From: Sandaracinus amylolyticus
GTDB lineage: Bacteria; Myxococcota_A; Polyangia; Polyangiales; Sandaracinaceae
Direction of reading: 5' to 3'
Length of the DNA: 64,000 nt
Assembly: GCF_000737325.1 (NCBI RefSeq)
Contig: NZ_CP011125.1
Span: 6,200,001 to 6,264,000, forward strand
Under the pieces are notes generated by a model, which saw only the letters and a list, made by a program, of their open reading frames with translations, searched no databases and was not told the origin of the DNA. The position numbers and the translations under genes were made by a program. Each line of letters begins with the position of its first letter. Within the stretch, counting starts at the first letter, position 1. Of the stretch, positions 1-64,000 are shown piece by piece.

Positions 1-534
1 GATGCGCTCGCCGAGCTCGATGGGGTCGGCCGCGAGGGTTGGATCGCCGTGATCATCGACGTCGGGCTCGCGGACGGCTCGGGGCTCGAGCTGCTCGCGG
101 ACATTCGCCAGCGCTGGGACGATCTTCCGGCGCTCGTCGTCACGGGCCAGGACAGCCGCGCGCTCGCGAACCGCGCGCAGGCGCTGCGCGCGGAGTTCGC
201 GTTCAAGCCCTTCGGCCCCGACAACGTGCTGCGCTTCGTCGAGAGCGCGATCGCGCGCGATCCCGACGCGCGCGTCGCGCAGGTGATCGACGAGCTCGCG
301 ACCGCGTGGGGGCTCACGCCGCGCGAGCGCGAGATCGTGACGCTCGTGGTCGCGGGCCACTCGCGCGACGGCGTGATGGTGATCCTCGGCGTCACCGAGA
401 ACACGCTGAAGAGCCAGACGCGCAGCTTGCTGCACAAGGCCCGCGCGGCATCGCTCGAGGCGGTCGCGCGCGCCGTGCTCGAGCGCGCGGTGGGCCTTCC
501 GCTCGCGCCGGGCACGGTGCCGGAACGGCGGTAG
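1..534 (+). CDS. LuxR/NarL-type response regulator, 5' end outside window
   Basis: The frame is open to the left edge, so the N-terminus is missing. The 177 visible residues show the second half of a receiver domain followed by a LuxR-type helix-turn-helix. The likely phosphorylated Asp is visible residue 20 (IIDVGLADGSG), with the conserved Thr at 48 (VVTGQD) and Lys at 69 (FKPFG). The HTH runs from about 105 (LTPREREIV) to about 155 (ENTLKSQTRSLLHKAR). By family it should bind DNA when phosphorylated by a sensor kinase; no kinase is visible here. The next gene, greB, starts 9 nt downstream on the same strand. The recognition helix departs somewhat from the usual VSxxTV pattern. Confidence 0.85.
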   Translation, partial: DALAELDGVGREGWIAVIIDVGLADGSGLELLADIRQRWDDLPALVVTGQDSRALANRAQALRAEFAFKPFGPDNVLRFVESAIARDPDARVAQVIDELATAWGLTPREREIVTLVVAGHSRDGVMVILGVTENTLKSQTRSLLHKARAASLEAVARAVLERAVGLPLAPGTVPERR

Positions 535-543
535 GATGCGCGC

Positions 544-1053
544 GTGAGCGCGTCGAGCGAAGACGACGACGAGAAGAAGCCCGCCGGCCCGGTGTACACG
601 ACGCCCGAGGGGTTCGCGCGGCTGAAGAACGAGTACGAGCACCTCGGCGGCGTCGAGCGCCCGCGCGTCGTGCAAGGCGTGTCCGACGCTGCGGCGGAGG
701 GCGATCGCTCGGAGAACGCGGAGTACATCTACGGCAAAAAGCGGCTGCGCGAGATCGATCGCCGCATGCGCTTCCTGCGCAAGATCCTGGAGGCCGTGAT
801 GGTCGTCGATCCGGCGGTCGATCGCGGCGACACCGTGTTCTTCGGCGCGACGGTCGTGCTCGAGGACGACGCGGGCGAGACGTTCACGTACCAGCTCGTC
901 GGCGAGCACGAGACGGACGCGCAGCGCGGCCGCATCTCGTATCGCTCCCCGATCGGCGCGGCGCTGCTGCGCAAGAGCGTCGACGACGAGGTCGTGGTAG
1001 ACACCCCGCGCGGCCGCCGGAAGCTCACGATCGTCGAAGTGATCTACCGCTGA
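544..1053 (+). CDS. greB: Transcription elongation factor GreB
   Basis: A 169-aa protein of the GreA/GreB family, which enters the RNA polymerase secondary channel and stimulates cleavage of backtracked transcripts. The N-terminal coiled coil carries the signature GDRSENAEYIYGKKRLREID (about residues 57-76), including the acidic tip residues. The Y-x-Y-G-K-K form is typical of GreB rather than GreA. The C-terminal globular domain spans about 90-169 (VDRGDTVFFGATV, ISYRSPIGAALL). Start is the GTG at 544, 9 nt after the response regulator stop; an acidic/basic head (about 15 residues) precedes the family core. The next gene begins 3 nt after its stop, suggesting cotranscription. Confidence 0.92.
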   Translation: MSASSEDDDEKKPAGPVYTTPEGFARLKNEYEHLGGVERPRVVQGVSDAAAEGDRSENAEYIYGKKRLREIDRRMRFLRKILEAVMVVDPAVDRGDTVFFGATVVLEDDAGETFTYQLVGEHETDAQRGRISYRSPIGAALLRKSVDDEVVVDTPRGRRKLTIVEVIYR

Positions 1054-1056
1054 CGC

Positions 1057-1530
1057 ATGTGCTACTTCGCGTACCTCGCCGTCGAGATCCGCGACGACAT
1101 GCGCGCCGGCGACGTGCACGCCGACGTCGCACGGGTCGTCGCCGCGTCCACGGGCGTCGTGCTCGACGCCATCGCTCCGACGAAGCGGAGCACGCTCGCA
1201 GCGTTCTCGAAGGGCGCCGACGCATTGTTCGTCTTTCGCGTGGGCCACTGCGCGTGCGACTGGGGCGAGGCCGAGCACGCGAGGACGCGCGAGGTCGTGC
1301 GCGTCGTGCTCGCAGCGCGCGATGTGCGGCGTGTGCGCGTGGGCCGCTGGATGATCGGTGCGGACGTCGCGTCGGCGGATCCCGGACGTGGGACCGCCGC
1401 GCCGGAGTTGCACGAGATCGACTCGATCGAGCTCGACGGCGTCGAGTGGTCGAGGGGCGTGCAGCTCGTCGTGCGGCGCGCGCCGGTGCCGCCCTTCCCC
1501 ACGCAGACCCTCGCGCGTCTCGCGCGCTGA
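1057..1530 (+). CDS. Hypothetical protein
   Basis: A 157-aa protein without signal peptide or membrane segment; I do not recognise the family. It begins MCYFAYLAVEI and has a mixed alpha/beta look, with a Cys-x-Cys near residue 70 (GHCACDWGEAEHAR) that could bind metal but is not a known motif. ATG at 1057 is only 3 nt after the greB stop, so it is probably translated from the same message. Third-position GC matches the neighbours, which supports it being real coding sequence. Confidence 0.7.
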   Translation: MCYFAYLAVEIRDDMRAGDVHADVARVVAASTGVVLDAIAPTKRSTLAAFSKGADALFVFRVGHCACDWGEAEHARTREVVRVVLAARDVRRVRVGRWMIGADVASADPGRGTAAPELHEIDSIELDGVEWSRGVQLVVRRAPVPPFPTQTLARLAR

Positions 1531-1539
1531 GCACGCGCG

Positions 1540-1860
1540 TCAGCGGTCGTACACCACGCGCCGCGCGATCCACGCCGAGCCGACCACGAGCTGCGCCCAC
1601 AGCACGACGCACGCTGCGTCGAGCTCGACGATCGGCCCGCGGCTGCGGATCGCGAGGAGCGCGATGTCGCGCCCCCAGAGCACGAATCCCGTCGCGTCGC
1701 CGGCGAGCCACGCGAAGAACCAGATCCACGCGACCGCCATCCACGCCGCGCGCGTCGCGCCGCGTGTCCGATCGCGCAGCCGGCCCAGCGCGATGGGCAC
1801 GAGCGGCGCGCCCATCACGGGCACCAGCAACACGCACACGAGCTGGTCGCGTGGGCTCAT
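1540..1860 (-). CDS. Small multi-pass membrane protein, hypothetical
   Basis: A 106-aa protein starting MSPRDQLVCVLLVPVMGAPL, with about three hydrophobic segments (residues ~5-20, 38-58 and 70-95). Trp-rich segments such as AWIWFFAWLAGDATGFVLW indicate an integral inner-membrane protein. The frame stays open upstream, but that part is Arg/Ser-rich and overlaps the divergent lipoprotein, so I chose the ATG at 1860. It is convergent with the preceding gene (9 nt between stops). No function can be assigned. Confidence 0.6.
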   Translation of the reverse strand: MSPRDQLVCVLLVPVMGAPLVPIALGRLRDRTRGATRAAWMAVAWIWFFAWLAGDATGFVLWGRDIALLAIRSRGPIVELDAACVVLWAQLVVGSAWIARRVVYDR

Positions 1861-1963
1861 CACCGCGGAGCCTATCGCTTGCGCAACATCGCGGAAACCT
1901 GCAGCATCGCCACCGTCACGATGACCTGAGTCACCAGCGCCGTCCCGTTCGTGAGGTGAGCCC

Positions 1964-4669
1964 ATGATGCTGTCGAGCGCGCGCGTCCTCCCATCGATCG
2001 CCCTCCTGGCGCTGCTCGCCGCTTGCGGCGACGACGACGCCCCGTCGCGCGATGCCGGCGCGCCCGACGCGCGCGTGCCACGCGACGCACAGGTCGACGC
2101 GCCGCTCGAGGTGCTCGACGCCGGCACCGACGCCGGCCCGCTCGACGCAGGGCCCCCGGGGTGTCTCACGCCGGAGCTCGAGAGCGACGAGACCGTCACG
2201 ATGCTCACCGACGCGCTCGGCACGGCGCGCGTGACGATCGAAGACCGCAACGCCTGCCAGCGCACCTACTACCTCTCGTCGACCGCGGTACGCCGCGACA
2301 ACTCGCCCGCGGCGCCGCCGATCCCGAGCCCGCGCACGATCGTCGAGCGCGAAGGCGCGCCCTCGGTCCGCACCGGCAACGATCTCTTCGACGCGCTGCA
2401 CGCGCTCGCGATCGACGAGGCGCGCGAGAACGCGGTGGACTCGATCCGCGACTACGCGTTCGACGACGGCGCGTCCGTGCCCTGCGGCACCGAGGGCTGC
2501 TTCGAGACCGGACGCATCTGGAACTACGTGTGGACGCGCGACACCGCGTACTCGGTCGACCTCGGGCTCGCCGCGCTGGACCCGCTGCGCGCGTGCAACT
2601 CGTTGCTGTTCAAAGTATCGGACCGCCGCACCGGCGGCGGCACCGAGATCGTCCAGGACACCGGCACCGGCGGGTCGTGGCCGATGTCGACCGATCGAGT
2701 CGCGTGGGCGCTCGGCGCCGAGGAGCTGCTCCGCTGGATCGCGCCCGCCGATCACGATGCCTTCGCGGAGACGACGCTGCGCGCGCTGCGGAACACCATC
2801 GAGCGCGACCGCGAGACGATCTTCGACCCCGAGGACGGGCTCTACCGCGGCGAGCAGTCGTTCCTCGACTGGCGCGAGCAGACCTATCCCGCGTGGGTCA
2901 ACGCGCCGGGCGCGCCCGCGCTCGCGCACATCGGGATGAGCAAGACGCTCTCGACGAACGTGCTGCACCTGCGCGCGATCGAGCTCGCGGCCGCGCTCGC
3001 CGAGGAGGCCGGGGACACGACGAGCGCCTCGCGCTGGCGCGACTGGGCGGGCGATCTGCGCACCGCGATCCACGCGCGCTTCTGGCTCGAGGACGAGAGC
3101 TTGTTCTCGACGTACGTCACCACCGCGCTCGATCCCTCGCCGGTGCGTCGCTTCGATCTGCTCGGCGAGTCGCTCGCGATCCTCAGCGACGTCGCGACGA
3201 ACGACGAGGCGGACCGCATCCTCTCGACGTACCCGCACCTCGGCCCGGGTGCCGCGCCCGTCGTGCACCCGCAGCAGCAGCACACGCGCATCTATCACAA
3301 CCGTGCGGAGTGGCCGTTCGTGACCGCGTACTGGCTCCGCGCGGCGCGCCACGCCGACCACGACGCGGCCGGTGATCGCGCGGTGCGCTCGCTGATGCGC
3401 GCGGCGGCACTGAACCTCTCGAACATGGAGAACCTCGAGATCGCGACCGGCTCGCCGTTCGTCTCCGAGGGCGACATGAGCGGCCCCGTCGTGAACTCGC
3501 AGCGCCAGCTGTGGTCGGTCGCGGGCTACCTCGCGATGGTCCACCACGTGATCTTCGGTCTCGAGGCGAGCGACGAGGGACTGCGCGTGCGCCCGTGGAT
3601 CACGCGCGTGATGCGCGAGACGCTCTTCGACAGCGCGCGAACGCTCGTGCTGCGCAACGTCGTGTGGCGCGGTCACGTGCTCGACGTCGTCGTGCGACTG
3701 CCCGAGGAGCGCACCGTGGGCAACTACACCATCGCGCGCGTGCTGCTCGATGGCGCCGCGATCGGCGAGCGCGCGATCACCGAGGACGAGCTCGGCGCGC
3801 GCGCGCGGGTCGAGGTGGAGCTCCGCGCGGCATCGAGCGGCGGCGGCCACGAGATCACGACGCTCGACGACCCGTCGGACTGGCGTGCGATCTTCGGCCC
3901 CCGCACGCCGGCGATCACCGGCCTCGCGCACGAGGGCGACCGTGTGCGCGTGCAGTACGCGCTCGGCGGCGACGACACGAGCACGCTGCGCGTCGCGATC
4001 TATCGCGATGGCGTGCGCGTGGCCGACGAGCTCGCGGGCACGAGCACCTCGTACCTCGACGAGGCGACCGACGGCGCGACGACGACGCACTGCTGGGCCG
4101 TCGAGGCGTGCTTCACGTCGTCGGGCACGTGCTCGCAGCACTCGCCGCCGAGCTGCGACTGGGGCGCGGGCAACGAGCGCGTGCGCACCTTCGACGCGAG
4201 CACGTTCACCGTGACGGGTGGCTCGCCGATCACGCACTACGGCCGCTTCCACCACCAGGGCTGGGGCGACGACGGGCACCGCATCGAGGTGTCCGGCTTC
4301 ACGCCGACGGCGACCGGCGAGTACTTCCTCCAGACGCTGTACGGCAACGGCGGGCCCATCGACACCGGGATCACCGCCGCGGTGAAGCGCATCGTCGTCG
4401 AGGACGCGACCACGGGCGCGATGGTCGCGCAGGGCGTGCTCGCGATGCCGCACATGGGCGCGTGGGACCGCTGGGGCGAGAGCACGCTCGCGCGCGTGCG
4501 GCTCGAGGCGGGACGCACCTATCGGTTCGTGATCACCGCCGACGAGGACACGGTCAACATGAGCGCGTTCCAGCACTTCGCGTCGTACACCGCGAACGTC
4601 GGTGGCCGCGAGGGCCCGTTCGCGCGCGTGAACATCGCCGAGCTGCGCGTGCTCCGCGTCGCGCTCTGA
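1964..4669 (+). CDS. Lipoprotein with six-hairpin glycosidase-like domain
   Basis: A 901-aa secreted lipoprotein. The signal peptide ends at Cys21 (LLALLAACGDDD), followed by an Asp/Ala/Pro-rich linker to about 65. Residues ~140-600 look like an (alpha/alpha)6-barrel glycosidase: GRIWNYVWTRDTAYSVDLGL at ~183-202 has the W-x-R-D pattern seen at substrate sites of GH15/GH63-like enzymes, followed by GGSWPMSTDRVAWALG, EWPFVTAYWLRAARHAD and WSVAGYLAMVHHVIFG. Residues ~640-730 resemble a fibronectin-3 domain with four Cys. The last ~170 residues look like a beta-sandwich carbohydrate-binding module (FHHQGWGDDGHRIEV). SD GAGGTG lies 6 nt upstream. Expected role is external polysaccharide degradation; exact GH family and substrate are not determined. 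Confidence 0.75.
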   Translation: MMLSSARVLPSIALLALLAACGDDDAPSRDAGAPDARVPRDAQVDAPLEVLDAGTDAGPLDAGPPGCLTPELESDETVTMLTDALGTARVTIEDRNACQRTYYLSSTAVRRDNSPAAPPIPSPRTIVEREGAPSVRTGNDLFDALHALAIDEARENAVDSIRDYAFDDGASVPCGTEGCFETGRIWNYVWTRDTAYSVDLGLAALDPLRACNSLLFKVSDRRTGGGTEIVQDTGTGGSWPMSTDRVAWALGAEELLRWIAPADHDAFAETTLRALRNTIERDRETIFDPEDGLYRGEQSFLDWREQTYPAWVNAPGAPALAHIGMSKTLSTNVLHLRAIELAAALAEEAGDTTSASRWRDWAGDLRTAIHARFWLEDESLFSTYVTTALDPSPVRRFDLLGESLAILSDVATNDEADRILSTYPHLGPGAAPVVHPQQQHTRIYHNRAEWPFVTAYWLRAARHADHDAAGDRAVRSLMRAAALNLSNMENLEIATGSPFVSEGDMSGPVVNSQRQLWSVAGYLAMVHHVIFGLEASDEGLRVRPWITRVMRETLFDSARTLVLRNVVWRGHVLDVVVRLPEERTVGNYTIARVLLDGAAIGERAITEDELGARARVEVELRAASSGGGHEITTLDDPSDWRAIFGPRTPAITGLAHEGDRVRVQYALGGDDTSTLRVAIYRDGVRVADELAGTSTSYLDEATDGATTTHCWAVEACFTSSGTCSQHSPPSCDWGAGNERVRTFDASTFTVTGGSPITHYGRFHHQGWGDDGHRIEVSGFTPTATGEYFLQTLYGNGGPIDTGITAAVKRIVVEDATTGAMVAQGVLAMPHMGAWDRWGESTLARVRLEAGRTYRFVITADEDTVNMSAFQHFASYTANVGGREGPFARVNIAELRVLRVAL

Positions 4670-4679
4670 CGGAACGAAG

Positions 4680-4708
4680 AAGGGCGCTACGGAATCCGTA
4701 GCGCCCTT
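4680..4708. terminator. Bidirectional intrinsic-type terminator hairpin
   Basis: A perfect 13-bp stem (AAGGGCGCTACGG pairing with CCGTAGCGCCCTT) around an AAT loop, beginning 10 nt after the stop of the glycosidase-like lipoprotein. It sits between convergent genes. The A/T ends of the stem give a short U-run on either strand, so it can serve both. Confidence 0.85.
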
Positions 4709-4734
4709 ATCGCTTGCCCCGAGGGGGGCTCGGC

Positions 4735-4938
4735 TCACCAGCCCGAGGGCTCGATCTCGTGACCCGGGTCGTGTGCCGTGGGGTCCCACGTGAAGTCGCC
4801 GCTACGCCACGACGCGATGGTGTAGATGACCGCGATCGCGATGGCCAGCGTGACGATCAGGAGCACGTGCAGCTTCGGACCGGTCCACTCCTGGTCGTAC
4901 TTCGCGAGGCGATCTTCGAACTTCTTGGTGTCGTCCAT
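4735..4938 (-). CDS. Small single-pass membrane protein
   Basis: A 67-aa protein: a charged cytoplasmic head (MDDTKKFEDRLAKYDQEW), one hydrophobic helix at about residues 24-44 (VLLIVTLAIAIAVIYTIASW), then an acidic/His-containing tail. Upstream on the minus strand a TTGACG hexamer (forward 4992-4997) with a weak -10 at 17-18 bp spacing could be its promoter. It follows the sigma-factor gene by 110 nt on the same strand. The function is unknown, but the clear head/helix/tail layout makes a real gene likely. Confidence 0.7.
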   Translation of the reverse strand: MDDTKKFEDRLAKYDQEWTGPKLHVLLIVTLAIAIAVIYTIASWRSGDFTWDPTAHDPGHEIEPSGW

Positions 4939-5048
4939 CGAGCTGTCTCCGCGTGCCTTCGGGCGCGAGTGTTGGACCGTCCGGAGTCGGCCGTCAATCC
5001 TCGCGAGGGCATTGTCTCTGACCGTCGCGCAGCAGTCCTAGGCCCACT

Positions 5049-6710
5049 CTACTGGTCGAGGAAGCCCCGGAGCTGCGCGTTGCGCGTCGGGTTGCGCAGC
5101 TTCGCGAGCGCCTTCGCCTCGATCTGGCGGATCCGCTCGCGCGTGACGCCGAATTCCTGGCCGACCTCTTCGAGCGTGCGCGGCGCCTCGGTGCCGATGC
5201 CGAAGCGCAGCTTGAGGATGGCCTGCTCGCGCTCCGAGAGCGTCTCGAGCGCCTTCTGCATCTGCTCCTCGAGGTCGTTCCCCGAGACCGACTCGAGCGG
5301 CGAGCTCGCGCTCTTGTCCTCGATCAGATCACCGAGGTGGTGATCATCGTCCTCGCCGACCGGCGTCTCGAGCGAGATCGTGTCGCGCGCGATCGAGAGC
5401 ACCTCGAGCACACGAGCGACGCCCGCGGCCTTGTCGAGGTGCGGATAGAGACGCGCGGCGATCTCGTCCGGGTGCGGATCGCGACCGAGCTCCTGCACCA
5501 GGATGCGCGTCGCGCGCACCGTGCGGTGCAGCGCGTCGACCATGTGCACCGGCACGCGGATCGTGCGCGCCTGGTCCGCGGTGGCGCGGGTGATCGCCTG
5601 GCGGATCCACCACGTCGCGTAGGTGCTGAACTTGTAGCCGCGGCGATAGTCGAACTTGTCGACCGCGCGCATCAGGCCGATGTTGCCCTCCTGGATCAGA
5701 TCCAGGAACGCGAGCCCACGGTTCGTGTACTTCTTCGCGATCGAGACCACGAGCCGGAGGTTCGCCTCGACGATCTCGGCTTTCGCGATCTCCGCTTCCT
5801 GCTGCGCATCGCGCACGTCGCGGAGCACCTGGCGCAGCCGCTCGCGCGAGAGCCCCGACTCCTCTTCGATCGCGCCGACCGCGGCCATCGCCTCGCTGAT
5901 CGACTCCGACGCCGCCTCGAGCTCCTCGAGCGCGACGAAGCGCCCACCGACGCGACGGCGGCGCACGCCCTTCTGGCGCATGTCGGCCATCGTGCGGACG
6001 AGCTCCGCGGCATCGAGCCCGGCGCCGCGCTCGCGCGCGTTCGCGAGCGCCTGCTCGGCGCGATCGAGGCGGCGGACCATCTGCGTGAGCCGCTGCACCA
6101 CGCGCGCGAGCACCTTGCGATCGAGCTCGGTGCGCGTGCTCGACGACGCGGGACCGCTGCGCGGCGCATCGTCCTCGTCGTCGTCGCTGGTGCCGTGGCC
6201 CGTCAGCTGATCGAGCTCCTCGAGGCAGAGCCCGGGCTCGCGCAGCGACGCGAGGATGCGCATCTCGCCGCGCTCGATGCGCCGCGCCATCTCGACCTCG
6301 CCCTCGCGCGTGAGCAGCGAGACGCCGCCCATGCGGCGGAGGTACATGCGCAGCGGGTCGGTGGAGAACGCAGCGTCCTCGAGGTCCTTCGCGCGCGGCA
6401 GCGGAGCGGGCGGTGGAATCGGCGGCGTGGCGTCGAGCGCGAGCTCTTGATCCGTGAGCCGCTCGAGCACGTCGCCGCGCAGCATGATGCCGCTGTCGCG
6501 ACGCACGTCGCGTCCGTCGTCGCTCGCGTCGATGCGTCGTTCGTCGAAGCGCACCGTCGCGCGATGCTCGCTCGCGCGTGGACTGGTCGCGCTCGAGCGA
6601 TCGCCCGCTCGCTCGTCACGCCTACGGACTTCCGTGTCCCACGGCCCCAGCTCGTCGTCCGAGCGGGCCTGCGAGAGCGACGCGACCAACGACACGCTTC
6701 GGTTCGCCAT
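5049..6710 (-). CDS. RNA polymerase sigma factor, RpoD/SigA-like (sigma-70)
   Basis: A 553-aa sigma-70 protein. Region 1.2 is near 115-150 ([20 protein letters not shown]), followed by a long non-conserved insert (~150-310) with an acidic stretch. Region 2 starts at ~317 ([20 protein letters not shown]) and includes the -10 recognition helix ([15 protein letters not shown]). Region 3 follows, then region 4 with the -35 helix-turn-helix ([20 protein letters not shown]) near the C-terminus. A recognisable region 1.1 is absent; the first ~100 residues are Arg/Asp-rich and non-conserved. It could be the primary sigma factor or a group-2 relative, so no symbol is given. It lies 35 nt after the upstream minus-strand gene. 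Confidence 0.92.
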
Positions 6711-6745
6711 CGAGTCGGCGGATATATCACGGGTCGAAGTGATCG

Positions 6746-8179
6746 CTATACGGGGGTCCGTGCGAAATCGCTCCTGTGCTCAGAGCACAGAACGACGATC
6801 ACGAACGTGTACTCGAGCACGCGCGCGATCGGAGACTCCTGCCACGTCCCCGAAACGAGCCAGACATCGATCGGCGCGTACGCGACGAGCATCGACGCCG
6901 ACCACACGAGGCCGGTCGCGCGACCGCTCGCGACCTCGAGCGGGAGCAGCCACGCGAGATACCAAGGGTGCACCTGCGGCGCGACGAGGAGCAGCGCGAG
7001 GACCACGTCGCGCGCCGCGCGCAACGGCGCGGAACCCTTACGAACGTGGGCGATCGCGACAGCGAGCACGAGCAGCAGCGCGAGCCCGCGCGCGAGCAGA
7101 TCACCGAGGTGACGCGTCTCGAACGAGGTCGGTCGCTGCACCTCTTTCTTCGGAGCGAGCATCGTCGCGCGAGGGTCGAGCGGAGTGCCGCGCACGCGTG
7201 CGATCACCGGCGCGAGGAACGGCAGACGAATCCATCCCGGAGGCGCTCCGGACACGCGCCCGAGGCCCTCGAGCGCGAGCCGCGAGCCCTCCGCGAGCAC
7301 CACGAAACCGCCCTCGTTCCCGCGCCATCGACGCGCGTAGTGACCGAGGCCGCTCGTGTCGTCGCGCGCGTGTCCGGCGAGCGAGACGGGCGCGAGCACG
7401 CTCACACCGACGATGATCGATATCGAGATCGCGATCGCACCGCGCGCTCGCGGAGCGAGCGCGAGCAGCGGAACGAGCACCAGCCCGACGAGCTTGATCG
7501 CGGTCGCCGATGCGATCGCGAGCGCCGCGCGCGACCATGCGGAGCGCGCCATCGCGAGCACCGCGAGCACGAGGAACAGGCCCGCGAAGGCGTCGACGTG
7601 ACCGCCCAGCGCAGCCTCCTCGAGCGCGAGCGGGTTGAGCGCGTGGAGCGGCGCGCGCTCGGGTGCGAGGCGCGCGACGACGAGCGTGGTCGCGAGGTGC
7701 GCGATCAGCGCGACGAGCTTCATCGACCACGGCGCGTGCGCGATCGCGTCGGCGATCACGAAGACGATTTGCGCGAGCGGTGGATAGATCGTCGGCAGGT
7801 CGGGATGGTTGATGCGCGCATGGAGCGCGTCGCGCAGGCCGATCAGCGCGGGATCGGTCGGCGGGTACGCGTAGGGATCGATCCCATTGCGCAGCACGCG
7901 CGCGTCCCAGAGATATCGATAGACGTCGTCGGAGAGCAGCGGCGGCGCGCAGACCAGCGCGAGCCCGGCGACGAGCGCGATCCCGATCGCGACGTGCGTC
8001 GCGCGCATCGCATCGTCGTGGAGGCGCCACCACACGAGCCCCGCGTACGGCACGAACGCGGCGGCGATCGCGAGGACCACGTCGCTCGCGCGCGCGCCGC
8101 GGATCGCACCGAGCGCAGCGACGATCAGGAGCGCGGCGGTCGCGAGCGCAGCGACGTACGCGAGCCGCCGCGGTGTCAT
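6746..8179 (-). CDS. GT87/DUF2029-like polyprenol-linked mannosyltransferase
   Basis: A 477-aa polytopic membrane protein with about ten hydrophobic segments. The first external loop has the acidic motif [18 protein letters not shown] followed by [11 protein letters not shown]. That pattern is typical of GT-C glycosyltransferases of the GT87/DUF2029 group, which transfer mannose or similar sugars from polyprenyl phosphates. A later loop has [17 protein letters not shown], and [12 protein letters not shown] lies near the C-terminus, both usual for this group. It starts 7 nt after the upstream lipoprotein gene, so the two are probably cotranscribed. Acceptor and donor cannot be told from sequence. 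Confidence 0.8.
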
Positions 8180-8186
8180 CGCGCGA

Positions 8187-8834
8187 TCAGAGCGTGAATA
8201 CGGCGACCGGGATCCGCTGACGCTCGTAGAGCGTCACGTTGTAGACGCCGATCACGCGACCACCGACCGAGATCGAGACCTGCGCCGGCGTCGGGCCCGC
8301 CGCGCCGCAGTTGCCCCAGTAGTGCAGCTCGACCTGGTACGTGCCGCGCGGCGGCTGCGGCGAGCTCCAGTACACGTTCTCGATCGTGTCGCCACCGGCG
8401 ACGCACGCGCCGCGCGCGTCGTGGTCGAGGATGCCGCCCGAGGCCGACTGGCGACGCTGATAGCTGATCGTCTCGCCGTACGGATCGGTCACGTAGAGAT
8501 CGATGTCCGCGCCTGTGCCCCACGCGAGCGTCACCTGGATCTGACCGCTCTCCCAGCCGCAGCCCTCGTCGATGCGGCCGTCGCAGTTGTCGTCGAGACC
8601 GTTGCACTGCTCGGGCGCGCCGGGCGTGCACTGCGCCTGGATCACGGTGACGCCCTGCGGCGGCGGAGAGGCCTGCACCTGCACCTGCGCGGTCGCGGGC
8701 GGCGGCGTCACCTCGATGCGCGCGGTGACCGGTGTCGTCTCGACGCGCCGTCGCGCGCGGATCGTGCAACCTGTCGAGATCGAAGCGAGCGCGATGCCGA
8801 GCGTGACGATGCCGAGCGAGCGAACGAGACGCAT
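8187..8834 (-). CDS. Lipoprotein with MopE-type metal-binding motif and DUF2135-like domain
   Basis: A 215-aa lipoprotein; start chosen at the ATG at 8834 because it gives a normal signal peptide (MRLVRSLGIVTLGIAL) with lipobox Cys23 (ISTGC). After a Pro/Gln-rich linker there is one copy of the myxobacterial/MopE putative metal-binding motif (CNGLDDNCDGRIDEGC, ~residue 85). Next comes a beta domain beginning IQVTLAWGTGADIDLYVTDP, matching the DUF2135/YfaP-type pattern, with an aromatic-rich end. It lies 7 nt upstream of the glycosyltransferase and probably shares its message. Likely outer-membrane or periplasmic. Confidence 0.78.
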   Translation of the reverse strand: MRLVRSLGIVTLGIALASISTGCTIRARRRVETTPVTARIEVTPPPATAQVQVQASPPPQGVTVIQAQCTPGAPEQCNGLDDNCDGRIDEGCGWESGQIQVTLAWGTGADIDLYVTDPYGETISYQRRQSASGGILDHDARGACVAGGDTIENVYWSSPQPPRGTYQVELHYWGNCGAAGPTPAQVSISVGGRVIGVYNVTLYERQRIPVAVFTL

Positions 8835-8906
8835 GCGTGGAGCCTCCGCGAGTCCGCGCGATGGTAGCACCGCGCGATGTCGCGACGGCTCACGGACGTC
8901 GTCGAT

Positions 8907-10070
8907 TCACGCCGCGAGCGAGTCGCGCGCGTCGCGCGACGAGAGCAGATCGCGCACGCGCTCGGTGTCGCGCAGCTCGTAGAGCACGGGCGGCACCGCG
9001 TCGCGCGGAGGCGTGAGCCCGGTGAGCGCGCCGGTGTCGCCGAGCGCGCGCGCGCCGGGCCCGTCGAGGATGAGGAACACGTTGCGCAGCCCGCGCCACG
9101 AAGGCGCCTCCGCGACGTCGAAGATGCGCTCGCGATCGAGCGAGAGCTCGGTGCGTCCGCGACGGATCAGCAGGCGTCGATCCGTCACGATGTACTCGGT
9201 CTCGCGGCCCTGGGCGCGCGCGCGGACGAGGCCGTACCACACGAGCGCGCCGCCGACGCCGACGATCATCGCGAACGTCAGCATCGTCGCCGAGAACAAG
9301 AACACCCAGGGCATCGAGCCCACCGCGAGACCGACCTCCTCGAGGTCCATCAGGATCGATCCGACGAGCACGCCGTAGCGCAGGCCGATCAGCACGACGG
9401 CCGCGCCGCCGATCGTGATCAGCACGTCCTGCCAGCCGAGCAGGAAGCCCTCGGGGCCGGCGCCCCACAGCACCTGCTCGCCCTCGTCGAGGCGATCGGT
9501 GAGCGAGATCTGATCGTCGCCCGCGTTCTCGGTGGGCTCGACGTCGCGGATGATCGCGAGCACGCGATCGGGCGCGGGCAGATCGTGCATGACGAGGCGC
9601 TGGCTGCGCGCGAGCGGACCGAAGGGCACGGCGCGCACGAGCTCGAGGCTCCCGACGCCGGGCACGCTGCGATGCCAGCGCACGCGCGCGTAGGTGATCG
9701 CGTGGCGCTCGATCGATCGCACCGAGCGACCGCGCCGCCAGAGCACGCGTCGATCGGTGACCGCGAACTCGCACGGATCGAGCAAGTAGCGCGGCGCGAG
9801 CAGCCCGCCGATCGCGAAGACCGCGAGGTAGCAGGCGACGAGACCCGACTCTTGCCAGCCGCCGAGCGCCGCGATGCGCATCAGCGCCGCGAAGAGCGCC
9901 GCGACCGCGGCCATCACCAGCGAGGCCGCCGGTGCGAGCGTCCAGATCCGCGCGCGCGGGACGCCCGCACGTGGGCCGCCCGTCCAGAGGACCCGCTCGA
10001 AGGGCAACAGGCGAAACGCCTTCGTCACGTCCGAGGGCACGGCCGCCGAGAATCTACCATCGATGTCCAT
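8907..10070 (-). CDS. Membrane protein with two bacterial PH-like domains
   Basis: A 387-aa protein with an internal duplication. Each half has a pair of hydrophobic helices followed by a short bacterial PH-type strand motif: FAVTDRRVLWRRG (~residue 103) in the first half and YIVTDRRLLIRRG (~residue 297) in the second. The VTDRR core is the hallmark of bPH2/YdbS-like domains. Each half also starts with a similar leader (LPFERVLWTGGP versus DEGEQVLWGAGP). Function is unknown; such proteins sit in the inner membrane. The CsbD-like gene lies upstream on the same strand. Confidence 0.75.
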   Translation of the reverse strand: MDIDGRFSAAVPSDVTKAFRLLPFERVLWTGGPRAGVPRARIWTLAPAASLVMAAVAALFAALMRIAALGGWQESGLVACYLAVFAIGGLLAPRYLLDPCEFAVTDRRVLWRRGRSVRSIERHAITYARVRWHRSVPGVGSLELVRAVPFGPLARSQRLVMHDLPAPDRVLAIIRDVEPTENAGDDQISLTDRLDEGEQVLWGAGPEGFLLGWQDVLITIGGAAVVLIGLRYGVLVGSILMDLEEVGLAVGSMPWVFLFSATMLTFAMIVGVGGALVWYGLVRARAQGRETEYIVTDRRLLIRRGRTELSLDRERIFDVAEAPSWRGLRNVFLILDGPGARALGDTGALTGLTPPRDAVPPVLYELRDTERVRDLLSSRDARDSLAA

Positions 10071-10128
10071 CGCCGGCAGGTGCTCCGACAGCTTGGGACC
10101 TCGGCAGTTCCGCGAACGTTGGGCACGA

Positions 10129-10365
10129 TCACGTCGTCGCGGTCGCCGACGCGGGGCGCGAGCGCAGATCGAGCCGGCTCACCCACGAGTCGACGCGCTG
10201 CACCGCGTGCTCCTTCGGGTAGCCGTACTTCTCCTCGAGCGCTGCGACGAGCCGCTCGCGGTCCCCGCCGATCGCGTCGAACGTGTCGTCGTCGAGCTTG
10301 CCGAACTCGGTCTTCACCTGTCCCTTGAGCTGCCGCCAACGCGCCGCGATGTCGTCCCAGGTCAT
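10129..10365 (-). CDS. CsbD-like stress protein
   Basis: A 78-aa hydrophilic protein starting MTWDDIAARWRQLKGQVKTE, which matches the CsbD pattern (W-x-x-x-x-G-x-W-x-Q-x-K-G-x-x-K). The ATG at 10365 has a good SD (GGAGGT, 5 nt upstream), which decides the start. The second half (YGYPKEHAVQRVDSW) is also usual for this group. CsbD-like proteins are commonly induced by envelope or general stress, but their biochemical role is unknown. Confidence 0.82.
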   Translation of the reverse strand: MTWDDIAARWRQLKGQVKTEFGKLDDDTFDAIGGDRERLVAALEEKYGYPKEHAVQRVDSWVSRLDLRSRPASATATT

Positions 10366-10515
10366 GCGCACCTCCAGCGAAAGGGGGTGCGGCGCGGCAC
10401 TGCAGCGCAGGTGCCACTCGGATCGCGCGCCACGTGTGCGAGTTTCACGCGCCGGAGCGCGATCGGGCACGTGTCCCGATGCCCCGTGCGAGGCGAACCA
10501 GCACGCGACTCGGAG

Positions 10516-10692
10516 ATCGGCTCGCCCGCCCGGCCCTACCGTCCGCGCGCGTCGCGCGCTCCCGTCCGGGATCGGCGGGACGAGCACTCCGGCAGGCGCT
10601 CATCAATCGGCTCGCCCGCCGGGCCCTACCGTCCGCGCGCGTCGCGCGCTCCCGTCCGGGACCCGCGGGACGAGCACTCCGGCAGGCGCTCA
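10516..10692. repeat. Two tandem copies of an 87-bp repeat (period 90)
   Basis: Copies at 10516-10602 and 10606-10692 differ at only three positions by eye. Each contains a self-complementary core, GCGCGC-GTC-GCGCGC, able to form a 6-bp hairpin. The second copy ends exactly with the stop codon (TCA on this strand) of the minus-strand murein endopeptidase gene. The array therefore reads as a duplicated 3' end or terminator. The 324-nt gap between that gene and the CsbD-like gene holds nothing else I can identify. Confidence 0.85.
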
Positions 10693-11778
10693 ACGACAGA
10701 AGGGGCGACCGGGATGGGGCTGCACCGACCACGTCGCGCGCTCGTCGAGGAACGCGCGGACGCGTCGGTGCATCTCGCCGGCTCGCGTCGCGGCCTCGCG
10801 CTGCGAGGTGGTGCGACCGCGATCTTCACGGGTGCGCGCGCGCGCTCGAGCACGCACGGGATCGACCTGCGCCTCGCGCAGCTGCTGGCGGCGCCAGGGG
10901 TACATCGGGCCTCCGTCCTCGCAGCCGTTCTGCAGATCCTCGGTGCTGCAGAAGAAGCGGATGTGGAGGTGATCGTCGTGCGGATGGCTCGGCTGGCACG
11001 TGAGGTCCGCGAAGCGATCGCGCACCGCGCGCGGCGCACGCGCGCGCTCTGCGTGCTCGAGCAGCATCGTGCGGACGTGCTCCGCGACGAACACGCGCTG
11101 CACCAGCGCGCCCTGCCCGTCGAGGTCGTCCTGCACGAGCGCCTGCACGAAGCGCCACGTGCGCGGCACGTCGAGCCGCACGCGCACGTCGTCGCGAGGA
11201 TCTGCGAGATCCGCGAAGTCCCACCCGCGACCGCGCGGGTCGACGGGGATGCCCTTCGCGGCGAACGGCGCGCCGTCGGCGTCGAGGTAGTAGAAGAGCA
11301 CGTCGACGTCGCGGCCCGCCTGGTGCGATCCGTGGTGCGGGATCGGACCGCCGTTCGGCAGACCGATGTCGTTGATGACGAGATCGGCGCCCGGGATCTC
11401 CGCGTGCACCACGGCGGCGGCGCGGACGAGCGCGCGCACGAGCTCGACGGTGCCGTAGATCGCGTCGGGGTTCGGGCGCAGCGGGTTGCTGCGCAGGCCG
11501 GGCGCGGTGCTCGGCAGCGCGATCGCGCCCTCGACGCGGCCGCTCGACGGGCCGCCGATCGACGTGCTCTGCGACGGCGACGCGCTGAGCGGATCGGTCG
11601 GCCGCGGCGCGGTCGTGACGCTCGACGCGCTCGACGTGCGCGGGGTCGCGCTCGACGCGTCGGCGAGCTGAGCGTCGCTGCGTCCGGCGCCCGCGACGAT
11701 CAAGACGAGCGAGAGGCTGGTCGCCGTGGCGACCGCCGCGATCGAACTGCCGCGCGGCGTGCTGCTCACGTTGTTCAT
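10690..11778 (-). CDS. Penicillin-insensitive murein endopeptidase (MepA/M74-like)
   Basis: A 362-aa exported protein. Start at ATG 11778 gives a signal peptide (hydrophobic segment SIAAVATATSLSLVLIVAGA), then a Ser/Thr-rich linker to ~110. The catalytic domain shows PIPHHGSHQAGRDVDVLFYY, matching the M74 H-G-S-H-x-x-G-x-D-x-D zinc motif, and a second His site, HPHDDHLHIRFFC. MepA-type enzymes cut D-Ala-mDap cross-links in peptidoglycan. Here it may act in wall remodelling or on prey. The ~80 C-terminal residues are Arg-rich. It is divergent from the reductase operon, and its stop codon coincides with a tandem repeat. Confidence 0.82.
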   Translation of the reverse strand: MNNVSSTPRGSSIAAVATATSLSLVLIVAGAGRSDAQLADASSATPRTSSASSVTTAPRPTDPLSASPSQSTSIGGPSSGRVEGAIALPSTAPGLRSNPLRPNPDAIYGTVELVRALVRAAAVVHAEIPGADLVINDIGLPNGGPIPHHGSHQAGRDVDVLFYYLDADGAPFAAKGIPVDPRGRGWDFADLADPRDDVRVRLDVPRTWRFVQALVQDDLDGQGALVQRVFVAEHVRTMLLEHAERARAPRAVRDRFADLTCQPSHPHDDHLHIRFFCSTEDLQNGCEDGGPMYPWRRQQLREAQVDPVRARARARTREDRGRTTSQREAATRAGEMHRRVRAFLDERATWSVQPHPGRPFCR

Positions 11779-11822
11779 CGTGCGGGAAAATGGGCGCGCG
11801 GTCGAACACGCGCAGTCTCCGT

Positions 11823-11881
11823 ACAGTGTCGCGTGTAAAGTGCCACTTGACACTCGACGGCGGTCGAGACACTGTCGGACC
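11823..11881 (+). promoter_or_regulatory. Divergent promoter/operator with stacked palindromes
   Basis: Between the divergent endopeptidase and reductase genes lie ACAGTGTC (11823-11830) with its inverse GACACTGT (11868-11875), the palindrome AAGTGCCACTT (11838-11848), and the dyad CTCGAC-GGCG-GTCGAG (11853-11868). A perfect TTGACA (11847-11852) fits a -35 box with a weak -10 (CACTGT, 11870-11875) at 17 bp. That would start transcription at about the A of the reductase ATG (11882), where no SD is present. The dyad would occupy the -35/-10 spacer, the usual place for a MerR-type regulator. The promoter call is inferred; the palindromes are directly visible. Confidence 0.55.
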
Positions 11882-13264
11882 ATGCAGCACGGCAAGCGGC
11901 CATTGCGCTCGGTCGACGGCATCGACGTCGCGGCGAGCGTCCTCGCGCGCCTCGCGCCGCGTGCGCTGCGGCCCGCGATTGATCAGCTGCGCCTCGACGC
12001 GCGATCGATCGCCGACGGGTTCCGCGGCGTGCGCGAGCCGACGTTCTCGAGCCATGCGCGCCCCGGCTTCGTGCCGACGCCGCTCGCCGAGATCGACCCG
12101 GTGCTCGAGCTGCTGCCGACGCGCGCGCTCAAGCGGAGCTACTCGACGCTGCGGCGCGACGTCGAGATGATTGGGCGCGACTTCCGCGGCGATCGTGTTC
12201 CGCCGACGATCACGCGTCCCCGCCGCACCATGACCGCGACGACCACGCCTTCGCTCGCGCCGCGACGCGTGAAGGTGACGAAGCTGATCCGCGAGACGCG
12301 CGACGCGATCACGATCCGCCTCGAGGCGCTCGATGGTGCGCCGCTCACGTTCGAGGCCGGGCAGTTCCTCACGCTGCACGTGCCGATCGACGGCGCGGTG
12401 GTGCGCCGCGCGTACTCGCTCTCGAGCGCGCCCGCCGATGGGTTCGCCGCGGTGACGTGCAAGCGCATCGAGGGCGGTCGCGTGTCGACGCACCTCCACG
12501 AGCGGCTGCGCGAGGGCGACGTGCTCGAGGTGCTCGGTCCCTCGGGCACGTTCGTGCCGAGCGCGCGGATGCGCCGTCTCGTGCTGATCGCGGGCGGGAG
12601 CGGGATCACGCCGTGCTGGTCGATCGCGCGCGCGGTGCTCGCGCGTGATCCCGACGCGCACGTCACGCTGATCTACGGCAACCGCAGCGAGGCCGACGTG
12701 ATCTTCGGGCGCGAGATCGACGCGCTCGCGAGCGAGCGCTTCCGCGTGGTGCACGTGCTCGCCGACCCGAGCGACGCGCACCGCGGGCCGCGCGGCATGC
12801 TCGATCGCGCGACGTTCGAGCGCATCGCGAGCGAGCTCGACATCGACGACGCGGAGCACTTCGTGTGCGGGCCCGCGCCGATGATGGACGCGGTGCGCGA
12901 GGTGCTGCTCGCGCGCGGCGTGCCGCGCACGCGCATCCACGAGGAGCGCTTCCAGTCGCCCGCCGAGCGTCGTGCGTCGCCGATCGCGTCGCCGCAGCTC
13001 GTGACGGTGCGCCGTCGGGGTCGCGACGTCGCGATCACGGTGCCGCCCGATCGCACCGTGCTCGAGGCCGCGACGGAGCGCGGCGTCGCCCTTCCCTTCT
13101 CGTGCGCGATCGGCGGCTGCGCCGCGTGCAAGTGCAAGGTCGTCGAGGGCGAGATCCGGATGGACGAGCCCCACTGTCTCTCGGACGCCGAGCGCGCCGA
13201 GGGTTGGGTCCTCACGTGCGTCGGGCATCCTACGCGTCCCACGACGATCGAGGTGCCGACGTGA
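11882..13264 (+). CDS. Ferredoxin reductase with C-terminal 2Fe-2S domain
   Basis: A 460-aa oxidoreductase of the ferredoxin-NAD(P)H reductase class. After a ~115-residue N-terminal extension, an FAD-binding barrel carries RRAYSLSSAP (~175), an NAD(P)-binding domain carries GGSGITP (~238) and CGPAPMMDAV (~329), and a plant-type ferredoxin domain carries CAIGGCAACKCKV (~407) with the fourth Cys in VLTC (~445). This single polypeptide can pass electrons from NAD(P)H to a partner oxygenase. The diiron protein two genes downstream is the obvious candidate. Its stop overlaps the next start (GTGATG). The N-terminal extension resembles desaturase-reductase partners and may dock the oxygenase. No SD is seen, consistent with a leaderless message. 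Confidence 0.9.
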   Translation: MQHGKRPLRSVDGIDVAASVLARLAPRALRPAIDQLRLDARSIADGFRGVREPTFSSHARPGFVPTPLAEIDPVLELLPTRALKRSYSTLRRDVEMIGRDFRGDRVPPTITRPRRTMTATTTPSLAPRRVKVTKLIRETRDAITIRLEALDGAPLTFEAGQFLTLHVPIDGAVVRRAYSLSSAPADGFAAVTCKRIEGGRVSTHLHERLREGDVLEVLGPSGTFVPSARMRRLVLIAGGSGITPCWSIARAVLARDPDAHVTLIYGNRSEADVIFGREIDALASERFRVVHVLADPSDAHRGPRGMLDRATFERIASELDIDDAEHFVCGPAPMMDAVREVLLARGVPRTRIHEERFQSPAERRASPIASPQLVTVRRRGRDVAITVPPDRTVLEAATERGVALPFSCAIGGCAACKCKVVEGEIRMDEPHCLSDAERAEGWVLTCVGHPTRPTTIEVPT

Positions 13265-14010
13265 TGGACGAGGGAATCGAGCTGATCCGAGAGCCCGACG
13301 CGCAGCGATGGACGCTGCGCATGAAGGACCTCTGCGACCTCACCGGTCTGCCGCGCCAGGCGATCCACTTCTACATCCAGCAGGGTCTCTTGCCCGCGGG
13401 GCACAAGACCGGGCGCAACATGGCGTTCTACGGCGACGAGCACGTCGAGCGCCTCAAGCTGATCAAGAAGCTGCAGCACGAGCGCTTCCTCCCGCTCAAG
13501 GCGATCAAGGCGCTGCTCGACGATCAGGACGCGGCGTTCAGCGCGGCGCAGCGCGGTTTCCTCGTCGGCGTGAAGCAGCGGCTCGACACGCTCGGTCGCG
13601 AGAGCGAGGGCGAGAAGAGCGCGGTCGACGCCGACGAGGTGATCGCGCGGCTCGGCGTCCCGCGCAGCGATCTCGATCGCATGATCGAGATCGGCGTGCT
13701 CGGCGCGCGCATCGAGGACGGCCGCACGTGGATCGCCGAGGGCGACGTGTGGATCCTCCAGGGCTGGGCCGAGATCCTGCGCCTCGGGTTCGTGAGCGAG
13801 CTCGGCATCGGCGTGGAGGAGCTCGCGCTGATCCAGGAGGTCGTGCAGGACCTCTTCAACCGCGAGACGTTGCTCCTCGCGAGCCGCATCGATCGGCTCC
13901 CGCCCGAGCGCGCCGCGCAGATGATCGAGAAGGCACTGCCTCTCGTGCACACGTTCCTCACGGGCTTCCACACCGCGAAGATCCGCGACTTCTTCGCGTC
14001 GCTCGGTTGA
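13264..14010 (+). CDS. MerR-family transcriptional regulator
   Basis: A 248-aa regulator. The winged helix-turn-helix is near residues 18-70 (RMKDLCDLTGLPRQAIHFYI, then the MerR-typical GLLPAGHKTGRNMAFYG). The last ~150 residues form a long helical effector domain without Cys clusters, so it is not a metal-sensing MerR of the usual kind. The start overlaps the reductase stop by 1 nt, so translation is coupled. Being inside the operon, it probably regulates it through the dyad between 11853 and 11868. The inducer is unknown; a substrate of the oxygenase system is a reasonable guess. Confidence 0.88.
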   Translation: MDEGIELIREPDAQRWTLRMKDLCDLTGLPRQAIHFYIQQGLLPAGHKTGRNMAFYGDEHVERLKLIKKLQHERFLPLKAIKALLDDQDAAFSAAQRGFLVGVKQRLDTLGRESEGEKSAVDADEVIARLGVPRSDLDRMIEIGVLGARIEDGRTWIAEGDVWILQGWAEILRLGFVSELGIGVEELALIQEVVQDLFNRETLLLASRIDRLPPERAAQMIEKALPLVHTFLTGFHTAKIRDFFASLG

Positions 14011-14028
14011 TCAACGAAGGAGATCGTC

Positions 14029-15249
<1,221 letters not shown>

Positions 15250-15256
15250 CGGCGAG

Positions 15257-15322
15257 CTCGCACCGGTGTGAGCCGCAGCTCGCACCGGTGTGAGTCGCGA
15301 CTCGCACCGGTGTGAGTCGGAG
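15257..15322. repeat. Three tandem 22-bp near-palindromic repeats
   Basis: Copies start at 15257, 15279 and 15301. Each holds CTCGCACCGGTGTGAG, which is an inverted repeat except for one base pair, around a perfect CACCGGTG core. The array fills the gap between convergent genes (stops at 15249 and 15329). It could be a cluster of terminators or of protein-binding sites. Confidence 0.85.
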
Positions 15323-15328
15323 CCGCGA

Positions 15329-15928
15329 TCAGAGCCCGGCGCAGCCGGTGAGCTCGAGCTCGGCGACCGCGGCCGCGACGTCGTCGTCGGTGACGTCGCG
15401 CGTCACGCCGGGATTGCCCGCGGCGGGCACGTCGGCGCAGCGGATCTCGGCGGTGACCGCGCCCTCGGCCGTGATGTCGATGCGCTGGATCTGACAGGGG
15501 CGATCCGCGCTCGGCGGGTTCGAGCTGCACGCGCCCTCGAGATCGAAGTCGTCGGGCTCGTCGATCTCGAGGCGGCAGCTCGAGCCGATGATGCGATCAC
15601 CGTCGGCCGCGATCGTCGCGCCGCGCACGCGCATCGCGGCGCCGTCCGGCGTGGCGATCGTCACGTCGAAGCGGCGGTTGCCGTCGGGCATCGCGGTCAC
15701 GTCGCACTCGACCGCGTGCGCGGCCTCGGCGTCGTCGTGATCGACGACCCGCGCGGGCGCGTCGTCGGTGCAGCCGGTCGCGCCACCGCAGCGAACGCGC
15801 CACGCGATGCGCGCGTGCGCTGTGACCGTGACGACACCGGCGTCGTCCTCGGGAACGACCGAGTCGTCGTCCCCGCCACACGCGAAGAGCAGCGAGGACA
15901 CGAGGAGCACGAGCACGCGTCGCGACAT
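15329..15928 (-). CDS. Small secreted lipoprotein, hypothetical
   Basis: A 199-aa lipoprotein with signal peptide MSRRVLVLLVSSLLFAC (lipobox Cys17) followed by GGDDD. The mature part is beta-rich with six or seven Cys (for example RVRCGGATGCTDDAP), suggesting disulfide-stabilised extracytoplasmic folding. An ATG 12 nt further upstream (15940) is an alternative start, but the chosen one gives the more normal signal peptide. No family is recognised. It is convergent with the diiron operon and divergent from the kinase. Confidence 0.72.
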   Translation of the reverse strand: MSRRVLVLLVSSLLFACGGDDDSVVPEDDAGVVTVTAHARIAWRVRCGGATGCTDDAPARVVDHDDAEAAHAVECDVTAMPDGNRRFDVTIATPDGAAMRVRGATIAADGDRIIGSSCRLEIDEPDDFDLEGACSSNPPSADRPCQIQRIDITAEGAVTAEIRCADVPAAGNPGVTRDVTDDDVAAAVAELELTGCAGL

Positions 15929-16005
15929 GGCCGCGACCATCGCGCAGAAGCGCTCGTTTGGGAAGCTCGCGCGCAGCGTGCGTGCTTGCGCTGGAACGCT
16001 GCGTC

Positions 16006-17307
16006 ATGGCACATGGACACGCGCTCTCGATGCAGTCCGTGCCTCCTTCGCCGTCTCCCGCGCGCGCCCCCGTCGCTCCAGCGATGCCCGTCCTGCCGCG
16101 TCGCTTCGGGCGCTACCAGCTCTTCGATCGCATCGGCAAGGGCGGCATGGCGGAGATCTACCTCGCGCGCGCGGCGAGCGAGCTCGGCGCCGAGCGGCTC
16201 GTCGTGGTGAAGCAGATCCACGAGGCGCTCTCGCGCGACGAGTCGTTCGCGCGGATGTTCATCGAGGAGGCGAAGCTCTGCGCGGGGCTGCGCCACGCGA
16301 ACGTCGTGCAGGTGCTCGAGCTCGGCCGCGAGGACGGGCTGCTCTACATGGCGATGGAGTACGTGGAGGGCTTCGACCTCCACCAGCTGCTCGCGCGGTG
16401 CAGCCGCGCGAAGGTGGCGCTGCCCGCGGAGTTCGCGCTCTTCATCGTGCGCGAGGTGCTCGCCGCGCTCGACTTCGCGCATCGCGCGACGGATGCGAGC
16501 GGTCGCGCGCTCGGCATCGTGCATCGCGACGTGTCGCCGTCGAACGTGCTGATGTCGCTCGAGGGCGAGGTGAAGCTCTGCGACTTCGGCATCGCGCGCG
16601 CGGCGGGCGCGCAGGAAGAGCGCAGCGGCGACGCGAAGGTCGTCGGCAAGAGCGCGTACATGTCGCCCGAGCACGCGCGTGGTGAGGCGCTCGATGCGCG
16701 CGCGGACGTGTTCGCGGCGGGCATCTTGCTGTGGGAGCTCTGCGCGGGGCGAAGGCTCTATCGCGGGAGCGAAGAGGAGATGCTCGAGCTCGCGCGGCGC
16801 GGCGAGATCCCGGCGCTGCCGGAGCGCGGGCTGCCGCAGCCCGAGAAGCTGCAGGCGATCCTCGATCGCGCGCTCGCGAGGGATCGCGACGCGCGGTACG
16901 CGACGGCGGCGCAGATGCGCGCGGAGCTCGACGAGTACGCGCACGGCGCGCGCTTGTTCGCGTCGCAGATCCGGTTCGGCGCGTTCCTCAGTGATCACTT
17001 CGGCGAGGAGTTCGTGAAGGAGCGACGCGCGCGCGAGCGCGCGGCGCGGGCGCTGGAGCTGGGCCCGCCGGTGCGCCTCGAGCCGATCGCGATGCCCGCT
17101 GCGGTGCAGGGGTTCGCGGAGATCGACACGGATCGCAACATCCGTCGTGACGAGGACACCGTGCCGGAGGCGAGAGCGCTGCCGGCACCCGAGAGCGAGC
17201 CGATGAAGACCGCGACCACGAAGCCGCGTCGATCGCGCGCGCTCGTCATCGGCGCGATCACGATGACGCTCGTGCTCGCGGTGCTCGTCGCGCTGATGTC
17301 GCGCTGA
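16006..17307 (+). CDS. Membrane-anchored Ser/Thr protein kinase (PknB-like)
   Basis: A 433-aa Hanks-type kinase. The catalytic domain spans ~35-300: Gly-loop GKGGMAEIYLA, ATP-binding Lys in VVVKQIH, catalytic loop HRDVSPSNVL, metal-binding DFG in LCDFGIA, and SPE in place of APE (YMSPEHARGE). All key residues are present, so it should be active. A linker follows, with a single hydrophobic helix at the very C-terminus (ALVIGAITMTLVLAVLVALM) that leaves the kinase domain in the cytoplasm. No extracellular sensor domain follows. Start is taken at ATG 16006; ATG 16030 is also possible. HRDVSPSN rather than HRDLKPEN is common in myxobacterial kinases. Confidence 0.93.
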   Translation: MAHGHALSMQSVPPSPSPARAPVAPAMPVLPRRFGRYQLFDRIGKGGMAEIYLARAASELGAERLVVVKQIHEALSRDESFARMFIEEAKLCAGLRHANVVQVLELGREDGLLYMAMEYVEGFDLHQLLARCSRAKVALPAEFALFIVREVLAALDFAHRATDASGRALGIVHRDVSPSNVLMSLEGEVKLCDFGIARAAGAQEERSGDAKVVGKSAYMSPEHARGEALDARADVFAAGILLWELCAGRRLYRGSEEEMLELARRGEIPALPERGLPQPEKLQAILDRALARDRDARYATAAQMRAELDEYAHGARLFASQIRFGAFLSDHFGEEFVKERRARERAARALELGPPVRLEPIAMPAAVQGFAEIDTDRNIRRDEDTVPEARALPAPESEPMKTATTKPRRSRALVIGAITMTLVLAVLVALMSR

Positions 17308-17485
17308 TCCGAGCGCGCGAGTCGGTCGCGTCTCTGCGCCGAGCGTGGTCGTTGCGCGCCGCCCGCCGCCACGGCGCGCCGATGTGCGCCCGCGCGCGAC
17401 TTCGCGATGTCATCCGACGTGCGCGAAGAGCGCAGATCTCGGCGAAATCTCACGCCTTGGCCGCGTGCTCCACGTTCCGTCACGG

Positions 17486-17506
17486 CGGCTCATTTTTTTT
17501 GAGCCG
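17486..17506. terminator. Hairpin with all-T loop, possible terminator
   Basis: CGGCTCA and TGAGCCG form a 7-bp stem around seven T residues, in an otherwise GC-rich 270-nt gap (17308-17577) after the kinase gene. A TATACG hexamer at 17511-17516 could be a -10 element for the next gene, though no good -35 is seen. The T-run lies in the loop rather than after the stem, so terminator function is uncertain. Confidence 0.4.
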
Positions 17507-17577
17507 TCCAGTATACGGGGCGCCACTGCTGAACCCGGTGGGCACCTCTTTCGTGCCTCCGCGGACGGATCAGCAGA

Positions 17578-20232
17578 ATGAACGCACGCTCCATCGTTCC
17601 GACTCTCGCGCTCGCAGCGCTCGTGCTCGCTGGCTGCGGCGACGACGACTCGTCAGCCACGCCCGACGCAGGCGCCCGCGACGATGCGAGCGCCCCGACG
17701 CAGGACTCCGGACCGCCCGGCTGTGCCCCCGGCACGTCGATGTGCGGCGACATCTGCGCGGACACCGACAGCTCGCGCGCACACTGCGGCGAGTGCGGCA
17801 ACGCGTGCGCGGCGGGCGAGGCATGCCTCGAAGGCTCGTGCGCGATCGTGTGCCCCGGGTCGCAGAGCGCGTGCGACGGCGTCTGCGCGGATCTCGACAG
17901 CGACCGCCGTCACTGCGGCGAGTGCGGCGCGACCTGCGACGCGGGTGAGCTCTGCGTCGACGGCGCGTGCGCGGTGTCGTGCCCGTCGGGCCAGACGCTC
18001 TGCGGCACGACGTGCGTCGACACGCAGTCGGAGCCCTCGCACTGCGGGGAGTGCGGAAACGCGTGCGACGCGGGCGAGGTGTGCAGCGAGGGCACGTGCG
18101 CGGCGACGTGCTCGAGCGGCCTCACCGAGTGCGACGACGCGTGCGTCGACACCAACGACGACCCGTCGAACTGCGGGGCGTGCGGCAACGAGTGCGCGAC
18201 CGAAGCGGACGGCGCGGGCGGCGCGTGCATCGCGGGGAGCTGCCGGACGCTGTGCGAGCCGGGATACGGCGATTGCGACGCCGATCTCACGAGCGCGACC
18301 GGCAACGGCTGCGAGACCGCGGTGTCGACCGACGTGACGAACTGCGGCGCGTGCGGGAACGCGTGCGATCTCGCGAACGCGACCGCCGGCTGCGACGCGG
18401 GCGGCTGCGTGATCGCGACCTGCGACGAGGGCTTCCTCGACTGCGACACGTCGCCCACCAACGGCTGCGAGGTGAGCCTCGCGGACGACGCGGCGAACTG
18501 CGGCGCGTGCGGCAACGCGTGCGCGGCGGGTGAGGTGTGCGGCGCCGGCGCGTGCGTGGTGCCGGCGGGCGAGGACTGCGGCAACCCCATCGCGCTGACC
18601 CCCGGGCGTCACGTGCTGACGTGGACGGCCGCGGACGCCGACTACATCACGAGCACGCCGGCCTGCGGCGCGGGCTACGCGCCGGCCGGGCCCGACGTCG
18701 TCTTCAGCTACACGAACACGAGCGCCGCGCAGGAGTGGATCTCCACGTTCTTCGAGAAGCCGGAAGGGGCACGCTGGCATGCGCTCGTCACGACGGGCGC
18801 GGCCTGCGGCACGCTCGACGGAGCGCTCTGCACGAGTGACTTCTACTCGCCGTTCCTCGGTGGCGGCGCGCTGCTGGCGCCGGGGCAGACGGCACACCTC
18901 TATCTGATCGACTCGGTGAGCGGCGGGGCGCCGCTCTCGCGCCCGCTCACGGTCGACTTCGACGCGACGGCGTGTGACGCGACGCCCTCGATGACGCGCC
19001 TCATTCCGGCGAACGGTGGGACGACGCCGATCCGCGCCGCGACGTTCACCGCGCAGTTCTCGGCGCCGGCCGTGCCGGGCGGCACCGTGACCATCACCGG
19101 CAACATGGGCACTGCGCTCTCGTACCCGGTGGGCACCGAGGCCACTGCTCCCGCCCGTCTCGACGAGGCGACGCGAACGATCCTCACGATCGACCCCGGG
19201 ATCTCGTTCCCGCCCGGCGAGCAGCTCACGATCAGCTGGACCGGCCTCAACCTCAGGACCTGCAGCCCCACCACGAGCGTCCCCGCGCCGACGCCGACGT
19301 GGCAGGTCACGGTGCGCACGCCGCCCTGTACGCCCGGGATGGCCGGGATGATCGGGGACACCGTCGCGATCCACTCGGTGGGCGGGTCGTACGCCGCAGA
19401 GCAGTACGTCGCCGCGGACAGCGACCCCAACGGCTACGTGTACGTCGGCGGGACGGCCGCCTTGTGGCGCTTCCCCAAGGCGGGCGGCGCCGGCACGAAC
19501 CTCGTCGGCAGCTCGCCGATCACGAGCGATCACCTCGGCTACGCGATGCTGATCGACGGTCAGAACATCTTCACCGTCGAGAGCGACTCGGCTCCCATCC
19601 CGACGGGCCACCTCTACCGCGTCTCCACCGACGGCGGTGCGACCTGGAGCGTCGAGGAGTACATGGAGTTCTCCGTCGCGCCAAACGACGACTTCCGCGG
19701 CGTGACGATCTCGGGCGACCGGATCTACCTCGTCACGCACGAAGACTCGACCGCGACGGGGCCCTACCCGGCGCAGCCGACGCAGATCTGGTCGGTGCCC
19801 CGCGTCGCGACGACTCTGCCGGTCGAGCCCGTGCTCGAGCTCGAGGTCGCGGAGGGCGACTGCACGAGCGTCGTGCGAGACGCGAGCTTCTACTACCTCG
19901 TCTGTGACGGCGCGGGCGCGATCATTCGTTATGCGCACGACGGCACCGGTCGTCGGACCATGCCCAATCGCTGGCACGTCGAGACGAACGCGACGGTCAA
20001 CGCCCTCCACGGGAGCGACACCGACGCCGACGGCGTGTTCGACGTTCTCTACTACCGCGCCGCCGCGGAGCAGATCGACTACGTCTGCAACCCCGCGACG
20101 TCGCCGTACGTCGATCATCTCGTGCGCTTCAGCACCGTGACGGCCAGCGCCTACGGGCTCGGGCTCGATCCGGTCGGCGGGGTCCTCTGGTCGTACGACG
20201 ACGACACCTACGAAATCGTGTCGGTGCAGTGA
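17578..20232 (+). CDS. Cys-rich repeat lipoprotein with SbsA-like and propeller-like domains
   Basis: An 884-aa lipoprotein (lipobox Cys20, LVLAGCGDDD). Residues ~45-330 carry eight or so copies of a Cys-rich unit centred on CGECGNAC or CGACGNAC, interleaved with G-x-x-x-C-D. A beta domain follows at ~340-460, then an SbsA-like Ig domain (~465-580, starting MTRLIPANGGTTPIRAATF). The C-terminal ~300 residues resemble a beta-propeller (YVYVGGTAALWRFPKAGG, GHLYRVSTDGGATW, QIWSVP). It is the upstream member of a tandem paralogous pair; the next gene begins at its stop codon. Probably exposed at the cell surface. No enzymatic motif is seen. Confidence 0.85.
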   Translation: MNARSIVPTLALAALVLAGCGDDDSSATPDAGARDDASAPTQDSGPPGCAPGTSMCGDICADTDSSRAHCGECGNACAAGEACLEGSCAIVCPGSQSACDGVCADLDSDRRHCGECGATCDAGELCVDGACAVSCPSGQTLCGTTCVDTQSEPSHCGECGNACDAGEVCSEGTCAATCSSGLTECDDACVDTNDDPSNCGACGNECATEADGAGGACIAGSCRTLCEPGYGDCDADLTSATGNGCETAVSTDVTNCGACGNACDLANATAGCDAGGCVIATCDEGFLDCDTSPTNGCEVSLADDAANCGACGNACAAGEVCGAGACVVPAGEDCGNPIALTPGRHVLTWTAADADYITSTPACGAGYAPAGPDVVFSYTNTSAAQEWISTFFEKPEGARWHALVTTGAACGTLDGALCTSDFYSPFLGGGALLAPGQTAHLYLIDSVSGGAPLSRPLTVDFDATACDATPSMTRLIPANGGTTPIRAATFTAQFSAPAVPGGTVTITGNMGTALSYPVGTEATAPARLDEATRTILTIDPGISFPPGEQLTISWTGLNLRTCSPTTSVPAPTPTWQVTVRTPPCTPGMAGMIGDTVAIHSVGGSYAAEQYVAADSDPNGYVYVGGTAALWRFPKAGGAGTNLVGSSPITSDHLGYAMLIDGQNIFTVESDSAPIPTGHLYRVSTDGGATWSVEEYMEFSVAPNDDFRGVTISGDRIYLVTHEDSTATGPYPAQPTQIWSVPRVATTLPVEPVLELEVAEGDCTSVVRDASFYYLVCDGAGAIIRYAHDGTGRRTMPNRWHVETNATVNALHGSDTDADGVFDVLYYRAAAEQIDYVCNPATSPYVDHLVRFSTVTASAYGLGLDPVGGVLWSYDDDTYEIVSVQ

Positions 20233-20261
20233 CCCCCATGAACGAGAACGGAAGCGAAGCC

Positions 20262-22616
20262 ATGCTTGCAAGAACGCTCTGGATCGGTCTGGCACTGACG
20301 CTCGTCCTCGTGGGCTGCGGAGGCGACGACGACGGCACGGACCCCGGTGTCGACGCCTCGACGCCGCTCGTCGACGCGGGTCCGCTCGAGTGCGCCGACG
20401 GCACGACGCGCTGCGGAACGGAGTGCGTCAGCACGAGCGAATCGCGGCGGAACTGCGGCGCGTGCGGCAATGCGTGCGCCGCGGGCGAGGCCTGCGTCGA
20501 CGGCGAGTGCGGCGTGCTCTGTCCTTCGAGCCAGACCGAGTGCGGCGGCACGTGCGCCGACCTCGCGACGGATCGCTCGAACTGCGGTGAGTGCGGCAAC
20601 GCGTGCGGCGCGGGTCAGGTCTGCGCCGACGGCGAGTGCGCGGTGTCGTGCCCCGAGGGGCAGGTCGTCTGCGGAGGCGTCTGCGCCGACCTCCAGAGCA
20701 GCCACGCGAACTGCGGTGAGTGCGGCAACGCGTGCGCGCCCGGCGCGGTGTGCAACGCGGGCCACTGCGAGATCACCTGCGGTGGCTCGCTCGCCGCGTG
20801 CGACGGCGCGTGCGTCTCGCTCGCGACCTCGCCCGACCACTGCGGCGCGTGCGGCAACGCCTGCCCGGCGGTCGCGGGCGGAACGCCGTTCTGCTCGAAC
20901 GGCAGCTGCCGATTCGAGTGCAGCGCGCTCCAGGGCGATTGCAACGGCATCGCCACGGACGGTTGCGAGACGCCGCTCGCGACCGACGTCGAGAACTGCG
21001 GCGGGTGCGGCATCGGCTGCGAGCTCGCGGACGCGGTGGCGGGCTGCAGCGCAGGCGAGTGCGTGCTCGCGAGCTGCGACGCCGGCTTCGACGACTGCGA
21101 CGGCGCGCCGGAGAACGGCTGCGAGGCGGAGCTCGCGACCGACGCCCTGAACTGCGGCGCGTGCGGCACCGTCTGCGGTGTGGATCAGGCCTGCGTTCGC
21201 TCGACCTGCATCGCGGCCGGGGGCGGCGGCGCGGGCGCGGGCGACAGGTGCGAGAGCGCGATCCCGCTCACGGTCGGGACGAACACGATCACCTGGGAGG
21301 CGGCGACGAACGACTACCTCCGCGAGCGAGCGTCGTGCAGCACCAGCGCCGGCCTCAACGGACCGGACATCGTCCTGTCGTACACGGCGCCGGCCAACCA
21401 GGCGCTCACGTTCACGTTCCACAAGGCGAACTCCGCGAGCTCCGCGACGAGCTACGCGCCGCTCCTCGTCTCGCTCGTGACGACGTGTGGTGATCCCGAC
21501 AGCGAGATCGCCTGCCTGTACGCGAGCACCTTGAGCGCTGCGATGCAGCCGACCGACCAGGTCGTCGTCCCTGCCGGTACGACCGTCTACGTCCACGTGA
21601 TCGACTCCGGCACGGCCAGCGATCTCCCGCCGCTGCCGAACCCGCTCACCGTCGACGTCACCGCGACGCAGGTCGCGTGCGCGCCCGGCATCGGGGGCGT
21701 CGTGGGCAACACGCAGACCGACGTCATCACGAACATCGGCACGGTGACCGCCGACTACCTGGCGGTCGACGACGAGTACTTCTACGTGGGCGACAGCTCG
21801 GCCTTCTTCCGCGCCCCGCGTGCGGGCGGATCGCATCAGGACATCGAGGCGGCCGCAGGGCTGACCAGCTCTCACCTCGGGGCCGCGATGGCGATCCACG
21901 GCGACGACATCTACATGGTCGAGGCGACCACCTCGAGCACCGTCGGCAGTCGCGGTCGCCTCTTCCGCATCTCGCGAGACGGTGGCGTGACCTGGCGCAT
22001 CGAGGACTACGCGGACTTCTTCCCGATCCCGGCCGACGACTTCAGGTCGGCCTACGTCTACGGCGACAAGCTGTACCTCCTGACGGAAGAGGACAGCACC
22101 GGCGTGTCCACCGAGATCTGGTCGGTCGATCTCGGCGTCACGCTCGACGACACCACTCGTTTCGTCGCCGCCGTCCAAGAGCGTGTCCTCTCGCCGAGCA
22201 GCACCCCCGGCATGGGCGACTGCAACGGGCTCACCCGCGACGCGACGTACTTCTACCTCGCATGCGTCGACACGACGTCCACGGACACCCTCTTCCGCGT
22301 TCCGGTCGCGGGGGGAGCGCCCGAGGTGATGTTCGCGTCGCCTGCGTTCGACATCAATTCCTCGGTGTCGAGCACGCTGCGCGGCGGCGACACCGACGCC
22401 GACGGCACCTTCGACGTCCTCTACCTGGTCGGCGCCGCGAGCAGCGGCGACTTCACCGATACCGTGCAGTTCGTCTGCGAGCCCGCGGGTCCCTCCCCGA
22501 CGCTCTCCACGCTGGCGAACGTCACCGGAATGACGGGCGGTCTCGCGATCGACCCGGCCACCGGCGCGCTCGTGACGTTCGACGACTCGGCTGACGAATT
22601 CGTCGTGATCCAGTGA
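20262..22616 (+). CDS. Cys-rich repeat lipoprotein, paralogue of upstream gene
   Basis: A 784-aa lipoprotein (MLARTLWIGLALTLVLVGC, Cys19). Start at 20262 gives a normal signal peptide; a GTG at 20229 overlapping the previous stop and an ATG at 20238 are alternatives. It repeats the layout of the preceding protein: CG(A/E)CGNAC units over ~35-310, a beta domain, then a propeller-like C-terminus (FYVGDSSAFFRAPRAGG, GRLFRISRDGGVTW, TEIWSVD). It lacks the ~115-residue SbsA-like Ig domain of its neighbour, so the pair arose by tandem duplication followed by domain gain or loss. Likely surface-exposed; no enzymatic motif is visible. Confidence 0.85.
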   Translation: MLARTLWIGLALTLVLVGCGGDDDGTDPGVDASTPLVDAGPLECADGTTRCGTECVSTSESRRNCGACGNACAAGEACVDGECGVLCPSSQTECGGTCADLATDRSNCGECGNACGAGQVCADGECAVSCPEGQVVCGGVCADLQSSHANCGECGNACAPGAVCNAGHCEITCGGSLAACDGACVSLATSPDHCGACGNACPAVAGGTPFCSNGSCRFECSALQGDCNGIATDGCETPLATDVENCGGCGIGCELADAVAGCSAGECVLASCDAGFDDCDGAPENGCEAELATDALNCGACGTVCGVDQACVRSTCIAAGGGGAGAGDRCESAIPLTVGTNTITWEAATNDYLRERASCSTSAGLNGPDIVLSYTAPANQALTFTFHKANSASSATSYAPLLVSLVTTCGDPDSEIACLYASTLSAAMQPTDQVVVPAGTTVYVHVIDSGTASDLPPLPNPLTVDVTATQVACAPGIGGVVGNTQTDVITNIGTVTADYLAVDDEYFYVGDSSAFFRAPRAGGSHQDIEAAAGLTSSHLGAAMAIHGDDIYMVEATTSSTVGSRGRLFRISRDGGVTWRIEDYADFFPIPADDFRSAYVYGDKLYLLTEEDSTGVSTEIWSVDLGVTLDDTTRFVAAVQERVLSPSSTPGMGDCNGLTRDATYFYLACVDTTSTDTLFRVPVAGGAPEVMFASPAFDINSSVSSTLRGGDTDADGTFDVLYLVGAASSGDFTDTVQFVCEPAGPSPTLSTLANVTGMTGGLAIDPATGALVTFDDSADEFVVIQ

Positions 22617-22690
22617 TCCTCGGCGCTCACGCCGCGACTCGCTCGCAGAGCAGTCGCGGCGCACGCGTCGCAACAGGAGCGTTCCCCTCG

Positions 22691-23428
22691 ATGCAGCCTC
22701 GTAGCGATCTCGGTCGCGCGCCCCGCGCGATCTTCGTCCTGGGTGTCGTCCTGCTCGCTGCGTGCGGCGACTCGGACGGCTCCGGCGCCGACTCCGGCGC
22801 GCCTCTCGACGCGCCGATGGAGGACGCATTCGTGCCGGGCGCGCTCTGCTCGAACGAGCTCCTCGACGGCCACGAGACGTCGGTCGACTGCGGCGGGCCG
22901 GAGTGCACGGCCTGCGGCGCCGGTCGTGGGTGTCGCGCCGCCAGCGACTGCGCGGACGGTGTGTGTCAGCGCGGCTTCTGCCTCGAGCCGAGCTGCGTGG
23001 ACGGTGTCGAGAACGGCGCGGAAGTCGGCGTGGACTGCGGCGGCGAGTGCGGGCTCTGCCCCGAGGGCGAGCCGTGCACGGCGAACTCGGAGTGCGAGAG
23101 CGGCCGCTGCGGCGCGGGCGCGATCTGCGCCGCGGCGACCTGCGACGACGGTCTGCGCAACCAGGGCGAGAGCGACACCGACTGCGGCGGCCCGTGCGAG
23201 CGCTGCCCGCCCGAGGCGATGTGCACGACCGCCGATGACTGCGAGAGCCTGCGCTGCGTGCTCGGGCGCTGCCTCGCGCCGAGCTGCAACGATCGGACGC
23301 GGAACCAGGACGAGGCGGGCATCGACTGCGGCGGGGCGCTGTGCCCGCGCTGCGGCCCCGGCCTCACGTGCACCCTCGACGCCGATTGTGCGAGCGGGGA
23401 CTGCAACGCCGAGAACCGCTGCGAGTGA
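22691..23428 (+). CDS. Cys-rich lipoprotein with repeated CGG modules
   Basis: A 245-aa lipoprotein. The ATG at 22691 gives signal peptide MQPRSDLGRAPRAIFVLGVV with lipobox Cys25 (LLAACGDSDG). The mature part holds four copies of a module with the pattern N-x-x-x-E-x-x-x-D-C-G-G-x-x-C-x-x-C (for example ETSVDCGGPECTACG, SDTDCGGPCERCPP), each followed by a C-x-x-x-x-x-C-x-x-x-x-C segment. These resemble Cys-rich surface repeats common in myxobacteria. It lies 37 nt upstream of the fused VWA gene and 75 nt after the paralogue pair, so the four genes may form one surface-protein cluster. Confidence 0.8.
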   Translation: MQPRSDLGRAPRAIFVLGVVLLAACGDSDGSGADSGAPLDAPMEDAFVPGALCSNELLDGHETSVDCGGPECTACGAGRGCRAASDCADGVCQRGFCLEPSCVDGVENGAEVGVDCGGECGLCPEGEPCTANSECESGRCGAGAICAAATCDDGLRNQGESDTDCGGPCERCPPEAMCTTADDCESLRCVLGRCLAPSCNDRTRNQDEAGIDCGGALCPRCGPGLTCTLDADCASGDCNAENRCE

Positions 23429-23465
23429 GCGCTCTGGAACCCCGATGCCCCACTGGTGGAGTTCG

Positions 23466-26400
23466 ATGAAGCACGTTCGCGTATGGAGCGCCGCTGCGCT
23501 GGTCACCGGATCGCTTGCCGCGAGCCCCTCGGGCGCGAGCGCCGCGCCGCCGGTCATCGCCTTCACGTCGCCGACGGCGATCGAAGAGGGTCGTGAGGTC
23601 ACGCTCGAAGTGACGGTCACGGACCCCGAAGGCGCGCCGGTCACGTGGAGCTGGGACACCGACGGCCCCGACGGTGTGTTCGGTGATCATCCGAACGCGG
23701 CGTCGTTCACGGTGCCCGCGGCGGAGACCGACGGGCCCGGCAACCTGCGCATCGGCGTGCGCGCGACGGACGGCACGGAGACCACGACCGTGTACCGAAC
23801 GATCACCGTCGCGAACGTCGCTCCGGAGATCACGAGCTTCCCGCTCACGACGGGCTCGGTCCGTCACGAGTACCGTTACGAGCTGCGCACGAGCGATCCC
23901 GCCGGCGCGAACGATCCGATCACGTACGCGCTGACGGCGCGCCCGCCCGGCATGGAGGTCGTCGACGGAGTCGTGACCTGGACGCCCACGATCGATCAGC
24001 GCGGCCGCGCGTTCGACGTCACGGTGCGAGCAGCCGATGGAGACGGCGCGACCGACACGCAGTCGTGGACGATCGAGATCGCCCGCAACACCGCGCCCTC
24101 GGTGCCGAGCCTGTCCTCGCCGATCGAGCGCGCGCGCATCGCGGGAGACGAGCCGACGACCCTGACGGTCCAGAACGCGACCGATCCCGACGGTGACCCG
24201 CTCGTGTATTTCTTCCGTCTCTCGCGCGAGTCGCAGTTCGACCCGGCGCGCGTGATCGGCTCGGGCGAGGTCGCGGAGCAGGAGGGCGAGACGACGTCGT
24301 GGACGACGAGCGAGCCGCTCGATCCCGGCCTCTGGTACTGGCAGGCGTGGGTCAGCGACGGCATCGTCGAGACGAGCCCGCGCTTCGGCTCGTTCATCGT
24401 CGGCGACACCGAGTACGAGCTGAACGCGCTGCCCGACGCGGGAACCCCCGACGCCGGCTCGGACTGGACCTCGCTGCTCGACGCGGGCCCGTCGAACGAC
24501 GCACCGCGCGGCGGCTGCGCGGTCGACGCGGGCGCCACGCGCGGATCGTCGGCGGCGTGGCTCGCGGGCGTGCTCGCGCTCGGGCTCGTGGCGTTCCGGC
24601 GCGCGCGCCGTAGTGCTGCGTCCGCGCTCGTGATGGCCGCGCTCACCGCGCTCGCGGTGGGCTGCACCGACGGCGAGCAGATGACGGGCGGCGACGGCGG
24701 TGCGGTCGTCGGCGACGACTCCGACTTCGACACCATCTCCGATGCCGACGAGGGCGCCGACGAGGGCGTCGACACGGACGAAGACAGCAACCCCGACTTT
24801 CGAGATCCCGACTCCGACGGCGACACGATCCCCGACTCCGCAGAGGCGGGCGATGAAGACCGCGCGACGCCGCCGGTCGACTCCGACGCCGACGGAACGC
24901 CCGACTACCGCGATCTCGACGCCGACGACAACGGCATCCCCGACGGCTTCGAGACGCGCGGCGACACCGACCTCGACGGCATTGCCGACCACGCGGATCT
25001 CGACGACGACGGCGACCTCGTGCGTGACGTCCTCGAGCTGATGGGCGTCGCCCTTCCCCCCGCGGACACCGACGGTGACGTCCTCGCGAACTACCACGAC
25101 CCCGACTGCGACGACGACCACATCCTCGACGGCGACGAGTGGAACGCCGACACCGACCAGGACGGCCTGCTCGACTTCGAAGATCACGATACCGACAACG
25201 ACGGCATCCCCGACGCGGTCGAGGCCGGCGACGCCGACATCTTCAGCGCGCCGCGCGACAGCGACGACGACGGCACGGCGGACTTCCGCGACACCGACAG
25301 CGACAACGACGGTCTCTCGGACTCGCTCGAGCGCGAGAGCGGCAGCGACCCGACTCGAGACGATAGCGACGGGGACGGCGTCTCCGATCTCATCGAGGTC
25401 GGCGCCGGCACCGACCCGAACGACGGCAGCGTCAGCCCGCGCACGCGCGGCGACTTCGTGTTCGTGGTGCCTTTCGAGGAGGCACCCGCGCCGGCGCGCG
25501 ACACGCTCCGCTTCCGCACGACGCTGCAGCTCGTCGACGTGTACTTCCTGTTCGACATCTCGGGCTCGATGAGCGGCGAGCTCGAGGCCCTCGCCGGCGC
25601 GGTGAGCACGATCTCGACCGACCTCACCTGCACCAGCTTCGGCCGCGCGTGCCGCGCGGACGGCGACTGCGACGGCGGTCAGGCGTGCAGCGTCGAGGGC
25701 GTGTGCATCGAGGATCCCGCGTTCAGCTCGTGCGTGGCGAGCGCATGGACCGGCGCGGGCATCTACGAGCAGGAGCTCGAGAACCTGCTCTCGGTGCAGG
25801 ACGATCCCGCACGCACCGCTGCGGCGCTCAACGTCGGCACCTTCGGCGGCACCGAGCAGCTCTTCCGCGCGGCGTGGGGCGTCGCCGATCCCGCGGGCGC
25901 GCCGGGCGTGGAGTCTGGCTGTGCGGTGCCGGCGCTCGGCCGGCTCGGCTGCCCGGCGTTCCGCGAGAACGCGCAGCGCATCCTCGTCATCTTCACCGAC
26001 GAGATCAGCTCGGGCTCCGAGACCGCCGCGCAGGCGGGCGCGGCCCTGCGCTACGCGAACATCACGACGATCGGCGTCTGGAGCGGCACGCCCGGCGCGG
26101 CGGCGCGCGACTCGCTCGTCCAGCTCGCACGCGCTTCGAATTCGTTCTCGTCCACGGGCCAGCCGCTCGTCTTCGAGGGCATGGACGGGGCGGTCGTGCC
26201 TCGCGTGATCAGCGCCATCAACGAGGTCGTCGAGGGTGTGCCGCTCCGCGTGACCATCACGTCGGCAGACGAGCCGGGCGACGCCGGTGACGCGCTGCAG
26301 TTCATCGATCACGTCGAGGTGAACGTCGCCAACCCGGACTGCACCGCGATCCGTCCGACCGAGGACACCGACGCGAACGGCCACGACGACGCGTTCCCCT

Positions 26401-26588
26401 CGCTGCTCCCCGGAACGCCGGTCTGCTGGGACGTCGTCGTCCGGCAGAACGACACGGTCGAGCCCGCGACGGTGCCGCTCGTCTTCCGCGCGCGGCTCAC
26501 GGTCCACGGCGACGGATCGCCGCTCGACTCGCGCATCGTGTACTTCCTCGTGCCGCCGGTGATCCCGGGTCCGGAAGTCCCGATCTGA
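23466..26588 (+). CDS. Fusion: MYXO-CTERM-tagged cadherin-like protein joined to VWA lipoprotein
   Basis: A 1040-aa protein that reads as two genes in one frame. Part 1 (1-381): Sec signal peptide (MKHVRVWSAAALVTGSLAAS), three Ig/cadherin-like repeats (~30-310), a linker, then a MYXO-CTERM-like sorting tail with Cys351 (RGGCAVDAG), a hydrophobic helix (~359-376) and RRARR. Part 2 (~382-1040): a second hydrophobic helix ending in lipobox Cys400 (LAVGC), Asp-rich thrombospondin-3-type calcium repeats (~405-665), and a VWA domain with MIDAS DISGS (~697). No stop or frameshift separates them. A nested GTG at 24588 could start part 2 independently, but no SD is visible. Predicted topology: both halves outside, joined by a two-helix hairpin with the Arg loop inside. 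Confidence 0.8.
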   Translation: MKHVRVWSAAALVTGSLAASPSGASAAPPVIAFTSPTAIEEGREVTLEVTVTDPEGAPVTWSWDTDGPDGVFGDHPNAASFTVPAAETDGPGNLRIGVRATDGTETTTVYRTITVANVAPEITSFPLTTGSVRHEYRYELRTSDPAGANDPITYALTARPPGMEVVDGVVTWTPTIDQRGRAFDVTVRAADGDGATDTQSWTIEIARNTAPSVPSLSSPIERARIAGDEPTTLTVQNATDPDGDPLVYFFRLSRESQFDPARVIGSGEVAEQEGETTSWTTSEPLDPGLWYWQAWVSDGIVETSPRFGSFIVGDTEYELNALPDAGTPDAGSDWTSLLDAGPSNDAPRGGCAVDAGATRGSSAAWLAGVLALGLVAFRRARRSAASALVMAALTALAVGCTDGEQMTGGDGGAVVGDDSDFDTISDADEGADEGVDTDEDSNPDFRDPDSDGDTIPDSAEAGDEDRATPPVDSDADGTPDYRDLDADDNGIPDGFETRGDTDLDGIADHADLDDDGDLVRDVLELMGVALPPADTDGDVLANYHDPDCDDDHILDGDEWNADTDQDGLLDFEDHDTDNDGIPDAVEAGDADIFSAPRDSDDDGTADFRDTDSDNDGLSDSLERESGSDPTRDDSDGDGVSDLIEVGAGTDPNDGSVSPRTRGDFVFVVPFEEAPAPARDTLRFRTTLQLVDVYFLFDISGSMSGELEALAGAVSTISTDLTCTSFGRACRADGDCDGGQACSVEGVCIEDPAFSSCVASAWTGAGIYEQELENLLSVQDDPARTAAALNVGTFGGTEQLFRAAWGVADPAGAPGVESGCAVPALGRLGCPAFRENAQRILVIFTDEISSGSETAAQAGAALRYANITTIGVWSGTPGAAARDSLVQLARASNSFSSTGQPLVFEGMDGAVVPRVISAINEVVEGVPLRVTITSADEPGDAGDALQFIDHVEVNVANPDCTAIRPTEDTDANGHDDAFPSLLPGTPVCWDVVVRQNDTVEPATVPLVFRARLTVHGDGSPLDSRIVYFLVPPVIPGPEVPI

Positions 26589-26603
26589 CCAGCGACGTCG
26601 ACA

Positions 26604-26629
26604 CGGCGCGCGCCTCACCGCGCGCGCCG
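26604..26629 (+). terminator. GC-rich terminator-like hairpin
   Basis: CGGCGCGCGC pairs perfectly with GCGCGCGCCG (10 bp) around a CTCACC loop, starting 16 nt after the stop of the VWA fusion gene. There is no U-run, so termination would depend on stem strength or Rho. The remaining gap to 26867 holds nothing I can identify. Confidence 0.55.
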
Positions 26630-26867
26630 CGTTCGCAGCGAGCCCCGCGCGTCGCGACGTCGACGATCTCGAGCCGTGAAGCGCGCGAGCGGGACGAGGA
26701 CACCTGGCTCGACGGCTCGGCCCACGGGACGATCGGCGCGCAGCTCGAGATCGCGACCGACGAGGTCGCGCACCGCCCATCGCGATCATGACCTCCGACG
26801 TCATGGAGGCGGACGTCGCGGCAGCTCATCGTCTTCTCGAACGCAACCCGCTTCGAGGAGGCCCGCG

Positions 26868-27278
26868 ATGAAGACCACGACCACCCCGACCACCCGAGCG
26901 CCGGAGCTCGCGCTCTCGCCCCGCACCGTTTACGCCCTCGACACCGTCGCGTCGGCGGTCCTGGGCGCGGGCATGATCGCCGTGGCAGAGCCGCTCACCG
27001 AGCTGCTGGCGTGGTCGCTGCCGCCCGCGTTCCTCGTCGTCCTCGGCGCGACGCTCCTGCCGTGGGCGGCGGTGAACGCGTGGAGCGCGCGTCAATCGAC
27101 GCAGCCCGCCGCAGCGTTCGGGATGCACGTGCTCGTGGACGGAGGTTGGGTGCTCGGCACGCTCGCGCTCCTCGTGCTCGAGCGCGACCTCTTGAGCACC
27201 GCGGGCGTCGCGCTGCTCGCGGCGCAAGGTGTCGCGGTGCTCGGCGTGCTCGTCATGAAGCTCCGCGCGGGCCGCTGA
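26868..27278 (+). CDS. Four-helix membrane protein, hypothetical
   Basis: A 136-aa protein with four hydrophobic helices (about 30-50, 53-75, 88-108 and 112-130), starting MKTTTTPTTRAPELALSPRT. The ATG at 26868 is set by a strong SD (GAGGAG, 8 nt upstream). Helix-loop spacing resembles small DoxX/SPW-like inner-membrane proteins, but no family can be named. Its last 26 nt overlap the end of the convergent DUF2520 gene. Confidence 0.75.
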   Translation: MKTTTTPTTRAPELALSPRTVYALDTVASAVLGAGMIAVAEPLTELLAWSLPPAFLVVLGATLLPWAAVNAWSARQSTQPAAAFGMHVLVDGGWVLGTLALLVLERDLLSTAGVALLAAQGVAVLGVLVMKLRAGR

Positions 27279-28065
27279 GACCGCGTCGCCCCAGCGCGCG
27301 GCGGATGGCCCGCTGCGCGCGCCCGTCGAGCCCGGCGCGCGTCGCGACCTCGAGGATCGACGGCGCGACCGCGTCGTACGCGGCCAGCGTGACTCGGTCG
27401 ATCTCGGCGAGCGCCTCGCGATGGCGCGCGACGGTCTGCGCATCCCCGCGCGCGATCGGCCCGGTGAGCGCGCGCGGGACGCCGACGCTCGCGACGTTCT
27501 GCGCGACGCTCGCGAGCAGCCCGCCGATCGCACGGGCCGCATCGCCCGAGGGGACGCCGAGGCGCTCGAGGATCGACACACCCAACGCAGCTAGCGCGGT
27601 GCTGCCGTTCGCGACCAGCGCCGCCGCCGCGTGATAGGCAGGCCCGTGCAGCGGCGCGATCACCACCCGCGCCTCGCACGCGCGCGCGATGCGCGACGCC
27701 GCGTCGATCGCGCGCTCATCTCCGTCGATCACGAACGTGCGATCCGCGAGCACGCTCTCCTCGCTCGCGATCGCGACGAGCGGGTGCATCACGCCCGTCG
27801 ACGCGCCGCGCGCGGCGCACGACGCGAGCACGTCGCGCCCGCGGCTGCCCGCGCAGTGCAGCACGACGTGCGATGGATCGAGCACCGGCGCGATCCGCTC
27901 CGCGACGCTCTCGATCGCGGGATCCGGCACCGCGATCACGATCACGCCCGCCGCGCGCACGACCTCGAGCGAGTGGTCGCGACCACCGACGAGCTGCGCC
28001 GACACCGCGCGCGCGACGCGCGTCCCGAGGCGCCCGCGTCCGATCACGACGACGCGCTCAGCCAT
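27253..28065 (-). CDS. Rossmann-like and DUF2520 domain protein
   Basis: A 270-aa protein beginning MAERVVVIGRGRLGTRVARA, a dinucleotide-binding Rossmann fold (G-x-G-x-x-G), followed by VLHCAGSRGRDVL and STGVMHPLVAI. The C-terminal helical half (~130-270, with HGPAYHAAAALVANGSTALA) matches the DUF2520 pattern. This is the usual Rossmann-DUF2520 arrangement, related to F420/NADP oxidoreductases and ketopantoate-reductase-like enzymes; the substrate is unknown. Its start overlaps the end of nadD by 8 nt, so it is the last gene of that operon. Confidence 0.82.
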   Translation of the reverse strand: MAERVVVIGRGRLGTRVARAVSAQLVGGRDHSLEVVRAAGVIVIAVPDPAIESVAERIAPVLDPSHVVLHCAGSRGRDVLASCAARGASTGVMHPLVAIASEESVLADRTFVIDGDERAIDAASRIARACEARVVIAPLHGPAYHAAAALVANGSTALAALGVSILERLGVPSGDAARAIGGLLASVAQNVASVGVPRALTGPIARGDAQTVARHREALAEIDRVTLAAYDAVAPSILEVATRAGLDGRAQRAIRRALGRRGLSGPRGAS

Positions 28066-28612
28066 GATAGAGGCCGTGCTCGTCGCAGTAGCGCGCCACC
28101 TCGCGCGGCACGAGCCCGCCGATCGTGCGATGCGCGCGCAGCTGCTCGCGCACCCGCGTCGAGCTGATCGCCGGCAGGTCCGGCGTCTCCATCCCTGCCT
28201 CGCGCGCGTACCCGCTGCGCCCGACCACGAAGAGCGGCGCGAGCGCGCGCACCCGCTCGAAGTCCTTCCACTTCTCGAGATCCCCGAGAACGTCGGCGCC
28301 GACGAGCAGACGCAGCGTGACCCCCGGATGTCGCGCGTGGAGCGCCTCGAGCGTGCGCACCGTGTAGCTCGCGCCCCCGAGCTCCTCCTCGATGCGTGAG
28401 ATCTCCGCGCCGCGCAGCAGACCGAACGCGCGCTCGCACATCGCGACGCGATGCTCGTAGGGCGCCATCTGCTTGCCGAACGGATGCGCGAACGTCGGCA
28501 CGACGAGCAGTCGATCGATCGGCGCGGCCGAGAGCGCGTACGTCGCGAGCAGCACGTGCCCGCAGTGCGGCGGATCGAAGCTGCCACCGAACACGCCGAT
28601 CGTCTCGCTCAT
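28058..28612 (-). CDS. nadD: Nicotinate-nucleotide adenylyltransferase NadD
   Basis: A 184-aa nucleotidyltransferase that joins nicotinate mononucleotide and ATP to make deamido-NAD in NAD biosynthesis. The nucleotide-binding site is clear: IGVFGGSFDPPHCGHVLLA (residues ~5-23, with G-G-x-F-D-P-x-H-x-G-H) and the C-terminal AISSTRVREQL (I-S-S-T-x-x-R). Length is slightly below the usual 190-215. The start overlaps the upstream gene stop (ATGA, 28609-28612). The gene is embedded in an operon with giant TPR proteins, which is not its usual company (obg, proA or rsfS). Confidence 0.93.
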   Translation of the reverse strand: MSETIGVFGGSFDPPHCGHVLLATYALSAAPIDRLLVVPTFAHPFGKQMAPYEHRVAMCERAFGLLRGAEISRIEEELGGASYTVRTLEALHARHPGVTLRLLVGADVLGDLEKWKDFERVRALAPLFVVGRSGYAREAGMETPDLPAISSTRVREQLRAHRTIGGLVPREVARYCDEHGLYHG

Positions 28613-29211
28613 GTCGCGACGATCACCTTGGATCCCGGCGAGACGATCGGCTCGCGCCACACGGGCATCCCCGACAGATCGTAGAGCGCGACGCTCGTGC
28701 CGTCGTCGCTCGACTCGAGCACGCCGACGCGCCCGCCCGAGAGCGGCCCCGGCGTGAAGAACGTGCGCTTGCCGAAGCGCCGAAGGTCCGCCTCCGCGCC
28801 GCGCCCGTACACGATCAGGTGCGCGTTCGCGATGTCCTCCTCGTCGAGGATGCTCTTGTCGTGCACGAAGAGGACGACGCGATCGTCGAGCATCTCGATC
28901 GCGCGCGACGGCGGCGGTGGGATCTTGCGGATGCGCGCGAGCTGCGAGATCGCGGCGTCGGTCTCGAGCAGCGCCTCGATCTGCGCGGGCGAGCCGTCGG
29001 TCGCGAGGTGCGCGGCGCGCGCGAGGAACGCGCTCTCTGCGTCGTCCGCGCCGCCCAGCTCGCGCACCCACGCGTCGATCGCGCGGTCCGCGAACTCACC
29101 GCGCCCGAGGTAGACGATCTGGTCGGCCTCGACGTCGGCGAGCAGGAACGACACCGCCTCGCGGAAGCCCGCCTGGTCGTCCTCCGTCGGTCCGAGCAGG
29201 CCGATGCGCAT
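28609..29211 (-). CDS. Hypothetical protein, weakly metallophosphoesterase-like
   Basis: A 200-aa cytoplasmic protein beginning MRIGLLGPTEDDQAGFREAV and continuing to ADQIVYLGRG. The alternation of strand, helix and strand recalls calcineurin-like phosphoesterases, but the metal-binding D-x-H and G-D-x-x-D-R motifs are absent. The similarity may therefore be superficial or the protein catalytically dead. Its middle has VVLFVHDKSILDEEDIANAH and the C-terminal half is beta-rich. It starts 8 nt after the giant TPR gene and overlaps nadD by 4 nt, so it is surely cotranscribed with both. Confidence 0.7.
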   Translation of the reverse strand: MRIGLLGPTEDDQAGFREAVSFLLADVEADQIVYLGRGEFADRAIDAWVRELGGADDAESAFLARAAHLATDGSPAQIEALLETDAAISQLARIRKIPPPPSRAIEMLDDRVVLFVHDKSILDEEDIANAHLIVYGRGAEADLRRFGKRTFFTPGPLSGGRVGVLESSDDGTSVALYDLSGMPVWREPIVSPGSKVIVAT

Positions 29212-29219
29212 CGTCGCGC

Positions 29220-32200
29220 TCAGAGCTTGTCGGCGCCCGCGCGCTGTCGGGCGTCGAAGTGGACGTCGGACACGGCGAAGCTCGCGAGCGAGAGCACCTC
29301 GGGGAAGCGACGCAGCTGCGCGACGCGCGTCGACGTCGACTCCGCGAGCCCGTTCTCGCCCGACAGGCGCAGCAGCGCCGAGAGGCCCGCCGGGATCGAT
29401 CCGCCGGCGAGCAGCGCGACGCGATCACCGAGCTCCGACGCCGCCATCGCGAGCCGCGTGGGCTCGTAGTCCGGCGCGCCCGCCATCTCGAACACGACGG
29501 GGCCGAGCTCGTCCGCGAGACGGCGCGGCAGCTGACGCGCGACGCGCTTGCTCCAGTCGCCGAGCGCCGCGGGGTCGATGCCTCCCGGCGCGTAGTGCGG
29601 ATCGAAGTTGTGCACGAGCCCCGCCATCGCGAGCACGAGCTCCTGCGGCTGGCTGCGCACCGCGACCGAGAGCCCGAGGCTCGCGATCTTGAGCGCGCGC
29701 GCGAGCACGAACAGGCGCTCGCGATCGTCGACCGCGAGCAGGTCGCGACCGATCATCAGCGCGACCGGCGGACCGCTCGAGACCGGCACGCACACGCGCG
29801 GCGCGCCCGGCGTGATCCAGATCTCGACGTCGGGGATGCCGAACCACTTCGCGACGTCGACGGCCGCGGCGCGGATCGCTCCGTCACGCGCGCCGAGCTT
29901 CTCCGCGCGGTACGCGCGCGGGTCGAAGGGGAGCACCTTCTCGAGCACCGGGCCGGCCGAGCGCAGCACCGCGCGCAGCGCGGCAGGAAGGCCCTGCGGC
30001 GCGAGCAGATCGTCGAGCGCCGCGTCGGCGGCCGCGGCGCCGACGCCGGGCACACCGCCCTGCGCATCGACGAGCCGCGAGATCTCGAGATCGGTCACGC
30101 CCAACGCGAACGCCGCGCCCGCCGCGACGCGCGCCGCGTCGCCGCGACCACGCCACCCGAGCACCTCGACGAGCCCGAGCCACGCCGCCGCGTCGGAGAG
30201 ATCGTTGCCGAGCGCGTGCCGGAAGTCCGCGACCGCGCGGTTCAGGTGCATCGCGTGCGCGGGCATCGCGCGCTGGCGCGTGTAGAAGTCCGCGAGCGCC
30301 TTGAGCGCGCCGAGCTCGGTGGGCGCGGCGCGACGCGCGGTCTCGAGCACCTGCTCGGCGCGGCGCGGATCGCCCATCTGTTCGAGCACCTCCGCGAGCG
30401 CGAGCTGGTGCCCACGCGCGCGATCGGGATCGGGCTCGACCCGCGAGAGCTCACCGAGCTGCTCGGCTGCGGCCTGGAGCTGGTTGTCGCGGCGGAAGAG
30501 CGCAGCGAGGCGCTCCATCGCGGTCACGTCGTCGGGCGCGAGCTTGAGCACGCGCCGGTACGCGGCCTCGGCGCGCTTCGCGTCCGGGATGTGCCGGTCG
30601 TAGATCTCGCCGAGCGTGAAGAAGACCCAGCGCAGCTCCTCGCGATCCTTGCGGATGCGCGCGATGCGGATCAGCGCCTCGGCCGCGTTGCGATAGTCCT
30701 CGTCCTCGAGGCAGAGCTCGGCGAGGCGGCGCAGCGCGTCGAGCATCTCGGGCGAGAGCGCGAGCACCGCGCGCAGCGCTTCGCGCGCGCCCTCGCGATC
30801 GCCGAGCTTCTCCTTGAGCTTCGCCTGCAGCGCGTGGAGCTCGACGAGCAGCGCGGGGTCGCCGCCGCCCGCCGCGGTGCGACGCGCGACGAGCTCGGAG
30901 AGCGCCGCGTGGTCCTCGCGCAGCTCGAGCAGGTTGCGCAGGCGATCGAAGACGTCGAGGTGACCGACGTCGACCTTGCTCGCCTCGGTGAGCGCCTCGA
31001 GCGCGAGCTCCTCGTCCCCGATCGTGTCCTGCCAGAGCACGCCGGCGCGGTACCAGAGCGACGCAGCGCGACCCGGCACGTGCGCCGCGCGCGCCGCGAT
31101 CGCGAGCGCCTCGGCCGCGCCGCGCGCATCGCCCGCACCTTCGCGCAGGCGCGCGAGGCGCTCGGCCGCGAACGGATGATCGGGCGACGCCTCGACCGCG
31201 GTGGCGAGCACGCTGGCCGCGCCCGCGAAATCACCCGCCGCAGCCCGGAGGTCGGCGACGCGCATGGTGCCGGCGGTGCGCGCGAGCGGCGTCGGCAGGC
31301 GCGATGCGATCTCCGACGTCGTGCTCGTCTCGAGCTCCGACGCACCGGCCGCGCGCGCCGCCGCCGCGATCCGTCGCGCGAGCCACGCGTTCATGCGCAC
31401 CCGCGGCGCAGCACCGACGAGCACCGCGTCCGCGGCGTCGCCCGGCGTGCCCTCGCCCGCGAGCTTCAGACGCGCGGCGAGGCGCAGGTGGACCGCCGCG
31501 TCCTCCGGCGTCTCGAGGTGCATCGCGAGGCGCTCCTCGATGCCCGCGAGATCCTCGCGCCGATCCTGCTCGAGGTAGTAGCGCTCGAGCGTGCGCAGGC
31601 TCGGCACGTGACCGGGCGAGACCTCGAGGATCGACACGAGCGACAGCACGCCGCTCGCCGCGTCGTCGCGCTCCTCGAGATCGAGCTCCGCGAGGCGCTC
31701 GAGCGCGAGCACGCGCAGCGCGTCGTCGGCCGCGTCGCGCACCGCGGCGAACCGGCGCTCCGCGACGCGCGAGGTCTCGCCCGCGTGGAGCTCGGCGCGA
31801 TCGAGCGGCAGCGCGATCAGCGGATCGTTCGGGTGCCGCTCCGCGAGCGCGCGATAGATCTCCGCAGCGCGCCCCGGCTCGCCCGCGTCCTCGAGCGACG
31901 CGGCGGCGGAGAGCTCGATCGCGCGCGCGAGCTCGCGCGGCGCGCCTTCGGCGAGCGAGAGCGTCAGTTGCGCGCGCTCGTCGGGCGTGAGCGCATCTCC
32001 GAGGCGCAGCACGAGATCGACGAGCACCGCGTCGTGCGGCGTCTTCTCGCGAGCGCGCGCCAGCAGCGCGCTGGCCGACGCGGGGTCCGACTCCGCGCGC
32101 AGCAGCGCGGCGCGCACCAGGCTCGCCGCGGCGTCCACCTCGGTGAGCGCGCCGTCGGCCGACTGCTCGTGCACGTCCACGAGCGTGATCGCGTCGCCCG

Positions 32201-35200
32201 CCGCGCGCGCGACCGGCTCGAGCGACCACAACGCGGGCCCGTAGCCCGGCATCGCGTCGAGCGCGCGGCGGTATGCGCCGATCGCGTCGCCCTCGGCGGC
32301 CTCGAGGAGCAGGCCCGCGGTCGCTGCGGCGAACGCCGCGCGCGCGCCGCTCGCCGCGGTCGCTTCCTCGAGCCAGAGCGCCGCCGCGTCGCGCGGGGAG
32401 CGCGCGGCCGCGAGACGCCCGAGCGGGCGCAGGACCGTCGCGTCGCCGGGCGCGAGATCACGCGCCTCGCGCAGCGTGCGCTCGGCGGTCTCGGCATCGC
32501 CTTCCTCGAGCGCGCGATCCGCGAGCGCGAGCAGCGCGCCCGTGCGGCGCTCGGGCGGCGTGCGATCGACCTCGTGGCGCAGCGCGGACGCGACCTCGGC
32601 CGCGTCCGCGGCGCCCGCCGCGAGATCGAGCCAGAGCACCTCGGCGGTGAGCGGCGCTTCGTCGGCGCGGCGCGCCTCGCCCAGCAGCTCTCGCTCGCGC
32701 ATGGTGGACGCGGGATCGATCGCGAGCTTCGCGGCCGCCGCGAGCGCGCCCGCGGACTCGACGGCTTCGACGAGCAGCGCGCGATTGCCCGCCCGTCGCG
32801 CGAGCACCTCGCGCACGATGCGGATCGTCGAGAGCGACGCGTCGGCGAGCGCGGCCGCGTGCAGCGTCGCGTCCGCCGCCGCGAGATCGCCGGTCGCGCC
32901 GTGCTTCTCGGCGAGGCGCACCATCGCGAGCGCGCGATCGGTGCCGCCGCTCGCGCCCGCCCAGGCCTCGAGCGTCGAGAGCTCGACGTCGACGTCGCCG
33001 ACGAACGACGCGGCGAGCGCGCGCGTGCGCAGCGCGGGCAGAGCACGCGCGTCCTCGAGCATGTCGAGCGCACGGCGGGCCGCGCTGGTGCGCTCCTCGC
33101 CGCGCGTCTCGCGCACGGTCGACGTCACGAGCGCGAGCGCGGCACGGCGCAGCAGCGCGTCGCGCAGCGCGCCTTCGGGCAGCGGGCGCGCGAGCGCCTC
33201 GAGCGCGTCGGCCTGCGGGACACCGGCCTCGGTGCGCGCCACGCCGAGCGCGGCGTCGAGCGCCTGCGGATCGTCGGTGCGCGCCGACGCGTGCAGCGTC
33301 GCAGCACGAGCGCGATCACCGGTGCGCTCCGCCTCGCGCGCCACGGTCACGCGCAGGGCGGCGCGAGCGCGCGGATCGTCCCACGCGTCCGCCGCGCGCG
33401 AGAGCGCGTCGACGGCCGGACCGCCGGCGCCGGACGCAGCGCGCGCGCTCGCGAGCACCAGCGCCGCGGCGACCGAGCGAGGTGCGAGCTCGAGCGCATC
33501 GAGCGCCGCGCGCTCGGCTCCCGACGCGTCTCCGAGCTGCTGGAGCCGCACCTCGGCGAGCGTGAGCAGCGCGGCGACGCGCTCCGGCGGCGCGAGCGGC
33601 AGCGCGATCTCCGCCTCGAGCAGCGCGGCGGCCTCGTCGTACGCGGCGCGCGCGAGGGCGTCGCGGCGCGCGGCGCGCACCACCACGGGATCGGATGCGT
33701 CGGCCTCGCGCGCGAGCAGCGTGTGCTCGCGCGCATCGTCGGCACGGCCGAGCTGGTGATCGAGCTCGGCGGCCGCGAGGAGCAGGCGCGCGCGCTGGCT
33801 CCCGCTGCGACCCTCCGCGAGCCGCAGCAGCAGATCACGCCGCGCCGCGAGCGCGTCCGCGCCGCGGCCGACGAGCGGGAACACCTCGACGCGCGGCTTG
33901 CGCGAGCGGACCGTGCGCCGCGCAGCCGCCGCGCCGCGATCGCGCGCCGCCGCTGCTGCGGGGACCGGTGCCGCGGGCGCCGGTGCTGCGGGCGCGGGCT
34001 CCGAGTCCGTGACCGACTCGACGCGCGCCTCGGGCTCGTCGTCGTCGGGCGTGATCGCGGCGAGCTCCGGCTCGTCGTCGTCGGGCGTGATCGCGGCGAG
34101 CTCCGGCTCGCCGTCGTCCGGTGCGATCGCGGCGATCTCGGGCTCGTCGTCGTCGGGCGCCGGCGACGACGCCGGCGCGACGACGAGGTCGGGCTCGCTC
34201 ACCCGGATCGAGACCTCCGCGACGCTCGGCTCCTCGCCGCCCTCGTCGTCGTCGACCGGGAGCAGCCCGCCGAAGCCATCGGCGGGCTCGGGCGCCGGCG
34301 CGGCCTTCGGGGCCGGCGCCTCGAGCGCGTCGAGGAACGCGAAGTCGTCGTCCGCGACCGGACGCTCGGCGGCGCCCGACGAGACCGCGACGACGGCGCT
34401 CGAGGGCGCGCCCACGTCCAACGCCGCGCGGTCGTTCGGCGCGGTGACCGGCGTCGCGTGGACCTGCTCGCCCGAGAGCGCGACCGCCTGCGGCTCGGGC
34501 GGAGGCGCGACCGCGGCCGGCACGTCGGCACCGGGCCGCGGGACCACCGGCGGCCGCGGCGCGGGCACGCCCGGCGGCGGCGGCACCCGCGGCGCGCCCG
34601 GCTGCGGCACGCTCACGCGCGCGCCCGGCGGACGCGGGAGCGGCGGGAGCCCGCCCGGACGCGGGAGCGGCACCACCGGCTTTCCGCCGGCCGCCGCCGC
34701 GCCGGGGCGAGGCAGCGGCGGCATCTTCGGGGGCGTCGACGACGACGGGCTCGTCGTGTCCTCGGGCGCTGGCGGACGAAGCGGCGCGGCCCCGCCCGTG
34801 TTGCGCGCGGCCACGGCCGCCCGCAGCGCCGCGGCGGCCGCCGAGCCCGACGGAGGCGGCGGCGGCGCAGGCGTCTCCTCCGAGCGTGCAGGCGGAGGCG
34901 GCGCGATCGCGCGCGCTCCCGGCGACGGCGTCGCCGAGACGTCCTCGAGCGCGTCCGCGTCGGCGAGCGGCTCGCGCGTGGGCCGCGCCGGCTCCGGCAT
35001 CTCCTCCCACGAGAGATCGCTCGGCGACGGGAGCAGCGACTTCCGCGGCGGCGTCGACGACGTCGGAGGCGCGCCCTCGGGGCTCGGCGTGCGCGCGGCC
35101 GGCGGCGCCGACGGGAGCGCGAGCGCGAGCGGGTCTTCGTCGGGCGCGCCCGGTCGCGCGGTCGGCGTGCCCACCGACGGCGGCGCCGGTGCTTCCGAAG

Positions 35201-35852
35201 CGGGCGGGGGCGGCACCGACGCCGGGCCCGGAGGCGCCGACGTGCGGCCCCGGATCGGGCTCACGAAGCGCGGCACGTCGACCGGATACGCGCGCGTGTC
35301 CTGGTCGAGCCCGTCGAGCATGTCGTCGAGATCGAGATCGATCGGCGGCGGCGCCGCGGGCGGCACCGCGATCGGATCGTCCGACGTCGGCATCCCCGGC
35401 GGCGGCGGGCGCGTGCTGAGCCGGTGCTGCTCGGACGACGCCTCGTCGCGCTCCCGCGCGGTGACCAGCGACGCGATCAGCTCCTTCGGGATCGACGCGA
35501 TGCGCGTGTGCTCGTCGTCGTCGTCGTCGTCGTCGAACGAGACGTGCACGTCCTCCGCGGGCGGGAGCACCGGCTCGTGCACCCGCGGCGGAGGCGGCGC
35601 GGGCTTCGGCGGCTCGGGACGCGCGGGCGGCGCGCCGCGCGGCACCGGGCGCTTGAACTCGCTCGGATCCGGCGGCCGGTAGAGCGCGCGCGCCGGCTCC
35701 TTTTCCTTGGCCGGCGTCGCGCCCGCGGGCTTCTGCGGCATCGGCCCCGAGCGCGCCTCCGACTTGTCGTCGAGATCGCGCTCCCAGTCGGCGAGCGCGT
35801 CGTCCCAGTCGAAGTCGATATCGGCGCCGCGCTTGTCGTCCGTGCCGCTCAT
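29220..35852 (-). CDS. Giant TPR protein with Pro-rich N-terminus
   Basis: A 2210-aa cytoplasmic protein. Residues 1-640 are disordered: acidic at first (FDWDDALADWERDLDD), then Pro/Ala-rich, ending in four acidic 12-residue repeats near 565-610. Residues ~650-1900 are helical repeats of TPR type (for example AEAAYRRVLKLAPDDVTAME, AREALRAVLALSPEMLDALR). The last ~280 residues (from LPFDPRAYRAEKLGARDGAI) form a distinct C-terminal domain ending with SDVHFDARQRAG. A similar end is found in the upstream 1635-aa TPR protein, so the two are paralogues. There is no signal peptide. The start overlaps the upstream stop (ATGA). Likely a large scaffold; partners unknown. Confidence 0.88.
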   Translation of the reverse strand: MSGTDDKRGADIDFDWDDALADWERDLDDKSEARSGPMPQKPAGATPAKEKEPARALYRPPDPSEFKRPVPRGAPPARPEPPKPAPPPPRVHEPVLPPAEDVHVSFDDDDDDDEHTRIASIPKELIASLVTARERDEASSEQHRLSTRPPPPGMPTSDDPIAVPPAAPPPIDLDLDDMLDGLDQDTRAYPVDVPRFVSPIRGRTSAPPGPASVPPPPASEAPAPPSVGTPTARPGAPDEDPLALALPSAPPAARTPSPEGAPPTSSTPPRKSLLPSPSDLSWEEMPEPARPTREPLADADALEDVSATPSPGARAIAPPPPARSEETPAPPPPPSGSAAAAALRAAVAARNTGGAAPLRPPAPEDTTSPSSSTPPKMPPLPRPGAAAAGGKPVVPLPRPGGLPPLPRPPGARVSVPQPGAPRVPPPPGVPAPRPPVVPRPGADVPAAVAPPPEPQAVALSGEQVHATPVTAPNDRAALDVGAPSSAVVAVSSGAAERPVADDDFAFLDALEAPAPKAAPAPEPADGFGGLLPVDDDEGGEEPSVAEVSIRVSEPDLVVAPASSPAPDDDEPEIAAIAPDDGEPELAAITPDDDEPELAAITPDDDEPEARVESVTDSEPAPAAPAPAAPVPAAAAARDRGAAAARRTVRSRKPRVEVFPLVGRGADALAARRDLLLRLAEGRSGSQRARLLLAAAELDHQLGRADDAREHTLLAREADASDPVVVRAARRDALARAAYDEAAALLEAEIALPLAPPERVAALLTLAEVRLQQLGDASGAERAALDALELAPRSVAAALVLASARAASGAGGPAVDALSRAADAWDDPRARAALRVTVAREAERTGDRARAATLHASARTDDPQALDAALGVARTEAGVPQADALEALARPLPEGALRDALLRRAALALVTSTVRETRGEERTSAARRALDMLEDARALPALRTRALAASFVGDVDVELSTLEAWAGASGGTDRALAMVRLAEKHGATGDLAAADATLHAAALADASLSTIRIVREVLARRAGNRALLVEAVESAGALAAAAKLAIDPASTMRERELLGEARRADEAPLTAEVLWLDLAAGAADAAEVASALRHEVDRTPPERRTGALLALADRALEEGDAETAERTLREARDLAPGDATVLRPLGRLAAARSPRDAAALWLEEATAASGARAAFAAATAGLLLEAAEGDAIGAYRRALDAMPGYGPALWSLEPVARAAGDAITLVDVHEQSADGALTEVDAAASLVRAALLRAESDPASASALLARAREKTPHDAVLVDLVLRLGDALTPDERAQLTLSLAEGAPRELARAIELSAAASLEDAGEPGRAAEIYRALAERHPNDPLIALPLDRAELHAGETSRVAERRFAAVRDAADDALRVLALERLAELDLEERDDAASGVLSLVSILEVSPGHVPSLRTLERYYLEQDRREDLAGIEERLAMHLETPEDAAVHLRLAARLKLAGEGTPGDAADAVLVGAAPRVRMNAWLARRIAAAARAAGASELETSTTSEIASRLPTPLARTAGTMRVADLRAAAGDFAGAASVLATAVEASPDHPFAAERLARLREGAGDARGAAEALAIAARAAHVPGRAASLWYRAGVLWQDTIGDEELALEALTEASKVDVGHLDVFDRLRNLLELREDHAALSELVARRTAAGGGDPALLVELHALQAKLKEKLGDREGAREALRAVLALSPEMLDALRRLAELCLEDEDYRNAAEALIRIARIRKDREELRWVFFTLGEIYDRHIPDAKRAEAAYRRVLKLAPDDVTAMERLAALFRRDNQLQAAAEQLGELSRVEPDPDRARGHQLALAEVLEQMGDPRRAEQVLETARRAAPTELGALKALADFYTRQRAMPAHAMHLNRAVADFRHALGNDLSDAAAWLGLVEVLGWRGRGDAARVAAGAAFALGVTDLEISRLVDAQGGVPGVGAAAADAALDDLLAPQGLPAALRAVLRSAGPVLEKVLPFDPRAYRAEKLGARDGAIRAAAVDVAKWFGIPDVEIWITPGAPRVCVPVSSGPPVALMIGRDLLAVDDRERLFVLARALKIASLGLSVAVRSQPQELVLAMAGLVHNFDPHYAPGGIDPAALGDWSKRVARQLPRRLADELGPVVFEMAGAPDYEPTRLAMAASELGDRVALLAGGSIPAGLSALLRLSGENGLAESTSTRVAQLRRFPEVLSLASFAVSDVHFDARQRAGADKL
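34033..34164. repeat. 36-bp tandem repeat encoding a 12-residue acidic unit
   Basis: Copies begin at 34033, 34069, 34105 and 34141 inside the 2210-aa TPR gene. They encode variants of DDDEPELAAITP; the first two are nearly identical at the DNA level and the last two have diverged. The in-frame period and acidic product suggest a length-variable linker. Confidence 0.85.
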
Positions 35853-38800
35853 GAAGCGAGACCCAGCTCGCGCCGCGTCGTGATCGCCGCGGGCGAGATC
35901 CAGAACCGGAGGAGATCGAGCGCCGACGCGTTCGCGCGCACCGCGTCGCGCTCCGGCGCGCGACCGAGGACCGTCGCGAGCACCCCGTGCAGGTCGCCCG
36001 CGACCACGAGCCCGGCGCGCGCGAAGCTCGCGTGCAGCGCCGACGCGAACGCGAGCACGGGCCGCCCGCCCTCAGCGATCTTCGCGATCGCCTCGGGCGC
36101 GGCCTTGCGCACGCGGCGCGACATCGCCTTGTTCGCTGCGCGCGTGGCGTCCGCCATGCCCGCGCGTCCCTCGCCGACCGGCAGCGGCGCACCGGCCGCC
36201 GACGCGATCGCGAAGAGCGCGGTCGCCGTCGCGTCCACGCTGCGCGTCACGAAGGGTCCGAGCCCGAGCCGCAGCGCGATCGCCGAGCGCCCGATCTCGT
36301 AGCGTCGCAGCGACGTCAGCGGCGGTCCCACGCCACCGCCGAGCAGCCACGCGGGCTTGCCCTTGTAGCTCGGGATCACCGCGAGCAGCTGCGGGTCGCG
36401 CCCGCCCGCCCACACGTCGCCCGCGGGCGCGCCGAGCAGCATCGAGATGCCGAGCACCTCCTGCGCGGCCGGCGACGTCGCGGGGTCGCGCAGCAGCTCG
36501 CCGCGCCCCATCCCGAACGACGAGGGCTCGAGGCGATCCATCTCGGTCAGCGTCTCGGTCGCGAGGAGCGCGAGCTCCATCACCGGCCCGCTCACGCCGG
36601 AGACCATCAGCTCCGTGAGCCGCGCTTCGGTCAGCTTCGTCGCGCCCGGCTTCACGCGGCGGAGCACCTCGGTGTCCTCGCCGAGCTGCTCGCGCTCGTC
36701 CTCGGTCGCAAGGTCGATCGCGACCAGCGCGCCGAGCACCGCGGTCTCGAGCACCTTGTCGCCGCGCCACCGCGCCGCGGTCGCGAGCATGCGCAGCGCC
36801 TCGGGCTCGGTGGGATCGGCGTCGAGCACCTCGCGCACCGAGCGCTCGAACGACGTCGAGAGCGCGATGCGGCTCGGCCCGTCGAGCAGCACCGCGAGCG
36901 CCGCGCCCGCCTCGACGTCGGTCGGCACCGCCTCGAGCGCGCGACGGTACGCCGCGATCGCCTGGTCCTCGTCGCCGAGCCGCTCGTCCCAGAGGCGCGC
37001 CGCACGGCGCTCCGCCGCCGCGCGCTGCGCCGGTTCGCGCGCCGCCGCCGCCGCCTTCGCGAGCACCTGCACCGCGCGATCGACGCGCCCGCCGCGCTCG
37101 CAGAGATCCGCGATGCGCTCGAAGAGCGCGCGGTCCGCGAGGCCGAGCCCCTCGATCGCCTCGAGCTCGTCCGCCGCCGCGAGCGGCTGGCTCAGCTTCT
37201 TGTCGAGGAAGTCCGCCGCGCCGAGCCGCGCGATGCGCCGCTGGCTCGCCGGCACGTCGCTCGCGCCCGCGAGCGTGCGCAGCGCCTGCACCGCCTCGGG
37301 CCACGCCTCGCGCTGCACGTGCAGCTCGACGAGCAGCGCGAGCCCGCCGACGTGCTCGGGCTCGAGCATCAGCAGGTTGTCGAGCGACACCAGCGCGTCG
37401 TCGCGCCGGCCGAGGCCACGATGGAGGCGCGCCAGCTCGTAGAACAGCGGCGAGAGCTGCTCCGGATCGTCGGTGCGATCCGCGCGTGCCTGCACCAGCT
37501 CGAGCAGCCCGGCGTCGTCGCCGCGCTCCGCGAGCAGATCGTGGAGGCGCCCGTACGCGATCGCGCGCCCACCGTCGATCTCGAGCGCCTCGCGCAGCCG
37601 GCGCTCGGCCTGGACCAGCGCCTCCGCGTCCTCGGGATCCGTCTGGTCCATCAGGACCGCCGCGGCCTCCTCGAGCAGCGTCGCGCGCAGCGCGCCGTCG
37701 ACCTGCGCCGCCAGGCGATCACACGCCTCGACCACGTCCATCCAGCGCTCGGCGTCGCGCGCCGCGACCCGCAGCGCCTCCCACGACGCGAGGTCCTCGG
37801 GATCGCCCGCGAGCGCCTCGCGGAGCGCGTCGCACGCCTCGGCGCCGCGCGCCGCCGCCGCGAGCGCCCGCGCCCGCGCCGCGTGGATCGCGCGCGCCGA
37901 CTCCGTCGACGCGTGCGCCGCCCAGCGACCGAGCGCGTCGGCGCGCTCGCCGGGATCGTCGGCCTCGCTCAGCGCCTCGAGCCCGAGCGCCGCCGCCGCG
38001 AACGAGCCGGGGCGTGCCTCCTCGAGCTCGACCGCGCGCAGGATCGCGTCGTCCGCCGCCTGTCCCGCGAGCGCCGCGACGCGCAGCCCGTGCACCACGA
38101 GGTCCGCCGACGCGTCCGCGTCGCTCGTCGCATCGGCGAGCGCGAGCATCGCCGCCGCGCGATCCGCCGCGCGCGCCGGATCGCTCGACGTCGCGCGCAG
38201 CTTCGCGAGCAGCGCCCACGGCTCGTCCGGCGACGCCCCGAGGATCTCGTCCGCGATCGCCTCGGCCGCCGCGGTCTCGCCGAGCAGATCGAGCTGCACA
38301 CCGCCGAGCTCGCGACGCCACGCGAGCCGCGCATCGCCCTCGGCGCGCGTCACGAGCTCGCGCGTTCCGTCGAGCATCGACGCCGGCGACGCCGGGCCCA
38401 TCAGCGCGAGATCGAGCGCCGCCGGGGCCGCGAGATCCGCGACGCCGAGCGCGAGCCGCAGCGCGGGCTCGGCGAGGCTCGGCTCCTTCGCGACGAGCTG
38501 CAGGTGCTCGCCGACCTCGAGCGTCGCGCGACCGGGCGCGCCCGCGCCCACCTCGACCTCGGAGAGCCGCTCGAGCGCGAGCCGCAGCAGCGCATCGTCC
38601 TCGCGCAGCTCGGCGAGCCGGCGCAGCGCGAAGAGCGGACCGATCGCCGATGGATCGCGCTCCGCCGCCTCCTCGTAAGTGCGGCGCGCCAGCGCGTGAT
38701 CGCCCGCCGCCTCCGCCGCCGCGCCCGCGAGCAGCAGCTGCGTCTCCATCGCGCGCCCCGCGCGGTCCGCCTCCGCGGCCTCGCGCAGCAGCTTCACGAC

Positions 38801-40756
38801 CGCGTCGGCGTCGCCGCGCGCCCGGTACACCTCTTCGAGCAGCGCGACCGCGTAGCGATGCCCGGGCACGCGCTGCAGCGCGTCGGCGAGCAGCGTCGCC
38901 GCCTCCTCGAGCTCGGTGCGCGACGCCTCGAGACCGCCCTCGCGCGACGCCGCCACCCGCACCAGCGCGCGCGCCGCCGCGCACAGGTGGGCCGCCGCGG
39001 CGTCGGCATCCGCCGCGCGCTCCGCGAGCTTCCGATGCGCCCGCGCGAGCAGCGCTCCGTCGCCGCGCATCGCCGCGAGCACGCGCGCCGCGTCGGGCGC
39101 CCACGCCGCGACGCTCGTCTGGAGCGCGCGATCGAGCGTCGCGTCCGCCGCCGCGTCGTCCTCGAGCACCATGCGCTCGAGCTCGTGCAGGTCGCGGAGG
39201 ATCGCGCTGCGCTCCTCGTCGTCGATCGGCTGCTCGAGCAGCGCCTTCGCCGCGTCGCGCGCGCCCGTCGCGTGACCGAGGCGCAAGCTCGCGCCGAGCC
39301 ACTCGCGCGCCAGGGTCGCCTTCGTGTCCTCGGCCGCCGCGTCGAGCGCGGTCGCGTAGAGGGCACACGCGCGCTCCGCGTCGTTCGTGCGCGTCGCCGC
39401 GAGGTGCGCCGCCTGCCACGCGAGCCGCGCCCGGAGCGCGCCCTCGCTCGACTCCGCGCGCGCCCCGAGCCGCGCGATCCATCCCTCGAGCCGCCCGTCG
39501 CCCGCCTGCGCGCCCGCGACGCTCAGGTCCTCGAGCATCGCCGCGACCACGGCCGAGCGCGGATCGGCCTCGAGCGCCGCCGCGAGCGCGGCGCGTGCCT
39601 CGTCGGTCTCGCCGCGCGCCTGCGCCTCCTCGGCGACGCGGAAGTGCAGCGGCGCCGCGTGGCGCCCTTCGACGCCCGCCGCGAGCAGCCGTCGTGCCTC
39701 GTCGGCCGCGGTCACGAGATCGCCCGCGAGCTCCGCCGCGAGCATGCGATCGCGGTGCAGCGCGAGGTCGCCCGAGCGCAGCAGGATCGCCTTGCCGAGC
39801 GCCGCGAGCGCGCCCTGCGCGTCGCCGGTGCCGTCCTGCGAGCGCAGGTGCAGCATCCGGATGCGCGCCGCCTCGCGATAGAGCGCCGCCGCCTCGCCGG
39901 CCGCGCGCGCCTCGTCGGCGAAGCGCTTGATCGAGAACGCGCCCGAGCCCGCCGTCCCCTCCGAGCCGGCCGGCGCCTCTCCGCGCGCCGCGCGCGCGGC
40001 CAGCGCCGCGCGTCCCTCGAGCGCCGCCACGATCTCCGGCACCCGCGCGTGGCGCCGCGCGATGCGCTCGAGCTGCTCGAGGAACCGGAAGCGCGCGCTC
40101 GGCAGCGTCGCCGCCTGGCGCGCCGCCTCGATCGCTCCGTCGACGTCGCCGCGCTCTTCCCGCCCGCGCGCCACCTCGATCAGCAGCATCCCCTTGAGCG
40201 TCGGATCCGCGACCTGCGCCGCGCGCGTCGCGATCGCGTCGGTCGCCGCGTCGCGCTCGCCGCGCGCGAGCAGCAGCCGCTCGAGGAAGAGCGCCGGCAG
40301 CGCCGCGCCCTCGGGGTGCTCGACGATCGCCTGCTCGTAGAGCGCGCGAGCGGCATCGGGAGAGCCGAGCTGATCCTCCGCGAGCACCGCGCGATCGACG
40401 AGCGACGACGCGCGCTCCTCGGGGCTCGCTGCGCTCTTCGTCTCGGCCTCGTAGAGGCGCGCGAGGTTCTTGAACGAGCGACGTCGCTCGAAGATGCGCA
40501 CCAGCGCGACGAGCGGCGGCGCGAACGAAGGGTCGAGGTTGTACGCCGCGAGGTACTCCCGGACCGCCTGCGCTTCCTGTCCGAGCTCGACCTCCGTGAC
40601 GTGGCCGAGCTCGTACTGGATCGCGGCCTTGTGCGCGCGATCGGTCGCCGCTTCGAGCTCTGCCCGCAGCATCGCGACGCGCGCGTCGACGGGATCGGGC
40701 GAGAGACCGCCGCCGGGACGGCTCGAGGACGTGATCGGAGGCTGGGTCGTCGTCAT
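35849..40756 (-). CDS. Giant TPR protein
   Basis: A 1635-aa cytoplasmic protein, starting MTTTQPPITSSSRPGGGLSP (an ATG 30 nt upstream is less likely). Nearly the whole length is helix-pair repeat of TPR type (for example AVREYLAAYNLDPSFAPPLV, AIAAYRRALEAVPTDVEAGA). The last ~250 residues form a non-repeat domain (IGRSAIALRLGLGPFVTRS, ARAGLVVAGDLHGVLATVLG, DLLRFWISPAAITTRREL). It aligns by eye with the end of the next protein (ALLAGGSIPAGLSALL, ASFAVSDVHFDARQRAG). This C-terminal domain recurs in myxobacterial TPR proteins. It is the first large gene of an operon running to the DUF2520 gene; overlap with the next start is 4 nt. Confidence 0.88.
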   Translation of the reverse strand: MTTTQPPITSSSRPGGGLSPDPVDARVAMLRAELEAATDRAHKAAIQYELGHVTEVELGQEAQAVREYLAAYNLDPSFAPPLVALVRIFERRRSFKNLARLYEAETKSAASPEERASSLVDRAVLAEDQLGSPDAARALYEQAIVEHPEGAALPALFLERLLLARGERDAATDAIATRAAQVADPTLKGMLLIEVARGREERGDVDGAIEAARQAATLPSARFRFLEQLERIARRHARVPEIVAALEGRAALAARAARGEAPAGSEGTAGSGAFSIKRFADEARAAGEAAALYREAARIRMLHLRSQDGTGDAQGALAALGKAILLRSGDLALHRDRMLAAELAGDLVTAADEARRLLAAGVEGRHAAPLHFRVAEEAQARGETDEARAALAAALEADPRSAVVAAMLEDLSVAGAQAGDGRLEGWIARLGARAESSEGALRARLAWQAAHLAATRTNDAERACALYATALDAAAEDTKATLAREWLGASLRLGHATGARDAAKALLEQPIDDEERSAILRDLHELERMVLEDDAAADATLDRALQTSVAAWAPDAARVLAAMRGDGALLARAHRKLAERAADADAAAAHLCAAARALVRVAASREGGLEASRTELEEAATLLADALQRVPGHRYAVALLEEVYRARGDADAVVKLLREAAEADRAGRAMETQLLLAGAAAEAAGDHALARRTYEEAAERDPSAIGPLFALRRLAELREDDALLRLALERLSEVEVGAGAPGRATLEVGEHLQLVAKEPSLAEPALRLALGVADLAAPAALDLALMGPASPASMLDGTRELVTRAEGDARLAWRRELGGVQLDLLGETAAAEAIADEILGASPDEPWALLAKLRATSSDPARAADRAAAMLALADATSDADASADLVVHGLRVAALAGQAADDAILRAVELEEARPGSFAAAALGLEALSEADDPGERADALGRWAAHASTESARAIHAARARALAAAARGAEACDALREALAGDPEDLASWEALRVAARDAERWMDVVEACDRLAAQVDGALRATLLEEAAAVLMDQTDPEDAEALVQAERRLREALEIDGGRAIAYGRLHDLLAERGDDAGLLELVQARADRTDDPEQLSPLFYELARLHRGLGRRDDALVSLDNLLMLEPEHVGGLALLVELHVQREAWPEAVQALRTLAGASDVPASQRRIARLGAADFLDKKLSQPLAAADELEAIEGLGLADRALFERIADLCERGGRVDRAVQVLAKAAAAAREPAQRAAAERRAARLWDERLGDEDQAIAAYRRALEAVPTDVEAGAALAVLLDGPSRIALSTSFERSVREVLDADPTEPEALRMLATAARWRGDKVLETAVLGALVAIDLATEDEREQLGEDTEVLRRVKPGATKLTEARLTELMVSGVSGPVMELALLATETLTEMDRLEPSSFGMGRGELLRDPATSPAAQEVLGISMLLGAPAGDVWAGGRDPQLLAVIPSYKGKPAWLLGGGVGPPLTSLRRYEIGRSAIALRLGLGPFVTRSVDATATALFAIASAAGAPLPVGEGRAGMADATRAANKAMSRRVRKAAPEAIAKIAEGGRPVLAFASALHASFARAGLVVAGDLHGVLATVLGRAPERDAVRANASALDLLRFWISPAAITTRRELGLAS

Positions 40757-40794
40757 CGTGTCCCGGGGAGGACAGCGGGACGCCACTATACCGA

Positions 40795-40800
40795 CGGGGG
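40795..40800 (-). promoter_or_regulatory. Possible -10 box for the TPR/nadD operon
   Basis: Reading on the minus strand, TATAGT lies about 39 nt before the TPR gene start, in a locally A/T-rich patch (GTTCTGTTTTTCG) unusual for this DNA. The -35 region is poor (TTCTGT at 17 bp), so this is a suggestion only. Confidence 0.3.
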
Positions 40801-40851
40801 ACGAAAAACAGAACCGCGATCACGCGCGTTCGACGCGCCCTCGCCGAGCGG

Positions 40852-41079
40852 CTAGCTCCGCGGCGCGACGTGCACGTCGTCGGCCCGGGCGCGAAGGGCG
40901 CGGCACCCCCTCACCGCGCCGCCGACCAGCCCGGCCAGCGCGAAGAGCAGGAACAGCCCGCGCCCCAGGCGCGCGATGCGCACGCGGCGTCGGATTCGAT
41001 CGGCGTACTCGGTCACGACGCGCTCTTTCGGGCGGAGGGGAACCGATCGCAAATGGGCTTCGTGCTGGCGACGCGCCAT
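40852..41079 (-). CDS. Small single-pass membrane protein, hypothetical
   Basis: A 75-aa protein: a basic N-terminus (RIRRRVRIARLGRG), one hydrophobic helix at about 46-60 (LFLLFALAGLVGGAV), then a short charged tail. ATG 41079 was chosen because the frame further upstream runs into a hexamer repeat and encodes only Arg/Gly. No family is recognised. It ends 95 nt before the TPR operon start and may be transcribed separately. Confidence 0.5.
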   Translation of the reverse strand: MARRQHEAHLRSVPLRPKERVVTEYADRIRRRVRIARLGRGLFLLFALAGLVGGAVRGCRALRARADDVHVAPRS

Positions 41080-41089
41080 CCACGACGCG

Positions 41090-41315
<226 letters not shown>

Positions 41316-41350
41316 GCGGGTCGCGGTCTCCACGTCCCCTCGCCCACTCC

Positions 41351-42373
41351 TCACAGCCCGAGCAGGCTCGCCACCCGGTCTCGGCGCGTCTCGGCGTGGG
41401 TGCTCGGCGTCGTGCCCGGGACGTGCGCGGTCGCCAGCGCGCTCGCGTGCAGCCGCTCCCAGCGCGCCGTCGCGACCTGGCGCAGCGCGTAGAGCTGCTG
41501 CGAGTGGGTCACCAGCTCCCGCTGGAGCCGCATGCCCTCGTCGGCGCGCCCCGCGCGCACCGCTTCGCGGTGCTGCGTCGTCAGGTCCAGCCCGCGCCGC
41601 GTCTCCGCCTCCAGCCACAGCAGCGACTCGTCGAGGCGCGACGCCGCGTCGTCGAGCTCGCGCGTCAGCCGCGCCGCCTCGGGCTCGGCCGCGCCCTCGA
41701 AGATCGTCACCGCCGCGCTGCGCGCGTCGTCGAGCCGCGTCGGGCCGTCGGTCGGCTCCGCGAGCCGCGCGCCCACGAAGATCGCCCGCCCCGGCGGCAG
41801 CTCGATCACCCGCAGCCGCCGACGCCCGTCCACCTCGCCGGTCGCGACCGTCCCGAGCCCCGCGAGCGACGCCACCCACGTCCCGGTCCGATGCGCCCGC
41901 ACGAACAGCTCGCCGCTGCCCCCGAGATCGATCGACGCGTGCGCCGTCGCGATGCGCAGCGGCGGTCGCGGCCCCGCGGGGCCCGCGGGCACCGCCGCGT
42001 GCAGCGAGCCCTCGAGCAGCACGACCTGCGCGGGCCCGCCGTCGCCGATGCGGAGCTCGGTGTCGGGACCGAGCGACACCCGCCCGCCGTCGCCGAGGTC
42101 GACGTCGGCGCGCCCTTCCCCGCGCACCACCAGGCCGTCGCCCGCCTCGAGCGGCGCGCCCGCCTCGATCGGACCGCGCGACCGCAGCACGTCGCCGGTC
42201 GCGCGCGCCAGCCGCGCCGGAGGCTGATCGGGCGGCGTCCCGATCACCTCGACCGGCTCGCCCGCGTGCCGCTCCACCGCGGCCTGCGGGGCGCTCGCGC
42301 TGCGCGGCGGACGCTCGTCCTCGCCCCCACCGCACGCCGTGATCAGCAGCGCGGCGAGCGCGAAGAATCTCAC
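41351..42373 (-). CDS. FecR-domain lipoprotein
   Basis: A 340-aa lipoprotein starting at GTG 42373 with a short signal peptide (VRFFALAALLITAC, Cys14). Residues ~75-190 match a FecR-type domain (ADVDLGDGGRVSLGPDTELR, then VVLLEGSLHAAV and IATAHASIDLGGSGELFVRA). The C-terminal ~130 residues are helical and Arg-rich, possibly coiled coil (ARLTRELDDAASRLDESLLW). The start overlaps the PP2C gene stop (GTGA), so the two are translationally coupled. No partner anti-sigma system is next to it, so a classical FecR signalling role is unlikely. Confidence 0.78.
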   Translation of the reverse strand: MRFFALAALLITACGGGEDERPPRSASAPQAAVERHAGEPVEVIGTPPDQPPARLARATGDVLRSRGPIEAGAPLEAGDGLVVRGEGRADVDLGDGGRVSLGPDTELRIGDGGPAQVVLLEGSLHAAVPAGPAGPRPPLRIATAHASIDLGGSGELFVRAHRTGTWVASLAGLGTVATGEVDGRRRLRVIELPPGRAIFVGARLAEPTDGPTRLDDARSAAVTIFEGAAEPEAARLTRELDDAASRLDESLLWLEAETRRGLDLTTQHREAVRAGRADEGMRLQRELVTHSQQLYALRQVATARWERLHASALATAHVPGTTPSTHAETRRDRVASLLGL

Positions 42374-43680
42374 GAGTCCTCGGGGTGCTCGAACGCGCGC
42401 AGGATCGAGTCCGCGAGGTCCGGCGCGCGCTTGCCCTCGCGCGCCTCGCCGAGCTCGCGCGACGTGTTGCGCAAGCGCTCGGTGATCACGCCGAGGAAGC
42501 TCCACAGCAGCTTCACCGCGATCGCGTGGTCCTTGCGGATGATGTCGAAGAAGTCGCGGCGGCGGATGGTCAGCAGCGAGCTCGCCTCGATCGCGCGCAC
42601 GTCGGCGCTGCGCGGCGCCTTGTCGATCAGCGCCATCTCGCCGAAGTGCTGCCCCGGCCCGAGCGACGCGATCGGCGCGCCGCTCGCTTCGACCTGCACG
42701 TTGCCGGTGAGCACGATGAAGAGCTCGTCGCCGTCGCTGCCCTGCCCCACGATCTCCGCGCCCGGCTCGAACGTGCGCACGTGCGTGATGTTCAGGACGC
42801 GCACCAGCTCCTGGTAGGTCAGGAACCGGAAGAGCGGCATGCGGTGGAGAACCTCCATCTTGAGGTTCACCTCGCGCGCGAGGCGATCGACGCCTGCCTC
42901 GGCGTCCGGGACCTTCACCACGATCGCGGTGATGTTGTCCTTGCCGCCGCGCTCGTTGCTGAGCTCGACGAGGCGCTGCGAGAGCTGGTCCTCGGGGGTC
43001 TCGGCGAAGAGCTTCGCGAGCTCCGCCTCCTCGAAGTACCCGTGCAGGCCGTCGCTGCAGATGAGGAAGCGGTCGCCCTTCAGCACGTCGAAGTCGATCG
43101 TGTCGACCTCGACCGACTCGTAGACGCCGACCGCGCGCGTGACGGCGTTCTTGTACTGGAGCTTCTCGATCTGCTCGCGCGAGAGCCGCCCGCGCTTGAG
43201 CAGCTCGTTGATCAGCGAGTGGTCCTCGGTGAGCTGGTGCACCGAGCCCTGGCGGTAGAGGTACACGCGCGAGTCGCCGACGTGGGCGATGAACCCGCGG
43301 TTGCCGACGAGGAGCAGCGCGTCGAGCGTGGTGCCCATGCCGCGCTTGGTCTCGTCCTTCACGCCCTCCTGGTAGACGGCGGAGCAGGCCTGCTGGACGG
43401 CGGACTCCATGAGGCGCAGCAGGTCGGTGCGGGTGGTCCCGCCGTGGCCCTGCTCGAACTCGACCAGCGCCTCGCGCTGCCCCGCGATCACGTCGCGCAC
43501 GGTGCGCGACGCGAGGTTCGACGCGACCTCGCCCGCCGCGTGCCCGCCCATGCCGTCGGCGACGACGAAGAGCTGGAGCTTCTTGTCCACGAGGAACGCG
43601 TCCTCGTTGTGATCCCGCACCCGGCCGACGTCGGTGGTCGGCCAGAACGAGAGCTGAGGCGGCGCGACGGCGTCGTTCAT
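42370..43680 (-). CDS. PP2C-type protein phosphatase fused to cNMP-binding domain
   Basis: A 436-aa protein. Residues ~10-255 are a PP2C Ser/Thr phosphatase with all metal-binding motifs: DVGRVRDHNEDAF, VADGMGGHAAGE, GTTLDALLL, HVGDSRVYL, ICSDGL and KDNITAIVV. Residues ~285-405 are a cyclic-nucleotide-binding domain with the phosphate cassette FGEMALIDKAPRSADV. It should dephosphorylate targets of Ser/Thr kinases, with activity possibly set by cAMP or cGMP. Start ATG 43680 matches the conserved N-terminus; the open frame further upstream is repeat DNA. Coupled to the downstream FecR lipoprotein gene. Confidence 0.93.
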   Translation of the reverse strand: MNDAVAPPQLSFWPTTDVGRVRDHNEDAFLVDKKLQLFVVADGMGGHAAGEVASNLASRTVRDVIAGQREALVEFEQGHGGTTRTDLLRLMESAVQQACSAVYQEGVKDETKRGMGTTLDALLLVGNRGFIAHVGDSRVYLYRQGSVHQLTEDHSLINELLKRGRLSREQIEKLQYKNAVTRAVGVYESVEVDTIDFDVLKGDRFLICSDGLHGYFEEAELAKLFAETPEDQLSQRLVELSNERGGKDNITAIVVKVPDAEAGVDRLAREVNLKMEVLHRMPLFRFLTYQELVRVLNITHVRTFEPGAEIVGQGSDGDELFIVLTGNVQVEASGAPIASLGPGQHFGEMALIDKAPRSADVRAIEASSLLTIRRRDFFDIIRKDHAIAVKLLWSFLGVITERLRNTSRELGEAREGKRAPDLADSILRAFEHPEDS

Positions 43681-43764
43681 GCGGGTGGGATCTCGTATCC
43701 GAGGCGAGGGGGTTGGGTCAACGGTGGCGGCGGTGGGGGGCCGCGCGGGGAGAGGCTTCGGTGT

Positions 43765-43950
43765 GGGGCGCGGGGTGGGGGGCCGTGCTCGGACAGTCCT
43801 CGCGATTGCAACCTGCTGCGGGCGAGGAGGTCGATGGCCGGGGCTCTCGCTCGTTCGAGCGCGGGAGCGCTCGAACGAGCGAGCACTCGGGAGCGTCGCG
43901 GAGACTGGATGGCGCTGCGGAACTGCGCGCGGCCCCCCACCCCGCGCCCC
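43765..43950. repeat. 186-bp nested imperfect palindrome in a 1-kb gene-free stretch
   Basis: A 21-bp perfect inverted repeat (43765-43785 with 43930-43950) encloses a weaker ~11-bp pair (43795-43805 with about 43904-43914) and a perfect 16-bp inner hairpin (43847-43862 with 43867-43882) closed by a GGGA loop. The three pairs are almost concentric, so the whole element can extrude as one cruciform or fold as one RNA. It lies upstream of the PP2C gene. Region 43681-44688 shows no convincing coding sequence. Confidence 0.8.
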
Positions 43951-44062
43951 GGCTGGTAGGGCTTCGGCCGCGCGCGGGGGATCTCGCTCGGTACTTCGTG
44001 TGGTGGGCGGGACGCGTGACGACGCGAGACCGCTTCGCGGGCTCGCGTCGTCACGCGGAACC

Positions 44063-44308
44063 GGCTCGCCCTTCGGGCTTCGCGGCCGATCGAACGGCTC
44101 GCCCTTCGGGCATCGCGGACGATTGCGCCGCTCGTCTTTCGGGCCCGGGCGACAGCAAGACTGACCCCCGGGCGACAGCAAGACTGACCCCCGTCGTCGG
44201 CACGACGAGCAGGCTGAGGATGTCGACGGGCGCGACTCGGAACGGTCCGCGCGGTCGAGCGGCGCGACGGGCGCGACTCGGTCGAACGGCGCGACGGGCG
44301 CGACTCGG
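44063..44308. repeat. Cluster of short direct repeats
   Basis: Three unit types are visible: a 33-bp period unit containing GCTCGCCCTTCGGGC (copies at 44063, 44096 and a diverged one at 44129); a 23-bp unit GGGCGACAGCAAGACTGAC plus CCCC, twice (44147 and 44170); and CGACGGGCGCGACTCGG three times (44224, 44265, 44292). No spacer pattern like CRISPR is seen. Confidence 0.75.
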
Positions 44309-44494
44309 AACGGGGCGCCTGCATCGAGCGAGCGACGCGCTCGGCTCCTTCGTCCATTGGCCGCGCAAGCTTTCGGGCAGGCCGGTCGCGAAACGGGGCG
44401 CCTCATCGAGCTTCCCGACGCGGCTCGGGGGCGGGATCCTGGCTCGATCGACCGGTCGGGACCTCTATGGGTCGGGGCTCGTGCTCGCGGCGAG

Positions 44495-44665
44495 CTCTCT
44501 GGGGGCGGCTACCCCCGACATCCTCGATCGATCGACTCGCTGGGGGCAGTTACCCCCGGCAATCCTCGATCGATCGACCGTTCGTGACCCTCGGCGCTCG
44601 GCGCGGGTCGATGCATCGAGGGCTCTGGGGGCGACTACCCCCGGCCGTGCTCGATGCATCGACCT
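44495..44665. repeat. Three hairpin units flanked by palindromic CGAT arms
   Basis: Each unit has GGGGG-six nt-CCCCC (44501-44516, 44542-44557, 44627-44642). Units 1 and 2 are followed by the palindrome TCGATCGATCGA. Unit 3 is bounded on both sides by TCGATGCATCGA, with a perfect 15-bp inverted repeat (GGTCGATGCATCGAG and its complement) enclosing the G/C hairpin. The array begins 24 nt after the stop of the minus-strand gene at 44689. Confidence 0.8.
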
Positions 44666-44688
44666 CTCGCGGGGTCGGAGGCGGGGGA

Positions 44689-45471
44689 TCAGGTCGTCGC
44701 CGGTGCCGGCGGCGTGCCGCCGCCTTCGGCGTCCTCGTCTCCGTCTTGCGGCGCGCTGCTCGAGGCGCGGGGCGGCGTCTCCCACTGCGCGAGCGGGCGC
44801 AGCAGCTCGTCGGCGCGCTCCGCCGTGACCGGGCGGCTGCGGCGGACCGTGCCGAGGACGCCGACGACGTACTCGCGGAGCGCGTCGAGCATCGCGTCGC
44901 GCGACTCGCGGATCTTCGCGTCCGAGGGCGGCGCCGGCGCGTCGCCCGAGACGCCGAGGACCTCGCCGTACCGCGCCTGCGCCGCGTACAGGACGTCGAG
45001 GAACGGGCCGCCGCCGAGCGCGCGCACCAGCTCCTCGTTGCGGCGCGCGCGCAGCCCGGCGAGCCTCGTCTCCGCCGCGGCCCACTGGGCCTCGTAGCGC
45101 AGGCCGAGGAAGCCGAGGCCGTCGCCGAACAAGAACGCGTCGAGCTCGGCGATCTCGGTCGCGCGCGGCGCCGCCGCCCCGAGCTTCACCCAGCCCGAGA
45201 GCCAGTCGCGCAGCGCCGACCACGCGGTGTCGACCCGACGGTCCGACTCGACCGCGCTCTTGGCGTCCACCCCGGGCTTGGCGCGACGCGCGACGAGCTG
45301 CGACTGGAGCGCCGAGTGCCGCGACGCGAGCTCGACGACGAGCTCCTCGAGCGACGCCGGCGCAGGCACCCGCGACGCCTGGTGCAACAGCTGGGAGACG
45401 AGTGTGAACGCGTCCTCGGCGCTCAGCGTGGGGAGCTGGACGACGTCGGTGGCGGTGAGCGAACGAGCCAT
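44689..45471 (-). CDS. Hypothetical cytoplasmic protein
   Basis: A 260-aa, mostly helical protein with no signal peptide or membrane helix. ATG 45471 follows a strong SD (AGGAGGT, 7 nt upstream), which fixes the start (MARSLTATDVVQLPTLSAED). The body contains Trp/Leu-rich segments (WSALRDWLSGWVKLGAAAPR) and the last ~30 residues are acidic and Pro-rich. No family is recognised. It is divergent from the Asp-rich lipoprotein and followed by a repeat-filled 1-kb gap. Confidence 0.75.
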   Translation of the reverse strand: MARSLTATDVVQLPTLSAEDAFTLVSQLLHQASRVPAPASLEELVVELASRHSALQSQLVARRAKPGVDAKSAVESDRRVDTAWSALRDWLSGWVKLGAAAPRATEIAELDAFLFGDGLGFLGLRYEAQWAAAETRLAGLRARRNEELVRALGGGPFLDVLYAAQARYGEVLGVSGDAPAPPSDAKIRESRDAMLDALREYVVGVLGTVRRSRPVTAERADELLRPLAQWETPPRASSSAPQDGDEDAEGGGTPPAPATT

Positions 45472-45602
45472 GTGGAGCACCTCCTGACGTCCCGCACGCT
45501 AGACGGCCGCGCGCGCGGCGCCAATGCTCCCGGGCGCGGACGTTCGCGCTGAATCGACAGCGCTCGGGCCGCGTCGTCCCCGCACCCATGGAGCCCCGGC
45601 CG

Positions 45603-46949
45603 ATGCGATCTCTCGTCCTCCTCCCAGCGCTCTTCGTGCTCGCCGCTTGCGGCGACGACGACGGAGACACGACGCTCGACGCCGGCGATCGCCGCGACGC
45701 GACGATCGCGACCGACGCCGCCGGGCTCGATGCCGGGAGCGATCCCGACGCCGCGGCGCCCGACGCCGCGACCCCCGATGCGAGCACCTCGGACGCGAGC
45801 ACGCTCGACGCAGGCGGCTCCGGTGACGCGGGCACCCTCCCCGACGCGCACACCGGCGACGGCGGCACGAGCGGGGGATGGCGCGCGACGACGCTCGTGC
45901 CCTGGTCGCGCATCATCGGGAGCGAGCCCGACGCGAGCGTCCTGGACGTCGACCTCGTGATGGACGGCGCGGCCGCGCACGCGTGCGCCTCGATCCGGAT
46001 GCGCACCGGCGTGACGACCTACGAGCGGCGCGTGCTCTACGCGACGAACGAGGGCGGCGCGTTCCGGGTCGAGGTGGTGCGCGTCACGCCCGACGAGCAG
46101 CCGGCGCAGTGCTCGATCGCGCTGTTCGAGGGGGCGCCCCACGTGGCGTCGAGCGCGACGACGGTCGACGGCTTCGCGCTGCAGCGGCGCACCGCGACCG
46201 GCGCGTGGGAGGCCGTGGCGGTGGACCTCGAGCCGCCGCCCGACGACGTCTCGCAGGTGACGGTCCACGCGCTGCGCGCCGACGCGAGCAGCCTCGCGCT
46301 CGTGATCTCGCGCCGCCGCGACCCCGGGTTCCCCGCGCCGGCGAACTACGAGCTGCGCGTGCGACGGCGCACCGCGAGCGGCTGGGGCGCGTGGATCGAC
46401 GGGGGCCCGAGCGCGAGCCGCGCGGGGATGGAGCTCGAGGGCGGCGTGCTCCGCGGCGCGGCGTCGGTGCCGGCGAGCGCGGGGCTCTGGTCGCTCGATC
46501 TCGCGACCGGCGAGCGGATGACGCGCGCGGTGCTCGACGGGTCGGCGCTCGCCGGCGAGGACGTGCGCGGCGTGGGCGGGCTGGCGCTCGTGGGCGCGCC
46601 GGTGCTGCTCGGCGCGGTGCACTACGACTGCGACGGGTTCTCGTGCTCGGCGCTGGTGCTGACGCACGCGCCCGAGGGCGAGACGGCGACGCACCACGTG
46701 CTCGCCGATCGGCGCATCGGCGTGTGGTCGACGGCGCGCTGCGGGGACGACGCGACGGTGATGCACGTCGACGGGTCGATGCGGACGCTGCACACGTCGA
46801 CGGCGGGCGCCACGCCGGTGTCGACGACGCTGGCGGTCGCGACCGAGTCGACGGTGGTGGACGAGGCGCTCGGTGTCGACTGCGCGAGCGGCCGGATGGT
46901 GCTGGTCACGGCGCGCTACGGCGAGCTGGTCGCGTTCGAGTCGCCGTGA
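45603..46949 (+). CDS. Lipoprotein with Asp/Ala-rich linker
   Basis: A 448-aa lipoprotein with signal peptide MRSLVLLPALFVLAAC (Cys16), then an ~80-residue linker made of short D-A-x repeats. The rest (~100-448) is beta-rich with repeated segments of ~45 residues (VTTYERRVLYATNEGGAFRV, VDGFALQRRTATGAWEAV, NYELRVRRRTASGWGAWI), suggesting a beta-propeller. ATG 45588 is an alternative start 15 nt upstream. Probably surface-located; no enzymatic motif. Confidence 0.8.
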   Translation: MRSLVLLPALFVLAACGDDDGDTTLDAGDRRDATIATDAAGLDAGSDPDAAAPDAATPDASTSDASTLDAGGSGDAGTLPDAHTGDGGTSGGWRATTLVPWSRIIGSEPDASVLDVDLVMDGAAAHACASIRMRTGVTTYERRVLYATNEGGAFRVEVVRVTPDEQPAQCSIALFEGAPHVASSATTVDGFALQRRTATGAWEAVAVDLEPPPDDVSQVTVHALRADASSLALVISRRRDPGFPAPANYELRVRRRTASGWGAWIDGGPSASRAGMELEGGVLRGAASVPASAGLWSLDLATGERMTRAVLDGSALAGEDVRGVGGLALVGAPVLLGAVHYDCDGFSCSALVLTHAPEGETATHHVLADRRIGVWSTARCGDDATVMHVDGSMRTLHTSTAGATPVSTTLAVATESTVVDEALGVDCASGRMVLVTARYGELVAFESP

Positions 46950-46968
46950 GACGCGACGAGCAGCACGG

Positions 46969-46993
46969 GCGAGCGAGAACCCGGTTTGCTCGC
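46969..46993 (+). terminator. Possible terminator hairpin
   Basis: GCGAGC pairs with GCTCGC and inside it AACC pairs with GGTT, giving a two-part stem about 20 nt after the lipoprotein stop. The pairing is interrupted and there is no U-run, so confidence is modest. Confidence 0.4.
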
Positions 46994-47088
46994 GATCACC
47001 AGACCGCGCAGAGACTCGGCGTGCGAACCCCGAGCGCACCTCGCGCCAGACGCGAAACGACGCTCGTGCTCGGGCCGAGGAGCGGAGC

Positions 47089-48993
47089 ATGACGAATCTC
47101 CGAACGAGCATCGCGTTCGCGGTGCTGATCGCCAGCGCGGGCTGCGACACCGACCCGATCTGCACGCCGCTCGTCTACGACCGGAACGAACGTCGCTGCG
47201 TCTGCCCGCCAGGCAGCGAGTGGATCATGGACGAAGCGATCTGCGTGCTGCCCGATGGCGGGATGCTGCACCTGCCCGACGATGCGGGATCACGGAGCGC
47301 TGACGACGCGTGCGTCCCGCAGGCGTGGTACCGAGACGGCGACGGGGACGGGCACGGCGATCCCCTGACGCGAGTCGACGCATGCGAGGCGCCCGACCGT
47401 TTCGTCGCAGCCGGCGATGATTGCGACGACGAATGCGAGACGTGTGCGCCGGGCCGAGCCGAGGAATGCGACGGCACGCGCGACGAGAATTGCGTCGGAG
47501 GAGTCGACGAGGGCTGCGATTGCGCCACCGGCCGCTCGCGCGCGTGCCCCGGCGGCACCGACATCGGCGAGTGCGCGGCGGGCGTGCAGACGTGCATCGA
47601 CGGAGCCTGGAGCGACTGTGACGGCGCGATAGGCGTCGCGACCGAGGCGTGCAACGGCCTCGACGAGGACTGCGACATGGTCATCGACGGTCCCGCGGCT
47701 TCGGCGGCCTGCGGATCGCGACCGCGCGCGACCAGCGTGGCGTGCAGCGGTGGCGCATGCGTGGTCGCGGCGTGCACGACCGGGTTCGACGACTGCGACG
47801 ACGACGACGCGAACGGTTGCGAGGCCGAGCTCGCGGCGGACGAGTCCAACTGCGGCGCCTGCGGCAACCAGTGCGGTTGGTGGTGCGACGGGAGCGATTG
47901 CGTCGGGATCGCCACGCCGGTCGCCGGAAGCAGCATCACCTGTCTGATCACGGATCGCTCGGAGCTCGCGTGCGCCGGGACCAACGATGCGGGCGCGCTT
48001 GGGGTCGGCGACACGCGTACGTTCAGCTCGCGCCCCGTATTCGTCGTTTCGCCGAGCGCGACGACGCGTTTGACCGGCGTGACTCAGGTTTCGGTCGGGA
48101 CGCAGCACGTCTGCGCAGCCCTCTCCGATGGTCGCGTCGCGTGCTGGGGCAGCAACTTGTATGGCCAACTCGGCCCTGGCGCCGGTGCCCAGCAATCGCG
48201 TCCGTACGTCGTTCCGGGCCTCTCGACCGCGGTCGAAGTGGTGGCGGGCCAGCAGCACTCGTGCGCGCGACTCGCGTCGGGGGGCGTGCGGTGCTGGGGC
48301 AACAACGAAGCTGGACGGCTCGGCGATGGCACGACGACGCAGCGAACGACGGTGGCGACGGTCCTTCGATCCGACGGAACGCCGCTGACCGGCGTTCAGC
48401 GTCTCTCCGTCGGAACGGCCCACACGTGCGCGATCACGAGCGCACGAACCGCTTGGTGCTGGGGCTCGAACTTCTTCGGCCAACTTGGAGACGGGACGAC
48501 CACGACTCGTCCTAGCGCTGTCCAGGTGACGGGCCTGTCAAACGTCGTGCAGCTCGAGTCGGGCTCGGCCTTCAGCTGCGCTCTCGACAGCTTCGATCGC
48601 GTCCGATGCTGGGGCGACAACGTGCATGGCCAGTTGGGCGACGGCTCGACAACGCGCAGACCTGCCCCCGTGCAGGCGAGCATCTCCGACGTGGAGGAAA
48701 TCGGAACCGGATCCAGTCACGCGTGCGCGCGCGTATCCGGTGGTCGCGTCCTCTGCTGGGGTCGGAACGCGTTCTACGAGCTGGGTGACGGGACGAGAAC
48801 CACGCAACTCGCGCCCGTCGTTGCCCAGTTCACCAACGTAGAGGCCCTCGTAGTCGGCGGCGCTCGCACTTGCATCCTGGACACGGCCGGCCGGCTCTGG
48901 TGCGTCGGCATCAACGACCGCGGTCAGTTCGGGGACGGCTCGGTGCCGAACAGCGACGGCACCGCGACTCCGGTGCGACTCATCGAACCGTGA
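47089..48993 (+). CDS. RCC1-repeat lipoprotein with MopE-type motifs
   Basis: A 634-aa lipoprotein (MTNLRTSIAFAVLIASAGC, Cys19). The N-terminal third is Cys- and Asp-rich: YRDGDGDGHGDP followed by AAGDDCDDEC, then ECDGTRDENCVGGVDEGC and EACNGLDEDCDMVIDG, matching the MopE/putative metal-binding motif. One CGACGNQC unit follows, as in the paralogue pair at 17.6-22.6 kb. Residues ~280-634 hold about seven RCC1-type blades (e.g. VCAALSDGRVACWGSNLYGQ), forming a predicted seven-bladed propeller. Codon use is less extreme in GC than the neighbours, especially in the RCC1 part, hinting at more recent acquisition. A clean terminator follows. Confidence 0.88.
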   Translation: MTNLRTSIAFAVLIASAGCDTDPICTPLVYDRNERRCVCPPGSEWIMDEAICVLPDGGMLHLPDDAGSRSADDACVPQAWYRDGDGDGHGDPLTRVDACEAPDRFVAAGDDCDDECETCAPGRAEECDGTRDENCVGGVDEGCDCATGRSRACPGGTDIGECAAGVQTCIDGAWSDCDGAIGVATEACNGLDEDCDMVIDGPAASAACGSRPRATSVACSGGACVVAACTTGFDDCDDDDANGCEAELAADESNCGACGNQCGWWCDGSDCVGIATPVAGSSITCLITDRSELACAGTNDAGALGVGDTRTFSSRPVFVVSPSATTRLTGVTQVSVGTQHVCAALSDGRVACWGSNLYGQLGPGAGAQQSRPYVVPGLSTAVEVVAGQQHSCARLASGGVRCWGNNEAGRLGDGTTTQRTTVATVLRSDGTPLTGVQRLSVGTAHTCAITSARTAWCWGSNFFGQLGDGTTTTRPSAVQVTGLSNVVQLESGSAFSCALDSFDRVRCWGDNVHGQLGDGSTTRRPAPVQASISDVEEIGTGSSHACARVSGGRVLCWGRNAFYELGDGTRTTQLAPVVAQFTNVEALVVGGARTCILDTAGRLWCVGINDRGQFGDGSVPNSDGTATPVRLIEP

Positions 48994-49001
48994 GCATGAC
49001 C

Positions 49002-49031
49002 GAGCACGCGAGGCGGCTGCCTCGCGTGCTC
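49002..49031. terminator. Strong bidirectional terminator hairpin
   Basis: GAGCACGCGAGGC pairs perfectly with GCCTCGCGTGCTC (13 bp) around a GGCT loop, between convergent genes ending at 48993 and 49044. Both genes could use it. There is no long U-run. Confidence 0.8.
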
Positions 49032-49043
49032 TCGGTTCGGGTG

Positions 49044-50297
49044 TCAGCCTTCCGCGCGCACGCAGAGACCGCTCGCGACGTCGCAGGTGAAGCCGCGATC
49101 ACGATTGGCGCACTGCATGGTGGCGGTGCACTGCGGGGTGCACGCGCCGACGGTGCCCTCGCCCTCGCCGTCGACGTCGCGGCAGGTGTAGCCGTCGCGG
49201 CAGTCGGTGCTGACCGCGCAGCGCTTGAAGCAGACGTTGGGCTCGCCCGCTTCGGTCGCCGCGATGCACACGCCGTCGTCCGGGCAGGTGGTGTCGTCGC
49301 CGACGTTGCAGCCCTCGAACGCGCAGTACGCGCCCGGATAGCCGGTCTGGCCCTCGCTGTAGCAGGTGCCACCGGTGCAGGGCATGCCGCCGCCGAAGCG
49401 CGAGCACTGCGCGCCGAGCTGGCCGGCCGGGAAGGGATCGTCGCAGGTGCCGAGCACCTCGTTGCACACGCGGCCGGCGGTGCAGTCGGCGTCGCTGCAC
49501 GCGGGCTGGCAGGTGAGGCGATCGGGGTAGGTGCTGGTGCCGCGGCAGGTGTAGCCGGCGCGGCAGTCCTCGGCGGTCGCGCACGCGTCGACGCAGAGAC
49601 CGCCGCCGCCGCCCGCGCTGGGCAGGCAGTGCGCGTCGGCGCCGCAGCTGCCGCTCGCGGCGGGGTCGCAGCCGGTGGCGATGCACGCGCCCGAGGGCCA
49701 TCCGCCGAGCGCCTCGGAGAGGCAGAGCGCGCTCATCGGGCACGCGCTCTCGTCCTCGCAGGGCTCGCCGATGCTCGCGGTCGGGTCGTAGCAGTTGCCC
49801 TCGCCGAGGTCGCCGCCGTCGGGGTCGCAGCGCAGGCCCTCGGGGCACTCGCGGTCCTCCTCGCAGCCGCCGCCGAGGCAGAACGGGAGCGGGAGCATCG
49901 GGTGGTCGAGGGTGCAGCCCTGTCCGTCGCGGCACTGGTCGGTGCCCGCCGCGTCGCACGCGTCGACGCAGAACGAGGGGCCGAAGAAGTCGGAGCAGAT
50001 CCCGCCCTCGCCGCAGTCCTCGTCGCTGCCGCACTCGAGGGTGCAGTAGCCGTCGGGGAAGTAGTCGGGGTCCGCGATGCAGGTGTCCGCGCCGCCCGTG
50101 CAGTCGGTCGCGGTCGACTCGTCCGAGCACGCCGCGCCGATGTTGCTGGGCGGGCCCGCGTCCTGCCCGGCGTCGAGCATCGCGCCGTCGAGGTCGATCA
50201 CGATCGCCGCGTCGGCGTCGGTGGTCCGCGACTCACCGCAGCCGACGACGAGCGCCATGACGCACGCCAGTGTCCCGAGCCGTCCGTTCCCCACCAT
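49044..50297 (-). CDS. Cys-rich lipoprotein
   Basis: A 417-aa lipoprotein; ATG 50297 gives signal peptide MVGNGRLGTLACVMALVVGC (Cys20). An Asp/Ala linker leads into about ten Cys-rich modules of ~35 residues, each with a C-x-x-D-x-x-C-x-x-G-x-x-C core (for example CGSDEDCGEGGICSDFFG, CEEDRECPEGLRCDPDGG, CAVSTDCRDGYTCRDVDG). The modules resemble small disulfide-knotted surface repeats. A secreted adhesin or envelope role is likely. No enzyme motif is visible. Confidence 0.85.
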   Translation of the reverse strand: MVGNGRLGTLACVMALVVGCGESRTTDADAAIVIDLDGAMLDAGQDAGPPSNIGAACSDESTATDCTGGADTCIADPDYFPDGYCTLECGSDEDCGEGGICSDFFGPSFCVDACDAAGTDQCRDGQGCTLDHPMLPLPFCLGGGCEEDRECPEGLRCDPDGGDLGEGNCYDPTASIGEPCEDESACPMSALCLSEALGGWPSGACIATGCDPAASGSCGADAHCLPSAGGGGGLCVDACATAEDCRAGYTCRGTSTYPDRLTCQPACSDADCTAGRVCNEVLGTCDDPFPAGQLGAQCSRFGGGMPCTGGTCYSEGQTGYPGAYCAFEGCNVGDDTTCPDDGVCIAATEAGEPNVCFKRCAVSTDCRDGYTCRDVDGEGEGTVGACTPQCTATMQCANRDRGFTCDVASGLCVRAEG

Positions 50298-50435
50298 GTT
50301 GCCCTCGTCCGATCCCACCCGGCGACACCGCGCGCCGGGGCATTTCACGAGGGGCGGACTCTAGGCAACGCAAAACGGGCGAACAACGTAAGAAGCGGCA
50401 CGCCGGAGCGTCACCGGATGCACGCGCAACGTTCT

Positions 50436-51368
50436 TCAGCGCGCGCGGCGGCGGGCGACGATCACCCCGAGAACCAAGGCGAAACCCGCGAGCGCCCAGG
50501 GCATGGCACGGGCGCTGCCAGGGGCGGACACGGCGCAGAGCGGCTGGAACGCGGCGTCGGTCAGCGGGTCGAAGCAGCGCTCGTCGGAGGGCTCGGACAC
50601 GTTGCCGACGCCGTCGGCGGCGAACACGCGCACGCAGACGGGCTCGCTCGCCTCGAGCGCGTCGAGGCGGAGGTTGAGCGTGATCTCGCGGCTCGCGTAG
50701 TTGCGGACGCGGTCGCGCAGCTGGGGCGCGTTCACGCCGGCGGCGCGCGTGAGGTAGAGCATGTACTCGATCGAGCCGGGCGGGCCGTCGTCGGTCGCCT
50801 GCTCCCAGCGGAGGCCGACGAGGCGGCCGCCCTCGGGCAGCACGCACTCCGCGGTCGACTCCGAGGGCTCCGCGTCGAGGAACTCGCCGAGCACCGGCGG
50901 GCCGTTGTCGACGGTGACGCCGGTGCAGAACCGGAAGTCGAGCGACTCGTCGATGCCGCCGGCGCGCCCGGCGTAGGCGCGCGAGGGCTCGAAGCCGCCG
51001 TCGGGGAAGAAGAAGAGCTGGTCGCCGATCACCTGCACGCGGCCGGCGACGTCCTCGCCATCGGCGGCGGAGCAGCCCGCCGAGCACTCGACGTCGGCGG
51101 GGCAGCGCACGATGCGCAGGAGCGTGGCGGGGTCGTCGCCGGGGCCGTCGGGCCCGAAGTAGCCGCGGGAATAGCGCACCGCGATCGGCGCATCGAGCGT
51201 GACGTTGAACGCCCCGACCGACGGCGTGACCTCGACGGGGCGACGCGCGGGCGAGGTGTCGTCGACACAGGGATCGTCCTGCGCGAGCGCGGCGCCGGGA
51301 GCACCGACGAGCGCGAGGGCGACGGCGAGACCGCGGAACGGCGCTGCGTGCTGCACGGCAACGAACAT
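50436..51368 (-). CDS. Secreted protein with MYXO-CTERM-like C-terminal tail
   Basis: A 310-aa protein: signal peptide (MFVAVQHAAPFRGLAVALAL, cleaved near ALAQ-DD), beta-sandwich-like body (~30-270) with several Cys, and a C-terminal tail with Cys278, a hydrophobic helix (PWALAGFALVLGVIV) and terminal ARRRAR. The Cys, helix and Arg-cluster tail fits the MYXO-CTERM pattern recognised by myxosortase and outer-surface anchoring, although the Gly before the Cys is replaced. It follows the gene start at 50297 by 138 nt on the same strand. Function unknown; the Ig-like body suggests binding. Confidence 0.75.
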   Translation of the reverse strand: MFVAVQHAAPFRGLAVALALVGAPGAALAQDDPCVDDTSPARRPVEVTPSVGAFNVTLDAPIAVRYSRGYFGPDGPGDDPATLLRIVRCPADVECSAGCSAADGEDVAGRVQVIGDQLFFFPDGGFEPSRAYAGRAGGIDESLDFRFCTGVTVDNGPPVLGEFLDAEPSESTAECVLPEGGRLVGLRWEQATDDGPPGSIEYMLYLTRAAGVNAPQLRDRVRNYASREITLNLRLDALEASEPVCVRVFAADGVGNVSEPSDERCFDPLTDAAFQPLCAVSAPGSARAMPWALAGFALVLGVIVARRRAR

Positions 51369-51436
51369 AGCCCGCGGCGCGTGCGTCAGCAGGCCCGCGT
51401 CGCGGGACCGCGTCGTGCGTGCTACGGCAACGGCCC

Positions 51437-52012
51437 GTGTCTTCCGCCTCGTTCCTCGACGGTCTCGCGCTCGCGGCGACGCTGACGGGCGACCGCGGAA
51501 GGGCTGCGGAGGCGGGGCTCGCACCGGAGCTCGCGCGGGCGCTCGAGGCGCGGGTGCAGGAGATCCGCGGGGCGGACACCCAGGGTCGGCAGCGCGCGCT
51601 CGGCGCGATCGCGGTGGGGCTGCGGCCGGGGATCGATGCGCGCGCGACGCTGCCGGCGCGGGGCGCGGCGATCCTGGCGTCGGAGGTGCCCCGCGCGACG
51701 GGCGCGGCGTGGATGGCGCGCGCGCCGCTGCCGCGACCGGGGTTCCGCGCGAGCGCGGGGCTGCGGGCGACGATGCGTCGCCTCGCGGGCGCGCCGATCG
51801 ACGAGGCGGCGGATCGGGCGCGCGGCGCGGTGCTGGCGCAGGAGCAGGACGAGCGGAGCGCGACGTTCGTGCGCATCGCGAGGGCGACCGGGCGCGACGT
51901 CGAGGCGGCGCTCGGCGCGATGGAGCGCGGCGCGCGCGAGGGCGGAGAGGATCGAGGCGCGCGGGCGGGACGCGAGCTCGCGGCGCTGTGGGAGCGTGGA
52001 TGTCGCGGGTGA
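51437..52012 (+). CDS. Hypothetical protein preceding FliH/SctL-like gene
   Basis: A 191-aa, Arg/Ala-rich helical protein from GTG 51437 (GTG 51419 would add six residues). It contains RPGFRASAGLRATMRRLAGA in the middle and a helical end. It overlaps the next gene by 13 nt. In type III secretion and flagellar loci the gene before sctL/fliH often encodes SctK or FliG, but I see no clear similarity, so this link rests on position only. Confidence 0.65.
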   Translation: MSSASFLDGLALAATLTGDRGRAAEAGLAPELARALEARVQEIRGADTQGRQRALGAIAVGLRPGIDARATLPARGAAILASEVPRATGAAWMARAPLPRPGFRASAGLRATMRRLAGAPIDEAADRARGAVLAQEQDERSATFVRIARATGRDVEAALGAMERGAREGGEDRGARAGRELAALWERGCRG

Positions 52013-52575
52013 TCCGAGGGCCGGGCGCGCCGCCGCGCGTGGTGCCGGCCGAGGTGGTGGACGCGCGCGCCGAGGCCGAGCGCATCGTGGAGGCCGCGCG
52101 GCGGGAGGCGGAGGCGCTGCTCGAGGGCGCGCGCGCGGAGTGCGAGCGGCTGCGCGCCGAGGCTCGGGCCGAGGGCGCGGCGAGCGGGCTGGCGCAGGCG
52201 GCGGCGCTGCTGGTGGAGGCACGTCGGGCGCGCGACGGAGCGCTGGTGGGGATCGAGCGCGACGCGCAGACGCTGGCGCTCGCGGCGGCGGAGCGGATCG
52301 TCGGTGAGGCGATCACGATCGAGCCCGCGCGCGTGGTGGCGATCGTGCGCGACGTGATCGCGCGGGCGCGCCGGGCGCGCGCGATCGAGCTGCGGGTGCA
52401 CCCGGAGGACGCGCGAGCGCTCGAGGGCGCGATCGAGCCCTCGGTGCGGGTGATCGAGGACGCGTCGATCACGCGCGGCGGGTGCGTGATGCGCAGCGAG
52501 CTCGGCACGGTGGACGCGCGGGTCGAAGTGCGCATCGACGCGATGGCGCGGATGCTCGGGTGCGAGCGCCCGTGA
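52000..52575 (+). CDS. FliH/SctL-like ATPase stator protein
   Basis: A 191-aa protein starting MSRVIRGPGAPPRVVPAEVV. A long Ala/Glu/Arg coiled coil (~25-75, AEAERIVEAARREAEALLEG) is followed by the compact FliH/YscL end domain with the family signatures VHPEDARALEG (~130) and GGCVMRSELGTVDARVEVRI (~163-182). FliH/SctL proteins bind and restrain the export ATPase (FliI/SctN) in flagella or type III secretion. No ATPase, FliG or other export gene is present in the window, so the gene is an orphan here. Translation is coupled to both neighbours by overlaps. Confidence 0.8.
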   Translation: MSRVIRGPGAPPRVVPAEVVDARAEAERIVEAARREAEALLEGARAECERLRAEARAEGAASGLAQAAALLVEARRARDGALVGIERDAQTLALAAAERIVGEAITIEPARVVAIVRDVIARARRARAIELRVHPEDARALEGAIEPSVRVIEDASITRGGCVMRSELGTVDARVEVRIDAMARMLGCERP

Positions 52576-53510
52576 GCGAGATCGCGAGGACGTGGTGGGC
52601 GGAGTGGCGCACGCCGCTCGCGCTGATCGTGCTGACGTTCGTGTCGACGCTGTGGGCGGGCGCGCTGATGGGCGGGAGCGACCCCTGGGAGCGCCCGCTC
52701 GAGCTGATCGCGGGGTGGGACTTCGCGCTGCCGCTGATGGCGATCCTGCTCGCGCACGAGCTCGGCCACTACGTCGTCGGGCGGATGCACCGGGTCGACA
52801 TCTCGCCGCCGTTCTTCGTGCCGATGCCGCCGCCGTTCATGCTGGGCACGATGGGCGCGGTGATCCGGATGCGCGGCGAGATCCGCGACCGGAACGCGCT
52901 GCTCGACGTGGGCGCGGCGGGGCCGCTCGCGGGGATGGTCGTGGCGCTGCCGGTGTTGATCTACGGGATCGCGACGTCGCCGGTGCAGCCGCTCCCGGAG
53001 AGCGGCGAGATGCTGATCGAGGGGCGCTCGCTCCTCTACGTCGCGCTGCTCTACGCGCTGAAGGGGCCGATCCCCGAGGGCCACGACATCATGCTCTCGT
53101 CGACCGCGTTCGCCGGATGGGCGGGCCTGCTGGTCACGATGATGAACCTGTTGCCGTTCGGGCAGCTGGACGGCGGGCACATCGCGTACGCGCTGCTGGG
53201 CAAGACGCAGGACCGGATCGCGCGCGCGGTGCTCGCGGTGTTGCCGGTCGTCGCGATCGCGACCGGGCTCTTCTACGCGTGGCCGCTCTACGCGTCGGGT
53301 GAGCGCGGGGATCCGCTGATGGGCTCGGCGCTCGCGGGCGTGAGCTGGCTCGTGTGGTTCGCGGTGCTCGGGCTGATGTCTTGGCTGTCGGGGATCGATC
53401 ATCCGCCCTTCGAGCCGGGCGCGCTGACGCCGGGGCGGCGGGTGGTGGCGATCGGCTGCCTCGTGCTGTTCGTGCTGCTGTTCATGCCGTCGTGGATGCG
53501 CGCGGGGTGA
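52572..53510 (+). CDS. M50 family (site-2 protease-like) membrane metallopeptidase
   Basis: A 312-aa polytopic membrane protein with the zinc site HELGH (LLAHELGHYVVGRMH, ~residue 60) and the distal ligand motif NLLPFGQLDGGH (~193-204), so the catalytic set is complete. GAAGPLAGMVVALP between them is also typical of site-2 proteases. Family members cut transmembrane substrates such as anti-sigma factors or signal peptides. GTG 52572 overlaps the preceding stop (GTGA). No PDZ domain is present. The pairing with a SctL-like gene has no obvious explanation. Confidence 0.88.
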   Translation: MSEIARTWWAEWRTPLALIVLTFVSTLWAGALMGGSDPWERPLELIAGWDFALPLMAILLAHELGHYVVGRMHRVDISPPFFVPMPPPFMLGTMGAVIRMRGEIRDRNALLDVGAAGPLAGMVVALPVLIYGIATSPVQPLPESGEMLIEGRSLLYVALLYALKGPIPEGHDIMLSSTAFAGWAGLLVTMMNLLPFGQLDGGHIAYALLGKTQDRIARAVLAVLPVVAIATGLFYAWPLYASGERGDPLMGSALAGVSWLVWFAVLGLMSWLSGIDHPPFEPGALTPGRRVVAIGCLVLFVLLFMPSWMRAG

Positions 53511-53553
53511 CGAGAATTTCAGCCGAATCCCCGACCGCTGGTACACCCGCGGG

Positions 53554-55239
53554 GTGGTCCGTCCGCTCGCGCGAGCCGGTGTCTCGCTCGCTCTGATCCT
53601 CGGCGTGCTGGTGTGCCCGCGCGCGGCGCGCGCGTGGACCGACGCGACGGTGCGCAGCGTGTCCGCGCACGTGACGATCGCGCGCGACGCGAGCGCCGAG
53701 GTCGAGCTCGTCGCGCAGGTGCGCGTCGACGGCGGATGGCTGCAGGCGTTCGAGCTCGACGGGCTCGATCCCGATCTCGAGCTCGTGCCGGGGCGCGCGA
53801 GCTTCCGCGACGCCGAGGGCGTGCTGCTCGAGCCGCGGGTCGACGTCGAGGGCGAAGGACGCGTGGTGTTCGGGTTCCGCCGCCGCGGCGCGCCCCGGCG
53901 CGGCGACTACGTCGCGACGATCGTGTACCGCACGTCGCTCGCGCACCGCGCGACCGAGGTGCGCGAGGACGGCACCGTGCTGGTCCGCTGGGTGCTGCCG
54001 GGGTGGCGCTACGGGCTCGACGACGTGGCGATCACGCTCGATGCGCCCGAGGGCGCGGCGCCGGTGCGCGACGAGGACGATCCCGCGGTCGAGGTGACGC
54101 ACGCGCCGACGGCGACGGGCACGCGGGTGGTGTTCCATCGCGTGCACCTGCCGCGCACGCGCGAGTGGGTCGTCACGCTCGCGCTGCCCGCCGGGCGCAT
54201 GGACACGTCGCTGCACGTGCCGAGCACCACGCCCCGCCGCGCGCGCCCCGCGCCGCCGATGGACGCGCCGAGCACGCCGATCGGCGTGCCGCTGCTCGCG
54301 CTGGCGCTCGCGGTGATCGCGGTCGCGAAGTCGCTCGTGGTCGCGCGCGCCGAGCGCGCTGCGCGGGTGCCCTCGAGCGCGCTGGTGCCGCTCGGGCTCG
54401 GTGCGCGCGTGGTGATCGTCGTCGTGCTCGCGAGCGCGGCCGCGATGCTCCACGAGCACGTCGAGCTCGCGCTCGGGCTGCTCGGAGGCGTCGCGCTGTG
54501 CGCGATCCATCGTCGCGCACAGGAGCCGCGCGCACCGCGCCTCGGCTCGTTCCGCGCGACCACGCCCGAGGATCACGCGCGTGCTCGTCGCGCGCTGCGT
54601 ACGTCGCGGCTCGACGTCCTCGATCCCACGACCGTGCCCGGCGCGACGCTGCTCGGCGTGGTGATCGCGGCGCCGCTGATCGCGTGGTCGCGCGGCGTGC
54701 TGCCGGTGCCGCTCCCGATCGCGATGGTCGCCGCTGCGCTCGCGACGACCGTGCTGCTCGGGGGCACGCGCCGCAGCCGTCCTGCGGCGGCGCACGTCGA
54801 GCTGGCGCACTTGCTCGCGCTCGCAGCACAGCTGCGCGCCGACCTCGAGGACGACCGTCGCTGGGCGATGCGCCCGGTGCTGCACACCGACGTGCGCGGC
54901 GAGGCGCAGGACGCGCGCTTGCGCATCGTGCTCGCCGCGATGCCGAAGGGCCTCTTGCGGCTCGACGTGGTGCGCGCCGCGCGCGCCGACCGCGGCGGAT
55001 GGTCGAGCGAGCCGGTGCTCCTCGTCGTGACGCGCGAGGGCAGCCCCGCGGATCGCGCGCTGGACGAGCGCTTCCCGGACGCGCGCATCGCGAGCGCGCC
55101 GCGCCGCATCGCGCGTCAGCTCGCGATCGAGCCCGACCTCGCGCGCACGCTCGCGCCGGTGCTCGAAGCCCTCGCGGCCTGCCCCGTCGAGACCGCGCCC
55201 GCTCCCCGGAGCGTCGGCACGCTCGCCGCGACCGCGTGA
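53554..55239 (+). CDS. Membrane protein with extracytoplasmic beta domain (DUF2207-like)
   Basis: A 561-aa protein from GTG 53554. Signal peptide to about residue 27 (CPRAARA-WTDA), then a beta-rich external domain (~28-215, VHVTIARDASAEVELVAQVR type strands; WVLPGWRYGLDDVAITL). Four or five transmembrane helices follow between ~240 and ~395, then a cytoplasmic end of ~160 residues. The layout resembles DUF2207 membrane proteins but family membership is tentative. It begins 43 nt after the M50 gene and ends at a hairpin-repeat array. Confidence 0.72.
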   Translation: MVRPLARAGVSLALILGVLVCPRAARAWTDATVRSVSAHVTIARDASAEVELVAQVRVDGGWLQAFELDGLDPDLELVPGRASFRDAEGVLLEPRVDVEGEGRVVFGFRRRGAPRRGDYVATIVYRTSLAHRATEVREDGTVLVRWVLPGWRYGLDDVAITLDAPEGAAPVRDEDDPAVEVTHAPTATGTRVVFHRVHLPRTREWVVTLALPAGRMDTSLHVPSTTPRRARPAPPMDAPSTPIGVPLLALALAVIAVAKSLVVARAERAARVPSSALVPLGLGARVVIVVVLASAAAMLHEHVELALGLLGGVALCAIHRRAQEPRAPRLGSFRATTPEDHARARRALRTSRLDVLDPTTVPGATLLGVVIAAPLIAWSRGVLPVPLPIAMVAAALATTVLLGGTRRSRPAAAHVELAHLLALAAQLRADLEDDRRWAMRPVLHTDVRGEAQDARLRIVLAAMPKGLLRLDVVRAARADRGGWSSEPVLLVVTREGSPADRALDERFPDARIASAPRRIARQLAIEPDLARTLAPVLEALAACPVETAPAPRSVGTLAATA

Positions 55240-55240
55240 G

Positions 55241-55443
55241 GGGCGCCCTCCCCCGGGCAACGCGAGGGCCGCCGCCGAGCACGGGAGAGCGGGCGGGGAC
55301 CCGCGCCGCAGCTCGAGGGGTCGAGAGGGGAGGCGCGCAGCCTCCCCCGGGCAACTACGCCCGCTGCGAGCACCGCAAGCGGGTGGGGACCCGCGCGCAG
55401 CTCGAGGGGTCGAGAGGGGAGGCGCGCAGCCTCCCCCGGGCAA
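55241..55443. repeat. Tandem three-hairpin repeat, two full copies plus a fragment
   Basis: Cores at 55289-55354 and 55379-55443, with a fragment at 55241-55260. Each core has three adjacent hairpins: GCGGGT-GGGG-ACCCGC, CTCGA-GGGG-TCGAG, and GGGGAGGC-GCGCA-GCCTCCCC, ending CCGGGCAA. The second copy ends one base before the stop codon of the minus-strand DUF1232 gene. A third diverged copy lies at 58373-58435. Confidence 0.88.
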
Positions 55444-56004
55444 TCAGGCGCGCTGCGAGACCTTCGCGAGGATCTCGTGCGCGTTCTTCACGGCGCGCGC
55501 GACCTCGTCGGGCGCGATCTCGAACTGCTGGATGATCGCCTCGTGCACCGAGTCGTACAGCCAGGTCGCCGCGTCCTGATCGCGCGCGCACTCGCGCGCG
55601 GAGTGGCCCTGGAACGTGATCTTCGGCAGTCCGTCGACCGCCTTCTGCAGCACGGCGACGCCGCGATCCCCGAGGTACGCGCGCGCCGCGTCGAGCTGCA
55701 CCGTCCACGGCTCGAAGATCTCGGGCTCGTCCTCGCGGTGATGCGTGACCACCTCGGGGGAGGTCTGCGCGATGCGCTCGAGCGCGAGCCGCAGCACGAG
55801 CACGTCGTCGACGAGCGCGAGCGTGCCCTTCACGCCCGGGATCGCGTTCGACGCGGAGAGCACGTGCAGCAGTGCGCCGCTCGCCAGCACGCGCCCCTGA
55901 TCGTCGAGATCCGGGTCTTCCATGACCCGGAGCATCGCCTTCAGATCCTGGGGCAGCGAGAGGATCGCCTCCCGCATCGCTTCCGCGAAACCATTCTCCG
56001 CCAT
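55444..56004 (-). CDS. DUF1232 (YkvA-like) domain protein
   Basis: A 186-aa protein from ATG 56004 (MAENGFAEAMREAILSLP); a longer start at 56058 is possible. The segment GALLHVLSASNAIPGVKGTL followed by ALVDDVLVLRLALERI matches the DUF1232/YkvA pattern. The second half is helical with no membrane segment. Function unknown. It is preceded on its strand by a hairpin and followed by the three-hairpin repeat array. Confidence 0.75.
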   Translation of the reverse strand: MAENGFAEAMREAILSLPQDLKAMLRVMEDPDLDDQGRVLASGALLHVLSASNAIPGVKGTLALVDDVLVLRLALERIAQTSPEVVTHHREDEPEIFEPWTVQLDAARAYLGDRGVAVLQKAVDGLPKITFQGHSARECARDQDAATWLYDSVHEAIIQQFEIAPDEVARAVKNAHEILAKVSQRA

Positions 56005-56038
56005 TGATCGGATCGCCAGTCGAATGAGCTGCTCGTCG

Positions 56039-56080
56039 CAGGAGGGCCGGCTCTGCACGAGCCGGCCGTCATCCCTCCTG
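56039..56080 (-). terminator. Extended hairpin after the OmpA gene
   Basis: Inner stem GCCGGCTC/GAGCCGGC (8 bp, TGCAC loop) is enclosed by CAGGAGG/CCTCCTG (7 bp) with a 7-nt bulge on one side. It lies 41 nt after the stop of the OmpA-like gene and ahead of the DUF1232 gene, so it can act as terminator or attenuator. Confidence 0.65.
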
Positions 56081-56121
56081 ACGTCGCAGTGTCGCCCTTG
56101 CTCTGGGCGGGATCAAGAAGG

Positions 56122-58152
<2,031 letters not shown>

Positions 58153-58372
58153 GCGCATCATCTCCTCAGAAGCCGAAAAAAGCCGGGGAAATCCGGGTCG
58201 GCGCGATGTTCGCGCACGACCTGGACGGAGTCAACGAAGAGTCGCCCGTTTTCGCGTGTGAAACCGCGCAGAACGCACGCCGCGACGGACGATTCGCGCC
58301 GCCGCGGCGAGGGCCCACAGCGCACACGAGCGACCTGCCCCGATCGACGATCGGGCCGCCGAGCGCGCGCAA

Positions 58373-58435
58373 GCGGGTGGGGACCCGCGCGCAGCTCGGG
58401 GGTCGACAGGGGGGCGCGCAGCCCCCCGGGGAGAA
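58373..58435. repeat. Diverged copy of the three-hairpin repeat
   Basis: Carries GCGGGT-GGGG-ACCCGC and GGGGGGC-GCGCA-GCCCCCC. In the second stem one A-T pair of the copies at 55 kb is replaced by G-C, a compensatory change. The middle hairpin is partly lost. The copy directly abuts the stop codon of the minus-strand FHA gene. The rest of 58162-58372 is non-coding, with a TTGACT (minus strand, forward 58229-58234) that may be a -35 box for the OmpA gene. Confidence 0.85.
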
Positions 58436-60253
58436 TCAGCGGCCGTGCTGCAGCAGGATCTGGCGGTACTGCTGGGTGCGCGGATCGCTCGGGAAGCGCT
58501 GGATGTAGCGCTCCATCGTGTCGAGCATGCGGCCCGTGTTGCCCATCGCGCGGTAGGTCTCGACGAGCAGGCGGTACTCGTCGGTCGTGCGCGAGCGGCC
58601 CTCGAGCGCGCGCACCGCGCACTGGTTGTCGCCGCGCGCGAGGCAGGCGCGCGCCGCGGCGAGCGGCGTCTGGCCCGAGTCGGCGGGCGGCGGCGGGGTG
58701 ACGGCCGCGCTGGTCGTCGTGCCCGAGTCGCGCCCGGTGACCGCGCCGGCCGTGCCTCGCGGATCGCGCGGCTCGCGATCGCGCGGAGGGGTGACCGCGC
58801 GATCGCGCGCGCCGCCCGAGACGCGCGGGCGCGCACGACGGGCGATCGCGTCCGCCGCGCGGCGCGTCGCAGGCTCGAGCTGCGCCATGTTGAGGACCGT
58901 CTGCGCGAGACGCAGCGCCTCCTCGGGCTCCTCGGTGAGCTGGTCCTGCGCCTGCTCGAGCGTCGCGTCGGCGAAGTCGCGCATCGTCTGCTCGACCTCG
59001 GGCCGGGTGCGGAACGGGCTCTGCGGCGGGAGCGCGTCGAACTCGAGGTACGCGCCCTCGAGGTTGCCCTGGTTGCGCAGCGCGACACCGCGCGCGAACG
59101 CGTCGGACTCCTCGCGGTCCTGCTGCGCGCCCGCCTGGCAATCGAGCGCGCGCACGTCGGAGGGAAGGATCGCGAGCGCCTCGCCCGCGCGCTGGAGCGC
59201 GAGATCGAAGTGGCCGCCGTTGCGCGCCGTCACGCACGCGGCGACCGCGGCCGCGACGCGCTCTTCGACCGACGGGCCCGCGACCGCGGTGGTGGGATCG
59301 CCGTGCACGGTGGGCACGGTGGGGCTGGGCACCGGCGGCTCCGTGATCGGCGTCGCGGTCGTCGACGTGGGCTGTCCGCCCGAGATCGCGACGACCACCG
59401 CGCCCACGACCGCCAGGCCGACGATCCCCGCCGCGACGAAGATCGGCGCGCGGCTCGTGGGACGCTCGGGCGACGCCGCCTCGAGCTGCATCGTGTGCGC
59501 GGCGTCGAAGACGAACTGCTCGCCCGGGCCGACGAAGCGGAAGCGGACCTGCCCCAGCTCGAGCGTGTCGCCCGGCTTCAGCTCGGCCTGCTGCACGTCG
59601 CGCCCGTTCACGCGCACGCCGTTCGCGCTGCCGAGATCCTTGATGCGGATCGCGCCGCCGTCGTTCGTGACCTCGGCGTGCTCGCGCGAGATCGAGCGGT
59701 GGTTGATCCAGACGTCCAGCTCTTCGGCGCGGCCGATCCGCGTGACCGGGCGCGCGAGCGCGAACTCCGCGCCCGGCGCCGGCTGCGACGTCATGACGAG
59801 GCGCGCCGGCGGGCCGACGACGATCGCCGGGGTGCCCACACCGCCCGCAGGGAGCGTCGGAGCGCCGGGCGCGATCGCGGGCGACTGGAGCATCGCCGTC
59901 GCGGGCTCCGCTCCCCCGTTCGGCGCGGCCATCGGCGCCGTCGTGTCGGGAATGGTCGCCCCGTCGTCGAGCTGCAGGGCGAGCTGGTAGTCGCCGATCG
60001 AGATCTGATCGCCGGCCTTGAGCGTCGCCTCGTTCCCGATGCGGCGGCCGTTGACCTTGACGCCGTTGTACGACGACAGGTCCTCGACGAGATACGAGCC
60101 GTTGGCCTTACGGAGCTTCGCGTGACGACGCGAGATGTTCCGCTCGGTCAGGCGAATCGTATTGCCTTCCTTGCGGCCGATCGTGATCTCGTCACGAACC
60201 AGCGGGACGACGGTCGTCTTACCTTCGTCGTCGGCGATGACGAGTTTGTACAT
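58436..60253 (-). CDS. Tandem FHA-domain membrane protein with TPR-like C-terminus
   Basis: A 605-aa protein from ATG 60253 (MYKLVIADDEGKTTVVPLVR). Two FHA domains bind phosphothreonine: the first at ~18-90 (TIGRKEGN, NISRRHAKL, SSYNGVKVNG) and the second at ~168-240 (RIGRAEEL, SISREHAEV, GSANGVRVNG), both with intact key residues. A hydrophobic helix at ~268-290 (IFVAAGIVGLAVVGAVVVAI) anchors it, and the external half is helical and Pro-rich with TPR-like units (AAARACLARGDNQCAVRALE). It is a likely reader of Ser/Thr kinase signals at the inner membrane. Its stop abuts a hairpin repeat. Confidence 0.9.
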   Translation of the reverse strand: MYKLVIADDEGKTTVVPLVRDEITIGRKEGNTIRLTERNISRRHAKLRKANGSYLVEDLSSYNGVKVNGRRIGNEATLKAGDQISIGDYQLALQLDDGATIPDTTAPMAAPNGGAEPATAMLQSPAIAPGAPTLPAGGVGTPAIVVGPPARLVMTSQPAPGAEFALARPVTRIGRAEELDVWINHRSISREHAEVTNDGGAIRIKDLGSANGVRVNGRDVQQAELKPGDTLELGQVRFRFVGPGEQFVFDAAHTMQLEAASPERPTSRAPIFVAAGIVGLAVVGAVVVAISGGQPTSTTATPITEPPVPSPTVPTVHGDPTTAVAGPSVEERVAAAVAACVTARNGGHFDLALQRAGEALAILPSDVRALDCQAGAQQDREESDAFARGVALRNQGNLEGAYLEFDALPPQSPFRTRPEVEQTMRDFADATLEQAQDQLTEEPEEALRLAQTVLNMAQLEPATRRAADAIARRARPRVSGGARDRAVTPPRDREPRDPRGTAGAVTGRDSGTTTSAAVTPPPPADSGQTPLAAARACLARGDNQCAVRALEGRSRTTDEYRLLVETYRAMGNTGRMLDTMERYIQRFPSDPRTQQYRQILLQHGR

Positions 60254-60409
60254 CCCGGCCACGGACGGGCTCACCCGAGGGGAGGGGGTTGGGATGGGAA
60301 GGATGGTCGCTCCACGGCTCGGGTGTCAACGACGGCAATCGATCGATGGAGCATCGGCTCCGACCGAGGCTTGGGTGAGGTCGGGATCCATGACACGCTG
60401 ACGACGTCG

Positions 60410-61780
60410 ATGCGATGGCGTACGACGGCGTGCGTCGTGGGAGCCGTCGCGCTGCTCGGCTGCGAGGAGCGCGCGCCCGCCGTGCCGACGCGCGACTCGG
60501 GGCCACGCGCGCGCGACGGCGGCGACGTGGCGCAGATCGACGGCGGATATCGCAGGCCCGACGGTGGGCCGCGCCTGCCGCCCGCCGATCTCGAGGTCAC
60601 CCTGCCCTACGGCGGGCCCGAGGCGCGAGTCCCGCTCGAGGTCGGCGCCGATCTGGGCACGCTCGACGTGTTCCTCTCGATCGACACGACGGGGAGCTTC
60701 GGGGGCGAGATCGACGCGCTCCAGCGCGATCTGATCGACGGCGTGGTGCCCACGTTGGCGGCGCGGGTGCCGAGCGTGGCGCTCGGGGTCGGGCGCTTCG
60801 AGGACTTCCCGGCGGAGCCGTTCGGGACCGAGAACGATCGACCGTTCCAGCTGGTCACGGCGATCACGACGGATCGCGCGCGGGTCGGATCGGCGCTGGC
60901 GTCGCTCGACGCGCCGCTCGGTGACGGCGGCGATCTCCCGGAGTCGGGCGCCGAGGCGCTCTGGCAGATCGCGACCGGCGAGGGCTACACGCACGACGGG
61001 CGCACGTGGATCGCGCCGTTCCGCGATCGCGGCGTGCCGGGCGGAGGCGATGTCGGGGGCGCCGGGTTCCGCGCGCGGGCCTTGCGCGTCGTGGTGCACG
61101 TGACCGACGCGACGAGCCACGCGCCCGGCGAGTACGAGGCGTCGTTCCCGGGCACGCGCTCGCTCGCGCAGGCGGCCGAGGCGCTCCGCGCGATCGACGC
61201 GCGCGTGATCGGGATCGCGTCCGGGCCGGCGCCGCGGAGCGAGCTCGAGGCGCTCGCGCTGCGCACCGGCGCGGTGGTGCCGCCGGTCGACGGGAGCTGC
61301 TCGACCGGGATCGAAGGCGCGCCTCGCGGCACGGTGGAGGGCACGTGCCCGCTCGTGTTCGACGTCGCGCCCGACGGGACCGGGCTCTCGACGACGCTCG
61401 TCGACGCGATCGGCGATCTGCTCGACACCGTGCAGTGGAACGAGGTGTGGGGCGAGGCCGACGACGAGGGGCTCGGCTTCGTGCGCGCGGTCGCGGCGAT
61501 CGAGGCGCGCGTCGAGGGCGGCGCGGCGCCGCCGACGCGCGAGGATCGCCGGCCGAGCGGCGACGGTGTCGCGGACACGTTCGCCGGGGTGCGCCCCGGG
61601 ACGTCGGTGCGGTTCGAGCTCGTGCTCCGGAACACCACCGTGGCGCCCGCCGACTACGAGCAGGTGTTCCGCGTGTCGGTGCGGATCCTCGGCGACGGGC
61701 TCGATCTCGTGGAGCGCACGGTGCGCGTGATCGTGCCGCGCGGGCGGCTCGTCGACGGCGGCGTCGACTCAGGCGCGTAG
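60410..61780 (+). CDS. VWA-domain lipoprotein
   Basis: A 456-aa lipoprotein from ATG 60410 with signal peptide MRWRTTACVVGAVALLGC (Cys18). After an Asp/Arg/Gly linker comes a VWA-type fold beginning LDVFLSIDTTGSFGGEID (~82-99), whose D-T-T-G-S fits a MIDAS metal site, with later VHVTDATSHAPGEYEASFPG. The last ~100 residues form a beta domain (SVRFELVLRNTTVAPADYEQ). The C-terminal VWA/beta arrangement resembles that of the fusion protein at 23466. It overlaps the end of the convergent transporter gene by 12 nt and is divergent from the FHA gene. Confidence 0.85.
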   Translation: MRWRTTACVVGAVALLGCEERAPAVPTRDSGPRARDGGDVAQIDGGYRRPDGGPRLPPADLEVTLPYGGPEARVPLEVGADLGTLDVFLSIDTTGSFGGEIDALQRDLIDGVVPTLAARVPSVALGVGRFEDFPAEPFGTENDRPFQLVTAITTDRARVGSALASLDAPLGDGGDLPESGAEALWQIATGEGYTHDGRTWIAPFRDRGVPGGGDVGGAGFRARALRVVVHVTDATSHAPGEYEASFPGTRSLAQAAEALRAIDARVIGIASGPAPRSELEALALRTGAVVPPVDGSCSTGIEGAPRGTVEGTCPLVFDVAPDGTGLSTTLVDAIGDLLDTVQWNEVWGEADDEGLGFVRAVAAIEARVEGGAAPPTREDRRPSGDGVADTFAGVRPGTSVRFELVLRNTTVAPADYEQVFRVSVRILGDGLDLVERTVRVIVPRGRLVDGGVDSGA

Positions 61781-63391
61781 CTCGCGGAGCTTCGCGAGCA
61801 GGCCGATCGCCGCGACCAGGCCGAGCACCGCGCCCGCGATCGATCCCACCGTCGCGAGCCAGGGCGCGACGCCCGTCGCCGCGAGGAGCAAGCCGAGCGC
61901 GGGGAGGAACGCCGCGGGGATCGCCAGCGCGCGCGGGACGCTGCGCGCCGCGGCGACGCCCCACCCCGCCGCGCCGAGCGCCGCGAGCAGGAGCAGCGCG
62001 GTGAGCGCGATGCGCGACGCGATGTCGCCACCGCCGCGCATCATCGCGGACGCGACGAGCGTCCCGCCGCGCGGGAGCATCGCGCCCTCGACGCGGATGC
62101 GGCTCGTGCGCGCGAGATCGACCTGGCGGAGCGTCCCCTCGCCGTCGGGCTCGAGCAGCGCCGTGATGCGTCCGTCGGTGACGCGCAGCGCGAAGTCGCC
62201 CGGCTGCCCGTCCTCGCCGACGTAGCGCGGGTCGACGATCATGCCGCGCTCGGTCGCGAGCTCGAGCGGACGCGCGAGGACCCCGCCGTCGAGCACGCGG
62301 AGGGTGCCGCTGAAGGTGCGATCGGTCTCGCGCCGCTGGCTCACGGTGTCGAAGCCCGAGCGCCAGAACGTGATCTCGTCGAGCGCGCGCGAGCCCTCGA
62401 CGCGGCGGTGGAACGCGCCGGTCGCGACGAACGCGCACGCGAGCACGGTCGCGAGCACGACGTGCAGCAGCGGGCCGAAGAGCGCGGCCGCCGCCTGACC
62501 GCGCGCGGTCGGCGCGCGCGCGGCGGCGTGGATCGCGCCGTCGGCGCCGGTCGTCGCGGCGAGCGGCGGGAGCACGTGGAGCAGCGCCGCGGCGGCGATC
62601 TCGCCGACCATCGCGCCGGAGAACGCGCCGACGCTCTCGGCGCCGGAGAAGACGTCGTCGAAGGCGCGCGGGATCGTGCCGAAGGCGCGCGCCGGGTCCT
62701 GGAGCATCGCCGCGAACGCGACGCCGAACAGCGTGCCGAGCGCGGCGAGCGCGATCCAACCGAGCACCGCCGAAGCGGGCGTCGCGACGGGGCGGCCGAG
62801 CGCGGGCAGCACGGCGAGCGCGGCGACGACCGCCACCGCGATCCCCACGTAGGTCTCGCTGCCGGGAAGCAGCTGGCCCGCGGCGTCGGCCGCGGCGCCG
62901 CCGTGCACGCCACCGACGAACGCGAACGCCGCGAGCGGCACGAGCACGACGAGCGCGAGCCCGATCGCGCGGAGCGCGGGCGCGGAGTCGTTCGCGAGGC
63001 GCGTCGCGAGGCTCCCGTGCGCGTCCTCGCCGGCCTTGCCGGGCGGCGCGCTGCGGGCGAGCAGGACCTCGGCGTAGCGCAGGGGCGCGATCAGGAGGCC
63101 GAAGAGCCAGAGCCACGCGATCGCGCCGGGCCCGCCGAGCGCGACCGCGGTCGCGGCGGAGACGGCGGCCGCGGCGCCCCAGGTCGCGGCGCTCGAGAGC
63201 AGCACCGACGTGCCGGGCGGCATCGAGCCCTCGACGCGCGGATCGTGCGAGAGCGCGGCGCGGAATCCGTCGCGCAGGCGCAGCAGCTGAGGCGCGCGGA
63301 GGACGACGGTGAGCACCAGCCCCACGAGCGCGAGGACGATGGGCACGACCCAGGTCCAGAGGACGTCACGAGCGCTGAAGAGGGCCTGCAT
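61769..63391 (-). CDS. Diverged AGCS-like (alanine/glycine:cation symporter) membrane protein
   Basis: A 540-aa protein from ATG 63391 with about eleven hydrophobic helices. The start (VVPIVLALVGLVLTVVLRAP, then QLLRLRDGFRAAL) and ALGGPGAIAWLWLFGLLIAP correspond to AGCS symporters. The conserved G-T-G-N-I substrate motif before it is replaced by TWGAAAAVSAATA, and a ~170-residue insert with a soluble beta segment (~345-460) separates the last helices. It may have lost transport or changed substrate. Family assignment is good for the first 330 residues only. Confidence 0.7.
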   Translation of the reverse strand: MQALFSARDVLWTWVVPIVLALVGLVLTVVLRAPQLLRLRDGFRAALSHDPRVEGSMPPGTSVLLSSAATWGAAAAVSAATAVALGGPGAIAWLWLFGLLIAPLRYAEVLLARSAPPGKAGEDAHGSLATRLANDSAPALRAIGLALVVLVPLAAFAFVGGVHGGAAADAAGQLLPGSETYVGIAVAVVAALAVLPALGRPVATPASAVLGWIALAALGTLFGVAFAAMLQDPARAFGTIPRAFDDVFSGAESVGAFSGAMVGEIAAAALLHVLPPLAATTGADGAIHAAARAPTARGQAAAALFGPLLHVVLATVLACAFVATGAFHRRVEGSRALDEITFWRSGFDTVSQRRETDRTFSGTLRVLDGGVLARPLELATERGMIVDPRYVGEDGQPGDFALRVTDGRITALLEPDGEGTLRQVDLARTSRIRVEGAMLPRGGTLVASAMMRGGGDIASRIALTALLLLAALGAAGWGVAAARSVPRALAIPAAFLPALGLLLAATGVAPWLATVGSIAGAVLGLVAAIGLLAKLRELRA

Positions 63392-63516
63392 GAGGGGGCG
63401 AGTTGTAGTGGTTTTCGATGAGGGGGCCAAACGGGCCCGGGAACGGAGCGGGTGCCCGGGCCGGCACCGGTGATCCGCGGAATTCGGCCGCAGAACGCGA
63501 TTCGGCGGCGCCGACT

Positions 63517-63663
63517 CGCCTCCGGCGGGCGTTGGAGGCGTGTCGGCAGCGCGAAATCGCCTTTTGCGACCGCTGGAGCCGATCGGCGGGCCCCCACTCG
63601 CGGCAATTACAGCCCGACTGCGTGTGGCGAATCGCGGATCGCCTCCGGCGCGCGCTGGAGGCG
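63517..63663. repeat. Pair of related hairpin repeats (period 123)
   Basis: CGCCTCC-10 nt-GGAGGCG occurs at 63517-63540 and 63640-63663, with conserved flanks (the following ~25 nt end in AATC and a T-rich tail). The two sit in a 448-nt gene-free gap (63392-63839) between the transporter and the edge gene; nothing else is evident there. Confidence 0.8.
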
Positions 63664-63839
63664 ATCCGGCGCCGCGGAATCACGTTCTCGGCGCCGAAGA
63701 CGGCTCCGGAGGCTCGCGGACGTCGATCGCGGACGGATGGCAGCGTCGCGGCAGAGCGCGAAGCCGCGCCGCGAGCCCCGACGCGCTCACCGTCTCGTCC
63801 AGCAGCCCGCGAGCGCCCGCCGCCGCGCACCGAGACCTC

Positions 63840-64000
63840 TCAGTCGATCCGCCCCTGCACGAACCATCGATCGAGGGCCGCATCGCGATACATCCAGAGC
63901 AGCGCGCCGTCCGCGCGCTCCGCGTACCAGTAGTCGCGCACCACGCCGTGCGCCCACCAGCCGGACTGCAGGCGATACGGGCCGCTCATCTCCGTGATCG
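63840..64000 (-). CDS. C-terminal end of ImuB-like (Y-family polymerase-related) protein
   Basis: Partial: 53 codons enter from the right edge and stop at 63840. The visible end (GPYRLQSGWWAHGVVRDYWY, then WMYRDAALDRWFVQGRID) matches the conserved C-terminus of ImuB: G-P-x-R-x-S-G-x-W-W, R-D-Y-x and W-F-x-x-G-x-x-D. ImuB is an inactive Y-family polymerase relative that works with ImuA and DnaE2 in damage-induced mutagenesis. The body lies outside the window. Confidence 0.75.
   Translation of the reverse strand, partial: ITEMSGPYRLQSGWWAHGVVRDYWYAERADGALLWMYRDAALDRWFVQGRID

Follow-up and report, generated by a model that had tools for sequence, protein, structure and literature searches.

Why should a single reading frame contain two membrane-anchor signals back to back, and does their joint reflect an error, an accident or a way of making two surface proteins from one gene? 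The question is raised by a gene of Sandaracinus amylolyticus in a window of 64,000 nucleotides (positions 6,200,001 to 6,264,000 of contig NZ_CP011125.1), which is the whole stretch of DNA that we analysed and to which the coordinates of the gene refer. A first-pass annotation had described one uninterrupted frame at 23466-26588, and we confirmed it as 1040 codons without a stop. Its landmarks (Cys351, a helix, RRARR and the lipobox Cys400) lie where that annotation had placed them. The gene, its parts and its two upstream neighbours are as follows.

20229..22616, + strand: further upstream Cys-rich lipoprotein gene, MXAN_6577-like, with STIG1-like repeats; syntenic in the congener genome G002.
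22613..23428, + strand: upstream Cys-rich lipoprotein gene, 37 bp before the fused gene; syntenic in G002.
23466..26588, + strand: fused gene, from ATG at 23466 to TGA at 26586-26588, 1040 aa, one frame without internal stop.
23466..23546, + strand: N-terminal Sec signal peptide (MKHVRVWSAAALVTGSLAASPSGASA, followed by APP), read from the sequence and conserved in G002.
23547..24404, + strand: Ig/PKD-like domains of the first half (Pfam He_PIG and PKD; beta-sandwich domains in the AlphaFold2 model).
24510..24611, + strand: internal MYXO-CTERM-like sorting tail (TIGR03901 at most 18.3 bits, NF038112 match, hydropathy).
24597..24665, + strand: second signal, with the shared Arg cluster as n-region, a hydrophobic stretch (383-399) and the lipobox AVG-C400; the Cys is conserved in G002.
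24666..25445, + strand: TSP3-type calcium-binding repeat region of the lipoprotein half (Pfam TSP3_bac; Asp-rich repeats in the translation).
25488..26240, + strand, boundaries approximate: VWA domain with the DISGSMS motif (Pfam VWA below threshold; AlphaFold2 model; Foldseek).

The fused gene has GGTGGAG, a possible ribosome-binding site, directly 5' of its start. In its product, Pfam places He_PIG/PKD-type Ig domains at residues 27-205, and NF038112 (myxosortase-dependent M36) matches residues 27-379, reaching profile position 1601 of 1604. The calcium repeats and the VWA domain that had been proposed for the second half also held up. TSP3_bac repeats lie near residues 611-630; the VWA match, at residues 833-892, is below the Pfam threshold, and the DISGSMS motif has the DxSxS form. 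In Foldseek, the best PDB match of the VWA region is integrin beta1 (7cec_B, E 9.4e-12, TMq 0.21). The modelled VWA region has flanking beta-strands. Within the same genome there are 18 matches to the fused protein, mostly against its TSP3-VWA lipoprotein half.

The two Cys-rich lipoprotein genes (20229-23428) are codirectional with the fused gene, and the likelier start of the one at 22613..23428 is an ATG within the frame (MQPRSDLG...LLAACGDS). Relatives of these genes lie 3' of the PKD gene in other genera, which indicates that the whole cluster has been reordered. Promoter and terminator prediction, which is uninformative at the G+C of this DNA, made no call in the region.

Both anchor signals meet in a short joint. 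In a 17-residue Kyte-Doolittle window, only two stretches of the protein have a mean above 1.4, residues 360-380 and 382-403. An Arg cluster separates them, and residues 356-400 are free of acidic residues. The first stretch belongs to the internal tail, which consists of GGC351-AVDAGATRG, a hydrophobic helix (361-377) and RRARR (378-382), with the C351 codon at 24516-24518 and the RRARR codons at 24597-24611. The invariant Cys, the hydrophobic helix and the Arg cluster of the MYXO-CTERM class are all present, and the tail scores 17.1-18.3 bits with TIGR03901, below the cut-off of 20. RRARR is followed in frame by SAASALVMAALTALAVG-C400 (codon 24663-24665), and with 658 further codons after RRARR the tail is not C-terminal. 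The second signal has the sequence features of the lipoprotein class, namely a positive n-region (RRARR), the hydrophobic stretch and AVG-C400, with Ala at -3, and it is internal (378-400) rather than N-terminal.

The charge pattern of the joint suggests a hairpin whose two ends lie outside while the Arg cluster stays in the cytoplasm. AlphaFold2 models two folded parts linked through residues 314-414, and because it gives no confident structure for that stretch, it is hydropathy and charge that point to the hairpin. Two back-to-back anchor signals would be expected to give this topology, and the fusion itself is real and present in two species.

Sequencing error and a lost stop codon are both ruled out as the cause of the fusion by a congener and by recurrence. 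The genome is a single contig of 10,327,335 bases, and the published S. amylolyticus DSM 53668 genome is 10.33 Mb in a single contig at ~85x PacBio coverage (PMC5010890). The same fused frame is present in the congener (G002:C1:1279021-1282128, - strand), aligning with residues 3-1040 of the query at 84% identity and with no stop. At the DNA level the frame is colinear along its whole length. There are two indels, both of 3 bases and one of them at the joint, and the sequencing error that had been named as a possible refutation is excluded by this frame with its 3-base indels. G002 keeps the signal peptide, GGCAVD, the Arg cluster and the lipobox Cys. Just one TAG occurs near the expected stop, at 24611-24613, and it lies in another frame and is missing from the congener; third-position GC is at least 0.80 in every 40-codon block, joint included.

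Both halves are under purifying selection at a dS of about 0.4 against the congener. dN/dS (NG86) is ~0.27 overall, with 0.27 in the PKD part, 0.22 in the TSP3 part and 0.25 in the VWA part, and it rises to 0.60 over residues 340-415 at the joint, looser than in the domains. Judged by these substitution rates, the looser joint resembles ordinary signal peptides, and the frame is nonetheless maintained. Because the congener frame is colinear and the architecture recurs throughout the phylum, the fusion is more than chance.

Among ten genomes of the family, a match spanning the joint was found in only the two congeners. In G003, G005, G007 and G009 the PKD protein stops just past the Arg cluster (for example, LAGLALFRRRRRA and then the stop), and the three distinct split PKD tails tested score 31.7, 27.1 and 22.2 bits with TIGR03901, all above the cut-off. 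In the 7 other family genomes examined, the lipoprotein half is encoded by a gene of its own that has a lipobox, and in G003, G005 and G007 this gene adjoins the PKD gene and is transcribed divergently from it. On this comparison, the particular fusion in the window is a genus-level one, known from two congeners. The divergence of the halves in relatives indicates that the fusion came with a rearrangement and not by mere loss of a stop between collinear neighbours.

These homologues bear on two suggestions of the first-pass annotation. Related genomes had been expected to show whether a stop near 24610 separates the halves. The halves are indeed separate in other genera, but they are divergent and not one stop apart, and the congener is fused. 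Likewise, of the two explanations offered, stop loss or a functional arrangement, the latter is favoured by a frame that is under selection and recurrent, whereas simple stop loss fits poorly with divergent halves.

Is the joint peculiar to this gene? As an unbiased test, we scanned the same genome with the MYXO-CTERM model and read each of the 82 hits (E up to 1) downstream. A stop follows within 10 codons in 68, at 20-44 codons in 5 and at 117 codons in 1, and 8 continue beyond that. Seven of the 82 run for more than 300 codons or beyond the fetched stretch, each directly into a second signal peptide.

Run-on tandems with a lipobox: the window gene; 41048 (+); 10249955 (-); 3194762 (-); 213837 (+); 9990039 (+).
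Run-on tandem with a signal-peptidase-I site, into an OmpA-like protein: 867999 (+).

About one-twelfth of the MYXO-CTERM hits in this genome are in-frame tandems. As a control, we used a strict lipobox-plus-hydrophobicity rule, applied to the stop-terminated hits in all three frames. It picked out 4 of 9 run-ons, versus 3 of 73 stop-terminated hits (Fisher one-sided 0.002; 1e-6 with the seven assigned by eye), and those three are separate lipoprotein genes with their own Met and in another frame. Two run-ons were set aside. The eighth long one (L155) resembles a histidine kinase and is a false MYXO-CTERM hit, and the one that continues for 117 codons past the hit (L093) is a chance run-on. 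At another locus (L154, G000:C1:304646-304750) a MYXO-CTERM gene is followed by a separate lipoprotein in another frame, with its own Met and CTVDPYCFDC. This lipoprotein resembles the second half of a fused CDVDPYC group, and it is a split paralogue beside fused ones in the same genome.

We then ran profiles of the joint against the family, against 115 genomes of the order and against 377 of the phylum. Stop-free tandems with a lipobox had served to build these profiles, which biases the searches towards that form; among the matches listed, those that cover both signals number about 70 stop-free ones and four with a stop. Genuine tandems number 78 across Myxococcota, own genome and congener included, and all of the stop-free full-span hits that were fetched are genuine. 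The second site is of the lipobox type in 74 of the 78, with Gly at -1 in 63 of these 74, and of the signal-peptidase-I type in the other 4. Between the two sites, basic residues are about ten times as frequent as acidic ones, 15-38 residues lie between the Arg cluster and the second Cys, and the upstream Cys motif before helix 1 (GC or GCxC) is kept family after family. By both halves, 67 of the 78 tandems cluster into 22 groups, ten of them with at least two members. By this clustering, at least 22 families across Myxococcota carry the joint.

The domains that are joined vary widely. They include an amidase with a beta-propeller-like lipoprotein, a nidogen-like protein with a MopE-repeat lipoprotein, and heparinase-like, GDSL lipase, M23 peptidase, alpha-amylase and OmpA/TraB-like proteins. 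Profile hits with an internal stop (L265-L273) were rejected as split pairs or apparent chance run-ons. L265 and L271 prove to be real split lipoprotein pairs, in which the second gene has its own Met after the stop, L269 is a split pair with a signal-peptidase-I-type second signal, and the remainder look like chance run-ons.

The strongest test of recurrence in this report is a search that was not tied to the joint. We used a whole protein of the largest group (L193) as the query against 235 genomes. In this family the two halves lie in one open frame at 58 loci in 54 genomes and are adjacent and split in 2 cases; a further 28 loci gave one half only at the threshold used. Some of these genomes lie outside the class of the window's organism, so that the fusion in the L193 family is old. 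The query (L193:2064-6344, + strand) and its homologues form a fused, phylum-wide family of ~1400 aa in which neither Pfam nor NCBIfam finds a domain. The L193 protein begins with an N-terminal lipoprotein-like signal (VFAC followed by GGGGCSGCEGC) and may carry three anchor signals.

We favour, with a probability of about 0.6, the reading that the window gene encodes one precursor of two surface proteins, with a hairpin that would be cut by myxosortase after C351 and by LspA before C400. This is the polyprotein that the first-pass annotation had proposed, and the recurrence of the joint in at least 22 families makes it the best reading, with cleavage predicted from sequence. Cutting at both sites is argued for chiefly by the retention of both cysteine motifs in unrelated families. 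The genome encodes a myxosortase, MrtC (242.9 bits, cut-off 195), and two LspA genes. In M. xanthus and in E. coli, MYXO-CTERM is cut by the myxosortase MrtX, and its Cys has been proposed to be lipidated before cutting (PMC11980579). Against the precursor reading stand the sub-threshold tail score, the Ala at -3 of the lipobox, the looser dN/dS of the joint, the low-confidence AlphaFold2 model there and the restriction of this particular fusion to one genus.

We postulate the following sequence of events. Sec export would be begun by the first signal peptide and halted by helix 1, whose Arg cluster would be left in the cytoplasm. Helix 2 would resume export, with the same Arg cluster serving as its positive n-region, and the joint would form a hairpin in the membrane, leaving the two large domains outside. 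C351 would be lipidated, after which a myxosortase (MrtC in this genome) would cut on its distal side. Lgt and LspA would lipidate and cut at C400, and the C351-C400 hairpin would be discarded. A single message would thereby yield two products in a 1:1 ratio, an Ig/PKD protein anchored at its C-terminus and a TSP3-VWA lipoprotein anchored at its N-terminus.

The main rival is a single uncut protein, in which a stable membrane hairpin tethers both domains and the two signals are relics. Lipo-invert (NF058595) already provides a model of a C-terminal anchoring hairpin whose second helix is lipobox-like, and that model matches the window joint weakly (18.2 bits versus a cut-off of 37). Relics should decay, however, whereas both cysteine motifs are retained across families, and the second site is a lipobox in 74 of the 78 tandems and a signal-peptidase-I-type site in the other four. 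A myxosortase and LspA are, moreover, both present in the genome. We regard an uncut protein as unlikely, although it deserves to be kept in view.

We give smaller odds to cutting at one site only, in which LspA would free the lipoprotein half and leave the first half anchored by an uncut helix, or the reverse. The MYXO-CTERM score of the fused gene is below threshold and its lipobox is ordinary, as such a protein might have. In addition, some tagged protein stays on the surface of M. xanthus after loss of the myxosortase, and the authors suggest that an uncut helix anchors it (PMC11980579). Nevertheless, G002 keeps GGCAVD and the Arg cluster, and the split homologues exceed the TIGR03901 cut-off, both of which speak against this reading.

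Less probable again is internal initiation, by which a GTG at 24570 or 24588 would also start the lipoprotein alone, beside a fused read-through form. They precede C400 by 31 and 25 codons, a spacing usual for a lipoprotein start, and weakly led starts occur in high-GC bacteria. However, neither has a recognisable Shine-Dalgarno sequence (longest match 3 bases), and the sole nearby ATG (24633) is 10 codons from C400, which is too close. The true split pairs L265 and L271 have their own Met after the stop, and the fused product would persist regardless. No ATG, GTG or TTG is found from -35 to -12 in 19 of the 78 tandems, and no ATG in 48. Separate translation of the lipoprotein is ruled out as a general explanation, since a quarter of the tandems lack a common start codon in range.

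A neutral accident, in which a stop was lost between adjacent genes and the result tolerated in one genus, would suit the separate halves in other genera and a fusion known from two congeners only, but it is the least credible reading given purifying selection on both sides of the frame at a dS of about 0.4, the same joint in at least 22 clusters and one phylum-wide family, and halves that are divergent in the relatives examined, contrary to simple stop loss between collinear neighbours.

A precursor of two anchored proteins thus remains our preferred reading of the window gene, and some myxobacterial surface proteins may be produced in pairs and separated afterwards by cleavage. Whether this extends to a general two-signal route seems to us evenly balanced. 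In such a route, many tandems of MYXO-CTERM with a lipoprotein or signal-peptidase-I signal would share one Arg cluster, and the hairpin would be excised by myxosortase and LspA to give two lipid-anchored proteins in equal amounts, with at least one precursor kept fused phylum-wide. If the joint is processed, two membrane proteases that work on substrates of opposite topology act on one hairpin; an internal signal is acceptable to LspA, and a tag need not be terminal for myxosortase to use it. To our knowledge, making surface proteins by cleavage of a polyprotein is associated with viruses and eukaryotes and receives little discussion for bacteria. Since most accounts regard MYXO-CTERM as a C-terminal feature, lipoprotein halves may be overlooked.

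TraA of Myxococcus xanthus and other TIGR03901 proteins resemble the fused gene product in being exported and in having a GC motif, a helix, an Arg cluster and a myxosortase gene in the genome. In those proteins the tail ends the protein, whereas the fused gene continues for its 658 codons past RRARR into a lipoprotein. The first-pass annotation had taken the in-frame joining to be new, which is not supported in full. Such joining recurs in many genes, an internal MYXO-CTERM has been published, and NCBIfam models anchors in mid-protein or in a hairpin as midcut-by-XrtH and lipo-invert.

Of these, midcut-by-XrtH (NF033207) presumably places a sorting signal in mid-protein, as in the fused gene. 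It differs in its enzyme (the exosortase XrtH) and its motif; one tandem joint (L206) matches it weakly, at 18.4 bits versus a cut-off of 45, and the window joint does not match. Abdul Halim and co-workers reportedly described in 2017 an ArtA-dependent Tat substrate of Haloferax volcanii whose tripartite signal, recognised by a sortase-like enzyme, is not C-terminal. That protein differs from the fused gene in being archaeal and in using an unrelated enzyme, and we know of no second lipoprotein signal in it.

Lipo-invert resembles the window joint in having a pair of helices and a lipobox-like Cys at the end of the second. The NF058595 hairpin, however, is C-terminal, is followed by a short tail and lacks the MYXO-CTERM motif, whereas the hairpin of the fused gene is internal. 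One locus of the same order (L253, G047:C186:5383-5718) is a clear NF058595 member, with two helices, the second ending in PSCG, and a short tail. The L253 protein is a possible evolutionary neighbour of the tandem joint.

The closest published case is MXAN_5598 of M. xanthus, in which an internal MYXO-CTERM is followed by outer membrane beta-barrel and OmpA domains; internal motifs were noted as rare, and this protein was considered a probable fusion of two genes and proposed to be processed (PMC11980579). It has been detected in outer membrane vesicles (PMC4158809). Both MXAN_5598 and the fused gene have an internal MYXO-CTERM in a two-part protein, but the second half of the former is an OmpA-type outer membrane protein and that of the latter a TSP3-VWA lipoprotein. 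Two of our tandems (L141 and L202) look OmpA/TraB-like and are of the MXAN_5598 kind. The published account of MXAN_5598 (PMC11980579) differs from ours in that it has no lipoprotein-type second half, shared Arg cluster or recurrence in many families. In the literature covered, a scope that stopped short of Haft's in silico myxosortase paper, we came across no account of the lipoprotein-type tandem or its recurrence. Thus, an internal MYXO-CTERM was already on record in MXAN_5598, and what is new beside it is the lipoprotein-type tandem and its wide recurrence.
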